The notes under the pieces are model-generated. The model saw only the letters and a list, made by a program, of their open reading frames with translations. It was not told where the DNA came from and made no database searches. From NCBI GenBank assembly GCA_021730785.1, contig JAKFWF010000056.1, positions 1 to 64,000 on the forward strand: a stretch of 64,000 nucleotides of DNA, written 5' to 3'. This DNA comes from Hyphomicrobiaceae bacterium (GTDB taxonomy: Bacteria; Pseudomonadota; Alphaproteobacteria; Rhizobiales; Hyphomicrobiaceae). The translations under genes and the position numbers were made by a program. Position 1 is the first letter of the stretch. The number at the start of each line of letters is the position of its first letter. Shown one piece after another: positions 1 to 64,000 of this stretch.

Positions 1-2
1 AC

Positions 3-128
3 AACGCCAGCCCGAAGCCCTTCGTGTGGACCAAGTCCGCCGCGCTCATTTTGCGAAAGGAGCGGCGCGCCCTCGATAAACTCGATGCCATCAAGGGCGG
101 GAACCAAGCGACTGAGTCGGAACACTAG
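3..128 (+). pseudogene. C-terminal end of an IS630-type transposase (partial at window edge)
   Basis: The frame that enters the window reads NASPKPFVWTKSAALILRK and ends at a TAG codon at 126-128. The PFVWTK signature close to the C-terminus, followed by a basic helix, is typical of IS630-family DDE transposases, which cut and paste short elements into TA targets. Only the last 41 residues are visible, so I cannot say whether the upstream part is intact. No terminal inverted repeat was recognised downstream. The family call rests on one motif. Confidence 0.6.
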
Positions 129-308
129 CACGAAAAAGCCTGCTCTGCAGCGTGTCGCGAGGCAGACTTGAATGTCGATTGATGGGATAACTTCGCCCAA
201 TTGCACATGAAGCGATCGTGTGCGGCGGGTGTCGGGCCAGCCATGGCGCGGCCGCCCGCGTCATGCTCGCCTCAACACGGCTGCATATCTACGGATGGGG
301 TTTTGACC

Positions 309-2378
309 ATGACCGGCACACCTGCGCCCGAGCGGATCGGCGTGTTCGTCATCCACGGGGTGGGCGATGCCGAGCCCGGCTGGATCAACGACTACGTGCT
401 ACCGAACCTGGCGGGCACGATGCCGCCAGTCGCGTTCGATCACTACAGTGAGGTCTACAAGCTCCCCGACCGCGGCAGCAGCAAGCCCGGCGCGGTGTTC
501 CCGGCCCATATCAGCCGAGGTACACTGGGGGGCAGGCAGCCGGTGGTACTGGCAGAGCTCTACTGGGCCGATCTGTCCAAGGTCGGACAGGGTCCGATCT
601 ACTACATCCTGGCAGCACTTCGACTGTTCTTCGAAGCACCCTCGATCCTCGCCAAGGGGTTTCTCGAGCAGAGCCGCGGCGGCTTCCATGAGGCCCTGCG
701 CTTCTTCACCGTGGCTGCCACTTGGCTCCTGCGCTGGCCGATCGCCGGCATGAACGTGACCGCATTCATTTGCGCCTGGGCGCTGGTCGGCGTCAGTCAG
801 ATCAGCTGGTTTGATACGGTTCCACTCGCCGTCACGCTGATGGGGCTGCTCGCCCTGCTTGCGGTCTGTGCGCTGACTATTGCCCGGGCGCGGCTGCACA
901 AGGACATCTGGTTGACCGACGTGGCGCTGGCGACCGCGATCGCGTCGACGATCGCCTTCATCGCGGTGTTGCTGCTGAACGGGCTTCTGCCGGTGCGCGA
1001 GCTGGCGCGGCCGATCGATTATCTGGCGCTGATTTTGCCCTCCATTCTGCGCATCTGGGTGGTGTGGAGCGTTGTGATCGCAATCGCGATCGCCATGCTG
1101 ACGCTGCTCTACATCAAGCGTGGGCTCGGCTTTCGGCCGAAGAATTCGTTTCCCGCCGCCCGGCCGAGCGCGGCACTGGGGCTTGCCCTGCTGCAAGGGT
1201 TGATCTGGAAGGTCGCAGTGACGTTGCCGAGCGTGTCGACGATAGAGACGGTCGGGCAGATCCAGCCGAATTACTACGATCGCGCGGTGGCTGCGGGCAA
1301 GCCGCTATGGGCGCTGTTCGGTGGCGTCGATGCACCCTGCGTGAAGGCCGCCGTGCAGCCGATGAAATACATCTGCGCGGCGACCTCGCCCGACACCGTG
1401 CTCGTGATCAAGGACGCCATCGCGAGGCTGAACGGCGTGTTCGTGTTCAATTCGCTGAACGCCACGTACGCGTTCGGCGCCTTCGTCTTCCTGATCCTCG
1501 CCCGTCTGGTGATCGCGCGGATGCCGTGGATCAGGGACACGACCCGCGTGCGTTTGATGCCGCGCATGATCCTGTCGCAGTTCATCATCGCGTTTTTGTT
1601 CGCAGGCAGCCTCGCCAACCTCTTCATCTACGAGCAGGGGCTCTACGAGTCGAAATACATCGCCGAGATAGTACCCGGCATCCGCGCGGTGTGGATCGTG
1701 CCAGGCCTGATCACGGCAGCTGTCGTGGTTCTCTATTTTTTCGGCATCTTCCAGAGCGTCACCGCCAACGTCATTCACATCTTCCGCGATGTCGTCGACC
1801 ACCAGTACAAGCCCGAGTTCGACGCGCTGAAAATGGTGCTGCCGAAGGGCATGCGCACCCACAGTCCCTGGCCCCGGCGGGCACGTATTCAGGAGCGCAT
1901 GAACGTGCTGATGGAGGAATTCATCGGCAAGGGCGGCTTCGATCAGGTGATTTTCCTCGCCCACAGCCAGGGCTCGGTCATCCTGTACGAATATCTGAAG
2001 TCACGCGACGACGACATGGTGTTCAACGACGTGAAGCGGATCGACGTGGTGACGGTCGGCTCACCCCTCACGCATCTCTACCAGTACTATTTCGACGAAT
2101 ACGGACGGCAGCACCCTACGGCCGCAAGCCTGCATCCGCAGCTCGCCACCTGGTCCAATCTGTGGCGCGTCGACGATCCGATCGGCAATCGGGTCGACAT
2201 CATCGCTGATGAGTTCATCGCTAACGAAGTGCTGCCGCCCGGCGGGCACGTGAACTACTGGAAGGAGCCGCGGCTACGCCAGGTGATCTTGAACCTGGTC
2301 GGCTATCCGATCGGGCGGGAGCCAGTGGAGGCGCCTGTGCCTGTCGAGGCAGCGCAGCCGGCCGTGGCGGCCGGCTGA
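309..2378 (+). CDS. membrane protein with an alpha/beta-hydrolase fold split by transmembrane helices
   Basis: I chose the ATG at 309, preceded by GGATGGGG; an upstream in-frame start would add a low-complexity tail. The 689-residue protein opens with VFVIHGVG (residues 12-19), a typical first strand and oxyanion region of alpha/beta hydrolases. Roughly residues 150-480 contain about seven or eight hydrophobic helices. The hydrolase fold then resumes with AHSQGS (Ser553 as likely nucleophile), an acidic site at Asp622/Asp623 and GGH (His647). The order suggests a lipase- or esterase-like domain into which a membrane module is inserted. The substrate is unknown. The gene stands alone, between an IS remnant and a convergent hydrolase gene. 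Confidence is good for the fold and low for the function. Confidence 0.75.
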   Translation: MTGTPAPERIGVFVIHGVGDAEPGWINDYVLPNLAGTMPPVAFDHYSEVYKLPDRGSSKPGAVFPAHISRGTLGGRQPVVLAELYWADLSKVGQGPIYYILAALRLFFEAPSILAKGFLEQSRGGFHEALRFFTVAATWLLRWPIAGMNVTAFICAWALVGVSQISWFDTVPLAVTLMGLLALLAVCALTIARARLHKDIWLTDVALATAIASTIAFIAVLLLNGLLPVRELARPIDYLALILPSILRIWVVWSVVIAIAIAMLTLLYIKRGLGFRPKNSFPAARPSAALGLALLQGLIWKVAVTLPSVSTIETVGQIQPNYYDRAVAAGKPLWALFGGVDAPCVKAAVQPMKYICAATSPDTVLVIKDAIARLNGVFVFNSLNATYAFGAFVFLILARLVIARMPWIRDTTRVRLMPRMILSQFIIAFLFAGSLANLFIYEQGLYESKYIAEIVPGIRAVWIVPGLITAAVVVLYFFGIFQSVTANVIHIFRDVVDHQYKPEFDALKMVLPKGMRTHSPWPRRARIQERMNVLMEEFIGKGGFDQVIFLAHSQGSVILYEYLKSRDDDMVFNDVKRIDVVTVGSPLTHLYQYYFDEYGRQHPTAASLHPQLATWSNLWRVDDPIGNRVDIIADEFIANEVLPPGGHVNYWKEPRLRQVILNLVGYPIGREPVEAPVPVEAAQPAVAAG

Positions 2379-2458
2379 CGGTGATCGAGGTGCAGCAGGC
2401 GCGCAGCATTCGCGACGAGAAGTGCTGCGCCCTGCTTGATCTCCAAATCGCGCAACTT

Positions 2459-3490
2459 TCAGGCCGCTGGCGCGGGCGGCAAGCTCATGAACGAATGCAC
2501 GATGTGCCACAGGCGCTGGCGCTGGCTGCCGACCATGCCGCCGCCGTGCGTCATGCCGTCGACGAACAGGAACTGCTTTTCGTGTGGGGCGAGGGCCTGG
2601 AAGAACTCGAACAGCTCCTCGACCGTGGCGTTGCCGTCGTGCTCGGGACGCACGAGGCAGGTCGGGCACTTGAGCTTTGCCGGATCGACCATCGGCATAA
2701 GGGTCGCCATGTCGAGGTAGGTGCCGCTCGGTACGCTATTGCCGAACTGCAGTTCGAAATCGGCGAGCGCCTTGATCACCGCCGGATCGGCCTTGCCGGC
2801 CACGTCCCGGTTGAAGATGTTCTCGACGTTGGCTATGCCGAACGGGCGGCGCGGGTTCGCCTTGTAGAACTCGATCTGCTTGCGGCGCCGTTCGATCTCG
2901 GGCGCGTTCTTGCCGGTGTGGGTGTGGGCGTGCATGATCAGCCGCTCGACGCGCGCCGGCTCTTCCTGGGCGAACACGCCGGCGCGGATGGCGCCCGAGG
3001 ATTCACCGAACATGAGAACGGATTTGCGCCCCGTCATCTTTTCGATCAGCGGCATCGCAGCCTTCAGATCCTCGACGCCGACGCGGATGCCGGCGTGGCT
3101 CGCCGTGCGCGCGGAAAAACCGTAGCCCTCGTGGTCCATGGTCCACACGTCGTAGCCAAGGCCGGCGAAGTGATCCATGGCCGAGTAGCCGGTGCGGCCC
3201 GGCACGATCAGGTCGTAGGAGCCACGGCTGGCGAAGGTGGAGCCGTGGACGAGGAACAGGACTGGCTTGTTGGCGTCGCCCCCGGCCAGGCGCTTGCGGT
3301 AGACGTACAACTTCACGTCGCCTTTCATGACCCAGTGCTCCTGGGCCTCGACCTTGGGCGTCTGTGCGAGTGCACCTGGCGCAGTGGCGATCGAGCCGGC
3401 AACTGCGCCGGCAATGGTCGCAGCCGTTGCCGCCAGAAGGTCACGCCGGGCGAGGCCGGTCGGGGGACTGTCTTTGGTCGTTTCCTGCAT
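2459..3490 (-). CDS. Tat-exported alpha/beta hydrolase
   Basis: A 343-residue protein with an N-terminal twin-arginine leader (ARRDLLAATAA, residues 14-24) and a probable cleavage site after the ALA near residue 42, so it should act in the periplasm as a folded enzyme. The mature part has the hydrolase landmarks: LVHGS near residue 80, the nucleophile elbow GESSG with Ser164, and a late His in MTHGG. This matches serine hydrolases and esterases, but the substrate cannot be read. The start ATG at 3490 has AAAGGTG upstream. It converges on the membrane hydrolase with an 80-base gap. Confidence 0.8.
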   Translation of the reverse strand: MQETTKDSPPTGLARRDLLAATAATIAGAVAGSIATAPGALAQTPKVEAQEHWVMKGDVKLYVYRKRLAGGDANKPVLFLVHGSTFASRGSYDLIVPGRTGYSAMDHFAGLGYDVWTMDHEGYGFSARTASHAGIRVGVEDLKAAMPLIEKMTGRKSVLMFGESSGAIRAGVFAQEEPARVERLIMHAHTHTGKNAPEIERRRKQIEFYKANPRRPFGIANVENIFNRDVAGKADPAVIKALADFELQFGNSVPSGTYLDMATLMPMVDPAKLKCPTCLVRPEHDGNATVEELFEFFQALAPHEKQFLFVDGMTHGGGMVGSQRQRLWHIVHSFMSLPPAPAA

Positions 3491-3609
3491 GTGGCACCTT
3501 TGTTGGGGTTGCTCGAGGCGTACAAAGCCGGTTCGATCCTAGAGGATTGCCATGCGCGGGGCTACTGCCGGCGGTGTAGCCCAACCATGGCGGCGTGGTG
3601 TCGGTGGAA

Positions 3610-4845
3610 TTAACCGGCGCCAGCAAATTTCGTGACGATCGCGCTCGAGTGTTCGAGCGTGCGATGGACCGGGCACTTGTCGGCGATCTCGATGATTTTC
3701 TGCGCCAGTGCCTGATCCAGTGCCCCTTCGATCCTGATGATGCGCTCGAAGCGGTCGATTTTGCCAGCACGGGTGGTTGCGGTCGGGCTGCAGTCGGTGC
3801 AGTGCTCGGCTGCAACCTTGCCGTGGCGAACCTCGACCAAGATGCGGCCGAGATCGAGCTTCTTGTGCTCGGCATAGATCCGCAGCGTCATCGCCGTACA
3901 CGCACCGAGTGCGATCGACAGATAGTCGTAGGGATTGGGACCGCTGTCCAGCCCGCCCACCGCCTCCGGCTCGTCGGCAAGCAGGCGATGGCGCCCGCTG
4001 ACGACGATGTTCTGGAACTTGCCGTGCCCAGTTTCGCGCACCAGCACGTGATCCACTACGTCACTTTCGGCTGGCATCGGCGGAATGTATTTGGCAGCCC
4101 AGGCCACGATCACGCTGGCAGCGTAGGCGGCCATTGGCGGGTTCGACAGCAGATGGTCGGCGCCGTCCAGGGTGACGAAGCTCTTGGGGTGGCGCGCGGC
4201 GAGGAAGATGCGGGACGCGTTCTCGATGCCGACCGTCGCGTCCTTGGGTGCGTGCAGGACGAGCAGCGCCTTGCCGAGATTGTGGATCTTGTCCTCGATC
4301 ATCTGGCCCTCGGCGTCCTCCACGAATTCGCGGCGGATCTTGAAGGGGCGGCCGGCGAGCTTGACCTCGGCCTCGCCGTGAGCGCGGATATCTTCGATGG
4401 AGCCTGCAAACTGGTGCAGGACGTGGGCGACATCGGCGGGCGCGCCGATCGTCACGACGGCCTTGGCCTCGGGAATGCGGGCCGCCGCAACGAGTACAGC
4501 GGCGCCGCCGAGCGAGTGCCCGATCAGGATGGCCGGCGCGGCGAAGTTTTGTCGCAGGTAGTCGGCGGCAAGCACCAGATCATCGACGTTCGAGGTGAAA
4601 TTGGTGTTGGCGAACTCGCCTTCCGACGCGCCAAGGCCGGTGAAGTCGAAGCGCAGAATGCCAAGCCCTTGTTCGGCAAGGCCAGCGGCGATGGTGCGGG
4701 CGGCGAGCACATCCTTGGTACAGGTGAAGCAGTGGGCGAACAGCGCAAAGGCCCGGACCGGGCCGGCCGGCAGATCGAGCCGCGCGGCCAGGGTATGCCC
4801 GCCACTGCCCTTGAAGGTTGCCTTGACCGTCGAACGGTGGCTCAT
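3610..4845 (-). CDS. bifunctional alpha/beta hydrolase-OsmC fusion protein
   Basis: A 411-residue two-domain protein. Residues 1-255 form an alpha/beta hydrolase with IGHSLGG (Ser111), Asp201 in HAPKDA and His231 in GADH as a plausible triad. Residues 265-411 are an OsmC-type domain with the two redox cysteines of this peroxiredoxin-like family at Cys316 (GACTAM) and Cys391 (DKCPVH). OsmC proteins reduce organic hydroperoxides, so the fusion may hydrolyse a lipid ester and detoxify the peroxide; that coupling is inference. The start is well supported by GAGGAGG just before the ATG at 4845. It is transcribed in the same direction as its neighbours but has its own leader. Confidence 0.88.
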   Translation of the reverse strand: MSHRSTVKATFKGSGGHTLAARLDLPAGPVRAFALFAHCFTCTKDVLAARTIAAGLAEQGLGILRFDFTGLGASEGEFANTNFTSNVDDLVLAADYLRQNFAAPAILIGHSLGGAAVLVAAARIPEAKAVVTIGAPADVAHVLHQFAGSIEDIRAHGEAEVKLAGRPFKIRREFVEDAEGQMIEDKIHNLGKALLVLHAPKDATVGIENASRIFLAARHPKSFVTLDGADHLLSNPPMAAYAASVIVAWAAKYIPPMPAESDVVDHVLVRETGHGKFQNIVVSGRHRLLADEPEAVGGLDSGPNPYDYLSIALGACTAMTLRIYAEHKKLDLGRILVEVRHGKVAAEHCTDCSPTATTRAGKIDRFERIIRIEGALDQALAQKIIEIADKCPVHRTLEHSSAIVTKFAGAG

Positions 4846-4925
4846 CGTATCCTCCTCGTGCGCGTGAATTCAGCCTCCAAGCTATCCTAACCAGCGGGCA
4901 CACCGGGGTAACTTCTGCGGTACCC

Positions 4926-6086
4926 TTACCGCCGCTGGTCGAACCGGCGCCCGACCAGGGCTGCTGCGATGTTGATCTTCTGGATATCGATCGTGCCGCC
5001 GGCGATGCCCCAGCCCCAGGCGTCGCGAAGGCGCTGCTCGGCCGGATAGGCCTTGGAGTAGCCGTAGCCGCCCATCAATTGCAAGGCAGCTCCCGTCACC
5101 TCGCGCACCATCTCGTTGGCGAAGCACTTGGCGATCGAGCTGTCGGCGACCGAGGGGAAGCCGTGTTCGGCGCCCATCACCGCGCGATGGATCAGCAGGC
5201 GCGAAGCCTCGACCTTCATCGCCATCTCGGCGATTTTCAGTTGCACCGCCTGGAAATCGACGATCGGCTTGCCGAATTGGCTGCGCTCCTGGACGTAGGC
5301 GAGCGCGTCCTCCAATGCGCCGGCGGCGAGGCCGAGGCACATCGTTGAATTGCCGCAGCGCTCGAGGTCGAAGGCTTCCATCAGTTTCGGGAAGCCGCCC
5401 TCTGGCACGATCAGATGGTCGGCCGGCAGTTCGACATTCTCGAAGAAGATGTCGGCGGTGGTGGTGCCGCGAAAGCCCATGAGCTCTTCGCGTGCGCCAA
5501 ACGACAGCCCTTTGACGCCGGCCGGCACGTAGACCGCGCCGATGCCCTTGGCACCCTTGTCTTCGCCGATGCGACAATAGACGACGTAGCCATCGGCGGT
5601 GCCGGCGCCCGTGCTCCAGCGCTTCATGCCGTTGAGGATAATCGCGCCGCCCTTGATCACCGCACGGGTCTTGAGGTCGGTCAACGCGGTGCCAGCGTCG
5701 GGCTCCGACATGGCGATCGCGACCACCACGTCGCCTGAGACGACCTTGGGCAGAATTGCGCGCTTGAGGCTTTCCGTGCCGAACCGCTCGACCGCTTTGA
5801 TCGGGCCGACCGCGCTCTCGAACACGGGGAAGGCGACGGCCGGATGGATCTTGGCGAACTCTTCCAGCACGAGCAGCGCTTCCAGGTTGCCAAGCCCCAT
5901 GCCGCCGTAGGCAACGGGCATGTTGACGCCGAGAAAGCCCATCTCGGCGAGCCGCTTTTTCACGGCGCGCGAGGGCGGCTGGTTCTTTGCTTCACATTCG
6001 CGGGCGACCTCCACCATCTCGGCACGGGCAAAGGTGCGGGCGGCATCGCGAAGCGCACGCTGGTCGTCGGTGAGCTGGAAATTCAT
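4926..6086 (-). CDS. acyl-CoA dehydrogenase family protein
   Basis: The start at 6086 (MNFQLTDDQ) is preceded by GGGAGA; the open frame further upstream has no homology. At 386 residues the length is normal. The family is shown by the N-terminal LTDDQRALRDAARTFARAEM helix, the FAD-binding MSEPDAGTALTD segment (about 126-137) and the C-terminal LQLMGGYGYSKAYP signature. These FAD enzymes introduce a 2,3 double bond into acyl-CoA thioesters and pass electrons to ETF. The usual YEGT catalytic glutamate is replaced (AGGT, Gly363), while Glu242 in DLER sits where isovaleryl-CoA-type enzymes carry their base. Substrate not predictable. Confidence 0.9.
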   Translation of the reverse strand: MNFQLTDDQRALRDAARTFARAEMVEVARECEAKNQPPSRAVKKRLAEMGFLGVNMPVAYGGMGLGNLEALLVLEEFAKIHPAVAFPVFESAVGPIKAVERFGTESLKRAILPKVVSGDVVVAIAMSEPDAGTALTDLKTRAVIKGGAIILNGMKRWSTGAGTADGYVVYCRIGEDKGAKGIGAVYVPAGVKGLSFGAREELMGFRGTTTADIFFENVELPADHLIVPEGGFPKLMEAFDLERCGNSTMCLGLAAGALEDALAYVQERSQFGKPIVDFQAVQLKIAEMAMKVEASRLLIHRAVMGAEHGFPSVADSSIAKCFANEMVREVTGAALQLMGGYGYSKAYPAEQRLRDAWGWGIAGGTIDIQKINIAAALVGRRFDQRR

Positions 6087-6261
6087 GGGCGTCTCCCGGG
6101 GGCATGTGGCGGGAGACTGTGCCGGTGGCGTGTGTGGGTCAAGCCCGCTGCCAAAGGCAACCACCCTTGGAACCTTATCCTTACGAGTGGGGTTCCAAGG
6201 GCCTGAAGCCATAGGCTGCGGATTGGAGGCTTGCGCCTCCAATCTTCGCGACGAACGTGCG

Positions 6262-8838
6262 TCACACCTTGCGGATCGTGCAGGTCGTGTCATACCAGCC
6301 TTGCATACCAACCAGCGGTGACGGTTGGATCGGCAGGATGGCGTTGATGTTGAAGCCGGCTCCCTTGCCGCCCACCGCCTTGTCCCACCACACCCGTTCG
6401 GCGAGGTCGGAATCCTCTGTCTTGGGATCGGACGAATAGCTCGGATTGGTGCCGCGTGGCGCACTCTTGGCGGTTGCCGCCCGACCACCATACATGTGGC
6501 CAAGGCTGTTCGAGACCGCGAGCACGCGGGGATGAATGCCCTCCATCACCACCACGCGTACCACCGCCGAGCCGACTTTCTCTCCGGTCGGCTGGTAGGT
6601 CGCTCCTTTGGGCCGGTAGGTCGTGATCTCCACGTCGTCGCCGGTTTTGATGCCGAGGCTCGCCGCCGTCTGCGTGTTGATCCACATCGGGTTGTCGTGG
6701 ACGATCTCGGTCAGCAGCTTCTGTGGCGCGGTACGACCCTGGGTATGCACATTCCACTTGAACGAGACCAGATGAAAGCGGTCGGCCGGCATGTCGGCGT
6801 GCGCCGGGATGGGCACGTGCCGCGGCAGGCCGTCGTCCGGCCAGCCGACCTTGTTGCCGGCCTCGATGAGGTCGGGATGACGCAGCGTAAACTTGCGCGA
6901 TGGCGTCGGGAACCCGCGCCGTGCCTTGCCATCGACACGGATGCCGATCACCCGTTCGACGCCGTCGGCACCTGCCTTCCGGTAGAAGCCGGTGGCCTCG
7001 TCGAGCTTGGCGCCTTCAAGCTGCTTGGCGGTCAATTCCCAGTTGTACAACTCATGGAAGGTCTGCTGCTCCATGTCGTTCCACACGCCGGTGCGACGCA
7101 TGAAGTCCCAGCCGTTCTCGCCGCTCGGGAACACATGCTTCTGCATCCGCATGCGCATCTGTTCTTCGTGGCTGTCGAAGGGATAGTACTTCGCAACATC
7201 CGGTCCGAGCCGCTTGGCGATGTTGATCAATGAGTCGGCAAAGCTCAGGCATTCGCCGGGGGGCTTCTGCATGGGCTGGCGCAAGGTCACGTAGCGGCGC
7301 AGCGCGAAATTGTTGCGGAAGTCGAAACCCCAGCGCTCGGTGTAGGCAGCGTCAGGCAGGATCATGTCGGCATAGTGTGCCGTCTCCGAGTACACGACGT
7401 CGGAGCAGGCGTGGAAGGCGATCTTGCTCTCGTCCTTCAACACGTCGACGGCAAGCGAGCGGCCTTCCGGCCACGTGGTGGGGGACGCCAGCGTGTAGGA
7501 CAGATACACCTGGATCTTGGCGCGGTTCTCCTTGAGGTAGGCATAGACCAACTGGCCGACGCGCATGCGCTGCCACTTGTTGGCGAGCGGATACTCGGGC
7601 GGGTTCTCCAGGACGCTGGTGCGGGTCGGCCGGGGCGGACGCGGTTCGACGTCTGCAAAGAATGCCGGCACGCGCGGCTCCTCGCCGTAGCAGTAGCCGC
7701 CGGGCTTGCCGATCGAACCGACGATCGCGTTGAGCATGACGACGGCGCGGCTGTTGTGCATGCCGTTGTAATGCGCGTCGCTGCCGCGGTTGGTGAAGGC
7801 AGCGCATGTCGGTGCGGCACGCCCGAACTCGATGGCCAGGCGCTTGATGTCGGCCGCCGGGACACCCGACTCCTTCGCCGCCCATTCCGGCGTGTAGGGG
7901 GCGACGAAGGCGCGTATCTCGGCTTCCGACAGATCGCACCAGGTGGCGATGAACTTGCTGTCCTGCAGGTTTTCGGCAAGCAGCACGTTGGCCATGGCGA
8001 GCGCGATGGCGCCTTCGGAGCCCGGCGTCGGTGCGAACCATTCATCGCTGCGGCCGGCCGTATTCGATAGGCGCACGTCGAAGGTGACGAGCTTGGCGCC
8101 CAACTCCGCGCGCGCCTTGACGACGCGCCGCGCCAGATGAATCGCGCCCTGGTGCGCCTCATAGAAATTCGAGCCGAAGTTCAGGAAATACTTGCTGCGT
8201 TCGGCGTCGATCGTCTCCCAGTCGGTCTCGCCCAAACTGATGTAGTTGGCGGCGCGCTTGGCCGACGAACACAGCGCCCGGTGGTTCAACTGAGTGGGCG
8301 AACCGATGGCGCTGAGGAAGCGGCCGAATTCCTCGCCTAGTCGGCTGCGGCCGATGTGGATCGCGACTTCCTCGGGCACGCCTTGGTCCATGGCACTTCT
8401 GATGCGCCGCGCGATCTCGGCGTGCGCTTCCTCCCAGGTGATGCGTTGCCACAGGCCTTCGCCGCGCTTGCCGGCCCGCTTCAGGGGATAGAGCAGGCGC
8501 TCGGGATACTCGCTGACCAGCACGCTGGCCTGGCCCTTGGCACACAGCGAAAACCCGTTGTTGGGGTCGTTCGGATTGCCAGCAACCTTGACGAGCTTGC
8601 CATCGATCACGGTGCCGATGAGGCCACACACGGTCGAGCAGTTCAAGCAGACGCTCGTGACGTACTTGGCCTTGGAATAATCGATGCGCCGCCGCGGGCG
8701 GTTGCGCACGACATCGCCGGCCTTGGCAAAGGCTTCGCCCGGCATCAACGGATCGAGGCGGATGAGTTCGCCGACCGAGAGGCCTGCAAGGGCGCCGAGC
8801 CCGGTCTTGATGGCTGTGCGTCGGTTGATCTTTTCCAT
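6262..8838 (-). CDS. molybdopterin oxidoreductase, catalytic subunit of a respiratory complex
   Basis: An 858-residue DMSO-reductase-family protein. The N-terminus NRRTAIKT is a twin-arginine-like signal, pointing to export. Cysteines 64, 67, 71 and 99 (CLNC, TVC, LCAKG) form the 4Fe-4S site that precedes the bis-MGD domain. Cys190 in HRALCSSAK is the best candidate molybdenum ligand, as in the polysulfide, tetrathionate and nitrate branches of the family. It is the last gene of a three-gene operon with an iron-sulfur subunit four bases upstream and a cytochrome b subunit, together a standard complex iron-sulfur molybdoenzyme. Substrate (sulfur oxyanion, formate or other) cannot be decided. 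GGAAGGG precedes the ATG. Confidence 0.85.
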   Translation of the reverse strand: MEKINRRTAIKTGLGALAGLSVGELIRLDPLMPGEAFAKAGDVVRNRPRRRIDYSKAKYVTSVCLNCSTVCGLIGTVIDGKLVKVAGNPNDPNNGFSLCAKGQASVLVSEYPERLLYPLKRAGKRGEGLWQRITWEEAHAEIARRIRSAMDQGVPEEVAIHIGRSRLGEEFGRFLSAIGSPTQLNHRALCSSAKRAANYISLGETDWETIDAERSKYFLNFGSNFYEAHQGAIHLARRVVKARAELGAKLVTFDVRLSNTAGRSDEWFAPTPGSEGAIALAMANVLLAENLQDSKFIATWCDLSEAEIRAFVAPYTPEWAAKESGVPAADIKRLAIEFGRAAPTCAAFTNRGSDAHYNGMHNSRAVVMLNAIVGSIGKPGGYCYGEEPRVPAFFADVEPRPPRPTRTSVLENPPEYPLANKWQRMRVGQLVYAYLKENRAKIQVYLSYTLASPTTWPEGRSLAVDVLKDESKIAFHACSDVVYSETAHYADMILPDAAYTERWGFDFRNNFALRRYVTLRQPMQKPPGECLSFADSLINIAKRLGPDVAKYYPFDSHEEQMRMRMQKHVFPSGENGWDFMRRTGVWNDMEQQTFHELYNWELTAKQLEGAKLDEATGFYRKAGADGVERVIGIRVDGKARRGFPTPSRKFTLRHPDLIEAGNKVGWPDDGLPRHVPIPAHADMPADRFHLVSFKWNVHTQGRTAPQKLLTEIVHDNPMWINTQTAASLGIKTGDDVEITTYRPKGATYQPTGEKVGSAVVRVVVMEGIHPRVLAVSNSLGHMYGGRAATAKSAPRGTNPSYSSDPKTEDSDLAERVWWDKAVGGKGAGFNINAILPIQPSPLVGMQGWYDTTCTIRKV

Positions 8839-8842
8839 CGGC

Positions 8843-9493
8843 TCAGCCCTTCCCTGGCGGCTTCAAGGATGCCCAGTTTTCGATCTCGTAGGTGTGCGGA
8901 TCGTGGTTCTGTCCGGCGACGATCTTCTTCTCGATGTCGGCGTTCTGTCCGCGAAAGAGCACGCTCGGCTTGGTGCCGGCTTCAGGCTTGATCGGCGTGA
9001 ATTCCTTGCCGTGCTGCACCATGTACTTCGAGTAGCGGCTGTCGGGATCGTTCGCGTCGCCGAACACGAGGGCATCGCCGGGGCAGGTCTCGACGCAGGC
9101 CGGCTGCATCTTGTTGGCGAGGCGGTTCGAGCAGAAATCGCACTTGTCGGCGCCGGTTTCCGTCGAGATCCAGATCGCGCCATAGGGGCAGGCGGCCGCG
9201 CAGGCGCCGTTCGAATCGCACTTCTGCTCGTCGATCCGCACCACGCCGTCGGCGTCCTTGCGGATGGCCTTAGTCGGGCAGACCTTGAGGCAGGGCGCGT
9301 CCTCGCACTGCATGCACATGGTGGGCAGGAAGTGCCGCTTGACCTTCGGGTACTGGCCCTCGTCGTAGTAGTAGACCTTGGTGCGGAAACTGCCGAGCGG
9401 TACGTCGTGCTCAACCTTGCAGGCAACCGAGCAGGCATGACAGCCGATGCATCGATTGACATCGACCGCCATTTTCCAGTGTGGTTGTGCCAC
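8843..9493 (-). CDS. 4Fe-4S ferredoxin-type electron-transfer subunit
   Basis: I place the start at the GTG at 9493 because CAGGGAG lies eight bases before it; the open frame extends further but has no ribosome site. The resulting 216-residue protein opens with VAQPHWKMAVDVNRCIGCHA and has four cysteine clusters: CIGCHACSVAC, CMQCEDAPCLKVC, CDSNGACAAAC and the pair CDFC plus CVETC. This is the PsrB/DmsB/FdhH type of subunit that carries four 4Fe-4S clusters and wires the molybdenum site to a membrane quinol site. It lies between the catalytic and cytochrome b genes, 14 bases after the latter, and should form one complex with them. Confidence 0.9.
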   Translation of the reverse strand: MAQPHWKMAVDVNRCIGCHACSVACKVEHDVPLGSFRTKVYYYDEGQYPKVKRHFLPTMCMQCEDAPCLKVCPTKAIRKDADGVVRIDEQKCDSNGACAAACPYGAIWISTETGADKCDFCSNRLANKMQPACVETCPGDALVFGDANDPDSRYSKYMVQHGKEFTPIKPEAGTKPSVLFRGQNADIEKKIVAGQNHDPHTYEIENWASLKPPGKG

Positions 9494-9507
9494 GTCAGAC
9501 TCCCTGT

Positions 9508-10344
9508 TCACACACTTGATTCGCGAACGCCCTCGCGATGGGAAATTTCGGGCGGCGACGGATGATCGCCCGCACTCATTGTGCGTGCCCACAAATCGTG
9601 ATGCTGGCGCGCCCAGTTCTCATCCACATCGCCGCGGATCATGCTGCCGGCCGCCCCCTCGATGCCGATCGACCCGATGTAGATATGCCCGATCGTCAGG
9701 CCGATCAGCAGGGCGGCGCAGATGCCATGCACGATGATGGCCGCACGCAGAGCGCCGCCGGCAAGGACCACATCCGGGTACATCATGTTGAAACCGGTGG
9801 CAGCCATCAGCGTGCCGCCCAAGGCAACCAGCCAGAACACGATCTTCTGCCCTGCATTGAAGCGGCCGGCCGAAGGATGCGCAGTGCCAACGAGCCCGCC
9901 ACCGGCGGCGAGCCACGCGAGATCGACCCGCGCCGGCCTGGTGTCGCGCACCCACAGGATGATGATCGCGAGAAGCGCTGCGGCAAAGGCGAAGCTCGTA
10001 TATTCGTGGGTCATGCGCGCCAGCCGCGTCCACGTCGCGTAGACGTCCGGCGCCAGCAGCGGTTGCACGACCTGCCGGCCGACGGCCTTGTTCAGCCCCG
10101 TCACGGCGAGGATCAGCAGCGACAGGGCAAGGGTCCAATGGGCGCAGCGTTCGAGCACGGAGAATCGCCGGATCCGCTTGCCTGAGCGGCCGCGTGAAAT
10201 TCGAATGCGACCACGGATGAGATAGAACAGCAGGGCCGCGCTCAAGGCGCTTGCGATCACGACGCCCATCACCAAAGGCAGCGTGTCCTGGCGGAACAGG
10301 CGCAGGTCCCTGGGGGAGATGGATAGCAACTCGGACAGCGTCAT
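9508..10344 (-). CDS. formate-dehydrogenase-gamma-like cytochrome b subunit
   Basis: A 278-residue membrane protein with an N-terminal helix (residues 23-44) and four further hydrophobic helices. Histidines in RCAHWTL, MTHEYTS, IVHGICA and IGHIYIG have the spacing expected of the di-haem b-type FdnI/FdoI family, which anchors the complex and exchanges electrons with quinone. It is the first gene of the operon, so the transcript should start just upstream, where a perfect inverted repeat is found (10364-10387). The pairing of a FdnI-like anchor with a PsrA/TtrA-like catalytic subunit does not by itself reveal whether the enzyme oxidises or reduces its substrate. Confidence 0.85.
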   Translation of the reverse strand: MTLSELLSISPRDLRLFRQDTLPLVMGVVIASALSAALLFYLIRGRIRISRGRSGKRIRRFSVLERCAHWTLALSLLILAVTGLNKAVGRQVVQPLLAPDVYATWTRLARMTHEYTSFAFAAALLAIIILWVRDTRPARVDLAWLAAGGGLVGTAHPSAGRFNAGQKIVFWLVALGGTLMAATGFNMMYPDVVLAGGALRAAIIVHGICAALLIGLTIGHIYIGSIGIEGAAGSMIRGDVDENWARQHHDLWARTMSAGDHPSPPEISHREGVRESSV

Positions 10345-10363
10345 GCGCGGTAATTCTTCGCCC

Positions 10364-10387
10364 CCACTAGCACCATTCGCCTAGTGG
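10364..10387. promoter_or_regulatory. perfect inverted repeat upstream of the molybdoenzyme operon (operator candidate)
   Basis: CCACTAG at 10364-10370 and CTAGTGG at 10381-10387 are exact reverse complements separated by 10 bases. The repeat starts 20 bases upstream of the cytochrome b start codon, so a bound dimer would cover the leader or promoter. No regulator gene is adjacent. Confidence 0.4.
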
Positions 10388-10830
10388 AATACCATTGTGA
10401 CGAAGTTACGTCGGGAGCGATACTGGCGGTCCGAAATCGTGGCACTCAGTGCACCCCATGGTCGTCGTGTTTCGCGCGCGCAGGCTCGGACACCACTCGT
10501 TCGCGCGAGCCTGGCACCGGCAGCAAGATGCGCGCTCTCACAACTTAGTTATGGCTCACGTGTGGTATCGGTTGTCCGGGTCAGTGGCGGTTGCCCTGCA
10601 CGTGCGTGCCGAAGTCATCCAGCCGTGACATCGAGTCAGCTATGTTTGAGCGCCCCGGCAGCTGAACATTGGTCAGCCAATTGGGTTGGTAAGCGTCTTG
10701 AAGCCTCGTCAGCGGTTTCTGGCACACTCGGGAGGCCGCAATCCGTGCGCCCAGCCTTGCCAAAGCCCGTCGGCGCCTCCAAGAACTGTCGAAACGCATC
10801 CGTCTCACATCGTCGAACCGGAACCTGCCC
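10388..10830. other. intergenic stretch upstream of ispG, no gene recognised
   Basis: About 440 bases between the divergent molybdoenzyme operon and ispG. Open frames crossing it give arginine- and serine-rich translations without a family signature. It contains a short palindrome, GCACTCAGTGC at 10442-10452, and presumably the ispG promoter, which I could not place with confidence. Confidence 0.4.
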
Positions 10831-12057
10831 ATGACCGACCTCATCGCGCCCCGCCGCCAATCCATCGCCGTCAATGTCGACGGCGTCGTCGTCGGCGGCA
10901 CGGCACCCATCGTCGTTCAATCGATGACCAACACGGATACGGCCGACATCGACAAGACGGTCGAACAGGTCGCAGCGCTCGCTCGCGCCGGGTCCGAACT
11001 CGTGCGCATCACCGTCGACCGCGACGAAGCCGCCAAGGCCGTGCCGCACATCCGCGAAAAGTTGGAAAAGCGCGGCGTGAAGGTGCCGATCATCGGCGAC
11101 TTCCACTACATCGGCCACAAGCTGCTGGGTGAGAACCCGGCCTGTGCCGAGGCGCTGGCCAAGTACCGCATCAACCCCGGCAACGTCGGCTTCAAGGCCA
11201 AGCGCGACAAGCAGTTCACCGACATCATCGAAATCGCCATGAAGCACAACAAGCCGGTGCGCATCGGCGTCAACTGGGGCTCGCTCGATCAGGAATTGCT
11301 GACCCACCTGATGGACGAGAACGCCAAGTCGGCCAAACCCGCGACCGCGCGCGCCGTGATGCACGAGGCGATCTGCCAGTCGGGCTTGCTATCGGCACAG
11401 CGCGCCCAGGACCTCGGCATGCGCAAGGATCAGATCATCATCTCGGCCAAGGTGTCGGCGGTACAGGATTTGGTCAGCGTCTATACGATGCTCGCCAAGC
11501 GCTGCGACTATGCCCTGCACCTGGGGCTCACCGAAGCCGGCATGGGGTCAAAGGGCATAGTCGCCTCGTCGGCGGCCATGGGCATAGTGCTGCAGGCCGG
11601 CATCGGCGATACTGTTCGCGTGTCGCTGACGCCCGAGCCGAACGGCGACCGCACCCGCGAAGTGCAGGTTGCCCAGGAGCTGCTGCAGACCATGGGGCTG
11701 CGCTCGTTCATACCGATCGTGGCCGCCTGTCCGGGGTGCGGCCGCACCACTTCGACCGTGTTCCAGGAACTCGCCCAGCAGATCCAGAGCCACATCCGCG
11801 AGAGCATGCCGGTGTGGAAGGCGAAGTATCCGGGCGTCGAGTCACTGAACCTCGCGGTCATGGGCTGCATCGTCAACGGACCCGGCGAGAGCAAGCACGC
11901 CGACATCGGCATTTCGCTGCCCGGCACCGGCGAAACACCGTCCGCACCGGTGTTCATCGATGGTGAGAAGGCGATGACCTTGCGCGGCCCCCACATCGCC
12001 GCCGAATTCCAGAAGATCGTCGAGGACTACGTCGAAAAGCGCTACGGCGGGGCCTGA
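10831..12057 (+). CDS. ispG: 4-hydroxy-3-methylbut-2-en-1-yl diphosphate synthase
   Basis: A 408-residue IspG (GcpE). It converts methylerythritol cyclodiphosphate to HMBPP in the MEP route to isoprenoids, using a 4Fe-4S cluster. The N-terminal TIM-barrel part shows the family sequence [16 protein letters not shown] and [11 protein letters not shown]; the C-terminal half has the cluster cysteines at about residues 300, 303 and 346 ([19 protein letters not shown]). Length and motifs are those of the bacterial flavodoxin-dependent form. It is monocistronic here, with a convergent TRAP permease gene downstream. Confidence 0.97.
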
Positions 12058-12101
12058 CGCGAAGCGGTGGGAAGCGGCCAGGAGCCACCCGCGCTGATCG
12101 A

Positions 12102-14126
12102 TCAGGCTAGTCCAGCCGGCGGCACGGGTTTTGCCGGTCGCCGTGACGCGACGTACTGGGTCGCAAACACGATCGCCGCCAGTCCGATGCCGACCGTATC
12201 GTTGATCACCCCTGGACTGACGAAGAAGAAGGCCGAGCATATCAGCAGGATCCGCTGCACGGGGGAGCAGGCGGTCAGCAGAAATCCGTGCAGCCCGGCG
12301 GCCAGGAGGATACAGCCGATCATGGCGGTCATGCCGGCGAGCAGGATCGATCCCCAGTTCGCCGTCACCAGGTTCGCGGTTTTGCCGTAGGCCGCGGGAT
12401 CGAGCATCAGGAGCGCCGGTTCATACACGAACATGAATGGCACGATGAAGCCGGCCGCGCCGATCTTGACCGCAGCCAGGCCGGTTTTCCAAAGATCGGA
12501 CTTGGCCAGGCCGGATGCGGCATACACCGCCAGGGCGACCGGCGGGGTGATCGCCGACAGAATGGCGAAATAGAACGCGAACATGTGGGCCGACGGCTTC
12601 GGTACGCCGAGCTTGATGATCGCCGGCACCAGCAGCGACGTCATGATGATGTAGGCTGGCGTGGTCGGCATGCCCATGCCGAGCACGATGCCGGCGATCA
12701 TGGTCAGAACCAGTGCCAGCAGCAAAGTGTCCTGGGAGATGGCGACGACCCACTGTGTGAAGGTGATGCCGAGGCCGGTCAGAGTGACGACCCCGATGAT
12801 GATGCCGGCGCAGGCGCAGGCCAAGGCCACGGCGAGCGTATTCTTGGCGCCATCCACCAAAGCGTCGGCGACGTTCGACCAGGTGGCGTTGGCGCGTGTC
12901 GAGGCGCGCAGCATGGCGACCGGGAAGCACGCCACCGTGCCGGCCAGGGCCGCCAGCGGGGCGCTGTAGCCGGAATACATGACGGCCAGGATGGTCAGCA
13001 CAGGAATGAACAGGTGGCCGCGTTCGGCGAGCACGGTCGACAGCACCGGCAACTCGGATCGCGGCACGCCAAGCAGGCCGGTGCGCTTGGCCTCGAAGTG
13101 GACGGCACCAAAGCAGGAGACGTAATACAGGATCGCCGGAATGATCGCCCATATGACGACCTGGCCGTAGCTTACGCCCACGAACTCGGCCATCACGAAG
13201 GCGGCGGCGCCCATGATCGGCGGCATGATCTGACCACCGGTCGAGGCGACGGCTTCGACGGCGGCGGCGAAATGCGGCTTGAACCCCGTCCGCTTCATCA
13301 GCGGGATCGAAATCGGGCCGTCGACCATCACATTGGCGACGGCCGAGCCGGAAATGGTGCCAAACAGCGACGAGGATATGACCGAAACTTTGCCGGGGCC
13401 ACCGGCGGTGTGGCCGGTCAAGCTCATGGCGAAATCCATGAACAGCTGCCCTGTTCCGGTGCGCTCCATGAAGGCGCCGAAGACGACGAAGATCATCACG
13501 TAGCTGGCAGAAACCGCGAGCGGCTGACCAAAGATACCCTCCGTCGACATGTACAGCTGATCGATCAGTCGCATCGGCTCTACGCGCGCGATCAACAGGC
13601 CATAGGCGAGAAAGATCACGGCCGTGATCGGCAGTGCGAGGCCCATCAGGCGCCGGGTCGCTTCCAGGATGAGCAGCACCAGAACCGCGCCGGCCACCAT
13701 GTCGAGCGGATGCAGATCGTCGACGTAGAGGATGCGATTGATCAGATAGTCGTAGTGGAAGAACACATAGCCGATCGCGCCCAGAGCGGCGGCGCTCAGG
13801 AGATAGTCGAAGGCCGAGGGCCCCTTCAGACGGGCGATCGTCGCATCCCTGACGTCGGGCAGCATGGCAGCCAGATCTTCCTCGTTCGGCGAGCGAAAGC
13901 GGAAGATCAGGAACGCCAGAACCAGCGCGAACGCGAGATGGGTACCACGGAAGAAATATTCAGTGGGCGGCCCTGGGAACAGCATGTTCCAGAACCGTGC
14001 AAGCGCCGGCACGCCGAACCCGTGGTCCGGCAACGGCGGCACCACAAGCCAGATGTGGTACAGCGCCATCGCCATGGCGAGCAGTTTGATCATCGTGGCG
14101 ATCGGCGACGAGCGGGCTGGCGACAT
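12102..14126 (-). CDS. fused TRAP transporter permease (DctQ-DctM type, TAXI class)
   Basis: A hydrophobic 674-residue protein in which the small (DctQ-like) and large (DctM-like) permease subunits are joined, as usual for TAXI-type TRAP systems. Large-subunit hallmarks include GRPLAVSASYVMIFVVFGAF-type helices, the loop GTISGSAVANVMVDG and MPPIMGAAAFVMAEF. I prefer the ATG at 14126 (MSPARSSP), which has GAGG nine bases upstream; an in-frame GTG at 14234 would add 36 residues. With the binding protein encoded just upstream it should import a carboxylate driven by Na+ or H+. It is the last gene of the catabolic run starting at 19303. Confidence 0.92.
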   Translation of the reverse strand: MSPARSSPIATMIKLLAMAMALYHIWLVVPPLPDHGFGVPALARFWNMLFPGPPTEYFFRGTHLAFALVLAFLIFRFRSPNEEDLAAMLPDVRDATIARLKGPSAFDYLLSAAALGAIGYVFFHYDYLINRILYVDDLHPLDMVAGAVLVLLILEATRRLMGLALPITAVIFLAYGLLIARVEPMRLIDQLYMSTEGIFGQPLAVSASYVMIFVVFGAFMERTGTGQLFMDFAMSLTGHTAGGPGKVSVISSSLFGTISGSAVANVMVDGPISIPLMKRTGFKPHFAAAVEAVASTGGQIMPPIMGAAAFVMAEFVGVSYGQVVIWAIIPAILYYVSCFGAVHFEAKRTGLLGVPRSELPVLSTVLAERGHLFIPVLTILAVMYSGYSAPLAALAGTVACFPVAMLRASTRANATWSNVADALVDGAKNTLAVALACACAGIIIGVVTLTGLGITFTQWVVAISQDTLLLALVLTMIAGIVLGMGMPTTPAYIIMTSLLVPAIIKLGVPKPSAHMFAFYFAILSAITPPVALAVYAASGLAKSDLWKTGLAAVKIGAAGFIVPFMFVYEPALLMLDPAAYGKTANLVTANWGSILLAGMTAMIGCILLAAGLHGFLLTACSPVQRILLICSAFFFVSPGVINDTVGIGLAAIVFATQYVASRRPAKPVPPAGLA

Positions 14127-14261
14127 CGAATTGGTCCTCATCATCGTGTGCTCGATGCCGCGGCCGGTAGCCAAGACCATGGGCGCTGACAGGGGCGGGC
14201 CGGGGCATGCAGCAAGCCACGCCCCGATACGCACACGGCCGATCGCCTTACGCGACCCGAC

Positions 14262-15209
14262 TTACTTGACGGTGATGCCCTGTTCCTTGAACCATTTGGC
14301 GGCGCCCGGATGGAACGGCACGCCGATGTCCTGGGCCATGATCTGCGGCGTCAGCGCGGCCATGTCCTTGTACAGTGCGCTCATGTTGGCCTTGTTGGCC
14401 AGCAGACCGGACGTCAGCTTGTAGACGATGTCCTCGGACAGCGAACAGGCGGCAACGACGTGCGTGAAATAGCCGATCGTCTGGACGTCCACTTCCTGCT
14501 TGGGATACGTGCCTTTCGGGATCGTCACCAGCTTGTAGGCCGGGTTGATCTTCTGCATGTCCGCAAGCAGGCCCGCAAGATCGAGCAACTTGATGTCGCG
14601 CGACGAGGCGAGATCCATCACGGAGCTGGCCGGAATGCCGGTGCCCAGCGTGAACATCTGCATGCGCCCGTCCTTCACCTGCTCGACACTGTCGCTGTAG
14701 CTGTTGGTGAACCCGACCTTCAGATCGCTGTAGGCCAGCCCGCTGACCTTGAGGACATGGCGTGCGACCAGTTCTCCGGTATTGCCCTTTACCTGCGTCG
14801 CAAATCCCTTGCCCTTGACATCCTTGATGCTGGCAAGGCCCGAGTCGACGGTAACGACAACCTGGAAGTACTGCGGGTAGAGTGTCGCCACGTTGCACAC
14901 TTTGTCGTGCTTCTTGTCGAGCGGCGCCTCGCCCGTGCCGAGCACGGCATCGGCCGTGGAGATCGTATTGCCGAAGCCGATATCAGCCTTGTTCTCCTGG
15001 ATCGCACGGATATTGGCGATGCCGGCACCGGGCAACGATTGAACCTTCGTGCCAGGGGCAGACTTCTCCAGCATGTCCTTGATCTGCCCGCCGAGGGGAA
15101 CCCAGACCCCGCCTTGCGGACCCGTCATCAATCGCAGATCCTCGGCCTGGGCCGTGCCTGTCAGTATGATCGTCGCGAGTGCGACGGTGCCCAGCAGCTT
15201 CCTGATCAT
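14262..15209 (-). CDS. TAXI-family TRAP solute-binding protein
   Basis: A 315-residue exported protein with a classical signal peptide (MIRKLLGTVALATIILTGTAQA, cleavage near residue 22). The mature N-terminus LRLMTGPQGGVWVPLGGQIKD and SLPGAGIANIRAIQENKADIGF are diagnostic of the TAXI group of periplasmic receptors. The start is supported by CAGGAGGAG. It delivers a ligand to the fused permease encoded downstream. The nearby MmgE/PrpD and SDR genes suggest an organic acid, but the ligand is not readable. Confidence 0.93.
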   Translation of the reverse strand: MIRKLLGTVALATIILTGTAQAEDLRLMTGPQGGVWVPLGGQIKDMLEKSAPGTKVQSLPGAGIANIRAIQENKADIGFGNTISTADAVLGTGEAPLDKKHDKVCNVATLYPQYFQVVVTVDSGLASIKDVKGKGFATQVKGNTGELVARHVLKVSGLAYSDLKVGFTNSYSDSVEQVKDGRMQMFTLGTGIPASSVMDLASSRDIKLLDLAGLLADMQKINPAYKLVTIPKGTYPKQEVDVQTIGYFTHVVAACSLSEDIVYKLTSGLLANKANMSALYKDMAALTPQIMAQDIGVPFHPGAAKWFKEQGITVK

Positions 15210-15387
15210 GTGCGCTCCTCCTGAAAGCGGTTATCGTTGGTTGCATGCTGGCTTGCGGAACAAGGGGTGCCGGTGCCAGTTTCTTGCGCCTCGAGGGCGG
15301 GTCGTGGTGCGATCTATATCGAGGTTGTCGACACGAACCAAGCATGCGCGTGCCCGCGAGGCGACTCGGAACTTCTGAGTCACCTCC

Positions 15388-16140
15388 CTAGCCCAGATAC
15401 GCACCGCCATTCACGTGGATGGTCTGGCCGGTGACGTAGCGCGCGCCGGGGCCGACGAGGTAGCGCACGGCGTTGGCGATGTCGGACGATGCGCCGAGGT
15501 GGCCGACGAGCGTCCGGTTGACGTTGTGGTGCGACGGCAGGGCGGCGTTCGGGTCGCGGTTGGTGTTGATCAGCCCCGGCACCACACAGTTGACCGTTAC
15601 ACGATCGCCGCTCAGATCGTGCGCCAACGCCTTGGTGAGGCCGATCAGGCCGGCCTTGGCGGTGACCACGTGGGCGCGATGCTTGGCCCCCGTATGGGCC
15701 GACACGCCGCCGATACTGATGATCGCGCCCTGGCCGCTGGCCTTCAGGTGGGGCAACGCCGCCTTGGTGCAGTGGAACGCGCCGTCCAGGATCACGCCCA
15801 GCACTTCGCGCCATTGCTCGTAAGACATGGCATCGATGGCTGCTTCCTTGCGGATCGCGGCGCAGTTGACGAGGATGTCGAGCCGGCCGAACGCCTTGGC
15901 CGTGGCGCCAACCATGGCTGCGACCGCCGCCTGATCAATCACGTCGCCGATGACCGCGATGGCCTTGCCGCCAGCAGCCGTGATCTCGGCCACCACCGCA
16001 TCGGCCTCGGCCCGGTTCGACCGCGCATTGACGGCGACGTGGGCGCCGGCGCTCGCCAGCGTGAGGGCGATCTCGCGGCCGATGTTGCGGCCGGCGCCGG
16101 TGACGAGGGCCGCGCGGCCGGTAAGTTCCTTGGTGGTCAT
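15388..16140 (-). CDS. SDR-family oxidoreductase lacking the catalytic Ser and Tyr
   Basis: A 250-residue Rossmann protein of classical SDR size. The cofactor motif TGAGRNIG (residues 14-21), NCAA and the C-terminal VTGQTIHVNGG fit FabG-like reductases. However the active-site region reads SIGGVSAHTGAK, then HVVTAKAGLIG: the position of the catalytic Tyr in YxxxK is Val, and the Ser thirteen residues before it is Gly, while the Lys is kept. I checked this on the nucleotide sequence. It may be a non-standard dehydrogenase or a cofactor-binding protein. The gene lies eight bases from the MmgE/PrpD gene and is probably co-transcribed with it. Confidence 0.85.
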   Translation of the reverse strand: MTTKELTGRAALVTGAGRNIGREIALTLASAGAHVAVNARSNRAEADAVVAEITAAGGKAIAVIGDVIDQAAVAAMVGATAKAFGRLDILVNCAAIRKEAAIDAMSYEQWREVLGVILDGAFHCTKAALPHLKASGQGAIISIGGVSAHTGAKHRAHVVTAKAGLIGLTKALAHDLSGDRVTVNCVVPGLINTNRDPNAALPSHHNVNRTLVGHLGASSDIANAVRYLVGPGARYVTGQTIHVNGGAYLG

Positions 16141-16148
16141 GGGATTAC

Positions 16149-17522
16149 CTATTGTCTGAGTGCTGCAAGATCGATGGTCTGGGTGAACAAGCCGCGGGCA
16201 ACGGCCAGTGCGGATCGGGTGGCGCCGTCGCTCCAGCCGCCATAGCGGGTGTTGAGGGTGAATTTCGCCTCGATGTCGGCTTTACTCAGCGGCTCGCGCG
16301 CGCCGCCGCGCAAGTGCGGCTGTCGCTCCTCGATGATACGGCCGTCGCTCAGCGTCACGCGGATATGGCCCGTATAGTTGTGCGGGTAGGCGCTGTCGGG
16401 ATCGATCACATAGCTGACCTTGGCCGCCAACGCGCGTACTCCCGGATCGGCGACCGCCGCATCGGTGAACGTGTCGAGCCCCACGTCGCCCTGCAAAATC
16501 GCAGCTGCAACACAATAGGGGATCGAAAATTTACCGGCATAGCCATTGGGTGGAGCCTGCTTAGCCGCCAGCGGCTCCCACAGGCGGTGGACGAAACCCT
16601 CGGCCGTCTCGCACACGATCGAGGCAATGTCGGCCGCCGGGACGGCGCGCTTGGCAAACCGGCGCGCGCAATCGATGTAGGGATGCGCCATCGTCCCGCA
16701 TGGGTAGGGCTTGAAGGCGAGCGTCTCGCAAATCCAGGTGGCGCCGAAGCCGTCGAGCAGGCGGCTCCAGTCGCCGTCGAGTGAATTGGCGAAACCATGC
16801 AGCAGGCCGTGCGGTCCTTCGAGCACGGTGCGCGGGCCGTCGAAGCCGGCACGCGCCAGCAGGGCTGCCCGCAGGCCCGATTGCGCCGCCCAGCCCGGAT
16901 GCAGGCGCTTGGTCGAGGCGCCATCGGTCAGGTATTCGATGATGCCGCTGGCCATGCTGCCGGCGATGCCGAGCGCGTTGACGAACTGCACCGGCGGTAA
17001 CCGCAGCGCGGCCCCCACCCCGGCCGCCGCCCCGATCGCGCCCAGCACGGCGGTCGGATGAAAGCCCGCCTTGTGGATCGCCTTCGGCTTGACGAGGCTC
17101 ATCCGGCACATCACTTCGACGCCGACGGCGAGCCCGCGCAAGGTTTCGGCGCCGCCAAGCCGTTCCTGTTCGGCGATGGCAAGGATGGCCGGCACGATCA
17201 CGGCACCCGCATGCACGGGTCCGCCTTCGAAAGTGTCGTCGAAGTCTTCACCGTGGGCTGCGATCCCGTTGATGAAGGCTGCCGCTGCCGGGCTCGCCGG
17301 CCTTTCGTGGCCGATGACGGTCGCCGTTCCAGCATCATCGTAGCCGGCCCGCGCGCTGGCAATGTAGTCGGCGTGGCGCGCGGCAACGCACAGGCCGATG
17401 ACGTCGATGACGAGCGTCTCGGCCATGGCGCGCAGGCCGGGCGACAGGCGGCCCGCGTCGATGCCGGCGATGGCGGCCGCCAGCCGTTCGGCGACGGCGG
17501 GAGTGACGGGAGTTGGGGGCAT
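16149..17522 (-). CDS. MmgE/PrpD family protein
   Basis: A 457-residue protein of the family that includes 2-methylcitrate dehydratase and cis-aconitate decarboxylase. Visible family segments are INGIAAHGEDFDDTFEGGPVH-type sequence, the GFHPTAVLGAIGAAAG loop, and KPYPCGTMAHPYID with the active-site region. I take the ATG at 17522 (MPPTPVTPAV); a TTG 51 bases upstream would overlap the previous gene. It follows an ABC permease gene and precedes the SDR and TRAP genes, which suggests catabolism of an imported tri- or dicarboxylate. The exact reaction is unknown. Confidence 0.88.
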   Translation of the reverse strand: MPPTPVTPAVAERLAAAIAGIDAGRLSPGLRAMAETLVIDVIGLCVAARHADYIASARAGYDDAGTATVIGHERPASPAAAAFINGIAAHGEDFDDTFEGGPVHAGAVIVPAILAIAEQERLGGAETLRGLAVGVEVMCRMSLVKPKAIHKAGFHPTAVLGAIGAAAGVGAALRLPPVQFVNALGIAGSMASGIIEYLTDGASTKRLHPGWAAQSGLRAALLARAGFDGPRTVLEGPHGLLHGFANSLDGDWSRLLDGFGATWICETLAFKPYPCGTMAHPYIDCARRFAKRAVPAADIASIVCETAEGFVHRLWEPLAAKQAPPNGYAGKFSIPYCVAAAILQGDVGLDTFTDAAVADPGVRALAAKVSYVIDPDSAYPHNYTGHIRVTLSDGRIIEERQPHLRGGAREPLSKADIEAKFTLNTRYGGWSDGATRSALAVARGLFTQTIDLAALRQ

Positions 17523-17569
17523 CGGCTGTTTGCTCGTCCTAATGCGAATCCCGCAGGGCGCCAATTGCG

Positions 17570-19303
17570 TCAACTATTGCGCAGCCTCGGACCGCCGCCG
17601 AAGCCTGGAATGCGGTTGGCCATGATGATCACCGCGGCGCTCATCAGCAGCATGACCAGGCCGAGCACCGCGATGGCGCCGAGATCGCCGCTTTCCTTGA
17701 GATCGAAGATCAGCACGCTCATTACCTTGGTATCGGACGTGAACAGGATGATCGCGGCCGACAACTCACGCACCACGGCGACGAAGATGAAGCACCACGT
17801 GGCGATCACGCCCGTCCGCAGCAGCGGCGCCGTGATCTGGCGCAGTGCCTGCAGGCGGGACGCGCCCAGGATGCGGCTCGCTTCCTCAAGCTCTGGATGC
17901 ACCGAATGGAACGCTGAACTCAGCTGCTGGTAGGCCGCCGGCAGTTCGACCGTCACGTAGGCGATCAGCAGGATCCACAGCGTGCCGTACAGCACCAGCG
18001 GTGGCCGGGTGTAGGAGAGAAACAGCCCGACGCCCAACACGATGCCGGGAACGGCGATCGGCGCGGTTGCGAGCGCGGCCAGGAAGCGGTAGCCCGGCAC
18101 CGCCTTGCGCGCCACCAGATAGGCAATGACCAGGGCGAGGATGGTGCCTGCGGTTGCTGTGAGCGCCGCCAGCAGAAACGTGTTCTGCAGCACGCGCCGC
18201 GTCTGCGACAGCTCGAAGAACGTGAAGTGGAAGTTCTGCAGGGTCAGCGTATCGAATGTGACGAGGCGTGAGGCGGTCTTGGAGAACGCCGCATTCAGCA
18301 GCGCTCCATAGGGCAGGAACACCGGCAGCATCAGCAGGGCAAAGCAGAGAACGACCGCCGGAAGCTTCATCCAGCCGAGCCTGACGAGGCGCGGCGAGCC
18401 ATACTTGCCTCCGACCACGGTGTAGCCGCCGCGGCTCAGGATCTTTGCCTGCCCGCGCAGCAGAATGATCGTCAGCAGCAGCAGCGGCAGGGAGGCGGCC
18501 GCTGCCAGTTCGGGCTTCGGCGGGAATTGGAACAGCGTCCAGATCTTGGTCGTCAGCGTGTTGAAGCCGGCTGGAATGGCGAGGATGGCTGGTGAGCCGA
18601 ACAGGTTGAGCGCCTGCAGAAACGCAATCAGCATGCCAGCCAGCAGTGCCGGCAGCGCGAGCGGAATGGTGATCCGCCGGGCGGTGGTCCAGGTGCGGCC
18701 GCCGAGCATCGAGGATGCGTCTTCGAGTTCGCCCGGAATGCGGTCGAGCGCGTTGGCGACCAGCACGAATACGTACGGGAAGGTGTAGCAGCAGATGACG
18801 AAGATCAGCCCCGTCAGCGAGTAGATGTTGAACAATGGCTCGGTGGCGGCGTCGCCGCCGGTCGCCGAACGCCAAGCCTGGTTCAACAGGCCGCTGTTGG
18901 GGGCGGCCAGCAGTTCCCATGCGATAGCGCCGAGGAACGGTGGCGTCACGAACGAGGCCATGATGAGGGTTCGAACCGTGCCCTTCAGCGGCATGTCGGT
19001 GCGTGCGACCAGCCAGCCCATGGGGGCTGCGATCAGACAGCAGATGACGCCGACGCTGGTGGCGATGGTGAGCGTGGTGATCAGCGGCTCGAAGAAGGTG
19101 TCGTCGTTGAGCAGGCGCGCGAAGTTGGCGAGCGTCGGTGCGCCGGTCTTGTCGGTGAAGGCGAACACGAACAGCCACGCCATTGGCACGACGATCAGGC
19201 CGGCCAGGATGAGGGCGAACGCGATCATCACCGGCATCGACAGATCGAGGCGGATGCGGGCGCGAGGGGCAGGTGCGGCGACGGGGGTGGTCGTGACGGA
19301 CAA
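17570..19303 (-). CDS. iron(III)-type ABC transporter permease, two permease domains
   Basis: A 577-residue inner-membrane protein with two copies of the binding-protein-dependent permease domain, about 12 hydrophobic helices in all, as in FbpB/AfuB-like Fe3+ and putative 2-aminoethylphosphonate transporters. EAA-type loops are visible at ELEDASSMLGGRTWTTARRITIP and ELEEASRILGASRLQALRQIT. The start is a TTG at 19303 with AGGATC upstream. No ATPase or binding-protein gene is adjacent, so the rest of the transporter must be encoded elsewhere. It leads the minus-strand run down to the TRAP genes. Confidence 0.88.
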   Translation of the reverse strand: MSVTTTPVAAPAPRARIRLDLSMPVMIAFALILAGLIVVPMAWLFVFAFTDKTGAPTLANFARLLNDDTFFEPLITTLTIATSVGVICCLIAAPMGWLVARTDMPLKGTVRTLIMASFVTPPFLGAIAWELLAAPNSGLLNQAWRSATGGDAATEPLFNIYSLTGLIFVICCYTFPYVFVLVANALDRIPGELEDASSMLGGRTWTTARRITIPLALPALLAGMLIAFLQALNLFGSPAILAIPAGFNTLTTKIWTLFQFPPKPELAAAASLPLLLLTIILLRGQAKILSRGGYTVVGGKYGSPRLVRLGWMKLPAVVLCFALLMLPVFLPYGALLNAAFSKTASRLVTFDTLTLQNFHFTFFELSQTRRVLQNTFLLAALTATAGTILALVIAYLVARKAVPGYRFLAALATAPIAVPGIVLGVGLFLSYTRPPLVLYGTLWILLIAYVTVELPAAYQQLSSAFHSVHPELEEASRILGASRLQALRQITAPLLRTGVIATWCFIFVAVVRELSAAIILFTSDTKVMSVLIFDLKESGDLGAIAVLGLVMLLMSAAVIIMANRIPGFGGGPRLRNS

Positions 19304-19456
19304 GGCCAGGTGATCCTAACGTGCAAGGGCAGGTGCAATGTGTCGTGCGGTGCGTGCGACGAAGCACATCACCGGTGGCAGCAGGTTCCACTATAGAATA
19401 AGTGTCGGTTGGCCTTGGAACTGGCAAGCGCTTTGTTCGCGCGGCCGGCGGATTGC

Positions 19457-20500
19457 CTATCCCTTGATCATGGCCTCGAGCGGCATGGTGGAGGCGTTGC
19501 CGAGGCTTGCATAGTTCGCGGGCTTGGCGAGCCACTCATCCATCGCCTTGAAGCCCAGATCGCGCAATGACGCGATGAGGGCCAGATCGCCGTCGAGCTT
19601 GCTCGACGCCGGGTACGCACTGATATCGTCGCCCCCGCCGACTCGATGCAGGAAGATCTCGCGATACTCCGTGTCCTTTAGGCCACCATGCCGGAGCCGC
19701 TCGTTGATGAACTCCACATGGCGCAACTCACGCAGCAGCGGTGCATTGAACGAGATTTCGTTGAGCCGGTCCAGGATGCCGTGGGCGGTGCGCGGCACCT
19801 CCTCGCGGCGGATCGGGTTGATCTGCACCAGCAGGACGTCCTGCGACACACAGTTCTTGAAGAACGGCTCGATCGCCGGGTTGCCCATGTAGCCGCCGTC
19901 CCAATAGGCTTCCGTGCCGATTTCGACGGCATGGAACACGGTCGGCAGGCAGGCGGAGGCGAGCACGGCATCGGCGGTCACCTCGTCGCCCGTGAACACC
20001 TTGATCTGCCCGGTGCGCACGTTGGTCGCCGAAATGAACAGCTGCACGTGGGAGCTGCAGGACTTGACCAGTTCGAAGTTCACTTCGCGCAGCAGCAGAT
20101 CGCGCAGCGGATTGATGTTCAGCGGATTGAACTGGTAGGGCGAGGCCACCTGCGTCCACCAGGTGAACATAGCGATGGCCGGGTTCTGGTCGAGGCCCCA
20201 GGCCTTTTCCCAAGTCTTCGACCAGCCGTTGTCCCAGGCAGCCGTTGGCGAGGCCGGCACGCGATAGGCAACCCGCTCCCAGAAGTCTTTCAGCTGCTGG
20301 CGCGCTTTTGCCCGCCCGCCTTCGACGAGGCCTTCCGCCATCACGACCGCGTTCATGGCGCCGGCACTGGTGCCTGATACGGCCTCGATCTCGATGCGCT
20401 CGTCGGCGAGCAGCCGGTCGAGCACGCCCCAGGCGTAGGCGCCATGGCTGCCGCCGCCCTGGAGCGCGACGTTGATCTTCTTGCGCTTATCGCGGGCCAT
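19457..20500 (-). CDS. patatin-like phospholipase
   Basis: A 347-residue protein from the ATG at 20500, one base after the stop of the upstream dehydrogenase gene, so the two are probably translated from one transcript. Patatin hallmarks are present in order: oxyanion loop ALQGGGSHGAYAWG (about residues 12-25), nucleophile GTSAGAMN (Ser near 48) and the dyad aspartate in YWDGGYMGNP. Such enzymes hydrolyse acyl esters of lipids; no signal peptide is seen. The link with 3-hydroxybutyrate dehydrogenase is typical of proteobacteria that turn over polyhydroxybutyrate, where this patatin often follows the dehydrogenase gene. Confidence 0.9.
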   Translation of the reverse strand: MARDKRKKINVALQGGGSHGAYAWGVLDRLLADERIEIEAVSGTSAGAMNAVVMAEGLVEGGRAKARQQLKDFWERVAYRVPASPTAAWDNGWSKTWEKAWGLDQNPAIAMFTWWTQVASPYQFNPLNINPLRDLLLREVNFELVKSCSSHVQLFISATNVRTGQIKVFTGDEVTADAVLASACLPTVFHAVEIGTEAYWDGGYMGNPAIEPFFKNCVSQDVLLVQINPIRREEVPRTAHGILDRLNEISFNAPLLRELRHVEFINERLRHGGLKDTEYREIFLHRVGGGDDISAYPASSKLDGDLALIASLRDLGFKAMDEWLAKPANYASLGNASTMPLEAMIKG

Positions 20501-20501
20501 C

Positions 20502-21281
20502 CTATTCGGCCGTCCAGCCGCCGTCGATCGAGTAGTTGGCGCCGGTGATGGCGCCGGCCGCCGGGCTTGCCAGGAACACGGCCAGGTCGGCCACCTGTTC
20601 GACGGTGACGAATTGCTGCGTCGGCTGCTTGTGCAGCAACACCTTCTTGGCCGCTGCCTCGGTGATGCCCTTCGATTTCGCAATAACCGGGATCTGCTTT
20701 TCGACGAGCGGCGTCCACACGAAGCCCGGCGAAATCGCGTTCGAGGTGATGCCGAATTCGGCCGTCTCCAATGCAACGGCCTTGGTGAAACCGGCGAGGC
20801 CGTGCTTGGCTGCCACATAGGCGGTCCTTAAGGGTGAGGCGACCACCGAGTGCGCCGAGCAGATATTGATGATGCGGCCGAACTTGCGCGCCTTCATGCC
20901 GGGGATCGCGGTGCGCACGGCATGGAACGCCGAGGTCAGGTTGATGGCGATGATCTCGTCCCACTTCTCGATCGGGAAGTCCTCGACGGGCGCCAAGTGC
21001 TGGATGCCGGCATTGTTGACGATGATGTCGAGGCTGCCGAAGTCCTTTTCGCACTTCGTCACCATGTCGGTGATCTGGTTGGTGCGCAGCATGTTGGCTG
21101 GATCGAAGGCGACGCGTGTGCCGTGTGCCGTCACCGCCTGGATGGCGGCCGCATTGTCGGCTTCCGTGCCGAGCCCGTTCATGACGATGTTGGCGCCGGC
21201 CGCCGCGAGTGCGTGCGCGATGCCGAGGCCGATGCCGGAGGTGGAGCCGGTGACGATGGCGGTCTTGCCTTTGAGCTGCAT
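20502..21281 (-). CDS. bdhA: 3-hydroxybutyrate dehydrogenase
   Basis: Start at 21281 (MQLKGKTAIVTGSTSGIGLG) with AAGAGGA upstream; 259 residues, the usual length. A classical SDR with the NAD motif TGSTSGIG, NNAG and an intact active site (Ser in ICSAHSVVAS and YVAAK). The segments GRIINICSAHS and FVWTPLVEKQI match the D-3-hydroxybutyrate dehydrogenase family, which interconverts 3-hydroxybutyrate and acetoacetate with NAD during polyhydroxybutyrate or ketone-body use. It overlaps functionally and almost physically with the downstream patatin gene. Confidence 0.92.
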   Translation of the reverse strand: MQLKGKTAIVTGSTSGIGLGIAHALAAAGANIVMNGLGTEADNAAAIQAVTAHGTRVAFDPANMLRTNQITDMVTKCEKDFGSLDIIVNNAGIQHLAPVEDFPIEKWDEIIAINLTSAFHAVRTAIPGMKARKFGRIINICSAHSVVASPLRTAYVAAKHGLAGFTKAVALETAEFGITSNAISPGFVWTPLVEKQIPVIAKSKGITEAAAKKVLLHKQPTQQFVTVEQVADLAVFLASPAAGAITGANYSIDGGWTAE

Positions 21282-21460
21282 GGGGTCCTCTTGGGCTGCG
21301 TTTGGTGCTGGGGCCGCGCCGCACGGCGTGTTGCGGTGCAGCAGGACGTCAGGGGGACTGCTACAGCGTTGCGTGCGTCGCGGGAAGCCTGATAGTCGCG
21401 GCTGAGCTTCGTCAGGGGGCTGGCAGAAGTGCGATTGTGGATGGGCATGGAGGCTGAAGA

Positions 21461-22234
21461 TTGCGGGTTTCACTCGTACTTCCGGCACGAAATGAGGCGG
21501 GTAGCATCGGCGGCGTGGTCGAGGAGATCTACCGCCGCGTGCCGCCAGCTATGCTGGGCGAGGTGATCGTCGTGGACGACGCGGGCAGCGATGCGACGCC
21601 AGAGCTGATCAAGGCGCTGATCACCAAAGGACAGCTCACCGGCCTGCACTACCTGCGGCACGAGGCCAACTGCGGGCCGGCCGCAGCGTTGCGGTCGGGC
21701 GTGCTGGCTGCCCGGTTTCCGATCGTTGTGACATTGGAGCCAAGCGGGCAAAACGACCCCGCCGATGTCACGCGGCTGGTGGAGCGGCTCGCTGTATCCG
21801 GTGCAGCGGGTCCAGCGTTGGCATGCGGCTGGCGGACGCGGCGGCGCGGATCCCGATTGCAGCGGTGGTCGGCCGGCATTGGCCGCCTGGTGCGCAGGCT
21901 CATGCTCGGCGATACCAGCCCCGATGCCGGCTGCGGGATCAGAGCGTTCTGGCGCGACGCCTTTCTGCTGCTGCCCCACTTCGCGGCGAATTCGGTCTAC
22001 CTGCCCGTGCTGTTTCGCAGTCACGGTCACGAGGTCGTCCATGTTCCGGTCAACGACCGGCTGACCGATGCGCGATCAAGCTCTGTACGCGAGGCTGGAA
22101 GTGCACTCGATCTTCTAGCCGTTGCTTGGTTGCGGCGGCGCACCAGGCTGCCCGTGATCATCGAGCAATGGCCCGACGGTGGGCTTGAAGCGACGCGCCC
22201 GATCGTAAAGCGAGACGCGCGGCATCGCTCGTAG
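21461..22234 (+). CDS. glycosyltransferase family 2 protein
   Basis: A 257-residue protein starting at a TTG (21461) that has GGAGG seven bases upstream. The N-terminus VSLVLPARNEAGSIGGVVEEI and EVIVVDDAGSDAT is the GT-A fold of family 2 (dolichol-phosphate-mannose synthase branch). The second acidic motif, usually DGDxQ(N)DP, reads LEPSGQNDP, so the metal-binding aspartates are replaced while GQNDP is kept. No transmembrane helices follow. It is divergent from the dehydrogenase gene. It may be an inactive or metal-independent member; the sugar donor and acceptor are unknown. Confidence 0.8.
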   Translation: MRVSLVLPARNEAGSIGGVVEEIYRRVPPAMLGEVIVVDDAGSDATPELIKALITKGQLTGLHYLRHEANCGPAAALRSGVLAARFPIVVTLEPSGQNDPADVTRLVERLAVSGAAGPALACGWRTRRRGSRLQRWSAGIGRLVRRLMLGDTSPDAGCGIRAFWRDAFLLLPHFAANSVYLPVLFRSHGHEVVHVPVNDRLTDARSSSVREAGSALDLLAVAWLRRRTRLPVIIEQWPDGGLEATRPIVKRDARHRS

Positions 22235-22335
22235 CGCGGATGTAAACACGTTTTCGTGATCGAGCGCGGTTTGCCCGCTGTTGCGCCACGCCGGTAGGCT
22301 ACGCGACTGTGCCGTCAAACCAGGAGACCCGAGCC

Positions 22336-22782
22336 ATGCGCTTTCTCATTTTGCTTGCAACTTCATTGCTGTTCGCCGCCTCCGCTTCGGCGCAATCCTT
22401 GAAAGTGCGCGAGACCAAGTCGACGGTGAAGGAAGCGGCCGACCGGCTGGTCAAGGCGGTCGAGGAGAAGGGCCTGAAGGTCGCGGCCCGCGTCGATCAT
22501 GCGGCGGGTGCCAAGGCCGTCGGCCTCGAAATGCCGCCGACCGAGGTCATTATGTTCGGCAATCCCAAGCTTGGCACGCCGCTGATGCTGGCAAACCCGC
22601 AACTGGGCGTCGATCTGCCGCTGAAGATCGTGATCTGGGAGGCAGCGCCCGGCAAGACCATGATCGGCTACACCGCGCCCGACAGCCTCAAAGCGCGCTT
22701 CGACATCAAGGACAAAGATGCCCTGTTCAAGACCATGGGCGATGCGCTCGAAGGCTTTGCCGCCGCTGCTGCCGGGCCATAA
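22336..22782 (+). CDS. exported DUF302-domain protein
   Basis: A 148-residue protein from the ATG at 22336, preceded by AGGAGA. The first 19 residues (MRFLILLATSLLFAASASA) are a signal peptide. The rest, with VKEAADRLVKAVEEKGLKV, EVIMFGNPKLGTPLM and LPLKIVIWE, is a DUF302 domain, a small alpha/beta fold of unknown biochemical role found in many periplasmic proteins. It stands alone downstream of the glycosyltransferase gene. Confidence 0.88.
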   Translation: MRFLILLATSLLFAASASAQSLKVRETKSTVKEAADRLVKAVEEKGLKVAARVDHAAGAKAVGLEMPPTEVIMFGNPKLGTPLMLANPQLGVDLPLKIVIWEAAPGKTMIGYTAPDSLKARFDIKDKDALFKTMGDALEGFAAAAAGP

Positions 22783-22836
22783 CGTTGAAGCTTGTCGTGA
22801 ACGGGCACCGCCGCGGCCGAGACGAAATCCGTGTGA

Positions 22837-22864
22837 CTTTTGCCGAACCATGGTTCGGCAAAAG
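22837..22864. terminator. 28-base perfect palindrome between convergent genes (bidirectional terminator candidate)
   Basis: CTTTTGCCGAACCATGGTTCGGCAAAAG is its own reverse complement over all 28 bases. As RNA it would fold into a 12-bp stem with a CAUG loop, and the ends carry A and T runs on both strands. It sits between the convergent DUF302 gene and the STAND NTPase gene, where a two-way terminator would be expected. A protein-binding site is the alternative. Confidence 0.5.
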
Positions 22865-22983
22865 GTCCGGGTCTGCGGCTCCACTGTCTAAATCTGTGAA
22901 CCCTTTGGGCTTAGGGAGTGGCCGTTTGGACCCGTGCGCCAACCATTGAAGATGAAGGCTGGCAGGGCCCGGGGAAACGGTCG

Positions 22984-25900
22984 TCAGCCCCCCCCGCGTG
23001 CCAGTTCCGCCTTGGCCGCAATGTGTTCCCAGAACCCGGTTTTGCAGATGTCCGGGGAGGCAGCCTTGGCTAGGTGTTGCAGCGCCTCTGCCTTGCGGCC
23101 GGCAAGCATCAACTTCTGGCCGACATAGAAATGCGCCTCGCAAATCTCATCAGGCTTCGATGCAGCCTTTAGCGTCGCCTCGGTTGAGCGTTTGCCGAGC
23201 ATCATTTCCATGACCGGTTTTGGCCAATTGGTGCTGACGCGCGCCATATCCGCCGCCAACTCGATATCGGCCATGCCTCCGGCCTGGGCGCGGGCGCGGG
23301 CGATGTAACGCAACAGCATGGTGTAAACATCTTCGCTGTCGGTGTTGATCAGTCGACCAAGGTCGATCGCCGCCTGCTCGAAATCGCCATGGTAGAAGCG
23401 CGCAAGTCCCCGGTCCCGCAACATGCGCTTGTCGCCGGGCTTGTGGGTGAGCGCGACATCGAAATCGGCGATGGTGCGGGCGAACTCGCCCCGTCCTTCG
23501 TAATACTTGGCTCTCATCTGATAGGCCTCGGCCGACTTAGGTGCGATCCGGATGGCGGCGTCGTAGTCCTGCACGGCCTTCGCCGCAGAGGCGCCGCCTT
23601 GCCGCGCCAGCGCATCCGCGCGCTTGGCCAAGTAGTCGGCGTTGTTGGCAACGAGTGCGATTGCTGCGTCGTAGTCCTTGATCGCGTCGGCGTATCGGGT
23701 CGGGGCATTGCCCCGCAGCACAATTTCGGCCCGCAGGACATGCGCGGCCGCAATCTTCTTGCGCAGTGTGTCGTTGGGCGCCGACAGTCGCTCCGCCGCT
23801 CGGTAATCGTTCATGGCAGTGTCCGGCTGGCTGCCCCGCAACAGGAGATCGCCGCGTTCGATCAGCACTTTGTCCAGCGTATCGGGCATGACGAGTTTGT
23901 CGGCGAGCTTATCGATGACGTGCGTGTAGTCCTTGTGCGCCTCGGCCGTCTCGAATTTGGCGACCTGCGCACGCGCTCGACCAAGATAGCCTTCCGCACG
24001 GCTTGGCTCGCGCTTGATCAGTCTGGCGAACGTATCGATGGCGTGGTCGTACTGTTGGCGCTCATGGTACTGACGACCGACCGAGACGTCGGCGTCGACG
24101 GTCGGCACCAGCGCGTTCAAAAGCGAGGTCGCGATCGAGTAGCCGTTCGACACAACCGACTGCGGATTGAGCGGCGGCAGTTTGCTCAGATCGATCGGCG
24201 GGGTGTGCTGTACGGCCTGCCACGCCAGGATGCCGCCGCGGTACCAATAGACATGCTTGTAGCCGAGATGCAGCGAACGTAACGAGGCGTTATAGGAATA
24301 GGGGCAGGTGGCGCCCGAGCAGAAATATACGAGGGGCACGTTCTGGTCGCCCTGCGTCAGCTCGGTCAACTCGGCCTTGAGGCGTTTTTGCACGTCATCG
24401 TCGAAGGTACCCGTTTTGCCAGCGAATCCGAGATACTTCGAGCCGGGAATGTAGACGACCGTGGTCGTGTCGCCGCGCGGATAGACGTCGAGCAGAAGGA
24501 ACTTCGAGCCATTGAGCGCACCGCTTTCGATAGCGCGCTCGAGTTCAGCTGTGCCGATCAGTCGTCCGCCGGGGATGGCGCGGGGCGAGGCCGATCCATC
24601 GCCAAGCAACGTGATCTGTGGCTCCACCGAGGATTGGGACCACTCATTGGCCGGGTTGTCGTAGATGAGTGCGGCCCTGACGATCGCCGTCACTGACGCC
24701 ATGCCGAGCAAGGCCGCGATCGGCAATGCGACAAACACGGTCGCCGCCGTCGCCTTGCGAGTCCGACGGCGGCGCACCGAGGTCTTCAAGAACTCCAGGG
24801 TCAGCGGGAAACTGTCGCCGTAGCGTTGCGCCCAGGCGGCATTCGGCTTGTCTTCCGACAGCCAGTTTTCCGCAACCGCCAGATCGAGCGTCGACAGTGC
24901 ATTGCCACGCCGCACTTTCCACAGCTTCGCGCGCCGTTCGTTGGCCCGGTACGTCTCGGCCGCCTGATATTCATCGACCACCCAATCGCGCAACTTGCCC
25001 CACTGACGAATGAGGCTCTCGTGGGTGATGTCGATCACGGTTTCCGGCAACAGCGCGGTCGGCGTGGCGGGTGTGAGGAAATGCCGGCCGGGCGCGCGAA
25101 ATGCCTCGATGATCGGCAGCAGCGTCGGAATCGGCGCATCGACAATCTCTGAGATGAGCTGGATCGACGCCGGCCGCCGCACCGTCCTCAACCCGGCCTG
25201 GCTTTCGGTAAGCGCGCGGAAGATGCGGCACGTCAGCTCGCGCTGCCTTGCGGACAGGGATTTCAGTACCAGATCGGCATGATCAGAGAGCGCGCCTTGC
25301 CGGCCTGCCCCCTTTGTCGCGTCGCGTTCAGCATCGCCGATACCCCCAAGCTGGACATAGTCCTCCAGCGTCAGGACGAGGCGATCTCGCGACGAGCGTT
25401 TGCGCGCACGCTCCCACAGCAGCATCAATATGTGCTGCATGAGCGGCAGCTGGTCCGGATTGCCGGCCATGTCGTTCAAGATCCGCGTGACCAACTCGGC
25501 TTCGACGCGACCATCGAAAACCTCGGCCGGTCCCTCGATCGCCTCCCGGCACTGGTCTCGCGTCAGGCGGGGCGTCAGGAATTGACCATCGTTGATCTGC
25601 TCCGCCAGGCCGACGAAACGCGCGCAATCACCAAGGAAGTCCGAGCGCATCGTTATGACGACATAGATCGGGCGGTCGCGTTGGCGCGCGCTGGCGAGCA
25701 GTAGTTGCACGAAGGCGCTGACGTCGTCGCCGATGCGGCCTTGCCGGTAGCGGAAGATCTCCTCGAACTGATCGACGAGCAGCAGAATATTGGTGTCACC
25801 GGGGACGTCGATCTCGTCGAGCCAAGATACGAGACCCTTCGGGCCGCGTGTGAGCTTTGCTTCGATCAGGCGCGCTTCATGTTCATCGGGCTCGCGGCCC

Positions 25901-26214
25901 AACCCGCGCGACAGCGAAGATGTCAGGCGCATGAACGGCTGATTGCCCGGCGCGAAATCGGCAACCACCCACTTCGAGCCGGCCTCCACCAAAAGGCCGC
26001 GGTCGAGCGCGTCCAGCAAGCCGACACGCACGAGCGAGGACTTGCCGGACCCGGAATATCCCGTCACCGCGAGGAACCGGTGCGTGGCCATTCGATCGAC
26101 CAGGTCGCTGATGGCGTCTTCCCGTCCGAAGAAAATATGCGTCTCGTCGCGGCTGAACGAGCGTAGCCCTGGATAGGGCATTTCGACGGCATCCGTCGTT
26201 TCCATGGGCTTCAT
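22984..26214 (-). CDS. nSTAND NTPase with transmembrane helix, rhodanese-like domain and TPR tail
   Basis: A 1076-residue protein, start ATG at 26214 with GGGAG eight bases upstream. Residues 10-475 form an nSTAND1-type NTPase: PYPGLRSFSRDE, GREDAI, Walker A GYSGSGKSS (52-60), Walker B LLLVDQFEEIF (144-154) and the winged-helix signature THESLIRQW (398-406). A transmembrane helix spans about 489-514. Residues 550-670 resemble a rhodanese, with Cys632 and Cys637 in FCSGATCPYS and the ending GYKHVYWYRGGILAWQ. From about 705 to 1050 there are TPR-like repeats. STAND proteins sense a trigger and oligomerise; the TPRs could be the sensor. It is translated from the same transcript as the TIR gene, whose stop lies 21 bases upstream. 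Confidence 0.85.
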   Translation of the reverse strand: MKPMETTDAVEMPYPGLRSFSRDETHIFFGREDAISDLVDRMATHRFLAVTGYSGSGKSSLVRVGLLDALDRGLLVEAGSKWVVADFAPGNQPFMRLTSSLSRGLGREPDEHEARLIEAKLTRGPKGLVSWLDEIDVPGDTNILLLVDQFEEIFRYRQGRIGDDVSAFVQLLLASARQRDRPIYVVITMRSDFLGDCARFVGLAEQINDGQFLTPRLTRDQCREAIEGPAEVFDGRVEAELVTRILNDMAGNPDQLPLMQHILMLLWERARKRSSRDRLVLTLEDYVQLGGIGDAERDATKGAGRQGALSDHADLVLKSLSARQRELTCRIFRALTESQAGLRTVRRPASIQLISEIVDAPIPTLLPIIEAFRAPGRHFLTPATPTALLPETVIDITHESLIRQWGKLRDWVVDEYQAAETYRANERRAKLWKVRRGNALSTLDLAVAENWLSEDKPNAAWAQRYGDSFPLTLEFLKTSVRRRRTRKATAATVFVALPIAALLGMASVTAIVRAALIYDNPANEWSQSSVEPQITLLGDGSASPRAIPGGRLIGTAELERAIESGALNGSKFLLLDVYPRGDTTTVVYIPGSKYLGFAGKTGTFDDDVQKRLKAELTELTQGDQNVPLVYFCSGATCPYSYNASLRSLHLGYKHVYWYRGGILAWQAVQHTPPIDLSKLPPLNPQSVVSNGYSIATSLLNALVPTVDADVSVGRQYHERQQYDHAIDTFARLIKREPSRAEGYLGRARAQVAKFETAEAHKDYTHVIDKLADKLVMPDTLDKVLIERGDLLLRGSQPDTAMNDYRAAERLSAPNDTLRKKIAAAHVLRAEIVLRGNAPTRYADAIKDYDAAIALVANNADYLAKRADALARQGGASAAKAVQDYDAAIRIAPKSAEAYQMRAKYYEGRGEFARTIADFDVALTHKPGDKRMLRDRGLARFYHGDFEQAAIDLGRLINTDSEDVYTMLLRYIARARAQAGGMADIELAADMARVSTNWPKPVMEMMLGKRSTEATLKAASKPDEICEAHFYVGQKLMLAGRKAEALQHLAKAASPDICKTGFWEHIAAKAELARGGG

Positions 26215-26235
26215 GACGGCACTCCCGTTACCGGA

Positions 26236-27681
26236 TTACTTTCGGAGAATGGTCTGCAGGTTCTTACTCTCGACGAAGCGGAGACCAGCGACGCCGACAC
26301 CTTTCAGCGTCGCCGCGGGTCCGGCCTGAACCACAGCCAGAACGCTAGGCTCTCGGGAGCGCCTTGGCCGCACCTTGCGATAGAGCTGCAACTGGGCGCG
26401 CAACCAGCTCGGCGGGCTGCGGCCGTGGACAAACAACAGACCGTCGCACGATGTCAGTGATGCCTCGGTCGCCTGCTGCAGCGCTTTGGCCCTGGGTTTG
26501 TCTTCGAATGCCGGCCGCTCCCAGTCGACGCCGCCCAGCCGCTGGCCGATGGCATCGGCTTCCTCCATGTCGACTGAATCGCAATTGATGAAGTAATAGG
26601 GAGCCTTTTTCGAAGTTTCGACCGGGGGCGCAAACACGCAAGTGCGGACCTTATCCTTGAAGTCCTCGATCGGCATCGCGTCGGCGCCGGTCAACAGCTC
26701 ACGGTGCCGTGGATCATCGACTGCCGCAAAGTCCGTGAGTGCCGGGTTGCGCCAGCGCAGGATCGGCTTCGCGGCGCGCATTGCGACCGTGTATTGCAGC
26801 CAGCCGAAGCCATTAGGCAGGTCTTCGAATGTGCGGCCAGGTTCCGGCCCGAGCAGCTGAACAAATGCTGCAGCATTTGCCAGGTCGGCCGTGAGCGCCG
26901 TCTCGTAGTCCGATGGCGTCAGTCCGTAATAGGTCCGTGTCGGCAACACGTCGATGCCCGCCTGATCCAGGTAGCGGCGAACTTCGTCTCGCTTGCGCAG
27001 GAGATCATCCGTGGTCTCGGCAAGCAGAACCGCCGGACGGCGGGCCTGTGCTGGGTGATCCCGATCATGACGTTTGACCGGCGCAGGTGTGGCGGCCTCG
27101 GTCGTCCGGGCGATCTTCATCTCTTCCAGTTTGTCGGCGATTTCCTGACAGACATCGCCGATCATCTGGTAGTAGCTGCGATCGTCGGCATTGCTGGCGA
27201 TGGGCTGTGGCCAGCCGAGAATGCGCGGCTTGTTATTGCGGTCCAGCTCCCAGAACTGATACTTGCGCAAGGTGCGCACCGAATCGGGCAGCTTGATCCG
27301 CTTCTTTTCGACGACGGGTTCCCGGTTGACGACAAAAATGCGGCCATCGACTCCCCCTGCGGTTTCCTCGAAGGCCTGCAGTTCCAGCCGGCAGAATTTC
27401 GACGCAAGGTAGCCCGGCGAGAGAATGACAATCAGCAGTGCCGACCGTTTGACCTGCTCGGGAATGTGGCTGTTGACTTCGTGATTCCCGCGCAGGCTCT
27501 GCTTATCGATCCAGTAGGTGAACGCGTCACGCCGGCCAAGTTTCCCGGCAAGCCCTGCGCCGCTGGTCAAGATGCGGACAAGGGTATCCACCCAGCCGAC
27601 GTCGGCGGACGGTATCAGGTCGTTGTCGACGCTGGCGTAACTGACAAACAGATCATAATCAAAACCTGGAACGTAGGCCAT
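26236..27681 (-). CDS. TIR-domain protein, probable effector partner of the STAND NTPase
   Basis: A 481-residue cytoplasmic protein; the ATG at 27681 has GGAG seven bases upstream. Residues 8-150 are a TIR domain: DYDLFVSYASVDND, WIDKQSLRGNHEV and SKFCRLELQAFEE, where Glu100 is the likely catalytic glutamate of NAD-cleaving TIRs. After a linker (about 185-215), two further segments look like divergent TIR-type folds (AVLLAETTDDLLRKRDEVRRYL near 220 and YYFINCDSVDMEEAD near 365). Bacterial TIR proteins commonly degrade NAD or make cyclic ADP-ribose signals in phage defence. Here it precedes and is coupled to the nSTAND-rhodanese-TPR gene. The activity is inferred from the fold. Confidence 0.83.
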   Translation of the reverse strand: MAYVPGFDYDLFVSYASVDNDLIPSADVGWVDTLVRILTSGAGLAGKLGRRDAFTYWIDKQSLRGNHEVNSHIPEQVKRSALLIVILSPGYLASKFCRLELQAFEETAGGVDGRIFVVNREPVVEKKRIKLPDSVRTLRKYQFWELDRNNKPRILGWPQPIASNADDRSYYQMIGDVCQEIADKLEEMKIARTTEAATPAPVKRHDRDHPAQARRPAVLLAETTDDLLRKRDEVRRYLDQAGIDVLPTRTYYGLTPSDYETALTADLANAAAFVQLLGPEPGRTFEDLPNGFGWLQYTVAMRAAKPILRWRNPALTDFAAVDDPRHRELLTGADAMPIEDFKDKVRTCVFAPPVETSKKAPYYFINCDSVDMEEADAIGQRLGGVDWERPAFEDKPRAKALQQATEASLTSCDGLLFVHGRSPPSWLRAQLQLYRKVRPRRSREPSVLAVVQAGPAATLKGVGVAGLRFVESKNLQTILRK

Positions 27682-27858
27682 AAATCTGCTCCGCGCACTG
27701 CTAATGTTCGGTCGCTCAGCGAACGCTATGCAATCATGAAAAAGGGCCGGTGGTGGTGGACCACACCCCGTTCCAATCTACGTTGGTCGACGCATATAAT
27801 GGGCTGTGAGGTGCTGGGGACGAACCGCGAAGTTGACAGCGCAGGCGGCATTTGCATC

Positions 27859-27876
27859 GTCATGTTATTGTCATGT
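27859..27876. repeat. two GTCATGT copies with 11-base spacing upstream of the TIR operon
   Basis: GTCATGT occurs at 27859-27865 and 27870-27876, one helical turn apart, about 180 bases upstream of the TIR start in a comparatively AT-rich leader. It could be an operator for the TIR-STAND operon, but two 7-base copies are weak evidence. Confidence 0.25.
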
Positions 27877-27952
27877 CCGCTGTAGGAAATTGCAATTAGT
27901 GTATGGACCGTCTGAACGTTAATAGGTTCCTGTTCTGCCATCAGGGGCTATT

Positions 27953-27981
27953 TTGACAGTCCGCTTTCAAATTAATAATGG
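27953..27981 (+). promoter_or_regulatory. sigma70-like promoter candidate
   Basis: A consensus TTGACA (27953-27958) is followed after 15-17 bases by AT-rich AATAATGG, which contains weak -10 matches. It faces rightward into the decayed nucleotidyltransferase fragment and may be its former promoter. Confidence 0.3.
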
Positions 27982-28062
27982 ACAAAACAACAACCCAGCT
28001 TCGCCGGAGCGAGCGCGATTGCCATTGGCCACCCCGTTGCCCTTCTGAACATCCGTCATTGA

Positions 28063-28245
28063 CAGCTTACTGCAGTTGCACTGCCAGTGTCGAGTGGGAC
28101 GAGATCGGGTGGCTTCAACGAGCTGTTCGACATGCAAGATGTGTTAGAGCGTGCTTTGGGCGTCAAAGTTGACCTTGGCAACCGCACGGGTCTGCATCCA
28201 GTGCTCAGGGCCGAGATCGAACAATCGGCGATCCGCATCTTCTGA
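28063..28245 (+). pseudogene. C-terminal remnant of an MNT-type nucleotidyltransferase
   Basis: The frame ending at TGA 28243-28245 reads RSGGFNELFDMQDVLERAL, GVKVDL and LHPVLRAEIEQSAIRIF. This is the C-terminal third of a small MntA/KNTase-like nucleotidyltransferase (toxin or antitoxin partner of HEPN proteins). The N-terminal GSxARG and DxD part is absent and an in-frame TGA stands at 28060, so the gene is broken. It belongs to the debris between the TIR operon and tRNA-Thr. Confidence 0.55.
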
Positions 28246-28247
28246 TG

Positions 28248-28369
28248 CTGTCAAGTTGCTGGCCGCCCAGAGCAAGAGCGGGTGGACGGTGCGGCGTGTG
28301 CTGCTGGAAGCGCTCAAAGGTTACGGCATCACGGTGCCCGACGACGCGCTGTGTGACCGGCGCAAGTAG
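28248..28369 (+). pseudogene. remnant resembling the C-terminus of a CopG/ParD-like antitoxin
   Basis: Directly after the nucleotidyltransferase stop, the frame reads KLLAAQSKSGWTVRRVLLEALKGYG, then ITVPDDALCDRRK and TAG. This has the look of the last helices of a ribbon-helix-helix or plasmid-type antitoxin, but the first half is missing and there is no start codon with a ribosome site. The family assignment is tentative. Confidence 0.35.
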
Positions 28370-28452
28370 TCAGAGCCCTGCATTGAGCGTGGCAAGGCGA
28401 TTTTTCAAAAAGTCGGCAAGCGGTGTAGCGTCTGAGCCGATGAACGGCACCG

Positions 28453-29021
28453 TCAAAGCAAAGTTCGAAACTGCGCCAGCCGAGCGGCAAGCATGACAAA
28501 CCCCGCCTGATCGAGACGCGCCAGGTACTCATCAGCCGTCAGTGGCGGATTCTTCATGCGGGCGCGCAGTTTCTGCACGCTGGTGATGAAGCCCCCCTCG
28601 TTGGCGTTTAAGCGGTCCAACAAAACGTGTCGGGGTGGATGGCTACAATCCCATGTGGCACAAGTACCGCTGCTGGAAAATGGCGCAGATTGAAGGTAAC
28701 GATGGCATCGCATTGCCCAACGATGGCGGCAGCGAGAACGTGGCAGTCGCCAGGGTCGGGCAGGTTCAACGCGGGAATCAGCGGTTCGTAACCCGTGACC
28801 AAGGCGTCGCGGATCGCCGTGTCCATAGCCTTTCGTCGGCGGGCAAGAGCCTGGGTAGTCCGTGCCGGGTTGTTCTTCAGCAGGTTCCTGCCCCACTCGT
28901 CATGTATCCTGTCGGTCCAGCGTGCACGGAAGTGACCGGCCTTGGCGGTTTCGATCACAATGTCCGTTGCCGCCATGCTGTAGAAGACATTGGCATCAAT
29001 GAGGGCGGCAAGGGCGGCCAC
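28453..29021 (-). pseudogene. PIN-domain toxin gene with a frameshift
   Basis: From a GTG at 29021 the frame gives 137 residues of a PIN domain: ALIDANVFYS at the start, acidic residues in DPGDCHVLAAA, and VTFNLRHFP. It stops early after HPDTFCWTA. The next frame continues exactly with the expected end, LLDRLNANEGGF, then RMKNPPLTADEYLARLDQAGF, to a TGA at 28453. Adding one T in the T-run near 28618-28625 restores one open frame, so a single-base deletion (or sequencing error) splits the gene. PIN proteins are VapC-like ribonuclease toxins. The GTG lies three bases after the antitoxin stop. Confidence 0.75.
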
Positions 29022-29024
29022 TGC

Positions 29025-29507
29025 TTATTCCAACCCTAGCTCTTGCTCGATGGTGACGAGGTCATTCATTGCTTTGTCCTGTTCGGCATCTGACTTCACT
29101 TTGTAAGCCAGAACGTCTTCGAGGCGGATGCGACGATGCGTGCCGACCATGCGGGCGGGGAGCGCGTTGTCCTCGATCAGCCGAAGCACATAGCCGCGTG
29201 AGGTGTTGAGCAGATCGGCGGCTTGATTGGGGGTCAACTCGTGATCCAAGGGCACAACGGCCACGGGCCGGTTCTGGGCGAGATCGATCAGCAGCGTATG
29301 CAGCAGGTCGTGGATCTGTGCACTGAGCGGCACCTCTCGTCCAGTGATGCGGTCGACCAAAGCGAACTCGGCGCCTGGCCGATCCATTTCGTGGATGGCG
29401 CGTTGGGCAACGTCGACGGTTGCCGGTGTTGGCGATACTGGGGCGTTATAAGCGCGGATGCTCGCGGACCTCGATTTGCCGGCGGTGCCGCAATGACACA
29501 CCCCCAA
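29025..29507 (-). CDS. HTH (excisionase-type) antitoxin of the PIN module
   Basis: Up to 160 residues from a TTG at 29507; a shorter form from the ATG at 29384 is possible, and neither start has a clear ribosome site. The core LTPNQAADLLNTSRGYVLRLIEDNALPARMVGTHRRIRLEDVLAY (about residues 90-135) is a MerR/excisionase-like helix-turn-helix, the usual antitoxin partner of this PIN subfamily. It lies immediately before the PIN gene, and three GGTCGCTA copies upstream are likely binding sites for autoregulation. The antitoxin appears intact although its toxin is frameshifted. Confidence 0.75.
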   Translation of the reverse strand: MGVCHCGTAGKSRSASIRAYNAPVSPTPATVDVAQRAIHEMDRPGAEFALVDRITGREVPLSAQIHDLLHTLLIDLAQNRPVAVVPLDHELTPNQAADLLNTSRGYVLRLIEDNALPARMVGTHRRIRLEDVLAYKVKSDAEQDKAMNDLVTIEQELGLE

Positions 29508-29533
29508 CAGTCATCGATTGCCACCGACTTCGT

Positions 29534-29575
29534 GGTCGCTAATTGGTCGCTAGGCCGAGTGTGCCCAGGTCGCTA
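29534..29575. promoter_or_regulatory. three phased GGTCGCTA repeats, putative operator of the PIN/HTH module
   Basis: GGTCGCTA is found at 29534-29541, 29545-29552 and 29568-29575; starts are 11 and 23 bases apart, close to one and two helical turns, so all copies face the same side of DNA. They lie between the antitoxin gene and tRNA-Thr, just downstream of a minus-strand -10-like TATAAA at 29581-29586. This is the layout of an autoregulated toxin-antitoxin promoter. Confidence 0.5.
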
Positions 29576-29607
29576 GATTGTTTATATCTTGATTTTGTTT
29601 AGTTTTT

Positions 29608-29683
29608 TGGTGCCGCAAACAGGATTTGAACCTGCGACCCCGTCATTACGAATGACGTGCTCTACCAACTGAGCTATTGCGGC
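29608..29683 (-). tRNA. tRNA-Thr (anticodon CGU), CCA encoded
   Basis: On the minus strand the 76-base sequence starts GCCGCAATAGCTCAGTTGG and folds into a full cloverleaf: acceptor GCCGCAA with TTGCGGC, anticodon stem CGTCA/TGACG with loop TTCGTAA, T arm around GGTTCAAATCC, discriminator A and genomic CCA (29608-29610). The anticodon CGT reads ACG threonine codons. It borders the defence and toxin-antitoxin region, and its 3' end faces that region, the usual orientation of an integration target. Confidence 0.95.
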
Positions 29684-29692
29684 AAATGATCC

Positions 29693-29717
29693 GAGGCCGT
29701 TTTTTTCGAACGGCCTC
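29693..29717. other. 9-bp stem-loop between sgaA and tRNA-Thr
   Basis: GAGGCCGTT (29693-29701) pairs with AACGGCCTC (29709-29717) around a 7-base T-rich loop. On either strand no T run follows the stem, so it is not a canonical intrinsic terminator, but it could stop or protect the end of the sgaA transcript. Confidence 0.4.
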
Positions 29718-29848
29718 TCATCGTACACCACAGCCGTTTAGCTGCTAGCCGTGAGGCTGGCAAGATGTAGCCCGCACATTGTGCCGCCCGCAGTTGGCAA
29801 CTGAGCGTGCCGCGGCTGCACGCATGCATCGGCAGGCGAGCCAACCAC

Positions 29849-31057
29849 TTATTCGGCGGCCTCCTTGAACGTCGCCGCCCGCTGGGCGCGCTTGTGGGCG
29901 CGGTAGACCTCCTGCGCCGCGCCGACGCCGGAGCCGGGGGCAATCTTGACGCCGCTATCGCGCATCGCCATCTCGGCGCCCGCAATCGCCTGCAGCGCCA
30001 TCAGTTCGTTCATCCAGCCGAGGTGGCCGATGCGGAACACGCGGCCGGCAACCTTCGACAAGCCGGAGCCGAGCGACAGCTGGTAGTCGCTGGCAGCGAT
30101 ACGGATGATGTTGTTGGCATCGATGCCCTCGGGGACGACAATCGCGCTCACCGTGTCCGAGTGCCAGCGCGGTGCCACTGCGCACAGCTTCAGGCCCCAG
30201 CCTGTGGTGATGGCGGCGCGCACGCCGCTCGCGATGCGGGTGTGTCGGTTGGCGACCTCATCGAGACCTTCGTCCAACAGCATGTCGACCGACTTGCGCA
30301 GGCCGCGCAGCAAGGTCATGGCGGGCGTGTAGGGGAAATAACCTCCCGCCGTCGACTTCAGCATGTCGGAAACGGAGAAGAAGCTGCGGGCAAGCTTGGC
30401 GGTCGCCATGGCGTTCAGCGCCTTCGGGCTGAAGGCGACGATGCCAAGCCCGGCCGGCAGCATGAAGCCCTTCTGCGAACCGGCGACGGCAACGTCGACG
30501 CCCCAGTCGTCCATGCGGAACTCGAGCGAGGCGATGGAACTCACGCCATCGACCATAAGCAGGGCTGGATGCTTCGCCCCATTGAGTGCCGTCCGCACGC
30601 CGGCGATGTCGCTCGTGACGCCGGTCGCGGTCTCGTTGTGGCAGATCATCACGGCCTTGATCTTGTGGGCCTTGTCGGCGGCAAGCCGCTCGGCGATCAC
30701 CTCGAGCGGCGCGCCTTCGCCCCACGGCGTGTCGATGACATCAACGTCGAGGCCGTGGTGACGGCACATGTCGGCCCACAGGTGTGAGAACTGGCCGAAC
30801 ACGGGGATCAGCACGCGGTCGCCGGGCGAGAGCGTGTTGGTGATGGCCGCTTCCCAGCCGCCGGTACCGGACGAGGGGAAGATCACGATCTGGCCGTCCT
30901 TGGTGCGAAACACGCGGGCGACGTCAGCGAGCAGCGGACGCACAAAGCTGGGCAGATCGGGCGAGCGGTGGTCCTCGAGTGCCACGTCCATGGCGGCACG
31001 GACTTCGAAGGGCATGTTGGTCGGGCCGGGGATGGCAAGCGTGGTGAAACCGGGCAT
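29849..31057 (-). CDS. sgaA: serine-glyoxylate aminotransferase
   Basis: A 402-residue PLP enzyme of fold type I, class V. The N-terminus IPGPTNMPFEVRAAM, the segment FPSSGTGGWEAAI, the aspartate in LMVDGVSSIASLEF and the Schiff-base lysine in VAGSQKGFMLPAGLG match serine-glyoxylate (alanine-glyoxylate) aminotransferases. It converts serine and glyoxylate to hydroxypyruvate and glycine, a step of the serine cycle for C1 assimilation and of photorespiratory-type glyoxylate removal. A LysR gene is divergent from it and a formate dehydrogenase lies beyond, consistent with C1 metabolism. Confidence 0.92.
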   Translation of the reverse strand: MPGFTTLAIPGPTNMPFEVRAAMDVALEDHRSPDLPSFVRPLLADVARVFRTKDGQIVIFPSSGTGGWEAAITNTLSPGDRVLIPVFGQFSHLWADMCRHHGLDVDVIDTPWGEGAPLEVIAERLAADKAHKIKAVMICHNETATGVTSDIAGVRTALNGAKHPALLMVDGVSSIASLEFRMDDWGVDVAVAGSQKGFMLPAGLGIVAFSPKALNAMATAKLARSFFSVSDMLKSTAGGYFPYTPAMTLLRGLRKSVDMLLDEGLDEVANRHTRIASGVRAAITTGWGLKLCAVAPRWHSDTVSAIVVPEGIDANNIIRIAASDYQLSLGSGLSKVAGRVFRIGHLGWMNELMALQAIAGAEMAMRDSGVKIAPGSGVGAAQEVYRAHKRAQRAATFKEAAE

Positions 31058-31155
31058 GGGCTGTTTCCTGTGCTGACGTTGCGCGTTGTGGATGTCTCTT
31101 GTTGGCGGGCACTTTGCGCCAGCATCGGCGGCGGCAATATCGACAATCGGCTCAT

Positions 31156-31166
31156 GTTATGATAAC
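31156..31166. promoter_or_regulatory. GTTATGATAAC palindrome before the LysR gene
   Basis: GTTAT and ATAAC flank a single G in the 117-base region between the divergent sgaA and lysR-type genes, eight bases before the regulator start codon. AT-rich dyads of this kind are typical LysR binding cores. Its position fits autorepression and control of sgaA. Confidence 0.4.
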
Positions 31167-31174
31167 TTAAAGTA

Positions 31175-32149
31175 ATGGATAAGCTGCGCTTCCTGCTGCC
31201 TTCGCCGTCCGCGCTCGTCACGTTCGAGTGCGCCGCCCGGCTGTTGAACTTCACCCGCGCCGCTGAAGAACTGGGCGTGACGCAGGCCGCCGTCAGCCGC
31301 CAGATCAAGAATTTGGAGCAGCACATCGGCCGGCCGCTATTCAACCGTGCCGAGCGCCGCATTACTTTGACGCCGGCCGGCGCCAAGCTGAAAGACGCGG
31401 TCGCCTACGGCCTCGGCCACATCGCCGGGGCGATCACAGGCGTCAGACGCGTTTCCGCCGCCAATGCTGTTTCAGTGGCGGCCAGCGTCACGTTCTCGTC
31501 CTACTGGCTGATGTCGCGCGTTGCCCAGTTCCGCGCCCAGCATCCAGGTGTCGACTTGCGGCTGGTGGCGACGGCGAACGCGCGCCACCGCAACGACGAA
31601 TGCGATCTGGCGATCCGCTACGGGCATGGCGATTGGCAGGGCATGGACGCCCACCACATGTTCGACAACGACGTGTTTCCGGTGTGTGCGCCAAGCTACC
31701 TTGCACGCCGCAAGCGGCATGAAGGCGAAATTCCCGACCTCAGCGGCGAAACGCTGCTACACCTCGCCCGGTTCGATCGAAACTGGGTGTCCTGGTCGAC
31801 CTGGTTCGAGACCTTCGCTGCCAACGGCGCGGCCAGCGGCCCCGGACTGTCGTACGACAACTACCTCGTGCTCATTCACGCCGTGGTCGCGGGTGAAGGG
31901 ATCGCCCTATGCGGCGGCCGCCTCGCCCACGACTTGCTCGCCCGCGGCGACGTCGTTCGCATTGGCGGCCAAGCCCTCAAGTCCGACCGCGCATTCTACC
32001 TCGTGCATCCCCACGGTGCGCCACTGTCGCGGGCAGCCCGTCAATTCAAGCAGTGGCTGCTGGGTGAAGCCCGGCGCTCGGGCGCGCGGATTACTCCGCC
32101 GCCTGCGCCACCGGCTCCGCCTTTTCCACCCGCGCCGCGCAGAACTTGA
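31175..32149 (+). CDS. LysR-family transcriptional regulator
   Basis: A 324-residue regulator with the N-terminal winged helix-turn-helix (FTRAAEELGVTQAAVSRQIKNLE, about residues 26-48) followed by a LysR substrate-binding domain with RHRNDECDLAIRYGHGDW and a late ARQFKQWLLGE helix, as in GcvA-like members. The C-terminus ends in a proline-rich tail that runs 59 bases into the convergent formate dehydrogenase gene. It is divergent from sgaA, and may control it; whether it also affects the formate dehydrogenase genes is inference. Confidence 0.9.
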   Translation: MDKLRFLLPSPSALVTFECAARLLNFTRAAEELGVTQAAVSRQIKNLEQHIGRPLFNRAERRITLTPAGAKLKDAVAYGLGHIAGAITGVRRVSAANAVSVAASVTFSSYWLMSRVAQFRAQHPGVDLRLVATANARHRNDECDLAIRYGHGDWQGMDAHHMFDNDVFPVCAPSYLARRKRHEGEIPDLSGETLLHLARFDRNWVSWSTWFETFAANGAASGPGLSYDNYLVLIHAVVAGEGIALCGGRLAHDLLARGDVVRIGGQALKSDRAFYLVHPHGAPLSRAARQFKQWLLGEARRSGARITPPPAPPAPPFPPAPRRT

Positions 32150-34877
32150 ACTCGGGGATTTTCCCCATGGGGTCTAGTTGCGGGTTGGTGAGGAAGTTGG
32201 CGGCGGCTTCCGCGAAGGCGAACGGAATGAACACCATGCCGATCGCAACGTCGCGGTCCGCACGCGCGCGCAGCGTGATCTCGCCGCGCCGGGTCGCGAC
32301 CTTGATCGTGTCGCCCGGCTCGATGCCCATCCGTTCCAGCTCGCGAGGATGGAGGCCGGCGATCGCTTCCGGCTCCAGGCTGTCGAGCGTGCTCGAGCGG
32401 CGGGTCATGGAGCCGGTGTGCCAGTGCTCCAGCAGGCGGCCGGTGGTGAGCACCAGTGGGAACTCGGCATCGGGCACCTCGTCGGGCGCGCGCAATTCGG
32501 CCGGCACGATCTTCGCCCGGCCCGAGGCGGTCGGAAAGCCGGTGGCGAAGATGATCTCGGCGCCGGGCTCGTTAGGCGAGGCGACCGGATAGGTCACGCA
32601 GTCTTCGCGTGACAACCGCTCCCAGGTAATGTTGGCCAGCGACGGCATGACCTTGGTCATCTCGGTGAACACTTCGCCAACGTGGCTGTAGTTCCAGCCG
32701 AGCCCGAGCCGCTGCGCCAACTGTTGCAGCAGTTCCCAGTCCTGGCGCGCTTCGCCGGGCGGGGCGACCACCGGTCGGCCGATCTGCACCTGCCGGTTGG
32801 TATTGGTGAAAGAGCCCCACTTCTCGGCATGCGCGGAGGCCGGCAGCACGACGTCGGCATGCCAGGCGGTCTCGGTGAGGAAGATGTCCTGCACGACAAG
32901 GCACTCGAGCGTGGCGAGGCCCTTGCGGGCGTGGTTCTGGTCCGGGTCGGACATGGCCGGGTTCTCGCCCATGACGAACAGGCCCTTGATCTTGCCTTCC
33001 TCCATGGCGTGCATGATCTCGACCACCGTCAAACCGCGCTTGGGATCGAGCTTGGTGCCCCAGAATGTCTCGTAGCCGCCGCGGATACCGGCATCCTCGA
33101 CCGACTTGTAGTCGGGGAATACCATTGGGATCAGGCCGGCGTCGGACGCGCCCTGCACGTTGTTTTGTCCGCGTAGAGGATGCAAACCGGTGCCGGCGCG
33201 ACCGATCTGGCCGGTCGTGAGCGCGAGTGCGATCAGGCAGCGCGCGTTGTCGGTGCCGTGCGTGTGTTGCGACACGCCCATGCCCCAGAAGATCAACGAT
33301 GCGTTCGAGCGGGCATAGAGCCTCGCAACCTCGCGCACGGTCTCAGCATCGATGCCGCAATGCGGCGCCATCGCCTCTGGGCTGTAGTCCTTGATACTGG
33401 CTTGGAGCGCCTCAAACCCTTCCGTGTGCGCCTGCACGTACTGCCGGTCGTAGAGCTTTTCCTCGACAATCGTATGCAGCATGCCATTCAGCAGGGCGAC
33501 ATCGGTGCCGGGCTTGAACTGCAGGATGTGGCTCGCGACCTTCGACAAGCCGGAGTTCTGCCCGCGCGGGTCCATGACGATCAGCTTGGCGCCGCGCCGC
33601 GCCGCATTCTTGAGGAACGTCGCCGCCACGGGATGATTTTCGGCCGGCCGGGCACCGATCACGATGATGACTTCTGCGTCCTTCGCCGCCGTGAACGGCG
33701 CCGTCACCGCGCCCGAGTTGAGCCCCTCCATCAGCGCCGCAACGGACGACGCGTGGCACAGCCGCGTGCAGTGATCGACGTTGTTGGTGTGGAAGGCCGT
33801 GCGGATCAGCTTCTGGAACAGGTAGGCTTCCTCATTCGAGCCCTTGGCCGAGCCGAAGCCGGCAAGTGCTGCCCCACCGTCTCGCTGGTAGATCGTCTTG
33901 AGGCCGCCGCTTGCGCGGTCGAGCGCTTCTTCCCATGTCGCTTCGCGGAACACCTTTTGGATGTCCTCGCGGCGGATCTGCATATGCGGGTCTTTTGCGA
34001 CGCCGTCGCGGCGGATCAGCGGCTTGGTCAGGCGGTCAGGGTGATGGATGTAGTCGAAGCCGAAGCGGCCCTTGACGCACAGCCGGTTGTCGTTGGCTGG
34101 TCCGGCGCGGCCATCGACCGCGACGATGCGCTCGCCCTTCACGTGCACCGTGGTCTGGCAGCCGACACCGCAATAGGGGCACAGCGTGTCGACGCTGCGG
34201 TCAGCCTCGACCGCCTTGCGCTGGGTCACCGGATCAACGAGCTTTGCTTCCATCAGCGCGCCGGTCGGGCACACCTGGACGCACTCGCCGCAGGCGACGC
34301 AGGTGCTGTCGCCCATGCCCTTATCGAAGTCGAACACGATCTTCGAGCCGGCGCCGCGGTAGGCCATGCCGATCACGTCGTTGGCTTGCACTTCGCGGCA
34401 GGCGCGCACGCACAGGCCGCAGGAGATGCAGGCGTCGAGATTGACCGAGATGGCGCCGTGGGTGGTATCGCTGGCTGGCCGATCGGCAGCGGCGGGCAGG
34501 CGGCTCGTCGTGGACACGCCCATGGCCGACACCCAGTTCCAGAACTTGGACTTGTCGTCGTGAGCGTCCTCCGGTTTCGGCTGGTCGGCGACGAGGAGTT
34601 CGAACACCATCTCGCGGCCCTTGGTGGCGCGCTCCGAGCCGGTCTTGACCTTCATGCCGGGCGTCGGCTTGCGGATGCACGAGGCAGCCAGCACGCGCTC
34701 GCCTTCGACCTCGACCACGCAAGCGCGGCAGTTGCCGTCGGCGCGGTAGCCGGGTGCATCGTGCCAGCACAGATGCGGGATCGTCGTGCCGGCGCGCTTG
34801 GCGACTTGCCAGATGGTCTCGCCCTCGGCCGCTTCGACCGTGTGGCCATCGAGTTCGAAGGTGATTTTGGTTGTCAT
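32091..34877 (-). CDS. fdsA: NAD-linked formate dehydrogenase, molybdenum subunit
   Basis: From the ATG at 34877 the protein has 928 residues. Domains in order: a 2Fe-2S NuoG-like domain (cysteines 37, 50, 53, 67), two 4Fe-4S ferredoxin motifs (CISCGLCVRAC and CVACGECVQVC), the molybdopterin 4Fe-4S motif CPYCGVGC, and the bis-MGD domain with Cys in HCTRLCHASS as molybdenum ligand. This is the alpha subunit of soluble Fds/Fdh1-type enzymes, which oxidise formate to CO2 and reduce NAD. Its partner is the NuoEF-like protein encoded upstream, but a toxin-antitoxin pair lies between them. fdhD and fdsD were not found in the window. Confidence 0.93.
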   Translation of the reverse strand: MTTKITFELDGHTVEAAEGETIWQVAKRAGTTIPHLCWHDAPGYRADGNCRACVVEVEGERVLAASCIRKPTPGMKVKTGSERATKGREMVFELLVADQPKPEDAHDDKSKFWNWVSAMGVSTTSRLPAAADRPASDTTHGAISVNLDACISCGLCVRACREVQANDVIGMAYRGAGSKIVFDFDKGMGDSTCVACGECVQVCPTGALMEAKLVDPVTQRKAVEADRSVDTLCPYCGVGCQTTVHVKGERIVAVDGRAGPANDNRLCVKGRFGFDYIHHPDRLTKPLIRRDGVAKDPHMQIRREDIQKVFREATWEEALDRASGGLKTIYQRDGGAALAGFGSAKGSNEEAYLFQKLIRTAFHTNNVDHCTRLCHASSVAALMEGLNSGAVTAPFTAAKDAEVIIVIGARPAENHPVAATFLKNAARRGAKLIVMDPRGQNSGLSKVASHILQFKPGTDVALLNGMLHTIVEEKLYDRQYVQAHTEGFEALQASIKDYSPEAMAPHCGIDAETVREVARLYARSNASLIFWGMGVSQHTHGTDNARCLIALALTTGQIGRAGTGLHPLRGQNNVQGASDAGLIPMVFPDYKSVEDAGIRGGYETFWGTKLDPKRGLTVVEIMHAMEEGKIKGLFVMGENPAMSDPDQNHARKGLATLECLVVQDIFLTETAWHADVVLPASAHAEKWGSFTNTNRQVQIGRPVVAPPGEARQDWELLQQLAQRLGLGWNYSHVGEVFTEMTKVMPSLANITWERLSREDCVTYPVASPNEPGAEIIFATGFPTASGRAKIVPAELRAPDEVPDAEFPLVLTTGRLLEHWHTGSMTRRSSTLDSLEPEAIAGLHPRELERMGIEPGDTIKVATRRGEITLRARADRDVAIGMVFIPFAFAEAAANFLTNPQLDPMGKIPEFKFCAARVEKAEPVAQAAE

Positions 34878-34991
34878 GGTCTGGATCCTGGCGGCAGCGA
34901 TCAAGTGATTAGTCGGCGTATGATTTCGGCGCGAAGGGAGCGTTCGGCGTGGAGAGCATCGCCGCACCTACTGCAGTGCACATGTCGAGGG

Positions 34992-35348
34992 TCATTTCGC
35001 TGGCACTGATTTGCAGCGCTCTGGCTCACGCTCGATCAAATGCAAATGGGTGAGCTCTGACGGTGTCGGCAGTGTCTCATGCCGCTCCCAGGCGCGCAAA
35101 GTCGCCAACGGAATGCCGTAAGTGGTGGCGAACGTCTCCTGACCCATCCTCAATCTCTGGCGAATTCTCTTGGCAAGCGCCGGACGACGGGCTCGCGCGA
35201 GTTGCTCTGGCGTCAAGGGCTGGGCGTCCGGATCGGAAAGCGCTGCAGCCGTGATCTCCTCGTCTGTCAGATTATCGAGGCGCTCCCAATCGGCGTGTGT
35301 CATACCGAATCGATCGCGTTCATTGCCCGAAGTAGGTTCGTTGCTCAT
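34992..35348 (-). CDS. HTH antitoxin of a BrnT-type module
   Basis: A 118-residue protein from the ATG at 35348, overlapping the end of the toxin gene by 29 bases, which implies translational coupling. An acidic N-terminal half (NLTDEEITAAALSDPDAQPLT) is followed by a helix-turn-helix: KRIRQRLRMGQETFATTYGIPLATLRAWER. In this family the antitoxin follows the toxin, caps it, and represses the promoter. It belongs to the XRE-like antitoxins associated with BrnT toxins rather than to ribbon-helix-helix BrnA. Confidence 0.82.
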   Translation of the reverse strand: MSNEPTSGNERDRFGMTHADWERLDNLTDEEITAAALSDPDAQPLTPEQLARARRPALAKRIRQRLRMGQETFATTYGIPLATLRAWERHETLPTPSELTHLHLIEREPERCKSVPAK

Positions 35349-35592
35349 GTTTGTTTGCCGGCCGAGCCGATATAATGCGGATACGATCGCCACGCTCAGT
35401 GTAGTTTATCACGATTAAGTGGAGTCCAAGTCTACAAACTCGATTGAATCGTACGTCATGCGGATCGGGATCGTCCACCTCGCAATGATCCGGATCGTCG
35501 AAGGCAGCCCGAGCTTGTTCGAATGTAATTCCATGCTTGGCGAAGTTGCTCGCTGCCTTGTCGTCGTCCCATTCGAACTCGTCGTACCGCAT
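35320..35592 (-). CDS. brnT: BrnT-family ribonuclease toxin
   Basis: A 90-residue protein with the BrnT pattern: FEWDDDKAASNFAKHGITFEQARAAFDDP at the N-terminus, a central strand region (LHLIVINYTERGDRIRIISAR) and the terminal RPANKHEQRTY helix. BrnT toxins are RelE-fold ribonucleases that cleave mRNA. The gene starts 28 bases after the stop of the formate dehydrogenase beta gene and is followed by its antitoxin, so the whole pair sits inside the formate dehydrogenase gene pair and in the same orientation. Confidence 0.88.
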   Translation of the reverse strand: MRYDEFEWDDDKAASNFAKHGITFEQARAAFDDPDHCEVDDPDPHDVRFNRVCRLGLHLIVINYTERGDRIRIISARPANKHEQRTYFGQ

Positions 35593-35620
35593 GGCCGCTC
35601 TATTCCACCACCAGCCCCGC

Positions 35621-37324
<1,704 letters not shown>

Positions 37325-37598
37325 CTGCTCATCTGCCCCGCGCTGCCGGTGTCGGACCGCCGCTGGCGACCCATGTCGAATGGCCGTACGCCCGGAACGG
37401 GCGCTTGAACCTCGTTCTGGCATACCATATACCAATCACACCAGTGACGTTTTTGCTAGGGCCTTGGCGCGCCCATCAGCATCGTCGGTTTCGACCGAAT
37501 GCGTTTGTCGCGCGACACACGACTTTGCGTCTTGGCGCCATGCTGGCAATTGGCTATCGATGGTTCGGGGCGGCCACTCGTTTGGGGAAGAGCGCGAC

Positions 37599-38369
37599 AT
37601 GATGACGGTTTTGGCCGCCGATGCTGGCATTTTCAACCAGTTTGCATTGTGGCTCTCCTCATACTTCGGTGCGAGCAGTGGCAGTGTTTTAGCGCTCCTT
37701 CAAATCATCGGCATTGACATTGTACTGGCCGGCGACAACGCAGTTGTGATCGCTCTGGCGTGCCGCTCGCTGCCGCCCGGCCAACGCATGATCGGCATTG
37801 CGCTTGGCGCGGGAGTGGCAATTGTCCTGCGCATTTTCTTTACGATCATCATCCAGCAACTGCTGGATGTTCCATTTCTGAAGTTGATCGGTGGCTTGGC
37901 GCTGCTGTGGATCGCGATCAAACTGGTCACGGCACAGGAAGCCGGTGCGGAGAACGTGGCGAGCGGCTCCTCGTTATGGGAGGCGGTCCGCATTGTCGCC
38001 ATCGCCGACGTGATGATGAGCCTCGACAACGTGCTCGCCATCGCCGCCGCCGCCAAGGGCGATCAAATCCTGGTCATCGTTGGCCTGCTGATCTCGATCC
38101 CGCTCGTGGTGTTCGGCTCGACCCTGGTCTTGGGACTGCTGCACCGCTTTCCGATCCTGGTTTGGGCCGGCGCCGCACTGCTGGGATGGATTGCCGGCGA
38201 ATTGATCGCATCGGAGCCGGTGTTGCGCGACTACGTCTCGAACATGGCCGCGGCGATGGCGTTGCCGAAGCCAACACTGGTCAAGGTGTTCGAAGTGGGT
38301 GGTGCACTGCTGGTAGTCCTGATTGGCTGGCTGCTCAAGCGGTTCGCCGGTCGACCTGCCCCGGCGTAG
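37599..38369 (+). CDS. TerC/YjbE-family integral membrane protein
   Basis: A 256-residue protein from the ATG at 37599, preceded by GGGGAAG. Seven or so hydrophobic helices carry the TerC landmarks IIGIDIVLAGDNAVVIALA near the start and IVAIADVMMSLDNVLAIAAAA in the middle; the paired acidic residues in GDNA and SLDN lie within the membrane. TerC proteins are linked to metal ion export (notably manganese) and tellurite resistance. No tellurite genes are nearby, so a housekeeping metal role is more likely. Confidence 0.9.
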   Translation: MMTVLAADAGIFNQFALWLSSYFGASSGSVLALLQIIGIDIVLAGDNAVVIALACRSLPPGQRMIGIALGAGVAIVLRIFFTIIIQQLLDVPFLKLIGGLALLWIAIKLVTAQEAGAENVASGSSLWEAVRIVAIADVMMSLDNVLAIAAAAKGDQILVIVGLLISIPLVVFGSTLVLGLLHRFPILVWAGAALLGWIAGELIASEPVLRDYVSNMAAAMALPKPTLVKVFEVGGALLVVLIGWLLKRFAGRPAPA

Positions 38370-38381
38370 CGCGCTGGCGCG

Positions 38382-39503
38382 CTAGATCTTTGCCGGCCGC
38401 AGACGCCTGAACCGCGGGCGCTGCAGGCTCTGGACACCGATGCTGCGCAGTTTGCGGACGCGACGCAGAACCGTGCGGCGTGGCGCCTTCACCGGTCCGC
38501 CACGCAGCAATGCCCGCTCGACGTTTTCCACGAACTGGTCCGCCATGCGGCGCCAACTGAATTGGCATGCGTGGCGGCGCGCGGCCGTGCGGTCGAGCGC
38601 CAGCGCCTTGCGGGCTGCAACCGCCAGATCGTCGTCGAGATAACCGGTGCGGCCATTGGCCACGAGGTCGATCGGGCCGGTGACCGGGTAGGCGGCGATG
38701 GGTAAGCCCGATGCCATGGCTTCCAGCAGCACGAGGCCGAAGGTGTCGGTGCGGCTCGGGAACACGAATACGTCGCCCGAGGCATAGGCCTTGGCCAAAT
38801 CCACGCCGGTTTTGGGGCCCGTGAAGTGCGCCGCCGGATAGGCGCGCGCGAGCTCCGCGAGGTGCGGACCACCGCCCACCACCACCTTGCGGCCAGGCAG
38901 TTCGGCGCCAAGGAACGCTTCGATGTTCTTCTCGCGCGACACCCGGCCGACATAGAGGAAAACCGGCTGGTCGCTGCCGAACAGGCGCACATCGCGGGGG
39001 CGGAACAGGTCGGTGTCGACGCCGCGCGTCCACGGCAGCAGGTGCTTGAAGCCGCGCCCGGCGAGATCGCGCGACAGCGAGGCGGTGGCAACCATCGTGC
39101 CGGCACCCGCGTTGTGGAACAGTCGTGCCGGCCCGTAGCACCAGTCGGCCGGCAGGCCGAGGTGGGCGCTGGCATACTCCGGGAACTTGGTGTGATAGCT
39201 GGTCGTGAAGGGTTGGCCTCGGGACAGGCACACGCGGCGCGCCATCCAGCCGACCGGCCCCTCGGTCGCCACGTGGATGAAGTCCGGGGCAAGGTCGTCG
39301 ATGCGCCGGCGCGCATGACGCATGCTCGGCAGCGCGACCCTGATTTCGCGATAGAACGGCAGCGCCACCGTGGTGAAATCCGCCGGCGTCAGAAACACCG
39401 TCTCGATGCCCTGGCCCTCGAGTTCGGCCGCCAGCCGCTCATAGGTGCGCACCACGCCGTTCACCTGCGGGGGGGCTGCGTCGGTTGCAATAAGAATTCG
39501 CAT
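38382..39503 (-). CDS. glycosyltransferase family 4 (GT-B) protein
   Basis: A 373-residue GT-B enzyme from the ATG at 39503, with AAGGCGG upstream. The N-terminal domain begins RILIATDAAPPQVNGVVRTYERL, and the C-terminal domain has VFLYVGRVSREKNIEAFLGA, GGGPHLAELARAYP and the donor-binding motif FPSRTDTFGLVLLEAMASGLPI. The closest recognised type is the mannosyl- or sulfoquinovosyl-lipid transferases (MgtA/SqdX-like) that act at the membrane. It converges on the TerC gene with a 12-base gap. Confidence 0.88.
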   Translation of the reverse strand: MRILIATDAAPPQVNGVVRTYERLAAELEGQGIETVFLTPADFTTVALPFYREIRVALPSMRHARRRIDDLAPDFIHVATEGPVGWMARRVCLSRGQPFTTSYHTKFPEYASAHLGLPADWCYGPARLFHNAGAGTMVATASLSRDLAGRGFKHLLPWTRGVDTDLFRPRDVRLFGSDQPVFLYVGRVSREKNIEAFLGAELPGRKVVVGGGPHLAELARAYPAAHFTGPKTGVDLAKAYASGDVFVFPSRTDTFGLVLLEAMASGLPIAAYPVTGPIDLVANGRTGYLDDDLAVAARKALALDRTAARRHACQFSWRRMADQFVENVERALLRGGPVKAPRRTVLRRVRKLRSIGVQSLQRPRFRRLRPAKI

Positions 39504-39747
39504 GTGATGCCGCCTTGTCGAAGCGTGCATGTTCAGTTCGTTCGCAATCAGCCCGCACTCAACGCCCTCGAGGTAGGTCCAGGGGATGGGAGTCCCATTA
39601 CAGACGTGTGACAGCCATCATGAATTGCCTGGATATCGTTTACGCCGCGTTCCTGGGGCGGAGGGCTCGGCGTCGCACGCTTCTTGCTAACGTTCTGGAA
39701 TAGGCAAATGCCTGTCTCGAAACGAACCACTTCGGAACAATACCGCC

Positions 39748-40281
39748 ATGTTCGAACGCAATAAAGTCGATTCCCAGCCCGAACAGACAGCCATCGCCAT
39801 CGAGGCCCGCCTCGATGACGGCCGTATCCTGAAGGGCAAGGTCGCGATCCCGATGCACAAGACCGTCTATGACGTGCTGAACGGCACCGGCGTGTTCCTC
39901 GACTTCGAGCCGTTCGAGGGCGAGCGCCAGTTCATCGCCAAGGCATCCCTGCGCACGGTCAAACTGCTGGCAGTGGGGCGCGGTCCCAACCTGCAGAGCC
40001 GGTTGCGCGATATGGACGGTTTCGATCCGCACGCCATTTTGGGGCTTGGCCACAGCGCCACCTGGGACGACGTGCGAACCGCCTATCACCGCCTCGCCAA
40101 AACCTACCATCCGGACCGCTACTCGAATGCCGAGCTGCCGCAGGAGGTGGCCGACTACCTGGCGTCCATGGCGCGCCGCGTGAATGCCGCCTTCGCAGCA
40201 CTCGAAGCCCCGCACGTGGCGACGAAGCAGGCGACCGTCGCCCGCGCAGCGCCGATCTACACGTCGCCGGCGCGGACATGA
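39748..40281 (+). CDS. J-domain (DnaJ-like) protein with an N-terminal beta domain
   Basis: A 177-residue protein. Residues 15-75 form a small beta-rich domain (EARLDDGRILKGKVAIP) shared with the next gene. A C-terminal J domain spans about 91-155 with HPD at 121-123 in RLAKTYHPDRYS, so it should stimulate an Hsp70 ATPase. No zinc-finger or substrate domain of true DnaJ is present. The tandem paralogue 100 bases downstream lacks HPD. Confidence 0.85.
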   Translation: MFERNKVDSQPEQTAIAIEARLDDGRILKGKVAIPMHKTVYDVLNGTGVFLDFEPFEGERQFIAKASLRTVKLLAVGRGPNLQSRLRDMDGFDPHAILGLGHSATWDDVRTAYHRLAKTYHPDRYSNAELPQEVADYLASMARRVNAAFAALEAPHVATKQATVARAAPIYTSPART

Positions 40282-40382
40282 TCGATAAAATGCGTTGCAC
40301 AATCGTGTCATCCGGTTAACCGTTGCCTGCTAGCTTCTCCCCGTTGGCGCTCCCCTTGCGCCCTACCTGGAGCTAGCACCCG

Positions 40383-40880
40383 ATGGCCGCCGCCGATCTC
40401 ACTGCCTGGCGCAGGCAGAACAGCGACCCGATGACGATCGACGTCATCTTGAGTGATGGCACGGCCATGCGCGCGGTTGTGATGGTGCCGCGCGACAAGC
40501 AGCTGAAGGACGTGTTCAACGTCACCGATACGTTCATCGAGGTCGAGTGCCTGGAGAACGGGCCGATCGTGTTCCAGCGCGGCGCTTTGCGCTCGGTCAG
40601 GCCGGCGATGCTGCCGAAGGCGGATCAACTGGACAAGCGGCTGGCGGCGGCCGAGAAGCTGCAGGCGCATTTGACGCTCGGCATCACCAAGGCCGCCGAT
40701 CGCGCGACGATCGCTGCCGCCCACGCCAGCCTCAAGGCTACCTATGATCCGGCCCGCGCCGTGAGCGCCGGCCTGCCGGCCGAGATCATAGCCTATATGG
40801 ATGCCATGGGCCGGCGTCTCGATGCTGCCCGGGCCGAATTGGACGCGATTCACGAACTGGCCGCGAAACCCGCCGCGTAA
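40383..40880 (+). CDS. J-like paralogue without HPD motif
   Basis: A 165-residue protein, start ATG at 40383 with CTGGAG upstream. It matches its upstream neighbour in layout: an N-terminal domain (TIDVILSDGTAMRAVVMVP) and a C-terminal helical region, where AHASLKATYDPARAVSAGLP aligns with YHRLAKTYHPDRYSNAELP. The HPD tripeptide has become DPA (122-124), so Hsp70 stimulation is not expected. It is best seen as a diverged tandem duplicate, perhaps a regulator or partner of the first protein. Confidence 0.75.
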   Translation: MAAADLTAWRRQNSDPMTIDVILSDGTAMRAVVMVPRDKQLKDVFNVTDTFIEVECLENGPIVFQRGALRSVRPAMLPKADQLDKRLAAAEKLQAHLTLGITKAADRATIAAAHASLKATYDPARAVSAGLPAEIIAYMDAMGRRLDAARAELDAIHELAAKPAA

Positions 40881-40935
40881 ACTTTGTAGCGACGACAAGA
40901 CCGCCCTATACGAAGTGCCTGGGGGTGGTTGGGCA

Positions 40936-42060
40936 ATGGCGGCAAAGGTTCGGATTCTGATCGTTGGCGGCTATGGCGCGTTCGGCGCCCGCGCCGCCGA
41001 GCGGCTGGCCCGGGACGCGGATCTGCAGGTGATCATCGCCGGCCGATCGCTCGTGAAGGCGCAGGCGGCCGCGGCCGGCCTTGCGTCGCGGTCGCGGGCG
41101 GTGGTTCATGCCGCAGCAGTCGACGCCACGGCAGCCGATGTGGCAGCACTCCGCGACTTGGCGCCGGCAGTGGTGATCAACGCGTCGGGTCCCTTTCAAC
41201 TGCAGGATAAGTCGCTGGCCCGGGCGACAATTGCGATCGGCGCCCACTATATCGATCTTGCCGATGCGGCGGATTTTGTGCTGGGCTTTGCCGCCGATGC
41301 CGATCTCGATGCCCGTGCGCGCGCGGCCGGCGTACTGTGCGTCAGCGGGGCGAGCACGGTACCGGCGATCTCGGGCGCGATCCTCGATCATTTCGCGCCT
41401 TATTTCGGCCGGCTCGATGCCATGCGCTACGGCCTGTCGCCCGGCAACCACTTCGATCCGGGACCGGCAACCACGGCCTCGATCCTGGGCGGTTTGGGCA
41501 AGCCGTTCGCAACAAGGCGCGATGGCACGTGGACCACAGTGCACGGTTGGCAGGGGCTGTCGCAGCACCGCTTCCCCACCATCGGCAAACGCTGGTTGGG
41601 CAATTGCAACGTGCCCGATCCGCAGTTGTTCGCCGCGCGCTATCCGAGCCTGCGCACGATCGATTTCCGTGCCGGCGTCGAGGTGTCGCTGTTTCATCTG
41701 GGGCTGTGGGCGCTATCCTGGCCAAGCCGCTGGGGCATGATTGCACACCCGCAGCGGCTCGCCACTCCGCTGTTGGCTGCCAAGCGCTGGCTCAGCTTTC
41801 TCGGCACCGACGTCGGCTGCATGTTCGTCGAGTTCACCGGCACCGATGCGCGCGGCGAGCCGCAGGCGATCACCTGGCACCTTACCGCGCGCCAGGGGCA
41901 CGGCCCCTACATCCCGACGACGCCGGCCGTCATTCTGGCAAAGAAGCTCGCCCATGGCGCCAACGCCGAGCGCGGTGCGCGGGCCTGCGTCGGTCTCGTC
42001 ACGCTCAGTGAGATCGAACGCGAGCTGGCCGACCTCGACATCCGCATGAGCCTGTCATGA
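40936..42060 (+). CDS. saccharopine dehydrogenase-like NAD(P)-binding protein
   Basis: A 374-residue protein with the N-terminal Rossmann motif ILIVGGYGAFGARAAERLA (about residues 7-25), VVINASGPFQLQDKSLARA and HYIDLADAADFV, all typical of the saccharopine-dehydrogenase/enoyl-reductase superfamily. The reaction is unknown. Its stop overlaps the start of the DUF4166 gene (ATGA), a recurring pairing in proteobacteria that points to a joint function. Confidence 0.85.
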   Translation: MAAKVRILIVGGYGAFGARAAERLARDADLQVIIAGRSLVKAQAAAAGLASRSRAVVHAAAVDATAADVAALRDLAPAVVINASGPFQLQDKSLARATIAIGAHYIDLADAADFVLGFAADADLDARARAAGVLCVSGASTVPAISGAILDHFAPYFGRLDAMRYGLSPGNHFDPGPATTASILGGLGKPFATRRDGTWTTVHGWQGLSQHRFPTIGKRWLGNCNVPDPQLFAARYPSLRTIDFRAGVEVSLFHLGLWALSWPSRWGMIAHPQRLATPLLAAKRWLSFLGTDVGCMFVEFTGTDARGEPQAITWHLTARQGHGPYIPTTPAVILAKKLAHGANAERGARACVGLVTLSEIERELADLDIRMSLS

Positions 42061-42587
42061 CGACGCTCTACCGCCGCCTGCTGGGCGCTCGGTTCGAGAT
42101 GCTGCCATCGCCGGTGCGTGCGTTGCACGATGTCGCAGGCACCGTCACGTGGACCGGCCGTGCCGATGTTGAGCGCGGCGCCTCGTGGCCGGCACGCGTC
42201 ATTGCGACAGCCTTTGGTTTGCCGCCAGCCGGGCTCGATCAACATCTGACGGTGACGTTCACGCCGCAGGGGGACGCCGAAGTGTGGACGCGCGCCTTTG
42301 GCCACCGCCGGTTCGTCTCGACCCAGCGCGCCCGGGGCAATCAACTGCGCGAGGCGGTCGGACCGGTCACGCTGCATATGACGCTGCAGGCTGATGACCA
42401 GGGCTTGAGCTTGACACTCGTTGCGGCGAGCTTCCTCGGCCTGCCGGTGCCGAACGTCCTGCTGCCGCGCATACGCACGCGCGAAAACGGCCGCGAGGAC
42501 CGCTACCACTTCGATGTCGAAGCGGTCGTCCCGGCATTCGGCCTGCTCGTGCGCTATCGCGGCTGGCTGGTGCGTGCCGCAACGTAG
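42057..42587 (+). CDS. DUF4166-domain protein
   Basis: A 176-residue protein overlapping the upstream gene by four bases. LPSPVRALHDV near the N-terminus, VTWTGRADVERG, AEVWTRAFGHRRFVS and the end FDVEAVVPAFGLLVRYRGWL are the DUF4166 pattern. The domain often accompanies or is fused to saccharopine-dehydrogenase-like proteins; it may bind a lipid, but no activity is established. Its 3' end overlaps the convergent mocA-like gene by 34 bases. Confidence 0.85.
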   Translation: MTTLYRRLLGARFEMLPSPVRALHDVAGTVTWTGRADVERGASWPARVIATAFGLPPAGLDQHLTVTFTPQGDAEVWTRAFGHRRFVSTQRARGNQLREAVGPVTLHMTLQADDQGLSLTLVAASFLGLPVPNVLLPRIRTRENGREDRYHFDVEAVVPAFGLLVRYRGWLVRAAT

Positions 42588-43177
42588 GCGGAGAGGTCTT
42601 CGCGTGTGTCGATGTCGGTGCCGGCGCCATCGCCCGCAACCGGCACGCGGACAACCCTATCGCCCTCAGCTTCGATCAGTGCCTTGGCGCCCTTGTCGCT
42701 GCCGAGTTTGCGCAGTTCGGCGAACAGGCGCGGCGGCCAGATCACCGGGTTGCCCTGGCGGCCGTCGGCGAGCACCGGATGGACGATGCGGTCGCAGCCG
42801 GCGTCCCCGAAGTGCCGGCACAGGTTGGCGATCAGCGTTGCATCGACCGCCGGCATGTCGCCCTGTGCAATGAGCGCGCCCGCCACATCGTCGTCGAGCG
42901 CCTTGATGCCGGCTGCAACCGACGTGCCCATGCCCCGGGCGTGCCGCTCGTTGTAGGTGATGCGCCGGCCGGGACCAGCGGTCGCGGCTGCCACCAGATC
43001 GGGCTCGTGGCCGGTGACGACGACGAGGCGCGCAATCCCGCCGGCTTCCAGCGCCTCGATCACGCGCGTGACGAGTGGCCGGCCGTCGATTGCCGCGAGC
43101 AGCTTGTTGTCGGCCCCGAACCGTGTCGACGATCCGGCGGCGAGGATGATCCCGGCGATGATCGGCTTATGCGGCAT
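42554..43177 (-). CDS. molybdenum cofactor nucleotidyltransferase (MocA/MobA-like)
   Basis: A 207-residue GT-A-fold nucleotidyltransferase. The N-terminal GIILAAGSSTRFGADNKLLAAIDG is the nucleotide-binding loop, with LVVVTGHEPD and the metal-binding acidic site in LIAQGDMPAVD. The MocA type attaches CMP to molybdopterin for xanthine-dehydrogenase-family enzymes. The gene overlaps the end of the xdhC-like gene by 11 bases, which strengthens this over other sugar or mannose nucleotidyltransferases. Confidence 0.85.
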   Translation of the reverse strand: MPHKPIIAGIILAAGSSTRFGADNKLLAAIDGRPLVTRVIEALEAGGIARLVVVTGHEPDLVAAATAGPGRRITYNERHARGMGTSVAAGIKALDDDVAGALIAQGDMPAVDATLIANLCRHFGDAGCDRIVHPVLADGRQGNPVIWPPRLFAELRKLGSDKGAKALIEAEGDRVVRVPVAGDGAGTDIDTREDLSAYVAARTSQPR

Positions 43178-44222
43178 CTGCAGTGCGAACCTTCTTCGGC
43201 TTCGGCCCGCGCACGGCGCCGATCACCTCGGCCATCACGGAGACGGCGATCTCGGCCGGCGTTTGGGCGCCGATGTCGAGGCCGATCGGGCACTTGATGC
43301 GGGCGATCTCGGAGCTCGTGAAGCCTGCCTCGGTGAGCCGTTCAGTGCGCTTGGCGTGGTTGCGCGCACTGCCGAGCGCGCCGATGTAGAGGCAATCCGA
43401 GCGCACCGCCAGTTTCAGCGCCTCGTCGTCGATGTGGGCGACATGGGCGAGGACGACGACGGCAGTGTAGGGATCGAGGCCGATGCGCGGCAGCGCGTCC
43501 TGTGGCCATTCGGCATGCAAGGCGACATCGGGGAAACGGTCGGCCGCAGCGAAGGCTGAGCGCGGATCGATGACCATGACTTCGTAGCCGGCGAGTCTGG
43601 CAATTTGCGTCGCCACCTGGGCGATGTGCGTCGCGCCGATCATCAGGATGCGCGCCGGCGGCACCACGGCCTGAACGAACACCTCGCCGTCCGGGGTCTG
43701 CTCTAGCGCGCTTTTGCCGGTGCGGAAGCGAACCGCGATGTCGGCTGGCACATCGGCATCGCCACGGGCGAACAACTGGCGCCCGCCGTCCACCAGTCGC
43801 GTGCGCATGACGAGCCCGGTGCGGGCATCGCGGGCGCGAAGGGCTGCCTCGAGTATGGCCAGTCCGCCGGTCTGCGCATCGAGCCGCTCGACGAACACGC
43901 GCACCTTGCCGCCGCACGGCAGCCCAACGCTCCAGGCAGTCTCGTCGGCGACGCCAAACGCCATCGTGCGCGGCGCCGCCGCTGCCAGCACCTCGCCGGC
44001 CTCGGTGATGATCTCGCCCTCGATGCAGCCGCCCGAGACCGAGCCCTGGAAACGGCCGTCTATTGCGATCGCCATCTGCCCGCCCACCGGCACCGGCGCC
44101 GAGCCCCAGGTATCGATGACGGTCGCAAGCGCCACGTGGCCATCGCGCAACAGCCAGCTGCGGGCCGCATGCAATGGATCGAGTTCAGCCGCCTGCGTCA
44201 CAACTTCGCCCTGTTCACTCAT
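43167..44222 (-). CDS. xdhC: XdhC/CoxF-family maturation factor
   Basis: A 351-residue protein from the ATG at 44222 (a TTG three codons upstream is possible). The N-terminal domain has VIDTWGSAPVPVGGQMAI and SVSGGCIEGE, the C-terminal Rossmann domain ILMIGATHIAQVATQIA and the terminal IGLDIGAQTPAEIAVSVMAEVIG. XdhC proteins bind molybdenum cofactor and insert it, after sulfuration, into molybdenum hydroxylases. With the mocA-like gene it forms a two-gene unit, but no hydroxylase structural genes are in the window. Confidence 0.9.
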   Translation of the reverse strand: MSEQGEVVTQAAELDPLHAARSWLLRDGHVALATVIDTWGSAPVPVGGQMAIAIDGRFQGSVSGGCIEGEIITEAGEVLAAAAPRTMAFGVADETAWSVGLPCGGKVRVFVERLDAQTGGLAILEAALRARDARTGLVMRTRLVDGGRQLFARGDADVPADIAVRFRTGKSALEQTPDGEVFVQAVVPPARILMIGATHIAQVATQIARLAGYEVMVIDPRSAFAAADRFPDVALHAEWPQDALPRIGLDPYTAVVVLAHVAHIDDEALKLAVRSDCLYIGALGSARNHAKRTERLTEAGFTSSEIARIKCPIGLDIGAQTPAEIAVSVMAEVIGAVRGPKPKKVRTADAA

Positions 44223-44339
44223 AGTGCTCAAGCCTGTTACTTGTTCGACGAGTCGGGGTAACGGAGGCTACTGCGGCAGCCCGATGACAAACGCTTCGGG
44301 TCGATGCCGGAACCTCAACTGCGGTCACCATAGCACGCG

Positions 44340-45383
44340 ATGCCAGCCAAGCGCACCAGGCCACGATTTCAGCCGAAGCCACGCGGCCGCAAGCCGAAGC
44401 GGTCGTCGTGGCGCTTCGTTTTGTGGCTGGCCGTCCTGGCACTCGCCGTGCCCGCGCTGTTGCTGTTCCTGCCGACGCGCCAACAGCCGAAGCTCACGCC
44501 GCGGGAAGGCCTGGCCCTGCGCGATGCCCGTTCGTGGGGCTATCAGCTGCAGAACGTCACGCAACGCACGATCCCCGATGCGCTCGATCTGCTGGTCGTC
44601 GATTATTCGCGCGACGGATCAGAACGGCGCGTGTTCAGCCGCGAAGATGTCGAACGGCTGCGCACCCGCACCGATGGCTCGAAGCGGATCGTGCTCGCCT
44701 ACATGTCGATCGGGGAAGCGGAGAGCTATCGCTATTACTGGCAGAGCGGCTGGGCACCGGGCTCGCCGTCGTGGCTCGGCCCGGAGAACGCCGAGTGGAA
44801 GGGCAATTATCCCGTGCGGTACTGGGAACCCGGCTGGTGGAACATCATCATGCCGCCGGCCGACGCCGCGGACCAGAATCGATTGCAGCGCATCGCCCTG
44901 TCGTTCCGTCCAGGCCCCCGCCCCTATCTCGACCGCATCATCGATGCGGGCTTCGACGGCGTCTATCTCGACCGCATCGATGCCTACGACCACTGGGCTG
45001 CCGAAAACAAGGATGCCATGGCGCAGATGGTGCGCTTCGTCAGCGCCATATCGGCCTATGCCAAGGGCCGTCGGGCGGGCTTCCTGGTTGTCCCGCAGAA
45101 CGGCGAGGAGTTGTTGCGCCTGCCCGCCTACCGCCGCGTCATCGACGGCATCGCCAAGGAAGACCTGGTGTATGGCGTCAAGGGCGACGGCCAGCCGAAC
45201 GAGGCAGGTATAACCAAGACCGGCATCCGCGATCTCAACCTGCTGAAGGCCGAGGGACGGCCCGTGTTCGTGGTCGAGTATCTGAGCGAGCCGACGCAGC
45301 GCGCGGATGCCCTGAAGCAGCTCGCGCGCGAGGGCTATGTCGTGCATTTCGCCAAGCGGGACCTGCACCAAGTCCCTGAATAG
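44340..45383 (+). CDS. GH114/TM1410-like putative glycoside hydrolase
   Basis: A 347-residue protein with a basic N-terminus and a transmembrane or signal-anchor helix (about 26-46), so the catalytic part faces the periplasm. The TIM-barrel family features are GYQLQNV, LLVVDYSRDGSE, IVLAYMSIGEAESYRYYW, GVYLDRIDAYDHW and VEYLSEP. It belongs to the MJ1477/TM1410 group near endo-alpha-1,4-polygalactosaminidases, which cut galactosamine-containing exopolysaccharides. Substrate in this organism is unknown. Confidence 0.85.
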   Translation: MPAKRTRPRFQPKPRGRKPKRSSWRFVLWLAVLALAVPALLLFLPTRQQPKLTPREGLALRDARSWGYQLQNVTQRTIPDALDLLVVDYSRDGSERRVFSREDVERLRTRTDGSKRIVLAYMSIGEAESYRYYWQSGWAPGSPSWLGPENAEWKGNYPVRYWEPGWWNIIMPPADAADQNRLQRIALSFRPGPRPYLDRIIDAGFDGVYLDRIDAYDHWAAENKDAMAQMVRFVSAISAYAKGRRAGFLVVPQNGEELLRLPAYRRVIDGIAKEDLVYGVKGDGQPNEAGITKTGIRDLNLLKAEGRPVFVVEYLSEPTQRADALKQLAREGYVVHFAKRDLHQVPE

Positions 45384-45524
45384 ACGCAGAAAAACTCCAC
45401 GCTTAGCAAGTGCGCCACACGCTGTGGCGGTGTTACAACTTTCAACACGCAGTTGCCATCAAAACGGTGGAAATCGCCTCGGTTCGGTCTCGCTCTTGCC
45501 TGCCGAATCAGGCAAATTCAACCT

Positions 45525-46259
45525 ATGCGTGTTAATGTCAAGCGTCTTCTGGCGCGTCAACTAGCCGCCCTGGCGTTTGCGGGGCTGCTGGCGGTAGGGC
45601 TTCTGGTGCTTGGCCCCAACCTCGTGATTGCCGGTAAATATGAGGTTTTACAAGGCGATGCGCGTGTCGTCGACGGCGATACGATCGTGCTGGGAACGAC
45701 CCGCATCCGGCTCGAAGGCATTGATGCGCCGGAGACAACCCAGGCGTGTGGTCGACGTGGTGCTGGCCAATGGCCGTGTGGGCATGAGGCGATCCGCAAG
45801 CTCACCCAGCTGATCGGCACAAATCTCGTGCGCTGCGAGGACCAGGGGCTCGACAAGTACGGCCGCACGCTCGGCCGCTGCTTCGCCGGCACCGTCAACC
45901 TCAACGCCGAAATGGTGCGCACCGGCTATGCTTGGGCGTTCGTGCGCTACTCGCAAGCCTATGTCGCCCAGGAGGCCGAAGCGCGGGCTGCCGGCCTCGG
46001 CATCTGGCAGGGCGACGCCATGCCGGCCTGGGAGTTTCGCGCCCGCGCCTGGGCCCTGGCCGAAGTGCAGGCGCCGGGCGGCTGCACCATCAAGGGTAAT
46101 GTGACGAGTTCGGGCCGCATCTACCACATGCCGTGGAGTCCCTGGTACGAGAAGGTCCGCATGGACGACGAGGGGCGCGGCGCGTCCAGGGGCAAGCGCT
46201 GGTTCTGCTCGGAGGACGAGGCTGTCGCCGCCGGCTGGCGCGCCGCGCTCAGCCGATGA
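45525..46259 (+). CDS. thermonuclease-family (SNase-like) protein
   Basis: A 244-residue protein from the ATG at 45525, with an N-terminal hydrophobic segment (about 11-37) acting as signal or anchor. The nuclease domain carries ARVVDGDTIVLGTTRIRLEGIDAPET (Asp, Arg and Glu of the active site) and DKYGRTLGRC. After the SNase domain there is a cysteine-containing C-terminus (GCTIKGNV, WFCSEDEA) with a pattern that follows SNase domains in many proteobacterial secreted forms. It probably degrades nucleic acid outside the cytoplasm. Confidence 0.88.
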   Translation: MRVNVKRLLARQLAALAFAGLLAVGLLVLGPNLVIAGKYEVLQGDARVVDGDTIVLGTTRIRLEGIDAPETTQACGRRGAGQWPCGHEAIRKLTQLIGTNLVRCEDQGLDKYGRTLGRCFAGTVNLNAEMVRTGYAWAFVRYSQAYVAQEAEARAAGLGIWQGDAMPAWEFRARAWALAEVQAPGGCTIKGNVTSSGRIYHMPWSPWYEKVRMDDEGRGASRGKRWFCSEDEAVAAGWRAALSR

Positions 46260-47790
46260 GGCCCATGGCCCGGTTGATCGCGGCCTGGACCTTCTCCGGC
46301 TCATAGGCAGCGAACCGCGCACAGATGTGCTGGTCCGGGCGGACGACGTAGACCACGCCTGGCTTGGTGCCATAACGCCGGGCGGCATGGGCGGCCGCGT
46401 CGCCGGCCAGGGGAATGGCAAGGTGCCTGATGCTGTCGCTGCCATCGTCGGCCACGAGTGGCGACACGCAGCCGACGTGCAGCACGGTGAAGTTCGCCCC
46501 CAGACGGGACAGCAGCCAGGGGTGCCCGTTGCCCATGGCCGCCATCGGCAGATCGAGCGCTGGTGCACCGACGCGCGCCTGACCATCGAATGTCCCTTCA
46601 GCGGTGGTCGACAGCGGACTGTCGTAGGCGGTCGGCAGGGACAGGCGGCCGGAGTTGACGAACCGCTTGGCGAAATCGGTGTGTGCCGCCAGTTCCAGCG
46701 CCGCATTACGAAACCGCCGCTCCATCTTCGAGCGCGGCGCTATGAAGTCGGTCGAGCGCGTCGAATGGCCGATGTTTTCATCCGCCGCCTGCCCCCGCTC
46801 GTTCTCGTAGCTGTCGATCAGCCGCGCCGGTGCCGCGCCCTTGAGGACGGCGGCGAGCTTCCAGCCCAGGTTATCCGCGTCCTGGATGCCGGAGTTGGCG
46901 CCGCGTGCGCCGAACGGCGACACCTGATGGGCGCTGTCGCCGGCGAACACCACGCGGTTGTGGATGAACTTCGCGAGCCGGCGGCATTGGAACGTGTAGA
47001 CCGACACCCATTCGAGCGTGAAATTGCCGTGCCCCAGCATGCGGGCAATGCGCGGGATGACGTTGGCTGGTTGCCTTTCCAGCTTCGCATCGGCGCCGGG
47101 CCCGAGCTGCAGATCGATGCGCCATACATCGTCCGGCTGCTTGTGCAGCAACGCCGACTGGCCGGCATGGAACGGCGGGTCGAACCAGAACCAGCGCTCG
47201 GTCGGGAAGTCGCCCTTCATCTTCACGTCGGCGATCAGGAACTGATCTTCGAACACCTCGCCGGCGAAGTCGAGACCGAGGTGGCGGCGCGCGGACGAGC
47301 GGGCGCCGTCGCAGGCCACCAGCCAGTCGCAGGTGAGCACATAGGGCCCGTCCGGCGTATCGATCGTGAGGCGCGCGCCATCGCTGAGGTGCTCGATCCC
47401 AACCACCTTGTTGCGCCAGCGCAGGTCGATGTCGTCGCGGGCAGCGATGGCATCCACCAGATAGCGCTCGATGTAGTACTGCTGCAGGTTGATGAAGGCT
47501 GGCATCTGGTGGCCGCCCTCGGGCAGCAGATCGAAGGCATAGACCTCGTCGTGCTCCAGGAACACCCGCCCCTTCTGCCACACCACGCCCTTTGCCAGCA
47601 TGGGGCCGGCGACCCCTAACCGGTCGAAGATCTCGAGCGTGCGCTTGGCAAAGCAGATCGCCCGGCTGCCCTCACCGATGCGATCGGCATCATCAAGCAG
47701 AACCGGCCTGATGCCGCGCCGGGCGAGGTCGAGGGCGAGCGTCAATCCAACCGGGCCGGCGCCGATGACGATGACGGGATGGTGCGGCAT
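46249..47790 (-). CDS. FAD-dependent aromatic-ring hydroxylase (PHBH/MhpA-like)
   Basis: A 513-residue flavoprotein monooxygenase from the ATG at 47790. It has the FAD motif VIVIGAGPVGLTLALDLARRG, the DG motif CDWLVACDGARSSAR, and VVFAGDSAHQVSPFGARGANSGIQDADNL near residue 300, all hallmarks of the PHBH-type hydroxylase family. A C-terminal thioredoxin-like region (about 420-513) is typical for MhpA and phenol hydroxylases. It should hydroxylate a phenolic acid using NAD(P)H and O2; no other aromatic catabolism genes are next to it. Its 3' end overlaps the thermonuclease gene by 11 bases. Confidence 0.88.
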   Translation of the reverse strand: MPHHPVIVIGAGPVGLTLALDLARRGIRPVLLDDADRIGEGSRAICFAKRTLEIFDRLGVAGPMLAKGVVWQKGRVFLEHDEVYAFDLLPEGGHQMPAFINLQQYYIERYLVDAIAARDDIDLRWRNKVVGIEHLSDGARLTIDTPDGPYVLTCDWLVACDGARSSARRHLGLDFAGEVFEDQFLIADVKMKGDFPTERWFWFDPPFHAGQSALLHKQPDDVWRIDLQLGPGADAKLERQPANVIPRIARMLGHGNFTLEWVSVYTFQCRRLAKFIHNRVVFAGDSAHQVSPFGARGANSGIQDADNLGWKLAAVLKGAAPARLIDSYENERGQAADENIGHSTRSTDFIAPRSKMERRFRNAALELAAHTDFAKRFVNSGRLSLPTAYDSPLSTTAEGTFDGQARVGAPALDLPMAAMGNGHPWLLSRLGANFTVLHVGCVSPLVADDGSDSIRHLAIPLAGDAAAHAARRYGTKPGVVYVVRPDQHICARFAAYEPEKVQAAINRAMGLIG

Positions 47791-48049
47791 CGCGCGTGCG
47801 TCCTGGTCGGCGCAGCGGTGATATCCGAACTGGAGCTGAGCGTTGCCTGTCATCATCACCGGCCGGGGGGCGGACTTCGATCCTCCCCCGTCATAGCCGA
47901 TCAGCAGACTTTGATCACGCGTGCGCCGGTCGCACATGGTAGTGACGGGGCGTACAAAGGTTGCGGCGCATTTGCCGGCTACGCTATGAGTGCCGGCATA
48001 ACAAGATCTGGGCAAGGGCTGGTCAACGGGCCGGCGAGACGAGGCACTC

Positions 48050-48337
48050 ATGAAGGTCGACGAAGCAACCGTGCACCGCATCGCGCGGCTGGCCCGCATC
48101 AAGGTCACTGCCGAGGAAGCCCGCGGGCTCGAAAAGGAGCTCACCGGCATCCTCGACTGGGTCAAGATGCTGGACGAGGTCGACACCCGCAATGTCGAGC
48201 CGATGACCCGCGTCGTCCCGATCGTGCTGCGCCAGCGCATCGACACAGTGACGGACGGCGAGATCGCCCGCGACGTGACCGCCAACGCGCCCAAGGTCGA
48301 AGATCATTTCTTCGTCGTGCCGAAAGTCGTGGAATGA
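48050..48337 (+). CDS. gatC: aspartyl/glutamyl-tRNA amidotransferase subunit C
   Basis: A 95-residue GatC: VDEATVHRIARLARIKVTAEEARGLEKEL, then ILDWVKMLDEVDT, NVEPMT and the ending [13 protein letters not shown]. It wraps around GatA and GatB in the complex that amidates misacylated Glu-tRNA-Gln or Asp-tRNA-Asn. Its stop codon overlaps the start of a GNAT gene, which in turn is followed by gatA. Confidence 0.96.
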   Translation: MKVDEATVHRIARLARIKVTAEEARGLEKELTGILDWVKMLDEVDTRNVEPMTRVVPIVLRQRIDTVTDGEIARDVTANAPKVEDHFFVVPKVVE

Positions 48338-48825
48338 GCGGGGACACGCCGCTGCCATTCAAGATCCCGCGCATCGAGATCGCGCAAGAGGACCCGCGCC
48401 AGCCCGAGGTGATCGCCCTCATCGACGCGCTCGACGACTTCTCGAAGTCGCTGTATCCGCCGGAAAGCAACCACCTGCTCGACGTGGCCGCGCTTGCCAA
48501 GCCCGACGTGGTCTTTTTTGTTGCCCGCCAAGAGGGCCGCGCGATCGGCTGTGGCGCATTCCGCGTTCTCGATGCCCGGCACGGCGAGATCAAACGCATG
48601 TATGTGCCGCACGAGGCGCGCGGGCGTGGCCTTGGACGGGCACTCCTCGACACCATCGAGAGCGAAGCCAGGCGCCGCGGCATCAAGCGACTGTCGCTCG
48701 AAACCGGCATCCATAATCTGCAGGCGGTGCACCTTTACCATCGTGCCGGCTACGAAGACTGCCCACCCTTTGCCGACTACCAGCCAGATCCCCTCAGTTT
48801 GTTCATGACCAAAGAGATCGCCTGA
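48334..48825 (+). CDS. GNAT-family N-acetyltransferase
   Basis: A 163-residue protein whose ATG overlaps the gatC stop (ATGA). GNAT features are [21 protein letters not shown], the acetyl-CoA loop [24 protein letters not shown] and the late [15 protein letters not shown]. The acceptor is unknown. It ends four bases before gatA, so it is co-translated with the amidotransferase genes. Confidence 0.92.
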
Positions 48826-48829
48826 TCCG

Positions 48830-50329
48830 ATGTCGAAAACCGAACTCACCAAGCTGACGCTCACCGAAGCCCGCGACGGGCTGAGGAAGAAATCGTTCAC
48901 GGCCGTCGAATTGACAGCTGCGTTCAACGACGCCATTGCCGCTGGCAATGGCGGGCTCAACGCCTACGTGCTACCGACGCCCGAGCATGCGCTGGCGCAA
49001 GCCCGCCAGAGCGACCAGCGGTTGGCTGCCGGCAAGGCCGGCGCGCTCGAAGGTCTGCCGCTCGGCATCAAGGATCTCTATGCGACGAAGGGCGTGCGCA
49101 CCACGGCGTGCTCGAAGATCCTCGGCGACTTCACGCCAACCTATGAGTCGACCGTCACGCAGAACCTGTGGGATGCGGGCGCGGTGATGCTGGGCAAGCT
49201 CAACAACGACGAGTTCGCCATGGGCTCGTCGAACGAAACGAGCTGCTTCGGCAACGTCATCAACCCGTGGCGGCGCAAGGCTGTCAGCGGTGCACTGTCG
49301 AACGACAAATTAGTGCCGGGCGGCTCGTCGGGCGGCTCGTCGGCAGCCGTGGCCGCCGATATGTGCCTCGCTGCCACCGCGACTGACACCGGCGGCTCGA
49401 TCCGCCAGCCCGCCGCATTGACCGGCACGGTGGGCATCAAGCCGACCTACGGGCGCTGCTCGCGCTGGGGCATCGTGGCGTTCGCCTCCTCGCTCGATCA
49501 GGCCGGCCCGATCGCCAAGACGACGCGCGATGCGGCGATCCTGCTGAAGGCCATGGCGAGCCCGGACCCGAAGGACTCGACCTGCGTCGACACCCCCGTA
49601 CCGGACTACGAAGCCGAGATCGGCAAGTCGCTCAAGGGCTTGCGGGTCGGCGTGCCGAAGGAGTACCGGATCGAGGGTATGTCGGCGGAGATCGAAGTGC
49701 TCTGGCAGAAGGGCATTGCGTGGCTGAAGGCGGCCGGCGCCACGATCCACGACATTTCGCTGCCGCACACGAAATATGCACTGCCCGCCTACTACATCGT
49801 CGCGCCGGCCGAGTGCTCGTCGAACCTCGCGCGCTATGATGGCGTGCGCTACGGCCTGCGCGTGCCCGGCCGCGATGTGACCGAAACCTATGAGAACACG
49901 CGGGCGGCCGGCTTCGGCAAGGAAGTGCGCCGCCGCATTCTGATCGGCACCTACGTGCTGTCGGCGGGCTACTATGACGCCTACTATCTCAAGGCGCAGA
50001 AGGTACGCTCGCTGATCAAGAACGACTTCGATCAGGCCTGGGCCAAGGTCGATTGCATCCTGACGCCGACCACGCCATCGCCCGCCTTCGCAGCGGGAGA
50101 AAAGAGCGGCGATCCGTTGGCCATGTATCTCGAAGATATCTTCACGGTCACGGTCAACATGGCCGGCCTGCCGGGCATATCGGTGCCGGCCGGACTGTCG
50201 TCGCAGGGCACGCCGCTCGGCCTTCAGCTGATCGGCAAACCGTTCGACGAGGGTACTTTGTTTCGCGCCGGTCAGGCCATCGAAGACGCGGCCGGTCGCT
50301 TTCCTGTGCCCGTCAAGTGGTGGGCGTGA
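48830..50329 (+). CDS. gatA: aspartyl/glutamyl-tRNA amidotransferase subunit A
   Basis: A 499-residue amidase-signature protein. The catalytic lysine lies in [14 protein letters not shown], and the Gly/Ser-rich signature [33 protein letters not shown] holds the cis and nucleophilic serines. It releases ammonia from glutamine for GatB. gatB is not the next gene; small secreted-protein genes follow on the other strand, so gatB must be elsewhere. Confidence 0.96.
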
Positions 50330-50338
50330 AGGGCCGGC

Positions 50339-50662
50339 TCAGCGGCGATTGAAGGAGCGGCGGTTGCCGAACTTGCCGTGGTGGAAGCGGCGCGAGCCGT
50401 AATAGTAGGGGTCGTAGTCGTAGAACGACGAGTAGAATCCGCCGTGGTGGCGGAACCCGCCGTGATGGAACCCACGATGTCCACCGAAGTGGCCGCCGCC
50501 GAAATGGCTGCCACCGAAGCTCCTGCCACCACCGCCGTGGTGACCGCCGCCGCCTCTACCGCCGCCGCCCCGTGCTTCGGCGCTCGATGACAGTGCGTCG
50601 AAGACACCCAGGGTTGCGATGGCAGCGACTGCGAGAGCGAGTGCGAACGTTGAACGCGACAT
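50339..50662 (-). CDS. exported Gly/His-rich small protein
   Basis: A 107-residue protein from the ATG at 50662, with AGGAGT eight bases upstream. Signal peptide (MSRSTFALALAVAAIATLGV, cleavage near SSAEA) followed by almost only Gly, His, Arg, Phe and Ser: runs such as GGGGHHGGGGRSFGGSHFGG and tyrosine-rich DYDPYYYG. His-rich tails of this sort may bind metals, but no family function is known. A related gene with a similar leader lies just upstream. Confidence 0.75.
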   Translation of the reverse strand: MSRSTFALALAVAAIATLGVFDALSSSAEARGGGGRGGGGHHGGGGRSFGGSHFGGGHFGGHRGFHHGGFRHHGGFYSSFYDYDPYYYGSRRFHHGKFGNRRSFNRR

Positions 50663-50880
50663 GACCGTCACTCCTGTTCGATGCTGGCGGCAGGCTCAAG
50701 GCTTGAACTGCCGCATCAGCCTATTAGGACCCCGTACGTCGTTGCGGTCCAATCTCTTTTAATCAATTTCTCGGCACGTTTCGTGGCGGGCAATGATTGA
50801 GTTGATCGTCATCTGCATCGCCACTTCTTCAGGTGAGAGCCCCTCACGCTCGACCACGGTGGCGGCTCGCGACTGGCGCG

Positions 50881-51141
50881 CTATCTACGCGATGAGAACC
50901 CGCGTCCGCCAAAGCCACGGTTGAAGCCGAAGCTGCGATTGAAGCCACGGTTGAAACCAAAACTACGATGGAAACCGAAGCCGCGATGGAAGCCGAACCC
51001 ACGGTGGAAGCCATGGCCGTGGAAATGGCCGTGACCGTGTCGGAAGCCTCTTGCCTCGGCGCTAGTGCTCGTGGTCGCCAACGCTGCAAGCGATGTGAGC
51101 GCAGCGATGGCAACGGTTGCTGCGATGAGTGCTGGTCTCAT
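50881..51141 (-). CDS. exported Gly/Phe/His-rich small protein, paralogue of the preceding gene
   Basis: An 86-residue protein from the ATG at 51141, with ACAGGAG upstream. A signal peptide ending at STSAEA precedes repeats built on GF(H/N)RGF and GFHR. Signal peptide style, the AEARG junction and the ribosome-site region (gaacaggagt) are shared with the gene at 50339-50662, so the two are probably tandem duplicates that drifted in their repeat part. Function unknown. Confidence 0.7.
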   Translation of the reverse strand: MRPALIAATVAIAALTSLAALATTSTSAEARGFRHGHGHFHGHGFHRGFGFHRGFGFHRSFGFNRGFNRSFGFNRGFGGRGFSSRR

Positions 51142-51410
51142 GGACGATACTCCTGTTCGCTGATCGGCGACGGCCCGGGAAACAAGCCGGCGCTCATCTT
51201 CAAAACGTCGCGACGCCGCGAAAGGATCGCGTGCGGCACGATCAACTAATTGCGACGTCCACTTTCGATTTCTTCCGGCCGGCCAAAACGAAGTGCGCAA
51301 CGGGACTTGTCTGCGACCAGCGAAGCAGGACAATGCCGCAGCGGGGCGGCCATCCGATTCGCCCCACGTCTGCAGTCTGCGTGCATGCAATTTTTCCAAG
51401 AGGCTGTCTC

Positions 51411-52205
51411 GTGGTGGCACCGAACCCGACCCGGCAGAAGGCCGCGCGAGAAGCGCTGGCTCGTGTGTTCGCGCAGCCAACGACCGTGTTCGTCATTCAC
51501 TACGCGTGCGAGCATTTCGACCAGGGCCAGGGCTACGCGTCGCCGCGGATCACAGCGATCGCACTGCGCAATCTCGGCACCGGCGTCACGACCTCATTCT
51601 CGATCCACGCGGAAGTGGAGCTCGCCCGCCGGCGCGACCACGATGTCGCCACGCTCGATGCAAGCGAGCACACCATGCTCGCCCGCTTCTACGATTTCCT
51701 CGCACGCCACCCGTATGCCACGTTCCTGCACTGGAACATGCGCGACGAGAAATTCGGCTTTGCCGCGCTCGCCCATCGCTTCGCGCTGCTGGGCGGCGCG
51801 CCTGTCACCCTGCACGAGACGCAGAAGCTCGATGTGTCACGCACATTCGTCGAGATGTTCGGGAGCGGCTATGTTGCCAAGCCCTATCTCGAGACTCTGG
51901 CCGCGACCAACGGCCAGTCCACGTCGGGCTTCCTGTCTGGCCTGCACGAGGCGGAGGCGTTCACCGCCGGGCAATATTACAACGTGTTGCAGTCGGTGTT
52001 GTGCAAGGTCACGCTGATCGCCGAGGTGGCGGCCCGCGCGTCCGATCGCACGCTGGTGACGGACGCCGGCTGGTGGACGCTGAACGGTGGCCAACTGCGC
52101 GAGGCCTACGAGCTGTTCTGGCGCAACCCGGTGCGCGCGATCTCGGGCCTCGTCTTCGGCGTCGGCAGTGCCGCCTTCCTGCTGGTCATCAAGTTCATGT
52201 CGTGA
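51411..52205 (+). CDS. conserved-looking protein of unknown function with C-terminal membrane helix
   Basis: The GTG at 51411 is chosen because AAGAGG lies eight bases upstream; the open frame extends further back without support. The 264 residues include VFVIHYACEHFDQGQGY near the start, then ITAIALRNLGTGVTTSFSIH and FLHWNMRDEKFGFAAL, and they end in a transmembrane helix (ISGLVFGVGSAAFLLVIKF). The early acidic and His residues recall a nuclease-like fold, but I could not match a family. It may be tail-anchored. Confidence 0.65.
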   Translation: MVAPNPTRQKAAREALARVFAQPTTVFVIHYACEHFDQGQGYASPRITAIALRNLGTGVTTSFSIHAEVELARRRDHDVATLDASEHTMLARFYDFLARHPYATFLHWNMRDEKFGFAALAHRFALLGGAPVTLHETQKLDVSRTFVEMFGSGYVAKPYLETLAATNGQSTSGFLSGLHEAEAFTAGQYYNVLQSVLCKVTLIAEVAARASDRTLVTDAGWWTLNGGQLREAYELFWRNPVRAISGLVFGVGSAAFLLVIKFMS

Positions 52206-52236
52206 GTAGGCATCATGCCGCCGCGCGCCGCTGAAT

Positions 52237-53007
52237 TCACCGCCCGCGCTGATAGGCCCGCGCCGCCTCGCCGAACGCCCGGAACAGGGTGCTGTTGACC
52301 GGATTGGTCTGCGCCGCGTACTCCGCGTGCCATTGCACGCCGAGCGCAAAGCCCGGCGCATCAGCGATGGTGATCGCCTCGATCGTGCCATCCTCGGCCA
52401 TCCCCTCGACGATCACACGCGCGCCGCTGTCGAGAATGCCCTGCCCGTGCAGCGAGTTCACGCGGATGGACGGCAGGCCGAGCAACCGGGCGAACGTGCC
52501 CTCGGGCTTCAGCGTCACGTCGTGGCGCTCGGCGAACACGACGGTTGGGTCGGGATGGATTTCGCCGGTCGGCAGGCGCGGCATGCGGTGGTTCATGCGC
52601 CCCGGCAGTTCGCGGATCTCGGGATGCAAGCTGCCGCCGAACGCGACGTTCATCTCCTGGAAGCCGCGACAGATGCCGAACAGGGGAATGCCACGGTCGA
52701 CGCAGGCCCTGATGAGGGGCAGCGCAAGGGCGTCGCGTCGCTCATCGTAGGGCTCGTGCTTGGGATCGGGCGCGGTGCCGAAGTGGGTTGGATGCACGTT
52801 GGCCCGCGCGCCCGTAAGCAAAATGCCATCGACCAGGCCCAGCAGCGCTTCGATCTCGGTGATCTCGGGACAGGCGGCAAACATCAGCGGCATGGCGCCG
52901 GCGGCCTGGGCGACGGCGCGAAAGTTGCGCTCGCCGGTCATCTGCACGGTGAAGCGGTTCTCGACGACATGCGTGTTGCCGATCACGCCGATGACGGGCT
53001 TCTTCAT
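52237..53007 (-). CDS. gamma-glutamyl-gamma-aminobutyrate hydrolase-like (peptidase C26) protein
   Basis: A 256-residue class I glutamine-amidotransferase-fold hydrolase; AAGGATAAGGG precedes the ATG at 53007. DGILLTGARANVHPTHFG, the nucleophile in PLFGICRGFQEMN, SLHGQGI and the His-Glu pair in LGVQWHAEY define the PuuD/C26 type, which cuts gamma-glutamyl bonds. It is not PurQ despite the neighbouring pur genes. No putrescine pathway genes are adjacent. Confidence 0.9.
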   Translation of the reverse strand: MKKPVIGVIGNTHVVENRFTVQMTGERNFRAVAQAAGAMPLMFAACPEITEIEALLGLVDGILLTGARANVHPTHFGTAPDPKHEPYDERRDALALPLIRACVDRGIPLFGICRGFQEMNVAFGGSLHPEIRELPGRMNHRMPRLPTGEIHPDPTVVFAERHDVTLKPEGTFARLLGLPSIRVNSLHGQGILDSGARVIVEGMAEDGTIEAITIADAPGFALGVQWHAEYAAQTNPVNSTLFRAFGEAARAYQRGR

Positions 53008-53555
53008 CTGCCCTTATCCTTTTAAACGCGCGGATCGCTGGTGATATGGTCAAGCCGCCGCAGCGCCTCGTCCAAGGTCGGGCAGGGCGGTGCACGTTTG
53101 CAGCGATCGCAATCGAACATAGACGGCCGCTCCTGGACATTGGGCATCGCGAGACCCGCCATTCTTGCTGGCCGCGCAGGGGCTGGTCAATCGCATTCCA
53201 GGCGTGGCCCAGGAGAATTGCATGGACAATTCCTCGGCACCGCTCTCTTGGTTTTCCCTCTCTGCCCCTTGCGGGGGAGGCCGGGGTGGGGCGTGTCAAG
53301 CCGCTGGGTTCGCGCGGGAGAAAGTACATGCCACCTGCTGTGCCAAGGGCTCGTGCATGCGATGCCCTGCGATGGCCGGTGGAGGGCAAAACCATCAATG
53401 CAGTGGCCGGTGCAGCTCAACGAGCCCCAAATGACCTGACACTGGCGCTTGCGTGCATTTACTCTGGAACGGTTTTTGCCGGCTGATCGGCAAGAATTGT
53501 ACGTGGCGAAATGGCGGCGCTATTGCAACCGACGGGTTATGCGCTCACCAGCCAC
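53008..53555. other. 548-base intergenic stretch without a recognisable gene
   Basis: Between the C26 hydrolase gene and purS. Both strands give low-quality short frames without family signatures. The only structured part is the C/G-rich repeat-like stretch at 53256-53291. No purQ fragment could be recognised. Confidence 0.45.
53256..53291. repeat. C/G-rich hairpin resembling a dispersed intergenic repeat
   Basis: The stretch around CTGCCCCTTGCGGGGGAGG, then GGGGTGGGGC, has a CCCCttgcGGGG stem and looks like the dispersed intergenic repeats common in proteobacterial genomes. Only one copy was noticed in this window, so the assignment is by resemblance. Confidence 0.35.
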
Positions 53556-53798
53556 CTATCGCACCAGCTCGAATGCGTAATTCTCGATCACCATGTTGGC
53601 GAGCAGCTCGCGGCACATTTTCTCGACCGTGGCGCGCGCCTTCGCCTCGTCGGTCTCAGCGAGTTCCACCTCGATGAACTTGCCCTGGCGCACGTCGCCG
53701 ACGCCGCTAATGCCGAGGTGACCCAGCGCGCCCTGGATCGCCTTGCCTTGCGGATCGAGCACACCGTTCTTGAGGGTGATTTTGATGTGGGCTTTCAT
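53556..53798 (-). CDS. purS: phosphoribosylformylglycinamidine synthase subunit PurS
   Basis: An 80-residue protein from the ATG at 53798: KAHIKITLKNGVLDPQGKAI, LGISGVGDVRQGKFIEVEL and the C-terminal MVIENYAFEL are the PurS pattern. It is the small structural subunit that couples PurQ and PurL in the fourth step of purine synthesis. It follows purC, as is usual, but purQ and purL do not follow in this window. Confidence 0.95.
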   Translation of the reverse strand: MKAHIKITLKNGVLDPQGKAIQGALGHLGISGVGDVRQGKFIEVELAETDEAKARATVEKMCRELLANMVIENYAFELVR

Positions 53799-53804
53799 GG
53801 AAAC

Positions 53805-53836
53805 TCGTGAGGTCGTGAGGTCGTGAGGTCGTGAGG
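53805..53836. repeat. four tandem copies of TCGTGAGG
   Basis: The 8-base unit TCGTGAGG is repeated four times without interruption, immediately upstream of the purS start on the minus strand, in the purC-purS gap. It shifts the ribosome-site region of purS and could vary in copy number by slippage. Confidence 0.75.
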
Positions 53837-53877
53837 CATGGTGATCCACCACTCACGATCTCACGCCTGCACTGCAG

Positions 53878-54663
53878 TTAATTCGGCTTCGTACCATTGC
53901 TCGTCACCAGCACCGGGCCGGCGCCCTTGGGCGGGCGGTTCTCGGTCAGCACGCCCAGGCGACGGGCTACTTCCTGGTAGGCTTCCAGCACGCCGCCGAG
54001 GTCGCGGCGGAAGCGGTCCTTGTCGAGCTTGTTGGCGGTGGCGACGTCCCACAGGCGGCAGCAGTCCGGGCTGATCTCGTCGGCCAGGATGATGCGCATC
54101 TGATCGTTCTCCCAATGCCGACCGAACTCGACCTTGAAGTCGATCAGGCGGATGCCGATGCCCAGGAACAGGCCGACCAGGAAGTCGTTGATGCGCAGCG
54201 CAAGGCTCATGACCTCGTCGATTTCCTGCGGTGTCGCCCAGCCGAACGCGGTGATGTGCTCCTCCGACACCATGGGATCGTTGAGCTTGTCGGCCTTGTA
54301 GTAGAACTCGATGATCGAGCGCGGCAGGGCGGTCCCCTCCTCGAGCCCGAGACGGGTTGCGAGTGAGCCGGCAGCGACGTTGCGCACGACGACCTCGAGC
54401 GGGATGATCTCCACTTCGCGGATCAGCTGTTCGCGCATGTTCATGCGGCGCATGAAGTGGGTTGGCACGCCGATCTCGCCGAGCTTGACGAAGATGTACT
54501 CGGAGATGCGGTTGTTGAGCACACCCTTGCCTTCGATCAGCGCGTGTTTCTTGGCGTTGAAAGCAGTCGCGTCATCCTTGAAATGCTGAATGAGGGTGCC
54601 GGGTTCCGGTCCCTCGTACAGCACCTTGGCCTTGCCTTCGTAGATGCGGCGGCGCTTGTTCAT
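53878..54663 (-). CDS. purC: phosphoribosylaminoimidazole-succinocarboxamide synthase
   Basis: A 261-residue SAICAR synthase from the ATG at 54663, with AAGGAAG upstream. [43 protein letters not shown] and [10 protein letters not shown] are family signatures. It ligates aspartate to CAIR with ATP in purine synthesis. A 79-base gap with a short tandem repeat separates it from purS, probably the same transcript. Confidence 0.96.
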
Positions 54664-54969
54664 CACCGGTCTTCCTTTGAGGCGTCTTGCGCAGTTCTCG
54701 TGCCAGAGGTTTTTCGTCGCCGCAGTATTTTGCGGTTGCGAAGCCCCGAGATCTTTTCAAGTCTGGACCCTAGCTGAACAAGGGGGGCGACACAATGTTA
54801 ACGGTTGTGGCCGCACTGCATGACTGCTGCCGTGCCTTGGAAGTCGCCGATTGCGATTGCGGCGCCTATGGCAGGCACGATATCAAGGCGTGGAAGTGGT
54901 CGGCATGCAGTCGTCAAAAGATACCGCGCAGGCCATGCAAGCAACGCGTAGTCCTCATCGGAGAATAAC
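54664..54969. other. intergenic region between divergent purC and the zeta-subunit gene
   Basis: About 300 bases that must hold two outward promoters. No coding frame or RNA gene was recognised, and no clear -10/-35 pair stands out. Confidence 0.4.
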
Positions 54970-55296
54970 ATGACGGGTTTCGACAGTCGCCAGAAAGCTT
55001 TCGAAAATAAATTCGCCCATGACGCCGACTTGAAGTTCAAAGCTGAATCGCGTCGCAATAAAATGCTTGCCGAGTGGGCCGCAGCAAAGATGGGCATGAC
55101 GGGCTCGGCTGTCGAAGACTACGTCAAAGCTGTTCGTAAGGCCGATCTTGCCGAAAAGGGCGATGACGATGTCTTGCGCAAGGTGGCCAAGGACTTGGCC
55201 GACAAGGGCGTGAAGGTCTCGGACGCCGATATGCGCAAACAGATGGATGAGTTCCTGGCAACCGCAGTGCAGCAGATCGAGTCGTCCAAAACTTGA
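54970..55296 (+). CDS. F1F0-ATPase inhibitor zeta subunit (DUF1476)
   Basis: A 108-residue helical protein from the ATG at 54970 with GGAG upstream. FDSRQKAFENKFAHDADLKFKAESRRNKMLAEWAA and YVKAVRKADLAEKGDDDVLRKV match DUF1476, the zeta subunit of alphaproteobacterial ATP synthases. Its N-terminal helix enters the F1 catalytic interface and blocks ATP hydrolysis. It is the best taxonomic marker in the window. Confidence 0.92.
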   Translation: MTGFDSRQKAFENKFAHDADLKFKAESRRNKMLAEWAAAKMGMTGSAVEDYVKAVRKADLAEKGDDDVLRKVAKDLADKGVKVSDADMRKQMDEFLATAVQQIESSKT

Positions 55297-55299
55297 GGC

Positions 55300-55863
55300 T
55301 CAACCCGCCGTTTCGAGCTGCTTCAAGAACCAGCCGAGGCGCATGAGCCCCTCAGGCCACGGGCCGTGGCCTGAGTCGCTGTTGACGTGCCCGACCTCGC
55401 CGGCCTCGATGAAGGCCGAACCCCAGGCCGTGGCAAACTCACGAGCACGTTCGAGTGCGCAATAGGGATCGTTGGTGGATGCCACGAGGCATGACCGAAA
55501 CGGCAGCTGGCCGAGGGGCACGGGGTCAAAGCCGCCGTGCCTTGCTGGCCAGATGTTGCTTTGGGTGAGGTCAGGCGCGGCGACCAGCAGGGCGCCGGCG
55601 ACGATCCCTGCCGGCAGTTTGGTTGCGGCATGGGCGGTGGCCGATACGCCCAAACTATGAGCGACCAGTATGACCGGCCGAGACGCCCGCGCCACCGCCT
55701 GGACAATGTTGCCGACCCAATCGCCGATCATCGGCGTTTCCCAGTCTGCCTGCTCGACCCGGCGCGCGTTTCTGATCTTGCGCTCCCACCGGGACTGCCA
55801 ATGGTCCGGCCCGGAGTTGGACAAGCCGGGAATGATGAGAATGTCGATATCGGCGATTTTCAT
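55300..55863 (-). CDS. RBBP9/YdeN-family alpha/beta hydrolase
   Basis: A 187-residue small hydrolase: LIIPGLSNSGPDHWQSRWE at the N-terminus, the nucleophile in LVAHSLGVS, an acidic residue in STNDPYC and His in SGHGPWPEGL. These features are those of the RBBP9/YdeN family of serine hydrolases. It ends three bases from the convergent zeta-subunit gene. Substrate unknown. Confidence 0.9.
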   Translation of the reverse strand: MKIADIDILIIPGLSNSGPDHWQSRWERKIRNARRVEQADWETPMIGDWVGNIVQAVARASRPVILVAHSLGVSATAHAATKLPAGIVAGALLVAAPDLTQSNIWPARHGGFDPVPLGQLPFRSCLVASTNDPYCALERAREFATAWGSAFIEAGEVGHVNSDSGHGPWPEGLMRLGWFLKQLETAG

Positions 55864-55872
55864 GGGAACGGC

Positions 55873-56439
55873 TCAGGAATGGCCGATGCCGAGGTACAAC
55901 TCGGCCAATGGAATCGTAACGCCGAGATGATCGATCACGAGCTGCGCCGTGCGGCCAGCGATTTCGACCGGATCAGATGGAAATTTGCCATCGGTGTTGC
56001 GCTGCCAAACCCACAGGATCGGCTCGTCCTGACTGGCCACGATGTAGGCTTGCAGAGACTGCAGCGCCGTATACTCGCCGAGCTTGATGTTCAAGTCCCG
56101 CACGACTGACGACGGGGATAATACCTCGACCAGCACGACCGGGTCTTTAGCCGCCAGAGCCTTCGTATCTTGGCCGGTTCTCTCGACAAGTACATCCGGA
56201 TAACGAACACTGTCGGTGATCTCGACAGCGAGGTCGGTCGGGCATACGTTCCAAACAGTGTCATCGAGCCTGTTGCCGAACGCCCTGGCAACTCGGCCGA
56301 CAAGCATCGAATGCCCACGCGATCCCCAGGTCATCTGCTCTACGACGCGGCCCCGCTCCAGCTCGAAACGTCCCTCCTGTCCCTGCACCCACTGCAGGAA
56401 CGCGGCGTTACTCATTTGGAGATCGAGGGGCGCGTTCAT
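55873..56439 (-). CDS. Uma2-family (DUF820) endonuclease-like protein
   Basis: A 188-residue protein from the ATG at 56439; no strong ribosome site was seen. The PD-(D/E)xK-like core is visible in VRYPDVLVE and DPVVLVEVLSPSSVVRDLNIKLGEY. Uma2 proteins are restriction-endonuclease-fold proteins of unclear role, often in many copies and sometimes mobile. It lies between purB and a small hydrolase gene. Confidence 0.88.
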   Translation of the reverse strand: MNAPLDLQMSNAAFLQWVQGQEGRFELERGRVVEQMTWGSRGHSMLVGRVARAFGNRLDDTVWNVCPTDLAVEITDSVRYPDVLVERTGQDTKALAAKDPVVLVEVLSPSSVVRDLNIKLGEYTALQSLQAYIVASQDEPILWVWQRNTDGKFPSDPVEIAGRTAQLVIDHLGVTIPLAELYLGIGHS

Positions 56440-56470
56440 GGGCGAAGCATAGCAGTGCCTGTTGGAGCCG

Positions 56471-57772
56471 TCATCCAAACACGCGGGCGAAGATCGTATT
56501 CACGTGCTTGGTGTGATAGCCGAGGTCGAACAGGGCTGCGAGGTCGGCCGGCTTCAGCTTGGCTGCCACGTCCGTGTCGGCCTTGAGCAGGGTGAGGAAG
56601 TCGCCCTCGCCGCGCCACACCGGCATCGCGTTGCGCTGCACGAAGGCATAGGCGTCCTCGCGCGACACGCCCTTCTGGGTCAACGCGAGCATCACCCGCT
56701 GCGAGTGAATGAGCCCGCCGAGCCGGTCAAGATTCTTTTTCATGTTCTCAGGATACACCACCAGCTTCTCGATCACCCCGGCCATGCGGTGCAGCGCGAA
56801 GTCGAGCGTGATCGTGGCATCCGGGCCGATCATGCGCTCGACGCTGGAATGCGAGATGTCGCGCTCGTGCCAGAGGGCCACATTCTCCATGGCCGGCAGC
56901 GCGTAAGACCGCACCATGCGGGCAAGCCCGGTCAAGTTTTCGGTCAGCACGGGATTGCGCTTGTGCGGCATGGCGGACGAGCCCTTCTGTCCTTCCGAGA
57001 AGAACTCCTCCGCCTCATAGACTTCCGAGCGCTGCAGATGGCGGATCTCGATGCTGAGCCGTTCGATCGAGGATGCGACCACTGCCAGCGTCGCGAAGTA
57101 CATGGCGTGCCGGTCGCGCGGGATCACCTGGGTCGATATCGGCTCCGGCATCAGGCCGAGCTTGGTTGCGACATATGCTTCGACCCGGGGATCGATGTTG
57201 GCGAAGGTGCCGACCGCGCCGGAAATGGCGCACGTCGCCACTTCCGCTCGGGCGAGGACCAGCCTGGAGCGGGCGCGCGTGAACTCGGCATAGGCCTGCG
57301 CGAGCTTCAAGCCGAACGTCACCGGCTCGGCGTGGATGCCATGGCTGCGGCCGATGGTCGGCGTCATTTTGTGCTCGAAGGCGCGGGTCTTAAGCGCGGC
57401 TAAGAGCCGGTCGACGCCGGCCAACAGCAGGTCGCTCGCCCGCACCAGCTGCACGTTGAGGCACGTATCCAGCACGTCGGACGAGGTCATCCCCTGGTGT
57501 ATGAAGCGGGCATCGTCGCCGACGAACTCGGCCAAGTGCGTCAGGAACGCGATCACATCGTGTTTGGTCACGCGCTCGATGGCGTCGATTTTGGCGGCAT
57601 CAAAAGCGACGACACTGCCCTTGGCCCAGATCGTTTCGGCGGCACTCTTGGGGATCATGCCGATGTCGGCCATGGCGGTCGCCGCATGCGCCTCGATCTC
57701 GAACCAGATGCGATAGCGCGCCTCGGGCTCCCAGATCGCGACCATCTCGGGGCGGCTGTAACGCGGGATCAT
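56471..57772 (-). CDS. purB: adenylosuccinate lyase
   Basis: A 433-residue fumarase/aspartase-superfamily enzyme from the ATG at 57772 (MIPRYSRPEM). The superfamily signature GSSAMPHKRNP, the HQGMTSSDVLDT segment and RSHGIHAEPVTFG identify PurB. It removes fumarate from SAICAR and from adenylosuccinate in purine synthesis. Together with purC and purS it makes a loose purine cluster on this strand. Confidence 0.97.
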   Translation of the reverse strand: MIPRYSRPEMVAIWEPEARYRIWFEIEAHAATAMADIGMIPKSAAETIWAKGSVVAFDAAKIDAIERVTKHDVIAFLTHLAEFVGDDARFIHQGMTSSDVLDTCLNVQLVRASDLLLAGVDRLLAALKTRAFEHKMTPTIGRSHGIHAEPVTFGLKLAQAYAEFTRARSRLVLARAEVATCAISGAVGTFANIDPRVEAYVATKLGLMPEPISTQVIPRDRHAMYFATLAVVASSIERLSIEIRHLQRSEVYEAEEFFSEGQKGSSAMPHKRNPVLTENLTGLARMVRSYALPAMENVALWHERDISHSSVERMIGPDATITLDFALHRMAGVIEKLVVYPENMKKNLDRLGGLIHSQRVMLALTQKGVSREDAYAFVQRNAMPVWRGEGDFLTLLKADTDVAAKLKPADLAALFDLGYHTKHVNTIFARVFG

Positions 57773-57895
57773 GAATGGCCTCGTTCTGGTCTGGAATGAC
57801 AAACGTGCCGTAGCATTGGTTGCGCGTTGCAGCAAAGCGCGGACACGCTATGGTGGCTGCCTGTTCCCCCCTTTATCACTCCGGATGTATCTGAA

Positions 57896-59140
57896 ATGAA
57901 AGCCGATTGTATCGTCCTGGGCGCCGGCATGGTCGGCATTTCTGCCGGCATCCACTTGTTGAAGCGCGGCCGCTCGGTCATCCTGGTCGACCGGCGGGGC
58001 GCCGCCGAAGAAACGTCCTATGGCAACACCGGCATCATCCAGACCGAAGCGATCATGCCCTATGCCTTTCCGCGGCAACTCAAGAAACTGATGACCTATA
58101 GCGTCAACGGCGCGCCGGAAGCGAACTGGCACTACAGTGCACTCGCCCATCTGGCGCCGAGCCTTTACCAGTACTGGCGCAACAGCTCGCCGGACAAGGT
58201 CGCGGCCGCTTCGCGCGCGTTCCGGCCGTTGGCTTCGCTGTGCCTTGCCGAGCACGAGGCGTTGGCGAACCACGCCGGCGTCGACGGCATGATGCGCCGC
58301 ACGGGATATCTGCGGCTGTTTCGCGAGCAGAGCGCGCTGGATGCGGCAATCCAAACCGACGCGAAGCTGCGCGACACGTTTGGCGTCAAGTTCGAAACGC
58401 TTGATGCAGCCGGCGTGCGTGCACTGGAGCCGCATATCGAGGGCCCGATCGTCGGCGGCATTTTGATGCCGGAGCCGGTCAGCATCGGCGATCCGGGGCG
58501 TCTGGGCAAAGCCTATGCGGCGCTTTTCCTGAAGCTCGGCGGCCGCATGATGACGGGCGATGCCCGCACGCTTGCCCGCTCGCCCGGTGGCTGGTCGATC
58601 GGCAATGTCGATGGGCCGATCGAGGCGCGCGACGTGGTGATTGCGCTGGGCGCTTGGTCCGACGATGTGCTCGGCACGCAGGGGATCAAGGTGCCGCTGT
58701 TCGTGAAGCGCGGCTATCACATGCACTTCAAGCCGCGGGGCAATGCCTCGCTGGCGCGGCCGATCCTCGATGTGTCGGGCGGCTATTGCTTGACGCCGAT
58801 GACCAAGGGCATTCGCCTGACGACGGGCGCCGAGTTCACCTGGCGCGATGCCGAGCCGACGCCCGTGCAACTGCGCAAGGTCGAGCCGATGGCGCGGGAA
58901 ATCCTGCCCCTCGCCGAGAAGGTCGATCCGGAGCCGTGGCTCGGCCGTCGCCCGTGCCTGCCCGACATGGTGCCGATGATCGGTCCCGTGGTCGGCAAGA
59001 AGGGGCTGTGGGCCGACTTCGGTCACCAGCATTGGGGCTTCACGCTCGGCCCCGTCACCGGCCGCCTGCTCGCCGAGATGATGACCGGCGAAGCGACCTT
59101 CACCGACCCGTTCCCTTACCGCACCGACCGGTTCAGTTGA
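57896..59140 (+). CDS. DadA-like FAD-dependent oxidoreductase (DAO family)
   Basis: A 414-residue flavoprotein from the ATG at 57896. CIVLGAGMVGISAGIHLLKRG binds FAD, followed by ETSYGNTGIIQTEAIMPYAFP as in D-amino-acid dehydrogenases, and the C-terminal GLWADFGHQHWGFTLGPVTGRLLAE. It probably oxidises a D-amino acid or related amine and passes electrons to the respiratory chain. It is divergent from purB and unlinked to other amino-acid genes. Confidence 0.9.
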   Translation: MKADCIVLGAGMVGISAGIHLLKRGRSVILVDRRGAAEETSYGNTGIIQTEAIMPYAFPRQLKKLMTYSVNGAPEANWHYSALAHLAPSLYQYWRNSSPDKVAAASRAFRPLASLCLAEHEALANHAGVDGMMRRTGYLRLFREQSALDAAIQTDAKLRDTFGVKFETLDAAGVRALEPHIEGPIVGGILMPEPVSIGDPGRLGKAYAALFLKLGGRMMTGDARTLARSPGGWSIGNVDGPIEARDVVIALGAWSDDVLGTQGIKVPLFVKRGYHMHFKPRGNASLARPILDVSGGYCLTPMTKGIRLTTGAEFTWRDAEPTPVQLRKVEPMAREILPLAEKVDPEPWLGRRPCLPDMVPMIGPVVGKKGLWADFGHQHWGFTLGPVTGRLLAEMMTGEATFTDPFPYRTDRFS

Positions 59141-59157
59141 GGGGCGGGGTGAATTGC

Positions 59158-59190
59158 CGATTGGACGCCAGGCATTGGCTCATCCAATCG
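59158..59190. promoter_or_regulatory. inverted repeat upstream of the nucleotidyltransferase pair
   Basis: CGATTGGA (59158-59165) and TCCAATCG (59183-59190) are exact reverse complements, 26 bases upstream of the start at 59216. Position and symmetry suit an operator for autoregulation of the two-gene module; an RNA hairpin is the alternative. Confidence 0.4.
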
Positions 59191-59215
59191 AGGACTTTGT
59201 GCTAAGCTTGGCTAA

Positions 59216-59860
59216 ATGCTGACACAAGAAGACATTCACGACGCTTTCACCGAGCTTGCCGGCATGGCCAGCCGCGAAGGCAAGGTAATCGAAATTGCAG
59301 TCTATCGCGGGTCTGCACTGCTGCTCGCTTCGAATTTCCGCATTGCCACTCAGGACGTTGATGCTGTCGCAGTCGCGGACCAAACCTTGATAAATCGGTT
59401 CGCGACTGAGATCGCGGCGACACGAGGGTGGCCGGCCGACTGGCTCAATGATGGCGTGCGCACCTACCTGTCGCCGAACGTCGATGGTTTGGCGCAACAC
59501 CACGAATTGTTCCGTTCGTACCCCGATGACGCATCTCCCGGCTTGCGCGTGTTCGTGCCTGCGCCCGGCTATTTGCTGGCAATGAAGCTGATGGCCATGC
59601 GAATCGATACGACGACGGGCCAGAAGGACTTGCCGGACATCCTGAATTTGATCGATGTGGTCGGCGTCACGCAGAAGAACGAATTGATGACGTTCGCACA
59701 GTCATTTTATCCCGAGGCACGCGTAAGCCCCCAGGTCATCCTCGGCATCGAAGCTCTATGGCGCGAGCGCGCCGGCCGCCAGAAGCCATCAGTTCAGCAA
59801 CCCCAGGACCCCGATGAACCGCCCCGCTACCTTGGCAGAAGTGGCTCAACGCCGCAGTGA
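59216..59860 (+). CDS. nucleotidyltransferase-fold protein (AbiEii/DUF6036-like)
   Basis: A 214-residue protein. IAVYRGSALLLASNFRIATQDVDAVAV (about residues 27-53) has the GS and DxD arrangement of MNT-type nucleotidyltransferases, and AMKLMAMRIDTTTGQKDLPDILNL is the following helical segment of AbiEii-like proteins. Such enzymes act as toxins by adding nucleotides to tRNA or other targets. The first glycine pair is RGSA rather than GGSA. It overlaps the next gene by 47 bases, which suggests a coupled module. Confidence 0.72.
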   Translation: MLTQEDIHDAFTELAGMASREGKVIEIAVYRGSALLLASNFRIATQDVDAVAVADQTLINRFATEIAATRGWPADWLNDGVRTYLSPNVDGLAQHHELFRSYPDDASPGLRVFVPAPGYLLAMKLMAMRIDTTTGQKDLPDILNLIDVVGVTQKNELMTFAQSFYPEARVSPQVILGIEALWRERAGRQKPSVQQPQDPDEPPRYLGRSGSTPQ

Positions 59861-60209
59861 CGGCGAGGATTTTGGTCCACTGGTAGCCGAATTCCTCGAC
59901 ACATTTTATGCCGCCGTGAAGCGCGGCGCGGCGGCGCCGTTGATCTGCGACGAACCCGTCGCTCTCAGTGATATCAACGAGCATGCCCTGCTGGGCGCGG
60001 TCGGTGAGCATCTGGCCCGTCGCTGGTTGTTGCCAATCCCCGACTGGACGAACGATGCTACGCGCTTCCTGGTACGGCCGCATTTCACAACGCCGCTCGA
60101 CGGCTTTAAAGCGGTGATGAACGCGCAGAGCCCGCTCGCCTTCCGTCGGCGCCTGATTTTCACCGAAGCGGAGCCGCTGCGCCGGGCGCGAATGCCGGTT
60201 CGGGCATAA
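59814..60209 (+). CDS. hypothetical partner of the nucleotidyltransferase
   Basis: A 131-residue protein with AGGACC before the ATG at 59814. It starts MNRPATLAEVAQRRSDGEDF and has LVAEFLDTFYAAVKRG and HLARRWLLPIPDWTND; I do not recognise a family. The 47-base overlap with the upstream gene makes it the likely second component, perhaps the neutralising partner. No helix-turn-helix is evident. Confidence 0.65.
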   Translation: MNRPATLAEVAQRRSDGEDFGPLVAEFLDTFYAAVKRGAAAPLICDEPVALSDINEHALLGAVGEHLARRWLLPIPDWTNDATRFLVRPHFTTPLDGFKAVMNAQSPLAFRRRLIFTEAEPLRRARMPVRA

Positions 60210-60220
60210 CGGTGACAGTT

Positions 60221-60245
60221 ACCGATTCGATTGGTGGCAATCGGT
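60221..60245. terminator. weak stem-loop between convergent genes
   Basis: ACCGATT (60221-60227) pairs with AATCGGT (60239-60245) across an 11-base loop, between the nucleotidyltransferase module and pheT. No T run follows, so its role as terminator is uncertain. Confidence 0.3.
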
Positions 60246-60271
60246 CGTTGTCCGCCTGTGCGATGAGCCAG

Positions 60272-62701
60272 CTACCCGCGGATCTGCGCGCCCGTGGCCT
60301 TGACGACGGCGGCGACGATCTTCGCGCCGAGGGCATCGATATCGGCGTCGCTGAAGGTCTTGGCTTGCGGCTGCAGCGTGACCTCGATTGCCACGGACTT
60401 CTTGTCGGCAGCTAGCGTGCCGCCGCTGAAGATGTCGAACACGGCCACTTCCGTGATCGTCGCCTTGTCGACGCCGGCTGCGGCCCGCACGATGTCGCCG
60501 CTCGCGGTCGCCTGATCCGTCACGAAGGCGAAGTCACGCCGCACGGGCAGGAGTTCGGCTGCAACAAACGGCGAGCGTGCGCGGCCCTTGCGCTTGTCCG
60601 GTGGGATCGCGTCGAGAAACAGCTCGAAGGCGGCCAGCGGCCCGGCGCAGTCGAGCGCCTTCAGGCTCGCGGGGTGGATATCGCCGAAGTGAGCGAGCGT
60701 CACCTTGGGCCCGAGCTTGAGGCTGCCGGAGCGGCCAGGATGGAACCATGCCGGTGCATCGCGCGTGATCTGTGCTTTCGAGGCGTCGAAGCCCAGGCTC
60801 GAGAGAACGGCGACCACGTCGGCTTTGGTTGCGAACAGATCGGCGTTGGCGGATGCGCCGCTCCAGTGGCGGCCGCTGCCACCGAGCAGTGCCGAGCCGG
60901 CGCGCACGCCCGACGCGCAGATCGTCTGATCTTCGGGCCGGTCGCCGCGATAGACCTGGCCAAGCTCGAACAGGGCCACGTCTGTGAAGCCGCGGTTGCG
61001 ATTGCGCTGGGCGGCGCTGATCAAGCCAGGCAGCAGGCTCGGCCGCATGGACGACATCTCGACCGAGATCGGATTGTCGAGTTCGAGCGCGTCCGATCCG
61101 CCGCCGAAGTGGGTTGCTTGTGGGCGCGGCAGGAACGACCAGGTGACGACTTCGACGAAGCCGCGGCCCGCAAGCAGCCGGCGGGCGCGGCGTGCACGGC
61201 GCTGCGGCTCGGTCAGCACTGTGCGCGTGATGCCCCGCGCGCGCGGCATCGGTGTCGACGGCACCTTGTCGAGGCCGACGATGCGGATCACTTCTTCGAC
61301 GAGGTCGGCTGAGCCGTGAATGTCCGGCCGCCAGGAGGGTGCCGTCACGGTCGCCGTTTTGCCGGTGGTCACGACCTTGCAGCCGAGCGCTTCGAGAATG
61401 CGGGTCGCGTCGCCCTGCGCGACGGCGAGGCCCGACAGCTTTTCGATGCGGGCGAAGTCGAAGGCGATGGCGTTCGGCACGTTCGGTGCGGCACCCGCAA
61501 TCCGGGCCTTAGAGGGTGTGCCACCGCACAGTGCCATCACCATGTCGGTCGCAAGATCGAGGCCGGCAGGCAGGAATGCCGGGTCAACGCCGCGCTCGAA
61601 GCGATAGCGGGCATCGCTCTGGATGCCGCACTTGCGCCCGGTGGCCGCGATCCGCTGGGGATCGAAGTAGGCGCATTCGATCAGCACATTGGTCGTCGCG
61701 TCCGTGCAGCCGGTGGCTTCCCCGCCAATGATGCCGCCCAGGCCCAGTGGCCCGCTGTCGTCGGCGATCACGCACATGGTGTCGTCGACCGTGTAGCCCT
61801 TGTTATCGAGCGCCTTGAAGGTTTCGCCCGGTTTGCCGAGGCGGGCGCGGACGCTGCCCTTCAGCTTGTCGGCGTCATAGACGTGTAGCGGCCGGCCGCG
61901 GTCCATCGATATGTAGTTGGTGATGTCGACGAGCGCGCTGATCGGGCGCAAGCCGATCGCCTTCAGGCGGGCCTGCATCCAGGCCGGCGACGGGCCGTTC
62001 TTGACGCCGCGCACTAGGCGCCCGGCAAAGGCCGAGCAGGCAGATCCGGCGGCCACTGGGAAGTCGAGTTCTATCGCGATCGGGCAGTCATAGCTGCCTT
62101 CAACCGCCCGCAGCTTGGCTTCGGGCTTCAACGTGCCGAGGCCCGTCGCCGCGAGATCGCGGGCGATGCCGCGCACGCCGGTGCAGTCAGGGCGGTTCGG
62201 CGTCAGCTTGACTTCGATTACGGGATCGCCGAGGCCGAGCGCATCGACGTAGCGCTGGCCGACCTTCGAGGCCATGCTGGCATCGAGTTCGATGATGCCA
62301 TCGTGGGCTTCCGACAGTTCAAGTTCGCGCTCCGACACCAGCATGCCGTTCGAGACGATGCCGCGCACGGGGCGCTTGTCGAGGGTGATGCCGGTGCCGG
62401 GGATATAGGCCCCTAACGGCGCGAACACGCCGATCATGCCGGTGCGGGCATTGGGCGCGCCGCACACGACCTCGACTGGCGGTTGGCCAGCTGCGATTTC
62501 GACCTGGCACACGCGCAGGCGGTCGGCATTGGGATGCTGCTTTGCCTCCAGCACGCGGGCGATGGTGAAGGCGCCCAGTTTATCGCCTTGGTCGTGGATG
62601 CTTTCGACCTCGAGCCCGATCGCGGTCAGCGTCGCTGACATCTGCGCCAGCGTCGCGTCCGTTTCCAGGTGATCCTTGAGCCAGGCAAGCGTGAATTTCA
62701 T
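60272..62701 (-). CDS. pheT: phenylalanyl-tRNA synthetase beta subunit
   Basis: An 809-residue PheT from the ATG at 62701 (MKFTLAWLKDHL). Domains in order: N-terminal and tRNA-binding domain (RVCQVEIAAGQ, EVVCGAPNAR), B3/B4 editing domain (around residues 200-400), B5 domains, the catalytic-like core (RRARRLLAGRGFVEVVTWSF) and a C-terminal ferredoxin-fold anticodon-binding domain. It pairs with PheS to charge tRNA-Phe. pheS is not the adjacent upstream gene as is common; a regulator gene is there instead. Confidence 0.96.
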   Translation of the reverse strand: MKFTLAWLKDHLETDATLAQMSATLTAIGLEVESIHDQGDKLGAFTIARVLEAKQHPNADRLRVCQVEIAAGQPPVEVVCGAPNARTGMIGVFAPLGAYIPGTGITLDKRPVRGIVSNGMLVSERELELSEAHDGIIELDASMASKVGQRYVDALGLGDPVIEVKLTPNRPDCTGVRGIARDLAATGLGTLKPEAKLRAVEGSYDCPIAIELDFPVAAGSACSAFAGRLVRGVKNGPSPAWMQARLKAIGLRPISALVDITNYISMDRGRPLHVYDADKLKGSVRARLGKPGETFKALDNKGYTVDDTMCVIADDSGPLGLGGIIGGEATGCTDATTNVLIECAYFDPQRIAATGRKCGIQSDARYRFERGVDPAFLPAGLDLATDMVMALCGGTPSKARIAGAAPNVPNAIAFDFARIEKLSGLAVAQGDATRILEALGCKVVTTGKTATVTAPSWRPDIHGSADLVEEVIRIVGLDKVPSTPMPRARGITRTVLTEPQRRARRARRLLAGRGFVEVVTWSFLPRPQATHFGGGSDALELDNPISVEMSSMRPSLLPGLISAAQRNRNRGFTDVALFELGQVYRGDRPEDQTICASGVRAGSALLGGSGRHWSGASANADLFATKADVVAVLSSLGFDASKAQITRDAPAWFHPGRSGSLKLGPKVTLAHFGDIHPASLKALDCAGPLAAFELFLDAIPPDKRKGRARSPFVAAELLPVRRDFAFVTDQATASGDIVRAAAGVDKATITEVAVFDIFSGGTLAADKKSVAIEVTLQPQAKTFSDADIDALGAKIVAAVVKATGAQIRG

Positions 62702-62822
62702 GGGCAATTCTGCGGTTGTGTGAAGAGGACAGCGCGAGGCGACGGCGGCCGCGCCGCGCTCTGGCGCATGTAACAGACCGTGCCGGTCCCTGGAAGCCCG
62801 CGATCGAAGTGCACCACGGCGG

Positions 62823-63407
62823 CTATTGCGACCCAGGCTGCCGTGCGCCCAGCACCTGGTCCTTGGTGGCCTCGATCAGTTCGTCGATCATGCTGCCCAG
62901 ACTTGCAGCGGTGGCGGTATTGACGGCATCGAAGCGACGCTCGGCCGTGAAGCGCGCGAGGAACGAGAATGGATCGCCGTAGATATCAGCGAACATCTTC
63001 GACACGCGCGCCACTTTGTCGAGGGCGTGAGCTGCGGGAGGGAGATCGAGCTTATCGATTTCCTCAGCCAATTGCCAGGCCAGCGCACGCCGTCGCGCCG
63101 TCGCGGTCGAATCACGCGCAGCCCCTGTCGACGTCGTTGCTTCCTCGGCAAAGCCTGGTGCACCTGCGGGCTGCGGCAACACATCGAGCAGGTCGTTCGG
63201 GCTGACGCCCAGCAACGCGCACATCTTCACGAGCAGGCTCAGGTCCGGTTCGACCTCGGCGCGCTCGTAGCGGGTGTAGCGGTTTTCGTCAATTTCCAGT
63301 GCCACCGCGAAGCTGCGAGCCGTCGGGTAACCGCGAGGAATGCGAAGGGCTTTGAGGCGTTTAGCAAAGACGGCGCGGATCGGCGGCGGAGCTGTATTTG
63401 TCGGCAT
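62823..63407 (-). CDS. XRE-family transcriptional regulator
   Basis: A 194-residue protein. The N-terminal helix-turn-helix domain spans about residues 14-70: FAKRLKALRIPRGYPTARSFAVALEIDENRYTRYERAE and LSLLVKMCALLGVSPNDLL. After a linker rich in Ala and Thr, a helical C-terminal domain (LAWQLAEEIDKLDL and FADIYGDPFSFLARFTAERR) may serve dimerisation. The target is unknown. It precedes pheT on the same strand with a 121-base gap. Confidence 0.88.
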   Translation of the reverse strand: MPTNTAPPPIRAVFAKRLKALRIPRGYPTARSFAVALEIDENRYTRYERAEVEPDLSLLVKMCALLGVSPNDLLDVLPQPAGAPGFAEEATTSTGAARDSTATARRRALAWQLAEEIDKLDLPPAAHALDKVARVSKMFADIYGDPFSFLARFTAERRFDAVNTATAASLGSMIDELIEATKDQVLGARQPGSQ

Positions 63408-63603
63408 CTTATCATGTTCGTAAGCGGCATGCCGTGATGGCAGGCTTCATTATTTTCCCGCATACGTAGCATCGAAGCTGCAAATCGACCAAGCAAATAG
63501 TTGTAGGTGGATTTTTTCTGGTATTTTCATGGCCATGGCGCGGTTGGCCCGTGCCGCACTTGCGCGCGACTGCGCCCGAAAGTGCATTAGAATTGTTGCA
63601 GCA

Positions 63604-64000
63604 TTATGCTGCGTGCGAGGTGGCAGGTTCGGTGAGCACGGCGTACAGCGATTCCCGGTCCTGGGTGGCCCGCAGGCGCTCCAATGCGCGCGGTGCCCGA
63701 ACCAATCTGGAGATCCGAGCCAGGGCCTTCAGGTGATCGCCACTGGCGTGCTCCGGCCCAAGCAGCAGGAACACGATATCGACCGGTTCGCCATCGGGGG
63801 CATCGAAGGCGACGGGCTGAGAGAGCCTGGCAAACAGGCAGACGAGTGACTCAAGTCCGCGCAGTTTGACGTGTGGAATGGCGATGCCGCGGCCGAATCC
63901 GGTGGAGCCGAGGCGCTCGCGCTGCAAGAGCGCGTCAAATACGTCACGTTGTGTCAGGCCGGTTGAATGCGCCGCACGCGTGCTAAGCTGCTGCAGAACT
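63604..64000 (-). CDS. PTS EIIA-Ntr-type protein (5' end beyond window)
   Basis: The frame runs from the stop at 63604 to the window edge; the visible C-terminal part reads VLQQLSTRAAHSTGLTQRDVF, then RLGSTGFGRGIAIPHVKLRG, with the phosphorylatable histidine in IAIPHVKL, and later VDIVFLLLGPEHASGDHLKALARISRL. This is the fructose/EIIA-Ntr fold (PtsN), which takes phosphate from NPr and regulates nitrogen and potassium metabolism. About the first 20 residues are missing. Confidence 0.9.
   Translation of the reverse strand, partial: VLQQLSTRAAHSTGLTQRDVFDALLQRERLGSTGFGRGIAIPHVKLRGLESLVCLFARLSQPVAFDAPDGEPVDIVFLLLGPEHASGDHLKALARISRLVRAPRALERLRATQDRESLYAVLTEPATSHAA

Follow-up and report, generated by a model that had tools for sequence, protein, structure and literature searches.

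A BrnT toxin and helix-turn-helix antitoxin pair without the operator of its family between fdsGB and fdsA of a formate dehydrogenase operon

Results

The fds locus and its additional gene pair

The window analyzed here, a stretch of 64,000 nucleotides from a Hyphomicrobiaceae bacterium (contig JAKFWF010000056.1; the assembly, G000, comprises 70 contigs and 4.34 Mb), carries two genes of an NAD-dependent formate dehydrogenase that are separated by two small genes (Table 1). An earlier note on this DNA gave the coordinates and the gene order correctly: on the minus strand, fdsGB is followed by a gap of 28 bp, brnT, an overlapping gene for a helix-turn-helix (HTH) antitoxin, a spacer of 114 bp and fdsA. 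The gene preceding brnT, which the note called fdsB, does belong to formate dehydrogenase, but its 2Fe-2S thioredoxin-like and Nuo51 domains (Pfam scan) identify it as an FdsG-FdsB fusion; its open frame extends up to position 37435. The toxin and antitoxin genes overlap by 29 nt, and an alternative GTG start at 35393 would give an antitoxin of 133 residues. The pair has a G+C content of 56.4%, as against 66% in fdsGB and fdsA, which places it within the lowest 1.6% of 601-bp windows. The source genome encodes a second brnT-HTH pair, free-standing on another contig (C39) and 51% and 49% identical to the fds pair.

Two other parts of the window deserve mention. A LysR-type gene (31175-32149, plus strand) is convergent with fdsA and overlaps its end; the adjoining gene (29849-31057, minus strand) encodes, judged by eye, an aminotransferase of the serine-glyoxylate aminotransferase-like kind. 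Two adjacent genes at 22984-27681 (minus strand), also read by eye, seem to encode a TIR-like protein and a large repeat-bearing ATPase, possibly a defense or signaling pair.

Table 1. Features of the fds locus, in positions of the window.
Feature	Position	Strand	Remarks
Palindrome TGGTATATGGTATGCCA, 17 bp	37418..37434	-	before fdsGB; likely GntR-type operator of the fds operon
fdsGB, FdsG-FdsB fusion, subunit of NAD-dependent formate dehydrogenase	35621..37324	-	start MNEHVRK picked by eye
fdsGB-brnT gap, 28 bp	35593..35620	-	G+C-rich
brnT, BrnT-family toxin (predicted RNase), 90 aa	35320..35592	-	PF04365; K19-H20 and E83 present
HTH antitoxin, 118 aa from ATG	34992..35348	-	N-terminal DPDAQP segment and C-terminal Xre-type HTH with unusual recognition helix TLRAWERHE
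Antitoxin-fdsA spacer, 114 bp	34878..34991	-	no promoter or terminator by consensus
fdsA, formate dehydrogenase catalytic subunit (MTTKITF...)	32091..34877	-	named by eye; matches the gene adjoining fdsGB in relatives

Identity of the toxin and the antitoxin

The assignment of the first small gene to the BrnT family, already proposed in the note, is borne out by a score of 83.1 bits against PF04365 (E 1.8e-23; cut-off 34.5). The key residues of BrnT are reported to be Lys, His and Glu, and brnTA of Brucella to be autoregulated (PMC10714953). We equate these residues with K19, H20 and E83 by our own position matching; H20 and E83 are invariant in nine aligned sequences and K19 is not. The structure model of the toxin (pLDDT 87.6) has a BECR fold, and its best PDB match is 7vd7_A, the toxin in a toxin-antitoxin complex of known structure from Salmonella (Foldseek E 1.8e-8, 39% identity; phmmer E 1.3e-11); matches to YafQ, YoeB and RelE are weak, with E values of 0.02 and above. 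An RNase activity is predicted for this protein.

The antitoxin scores against the Xre-like, MqsA and HTH_3 families of Pfam, in every case below the curated cut-off. Its structure model is reliable in the C-terminal HTH only, and this domain resembles HigA2 (5j9i) and MqsA (3fmy), the best E value being 6.5e-3 (to 2ppx) and none falling below 0.001. Both sequence and model thus describe a helical Xre-type HTH in the C-terminal part, and not the ribbon-helix-helix (RHH) domain of BrnA. The pair has the layout of other BrnT-HTH modules, with the toxin gene first, an overlapping antitoxin gene and an HTH antitoxin carrying a DPDxxP segment. The recognition helix TLRAWERHE occurs in this antitoxin and in that of the only other fds-embedded pair (see below), whereas LRD stands at this place in 21 of 22 further helices captured by our search pattern (antitoxins outside the pattern, among them L195, L208 and L229, do not enter this comparison); the single non-LRD helix, that of module G098b, reads R-A-W. 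Comparison by eye also shows a common N-terminal 'LTDEEI...DPDxxP' segment in BrnT antitoxins of both the HTH and the RHH type, which looks as though a single toxin-binding part had been combined with either of two DNA-binding domains.

The fdsGB-fdsA junction in relatives

We searched for the fused fdsGB gene in 103 family genomes and in 397 genomes of the order, which sample a larger group; its 3' end with some downstream DNA could be read in 162 genomes, 44 from the family and 118 others. These counts leave out G011 and G019 (match without the 3' end), G359 and G326 (match cut at the contig start) and L014 (same genome as L064). The fetched DNA reached fdsA in 157 of the 162, the exceptions being L026, L090, L095, L122 and L147. 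For relatives with the fused gene, the statement of the note that the two genes are normally contiguous holds: the gap is below 180 bp in 121 of the 157 complete junctions and zero or negative in 61. Among the 36 wider junctions, 30 hold at least one gene that can be named by Pfam (run on one or two examples per kind) or by eye; the occupants are BrnT-HTH, cupin, Spy/LTXXQ-like, DUF2267 (opposite strand), FlK-like thioesterase, GNAT, DUF559, LysE, a PIN toxin and a Gp49-like gene. By the same means no nameable gene was found in the other six (L065, L110, L117, L126, L130, L134). Since the wider junctions hold such varied DNA, the fdsGB-fdsA junction appears to be labile. The recurrence of cupin and Spy-like genes in several genera suggests that they are older occupants; no similarity was found between these genes and the 114-bp spacer of the source genome.

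Several junctions are of interest in their own right. A co-directional PIN-domain gene scores above its Pfam cut-off in two genomes (G072 and G075; L010 and L015), next to a small partner gene without any match. A possible Gp49/RelE-like gene with a partner lies on the opposite strand in L129 and L132 (G170, G205), with a Gp49 score of 18.2 bits (cut-off 23.9) in one of them and nothing in the other. The FlK-like thioesterase gene stands between fdsGB and fdsA in L020 and L021 (G031, G029), two genomes without the fds palindrome described below.

BrnT occurs in only two of the 157 junctions, those of the source genome and of G032, which belongs to another genus; none was found in the readable part of the five junctions that stop short of fdsA. 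In G032, whose stretch is contained in JANXRM010000126.1 (a Hyphomicrobiales MAG), the distance from the fdsGB stop to brnT is 27 or 33 bp, according to which GTG is taken as the start, as compared with 28 bp in the source genome. This rarity, together with the lower G+C content of the pair, would suit a mere passenger of AT-richer DNA that plays no role in the control or stability of fds and is heading for loss. We consider this improbable, given that both genes are intact in two genera and that the two copies differ by a pN of 0.27-0.28 against a pS of 0.74-0.77, the latter near saturation.

Type II modules are generally associated with addiction, and the note had held that the pair stabilizes the locus against loss. 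Relatives of the antitoxin do occur in 18 plasmid records (13 of them from Zymomonas), where addiction is plausible. However, 155 of the 157 complete junctions keep fdsGB and fdsA without BrnT between them. BrnT of Pseudomonas putida is reported to have left the growth rate in LB unaffected while changing the tolerance to some stresses, and an intact toxin gene to be missing in 23% of brnTA homologous loci (PMC7280312); strong addiction should thus not be assumed. That the module serves mainly to stabilize the fds locus is the least credible of the explanations weighed here.

Descent of the two fds-embedded modules

In trees of 25 toxins (one row, G097, being a broken frame) and 25 antitoxins, the copies of the source genome and of G032 are sisters, with supports of 96/93 and 100/100, respectively. 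Their host genes group otherwise. The FdsGB tree places the source genome with G097 (83/93) and G032 with G029/G031 (91/91), although FdsGB alone does not reject a pairing of the two hosts (p-AU 0.074). When FdsGB is combined with the readable FdsA sequences, G032 again groups with G029/G031 (100/99) and the pairing is rejected (p-AU 0.020); G097 then separates from the source genome, whose nearest relative thus differs between the two trees. One simple vertical insertion is not established by these trees, which would fit either an old insertion that was lost several times or a transfer of the module into the same position. No raised similarity of the flanks was seen by eye in sliding identities.

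A palindrome before fdsGB

The sequence TGGYATATGGTATGCCA, allowing at most one mismatch, is found twice in the source genome, before fdsGB and before a GntR/FCD gene (C6:115514, L251). Among loci with enough upstream DNA, at least 15 of its 17 positions are retained before fdsGB in 11 of 30 family loci and in 3 of 24 others, and no shuffle exceeded 13 of 17 positions. The genomes in which it precedes fdsGB include some with the BrnT module and some that have none there, but not the close relatives G097, G029 and G031. Fourteen further genomes were chosen by hand: the palindrome is present in 12, at fdsGB in seven and only elsewhere in five, and its reversed control has no occurrence in the 14. 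A GntR-type regulator thus likely controls fds in part of the family, and the product of the GntR/FCD gene on C6 is likely this regulator and autoregulated. The palindrome was also considered as a site for the antitoxin; this was ruled out by its position before fdsGB in genomes without BrnT and before the GntR/FCD gene. No relevant paper on fds and GntR was recognized among the matches listed in our literature search.

The operator of BrnT-HTH modules is missing at fds

A palindrome, TACGG-N5-CCGTA, marks free-standing BrnT-HTH modules and lies near the start of the toxin gene. It is defined here and, to our knowledge, is not in print; among the matches listed for BrnT with an HTH partner and an operator, no paper was recognized that describes the arrangement found at fds. 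A half-site matrix was trained on 22 modules outside fds, the fds pair being excluded, and scoring was leave-one-out, each module and its near relatives being removed; the controls were 160 ends of other fdsGB genes (one genome counted twice), scored with the 22-module matrix. Eighteen of the 22 modules outscore all 160 controls, six of the eighteen being near relatives of each other. The exceptions are G033 and G034, which are embedded, and G098b and G253b, which are not known to be. The two fds copies score 1.19 and 5.76; 63% and 10% of the controls, respectively, reach at least these values. The palindrome is absent before brnT in both of them, and neither the 28-bp gap nor the 3' end of fdsGB of the source genome contains it.

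A matrix rebuilt from these 18 high-scoring modules was tested on loci unused in training (16 of 20; no BrnT was found in L233, L235, L240 and L245). Seven of the eight held-out loci with an HTH partner score 13.3-20.6, the site lying within 20 to 79 bp of the assigned toxin start (an approximate distance, start codons being script-chosen); the exception, L246, has a divergent HTH and lacks the site. None of the eight loci without an HTH partner exceeds 3.2 (partners were classed as HTH or RHH by eye, and two of these eight, L239 and L242, have no clear DNA-binding domain). Altogether the palindrome is present in 25 of 28 modules outside the fds site and a second embedded site described below (18/20 training, 7/8 held-out). 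Because it tracks with the HTH antitoxin, it is a site as expected of an operator.

A single place in the 4.34 Mb of the source genome matches the strict pattern. It precedes the free-standing brnT on C39, where it overlaps a good promoter match (TTGACT-17-TATTAT), and fds has no such match; since the reversed control occurs at two places, it is the location and not the count that is the evidence. Nor is a high matrix score alone proof of function: scattered sites far from any brnT reach 17.0 in the window, and a site inside the antitoxin gene of G032 scores 13.2, as high as the weakest held-out operator.

Lack of room does not account for the absence at fds, since the operator is retained in other modules that follow a co-directional open frame, not necessarily a gene, at a distance of 27-67 bp; embedding thus does not force operator loss.

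A second capture

BrnT-HTH pairs were also found between the genes for mesaconyl-CoA hydratase and sdhC in two genomes (G033, G034; L189 / L281 and L282), starting at the hydratase stop if a TTG start is assumed. In six congeners (G035-G040) the hydratase gene and sdhC share a strand, and nothing there matches the module; this site was read in 30 of the 93 genomes carrying the hydratase. The insertion is independent of that in fds, and the BrnT-HTH operator is absent there as well. With two insertion events, the absence of the operator from captured modules would be a pattern to test and not a rule. L194 (1486-1881; G072:C150) holds a further BrnT gene within an operon of related enzymes, the third such case; it has an RHH-like partner and lies between a nuoE-like (L194:548-1258, by eye) and a nuoF-like gene.

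Discussion

In most descriptions, type II modules regulate themselves. What is new here is the regulation: the fds-embedded pair lacks the operator of its own family. The earlier note had left open two regulatory alternatives, co-transcription with the enzyme operon or an autoregulated promoter of the module that now drives fdsA, and our results favor the former. The pair has the orientation of its neighbors, a conserved palindrome stands before fdsGB, and neither a sigma-70-like promoter nor a terminator-like hairpin was found in 34800-35750 (0.3 and 0.8 are expected by chance, so this observation is weak alone). Because the promoter-operator of the family is absent at the fds copies, we hold with moderate confidence that the module is most likely transcribed as fdsGB-brnT-HTH-fdsA from the fds promoter. 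The second alternative is disfavored, the family operator having been found before brnT in neither copy.

The following scheme would account for these observations. A BrnT-HTH module entered the fdsGB-fdsA junction, a place of small-gene turnover, in the direction of its neighbors. The promoter-operator of the family would have been lost on arrival or later, and the recognition helix of the antitoxin changed. A single transcript, fdsGB-brnT-HTH-fdsA, would then arise from the fds promoter with its GntR-type palindrome. With both open frames and the catalytic residues intact, the antitoxin probably still neutralizes the toxin, while the usual transcriptional autoregulation appears to be lost. 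With the operator lost, the balance of toxin and antitoxin would be set by translation and by turnover of the antitoxin.

Some observations count against this reading. G098b, G253b and the held-out L246 lack the BrnT-HTH palindrome too, other modules close behind an open frame keep it, high-scoring sites occur away from any brnT, and the fds palindrome is absent before fdsGB in the close relatives G097, G029 and G031. Moreover, G098b, with its R-A-W helix, has a different palindrome before the toxin (TACGTTT-A-AAACGTA), so that the fds copies could use an operator that is not recognizable as such, and a promoter or operator of another kind may be compatible with our data. The module might then keep an autoregulated promoter that contributes to fdsA expression; a new operator fitting the altered helix would lie unnoticed within the module, in the gap of 28 bp or in the fdsGB 3' end. 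The changed helix of both fds copies, the example of G098b and the 13.2-scoring site inside the G032 antitoxin gene all speak for such an operator. On the other hand, the two fds copies do not share the same best palindrome upstream of brnT, the search of the window copy gave no sigma-70-like site, and the 28-bp gap is G+C-rich. We regard a hidden operator as unlikely, although it is the most serious competitor of co-transcription from the fds promoter.

A more far-reaching proposal, which we put forward as speculative and rather doubtful, is that the captured, operator-less pair is set wholly by the fds operon. Shut-off or loss of the operon would let the labile antitoxin fall and release BrnT, coupling RNA cleavage and growth to formate metabolism; the pair between hydratase and sdhC would then provide another, independent instance. 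If captured modules do drop their own operator, toxin output would follow the host operon, which would offer a route from selfish pair to host regulator. The missing operator and the independent second capture point to a general and testable idea: the palindrome provides a simple sequence test of capture and operator loss across BrnT-HTH modules, and the fds case offers an example accessible to experiment. No relevant title on toxin-antitoxin modules in fds operons, or on embedded toxin-antitoxin operons, was recognized among the matches listed.

Formate dehydrogenase operons of the fdsGBACD type have fdsG, fdsB and fdsA in the same order and on one strand, as is the case here, where the first two are fused. 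The locus differs from them by the two extra genes between fdsGB and fdsA and by the location of FdhD on another contig; a search for FdsD with PF11390 found none, and the controls in the same search gave nothing either. The BrnT/BrnA system of Brucella abortus (PF04365) resembles the fds pair in its toxin family and in having the toxin gene first and the antitoxin gene overlapping. However, BrnA is an RHH antitoxin, which controls brnTA transcription according to PMC11980606, whereas the antitoxin described here has an Xre-type HTH and its pair lies inside a metabolic operon. Its C-terminal domain is similar to those of HigA/MqsA-like Xre HTH antitoxins, but with scores below threshold and with BrnT as the partner toxin. 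The closest counterparts are pairs of the same kind, BrnT with an HTH antitoxin, which occur on chromosomes and plasmids: PMC11980606 gives HTH domains in 2 of 33 BrnT-antitoxin fusions, and plasmid records name the partner 'helix-turn-helix domain-containing protein'. Most such BrnT-HTH modules elsewhere have TACGG-N5-CCGTA; the fds pair is without it.
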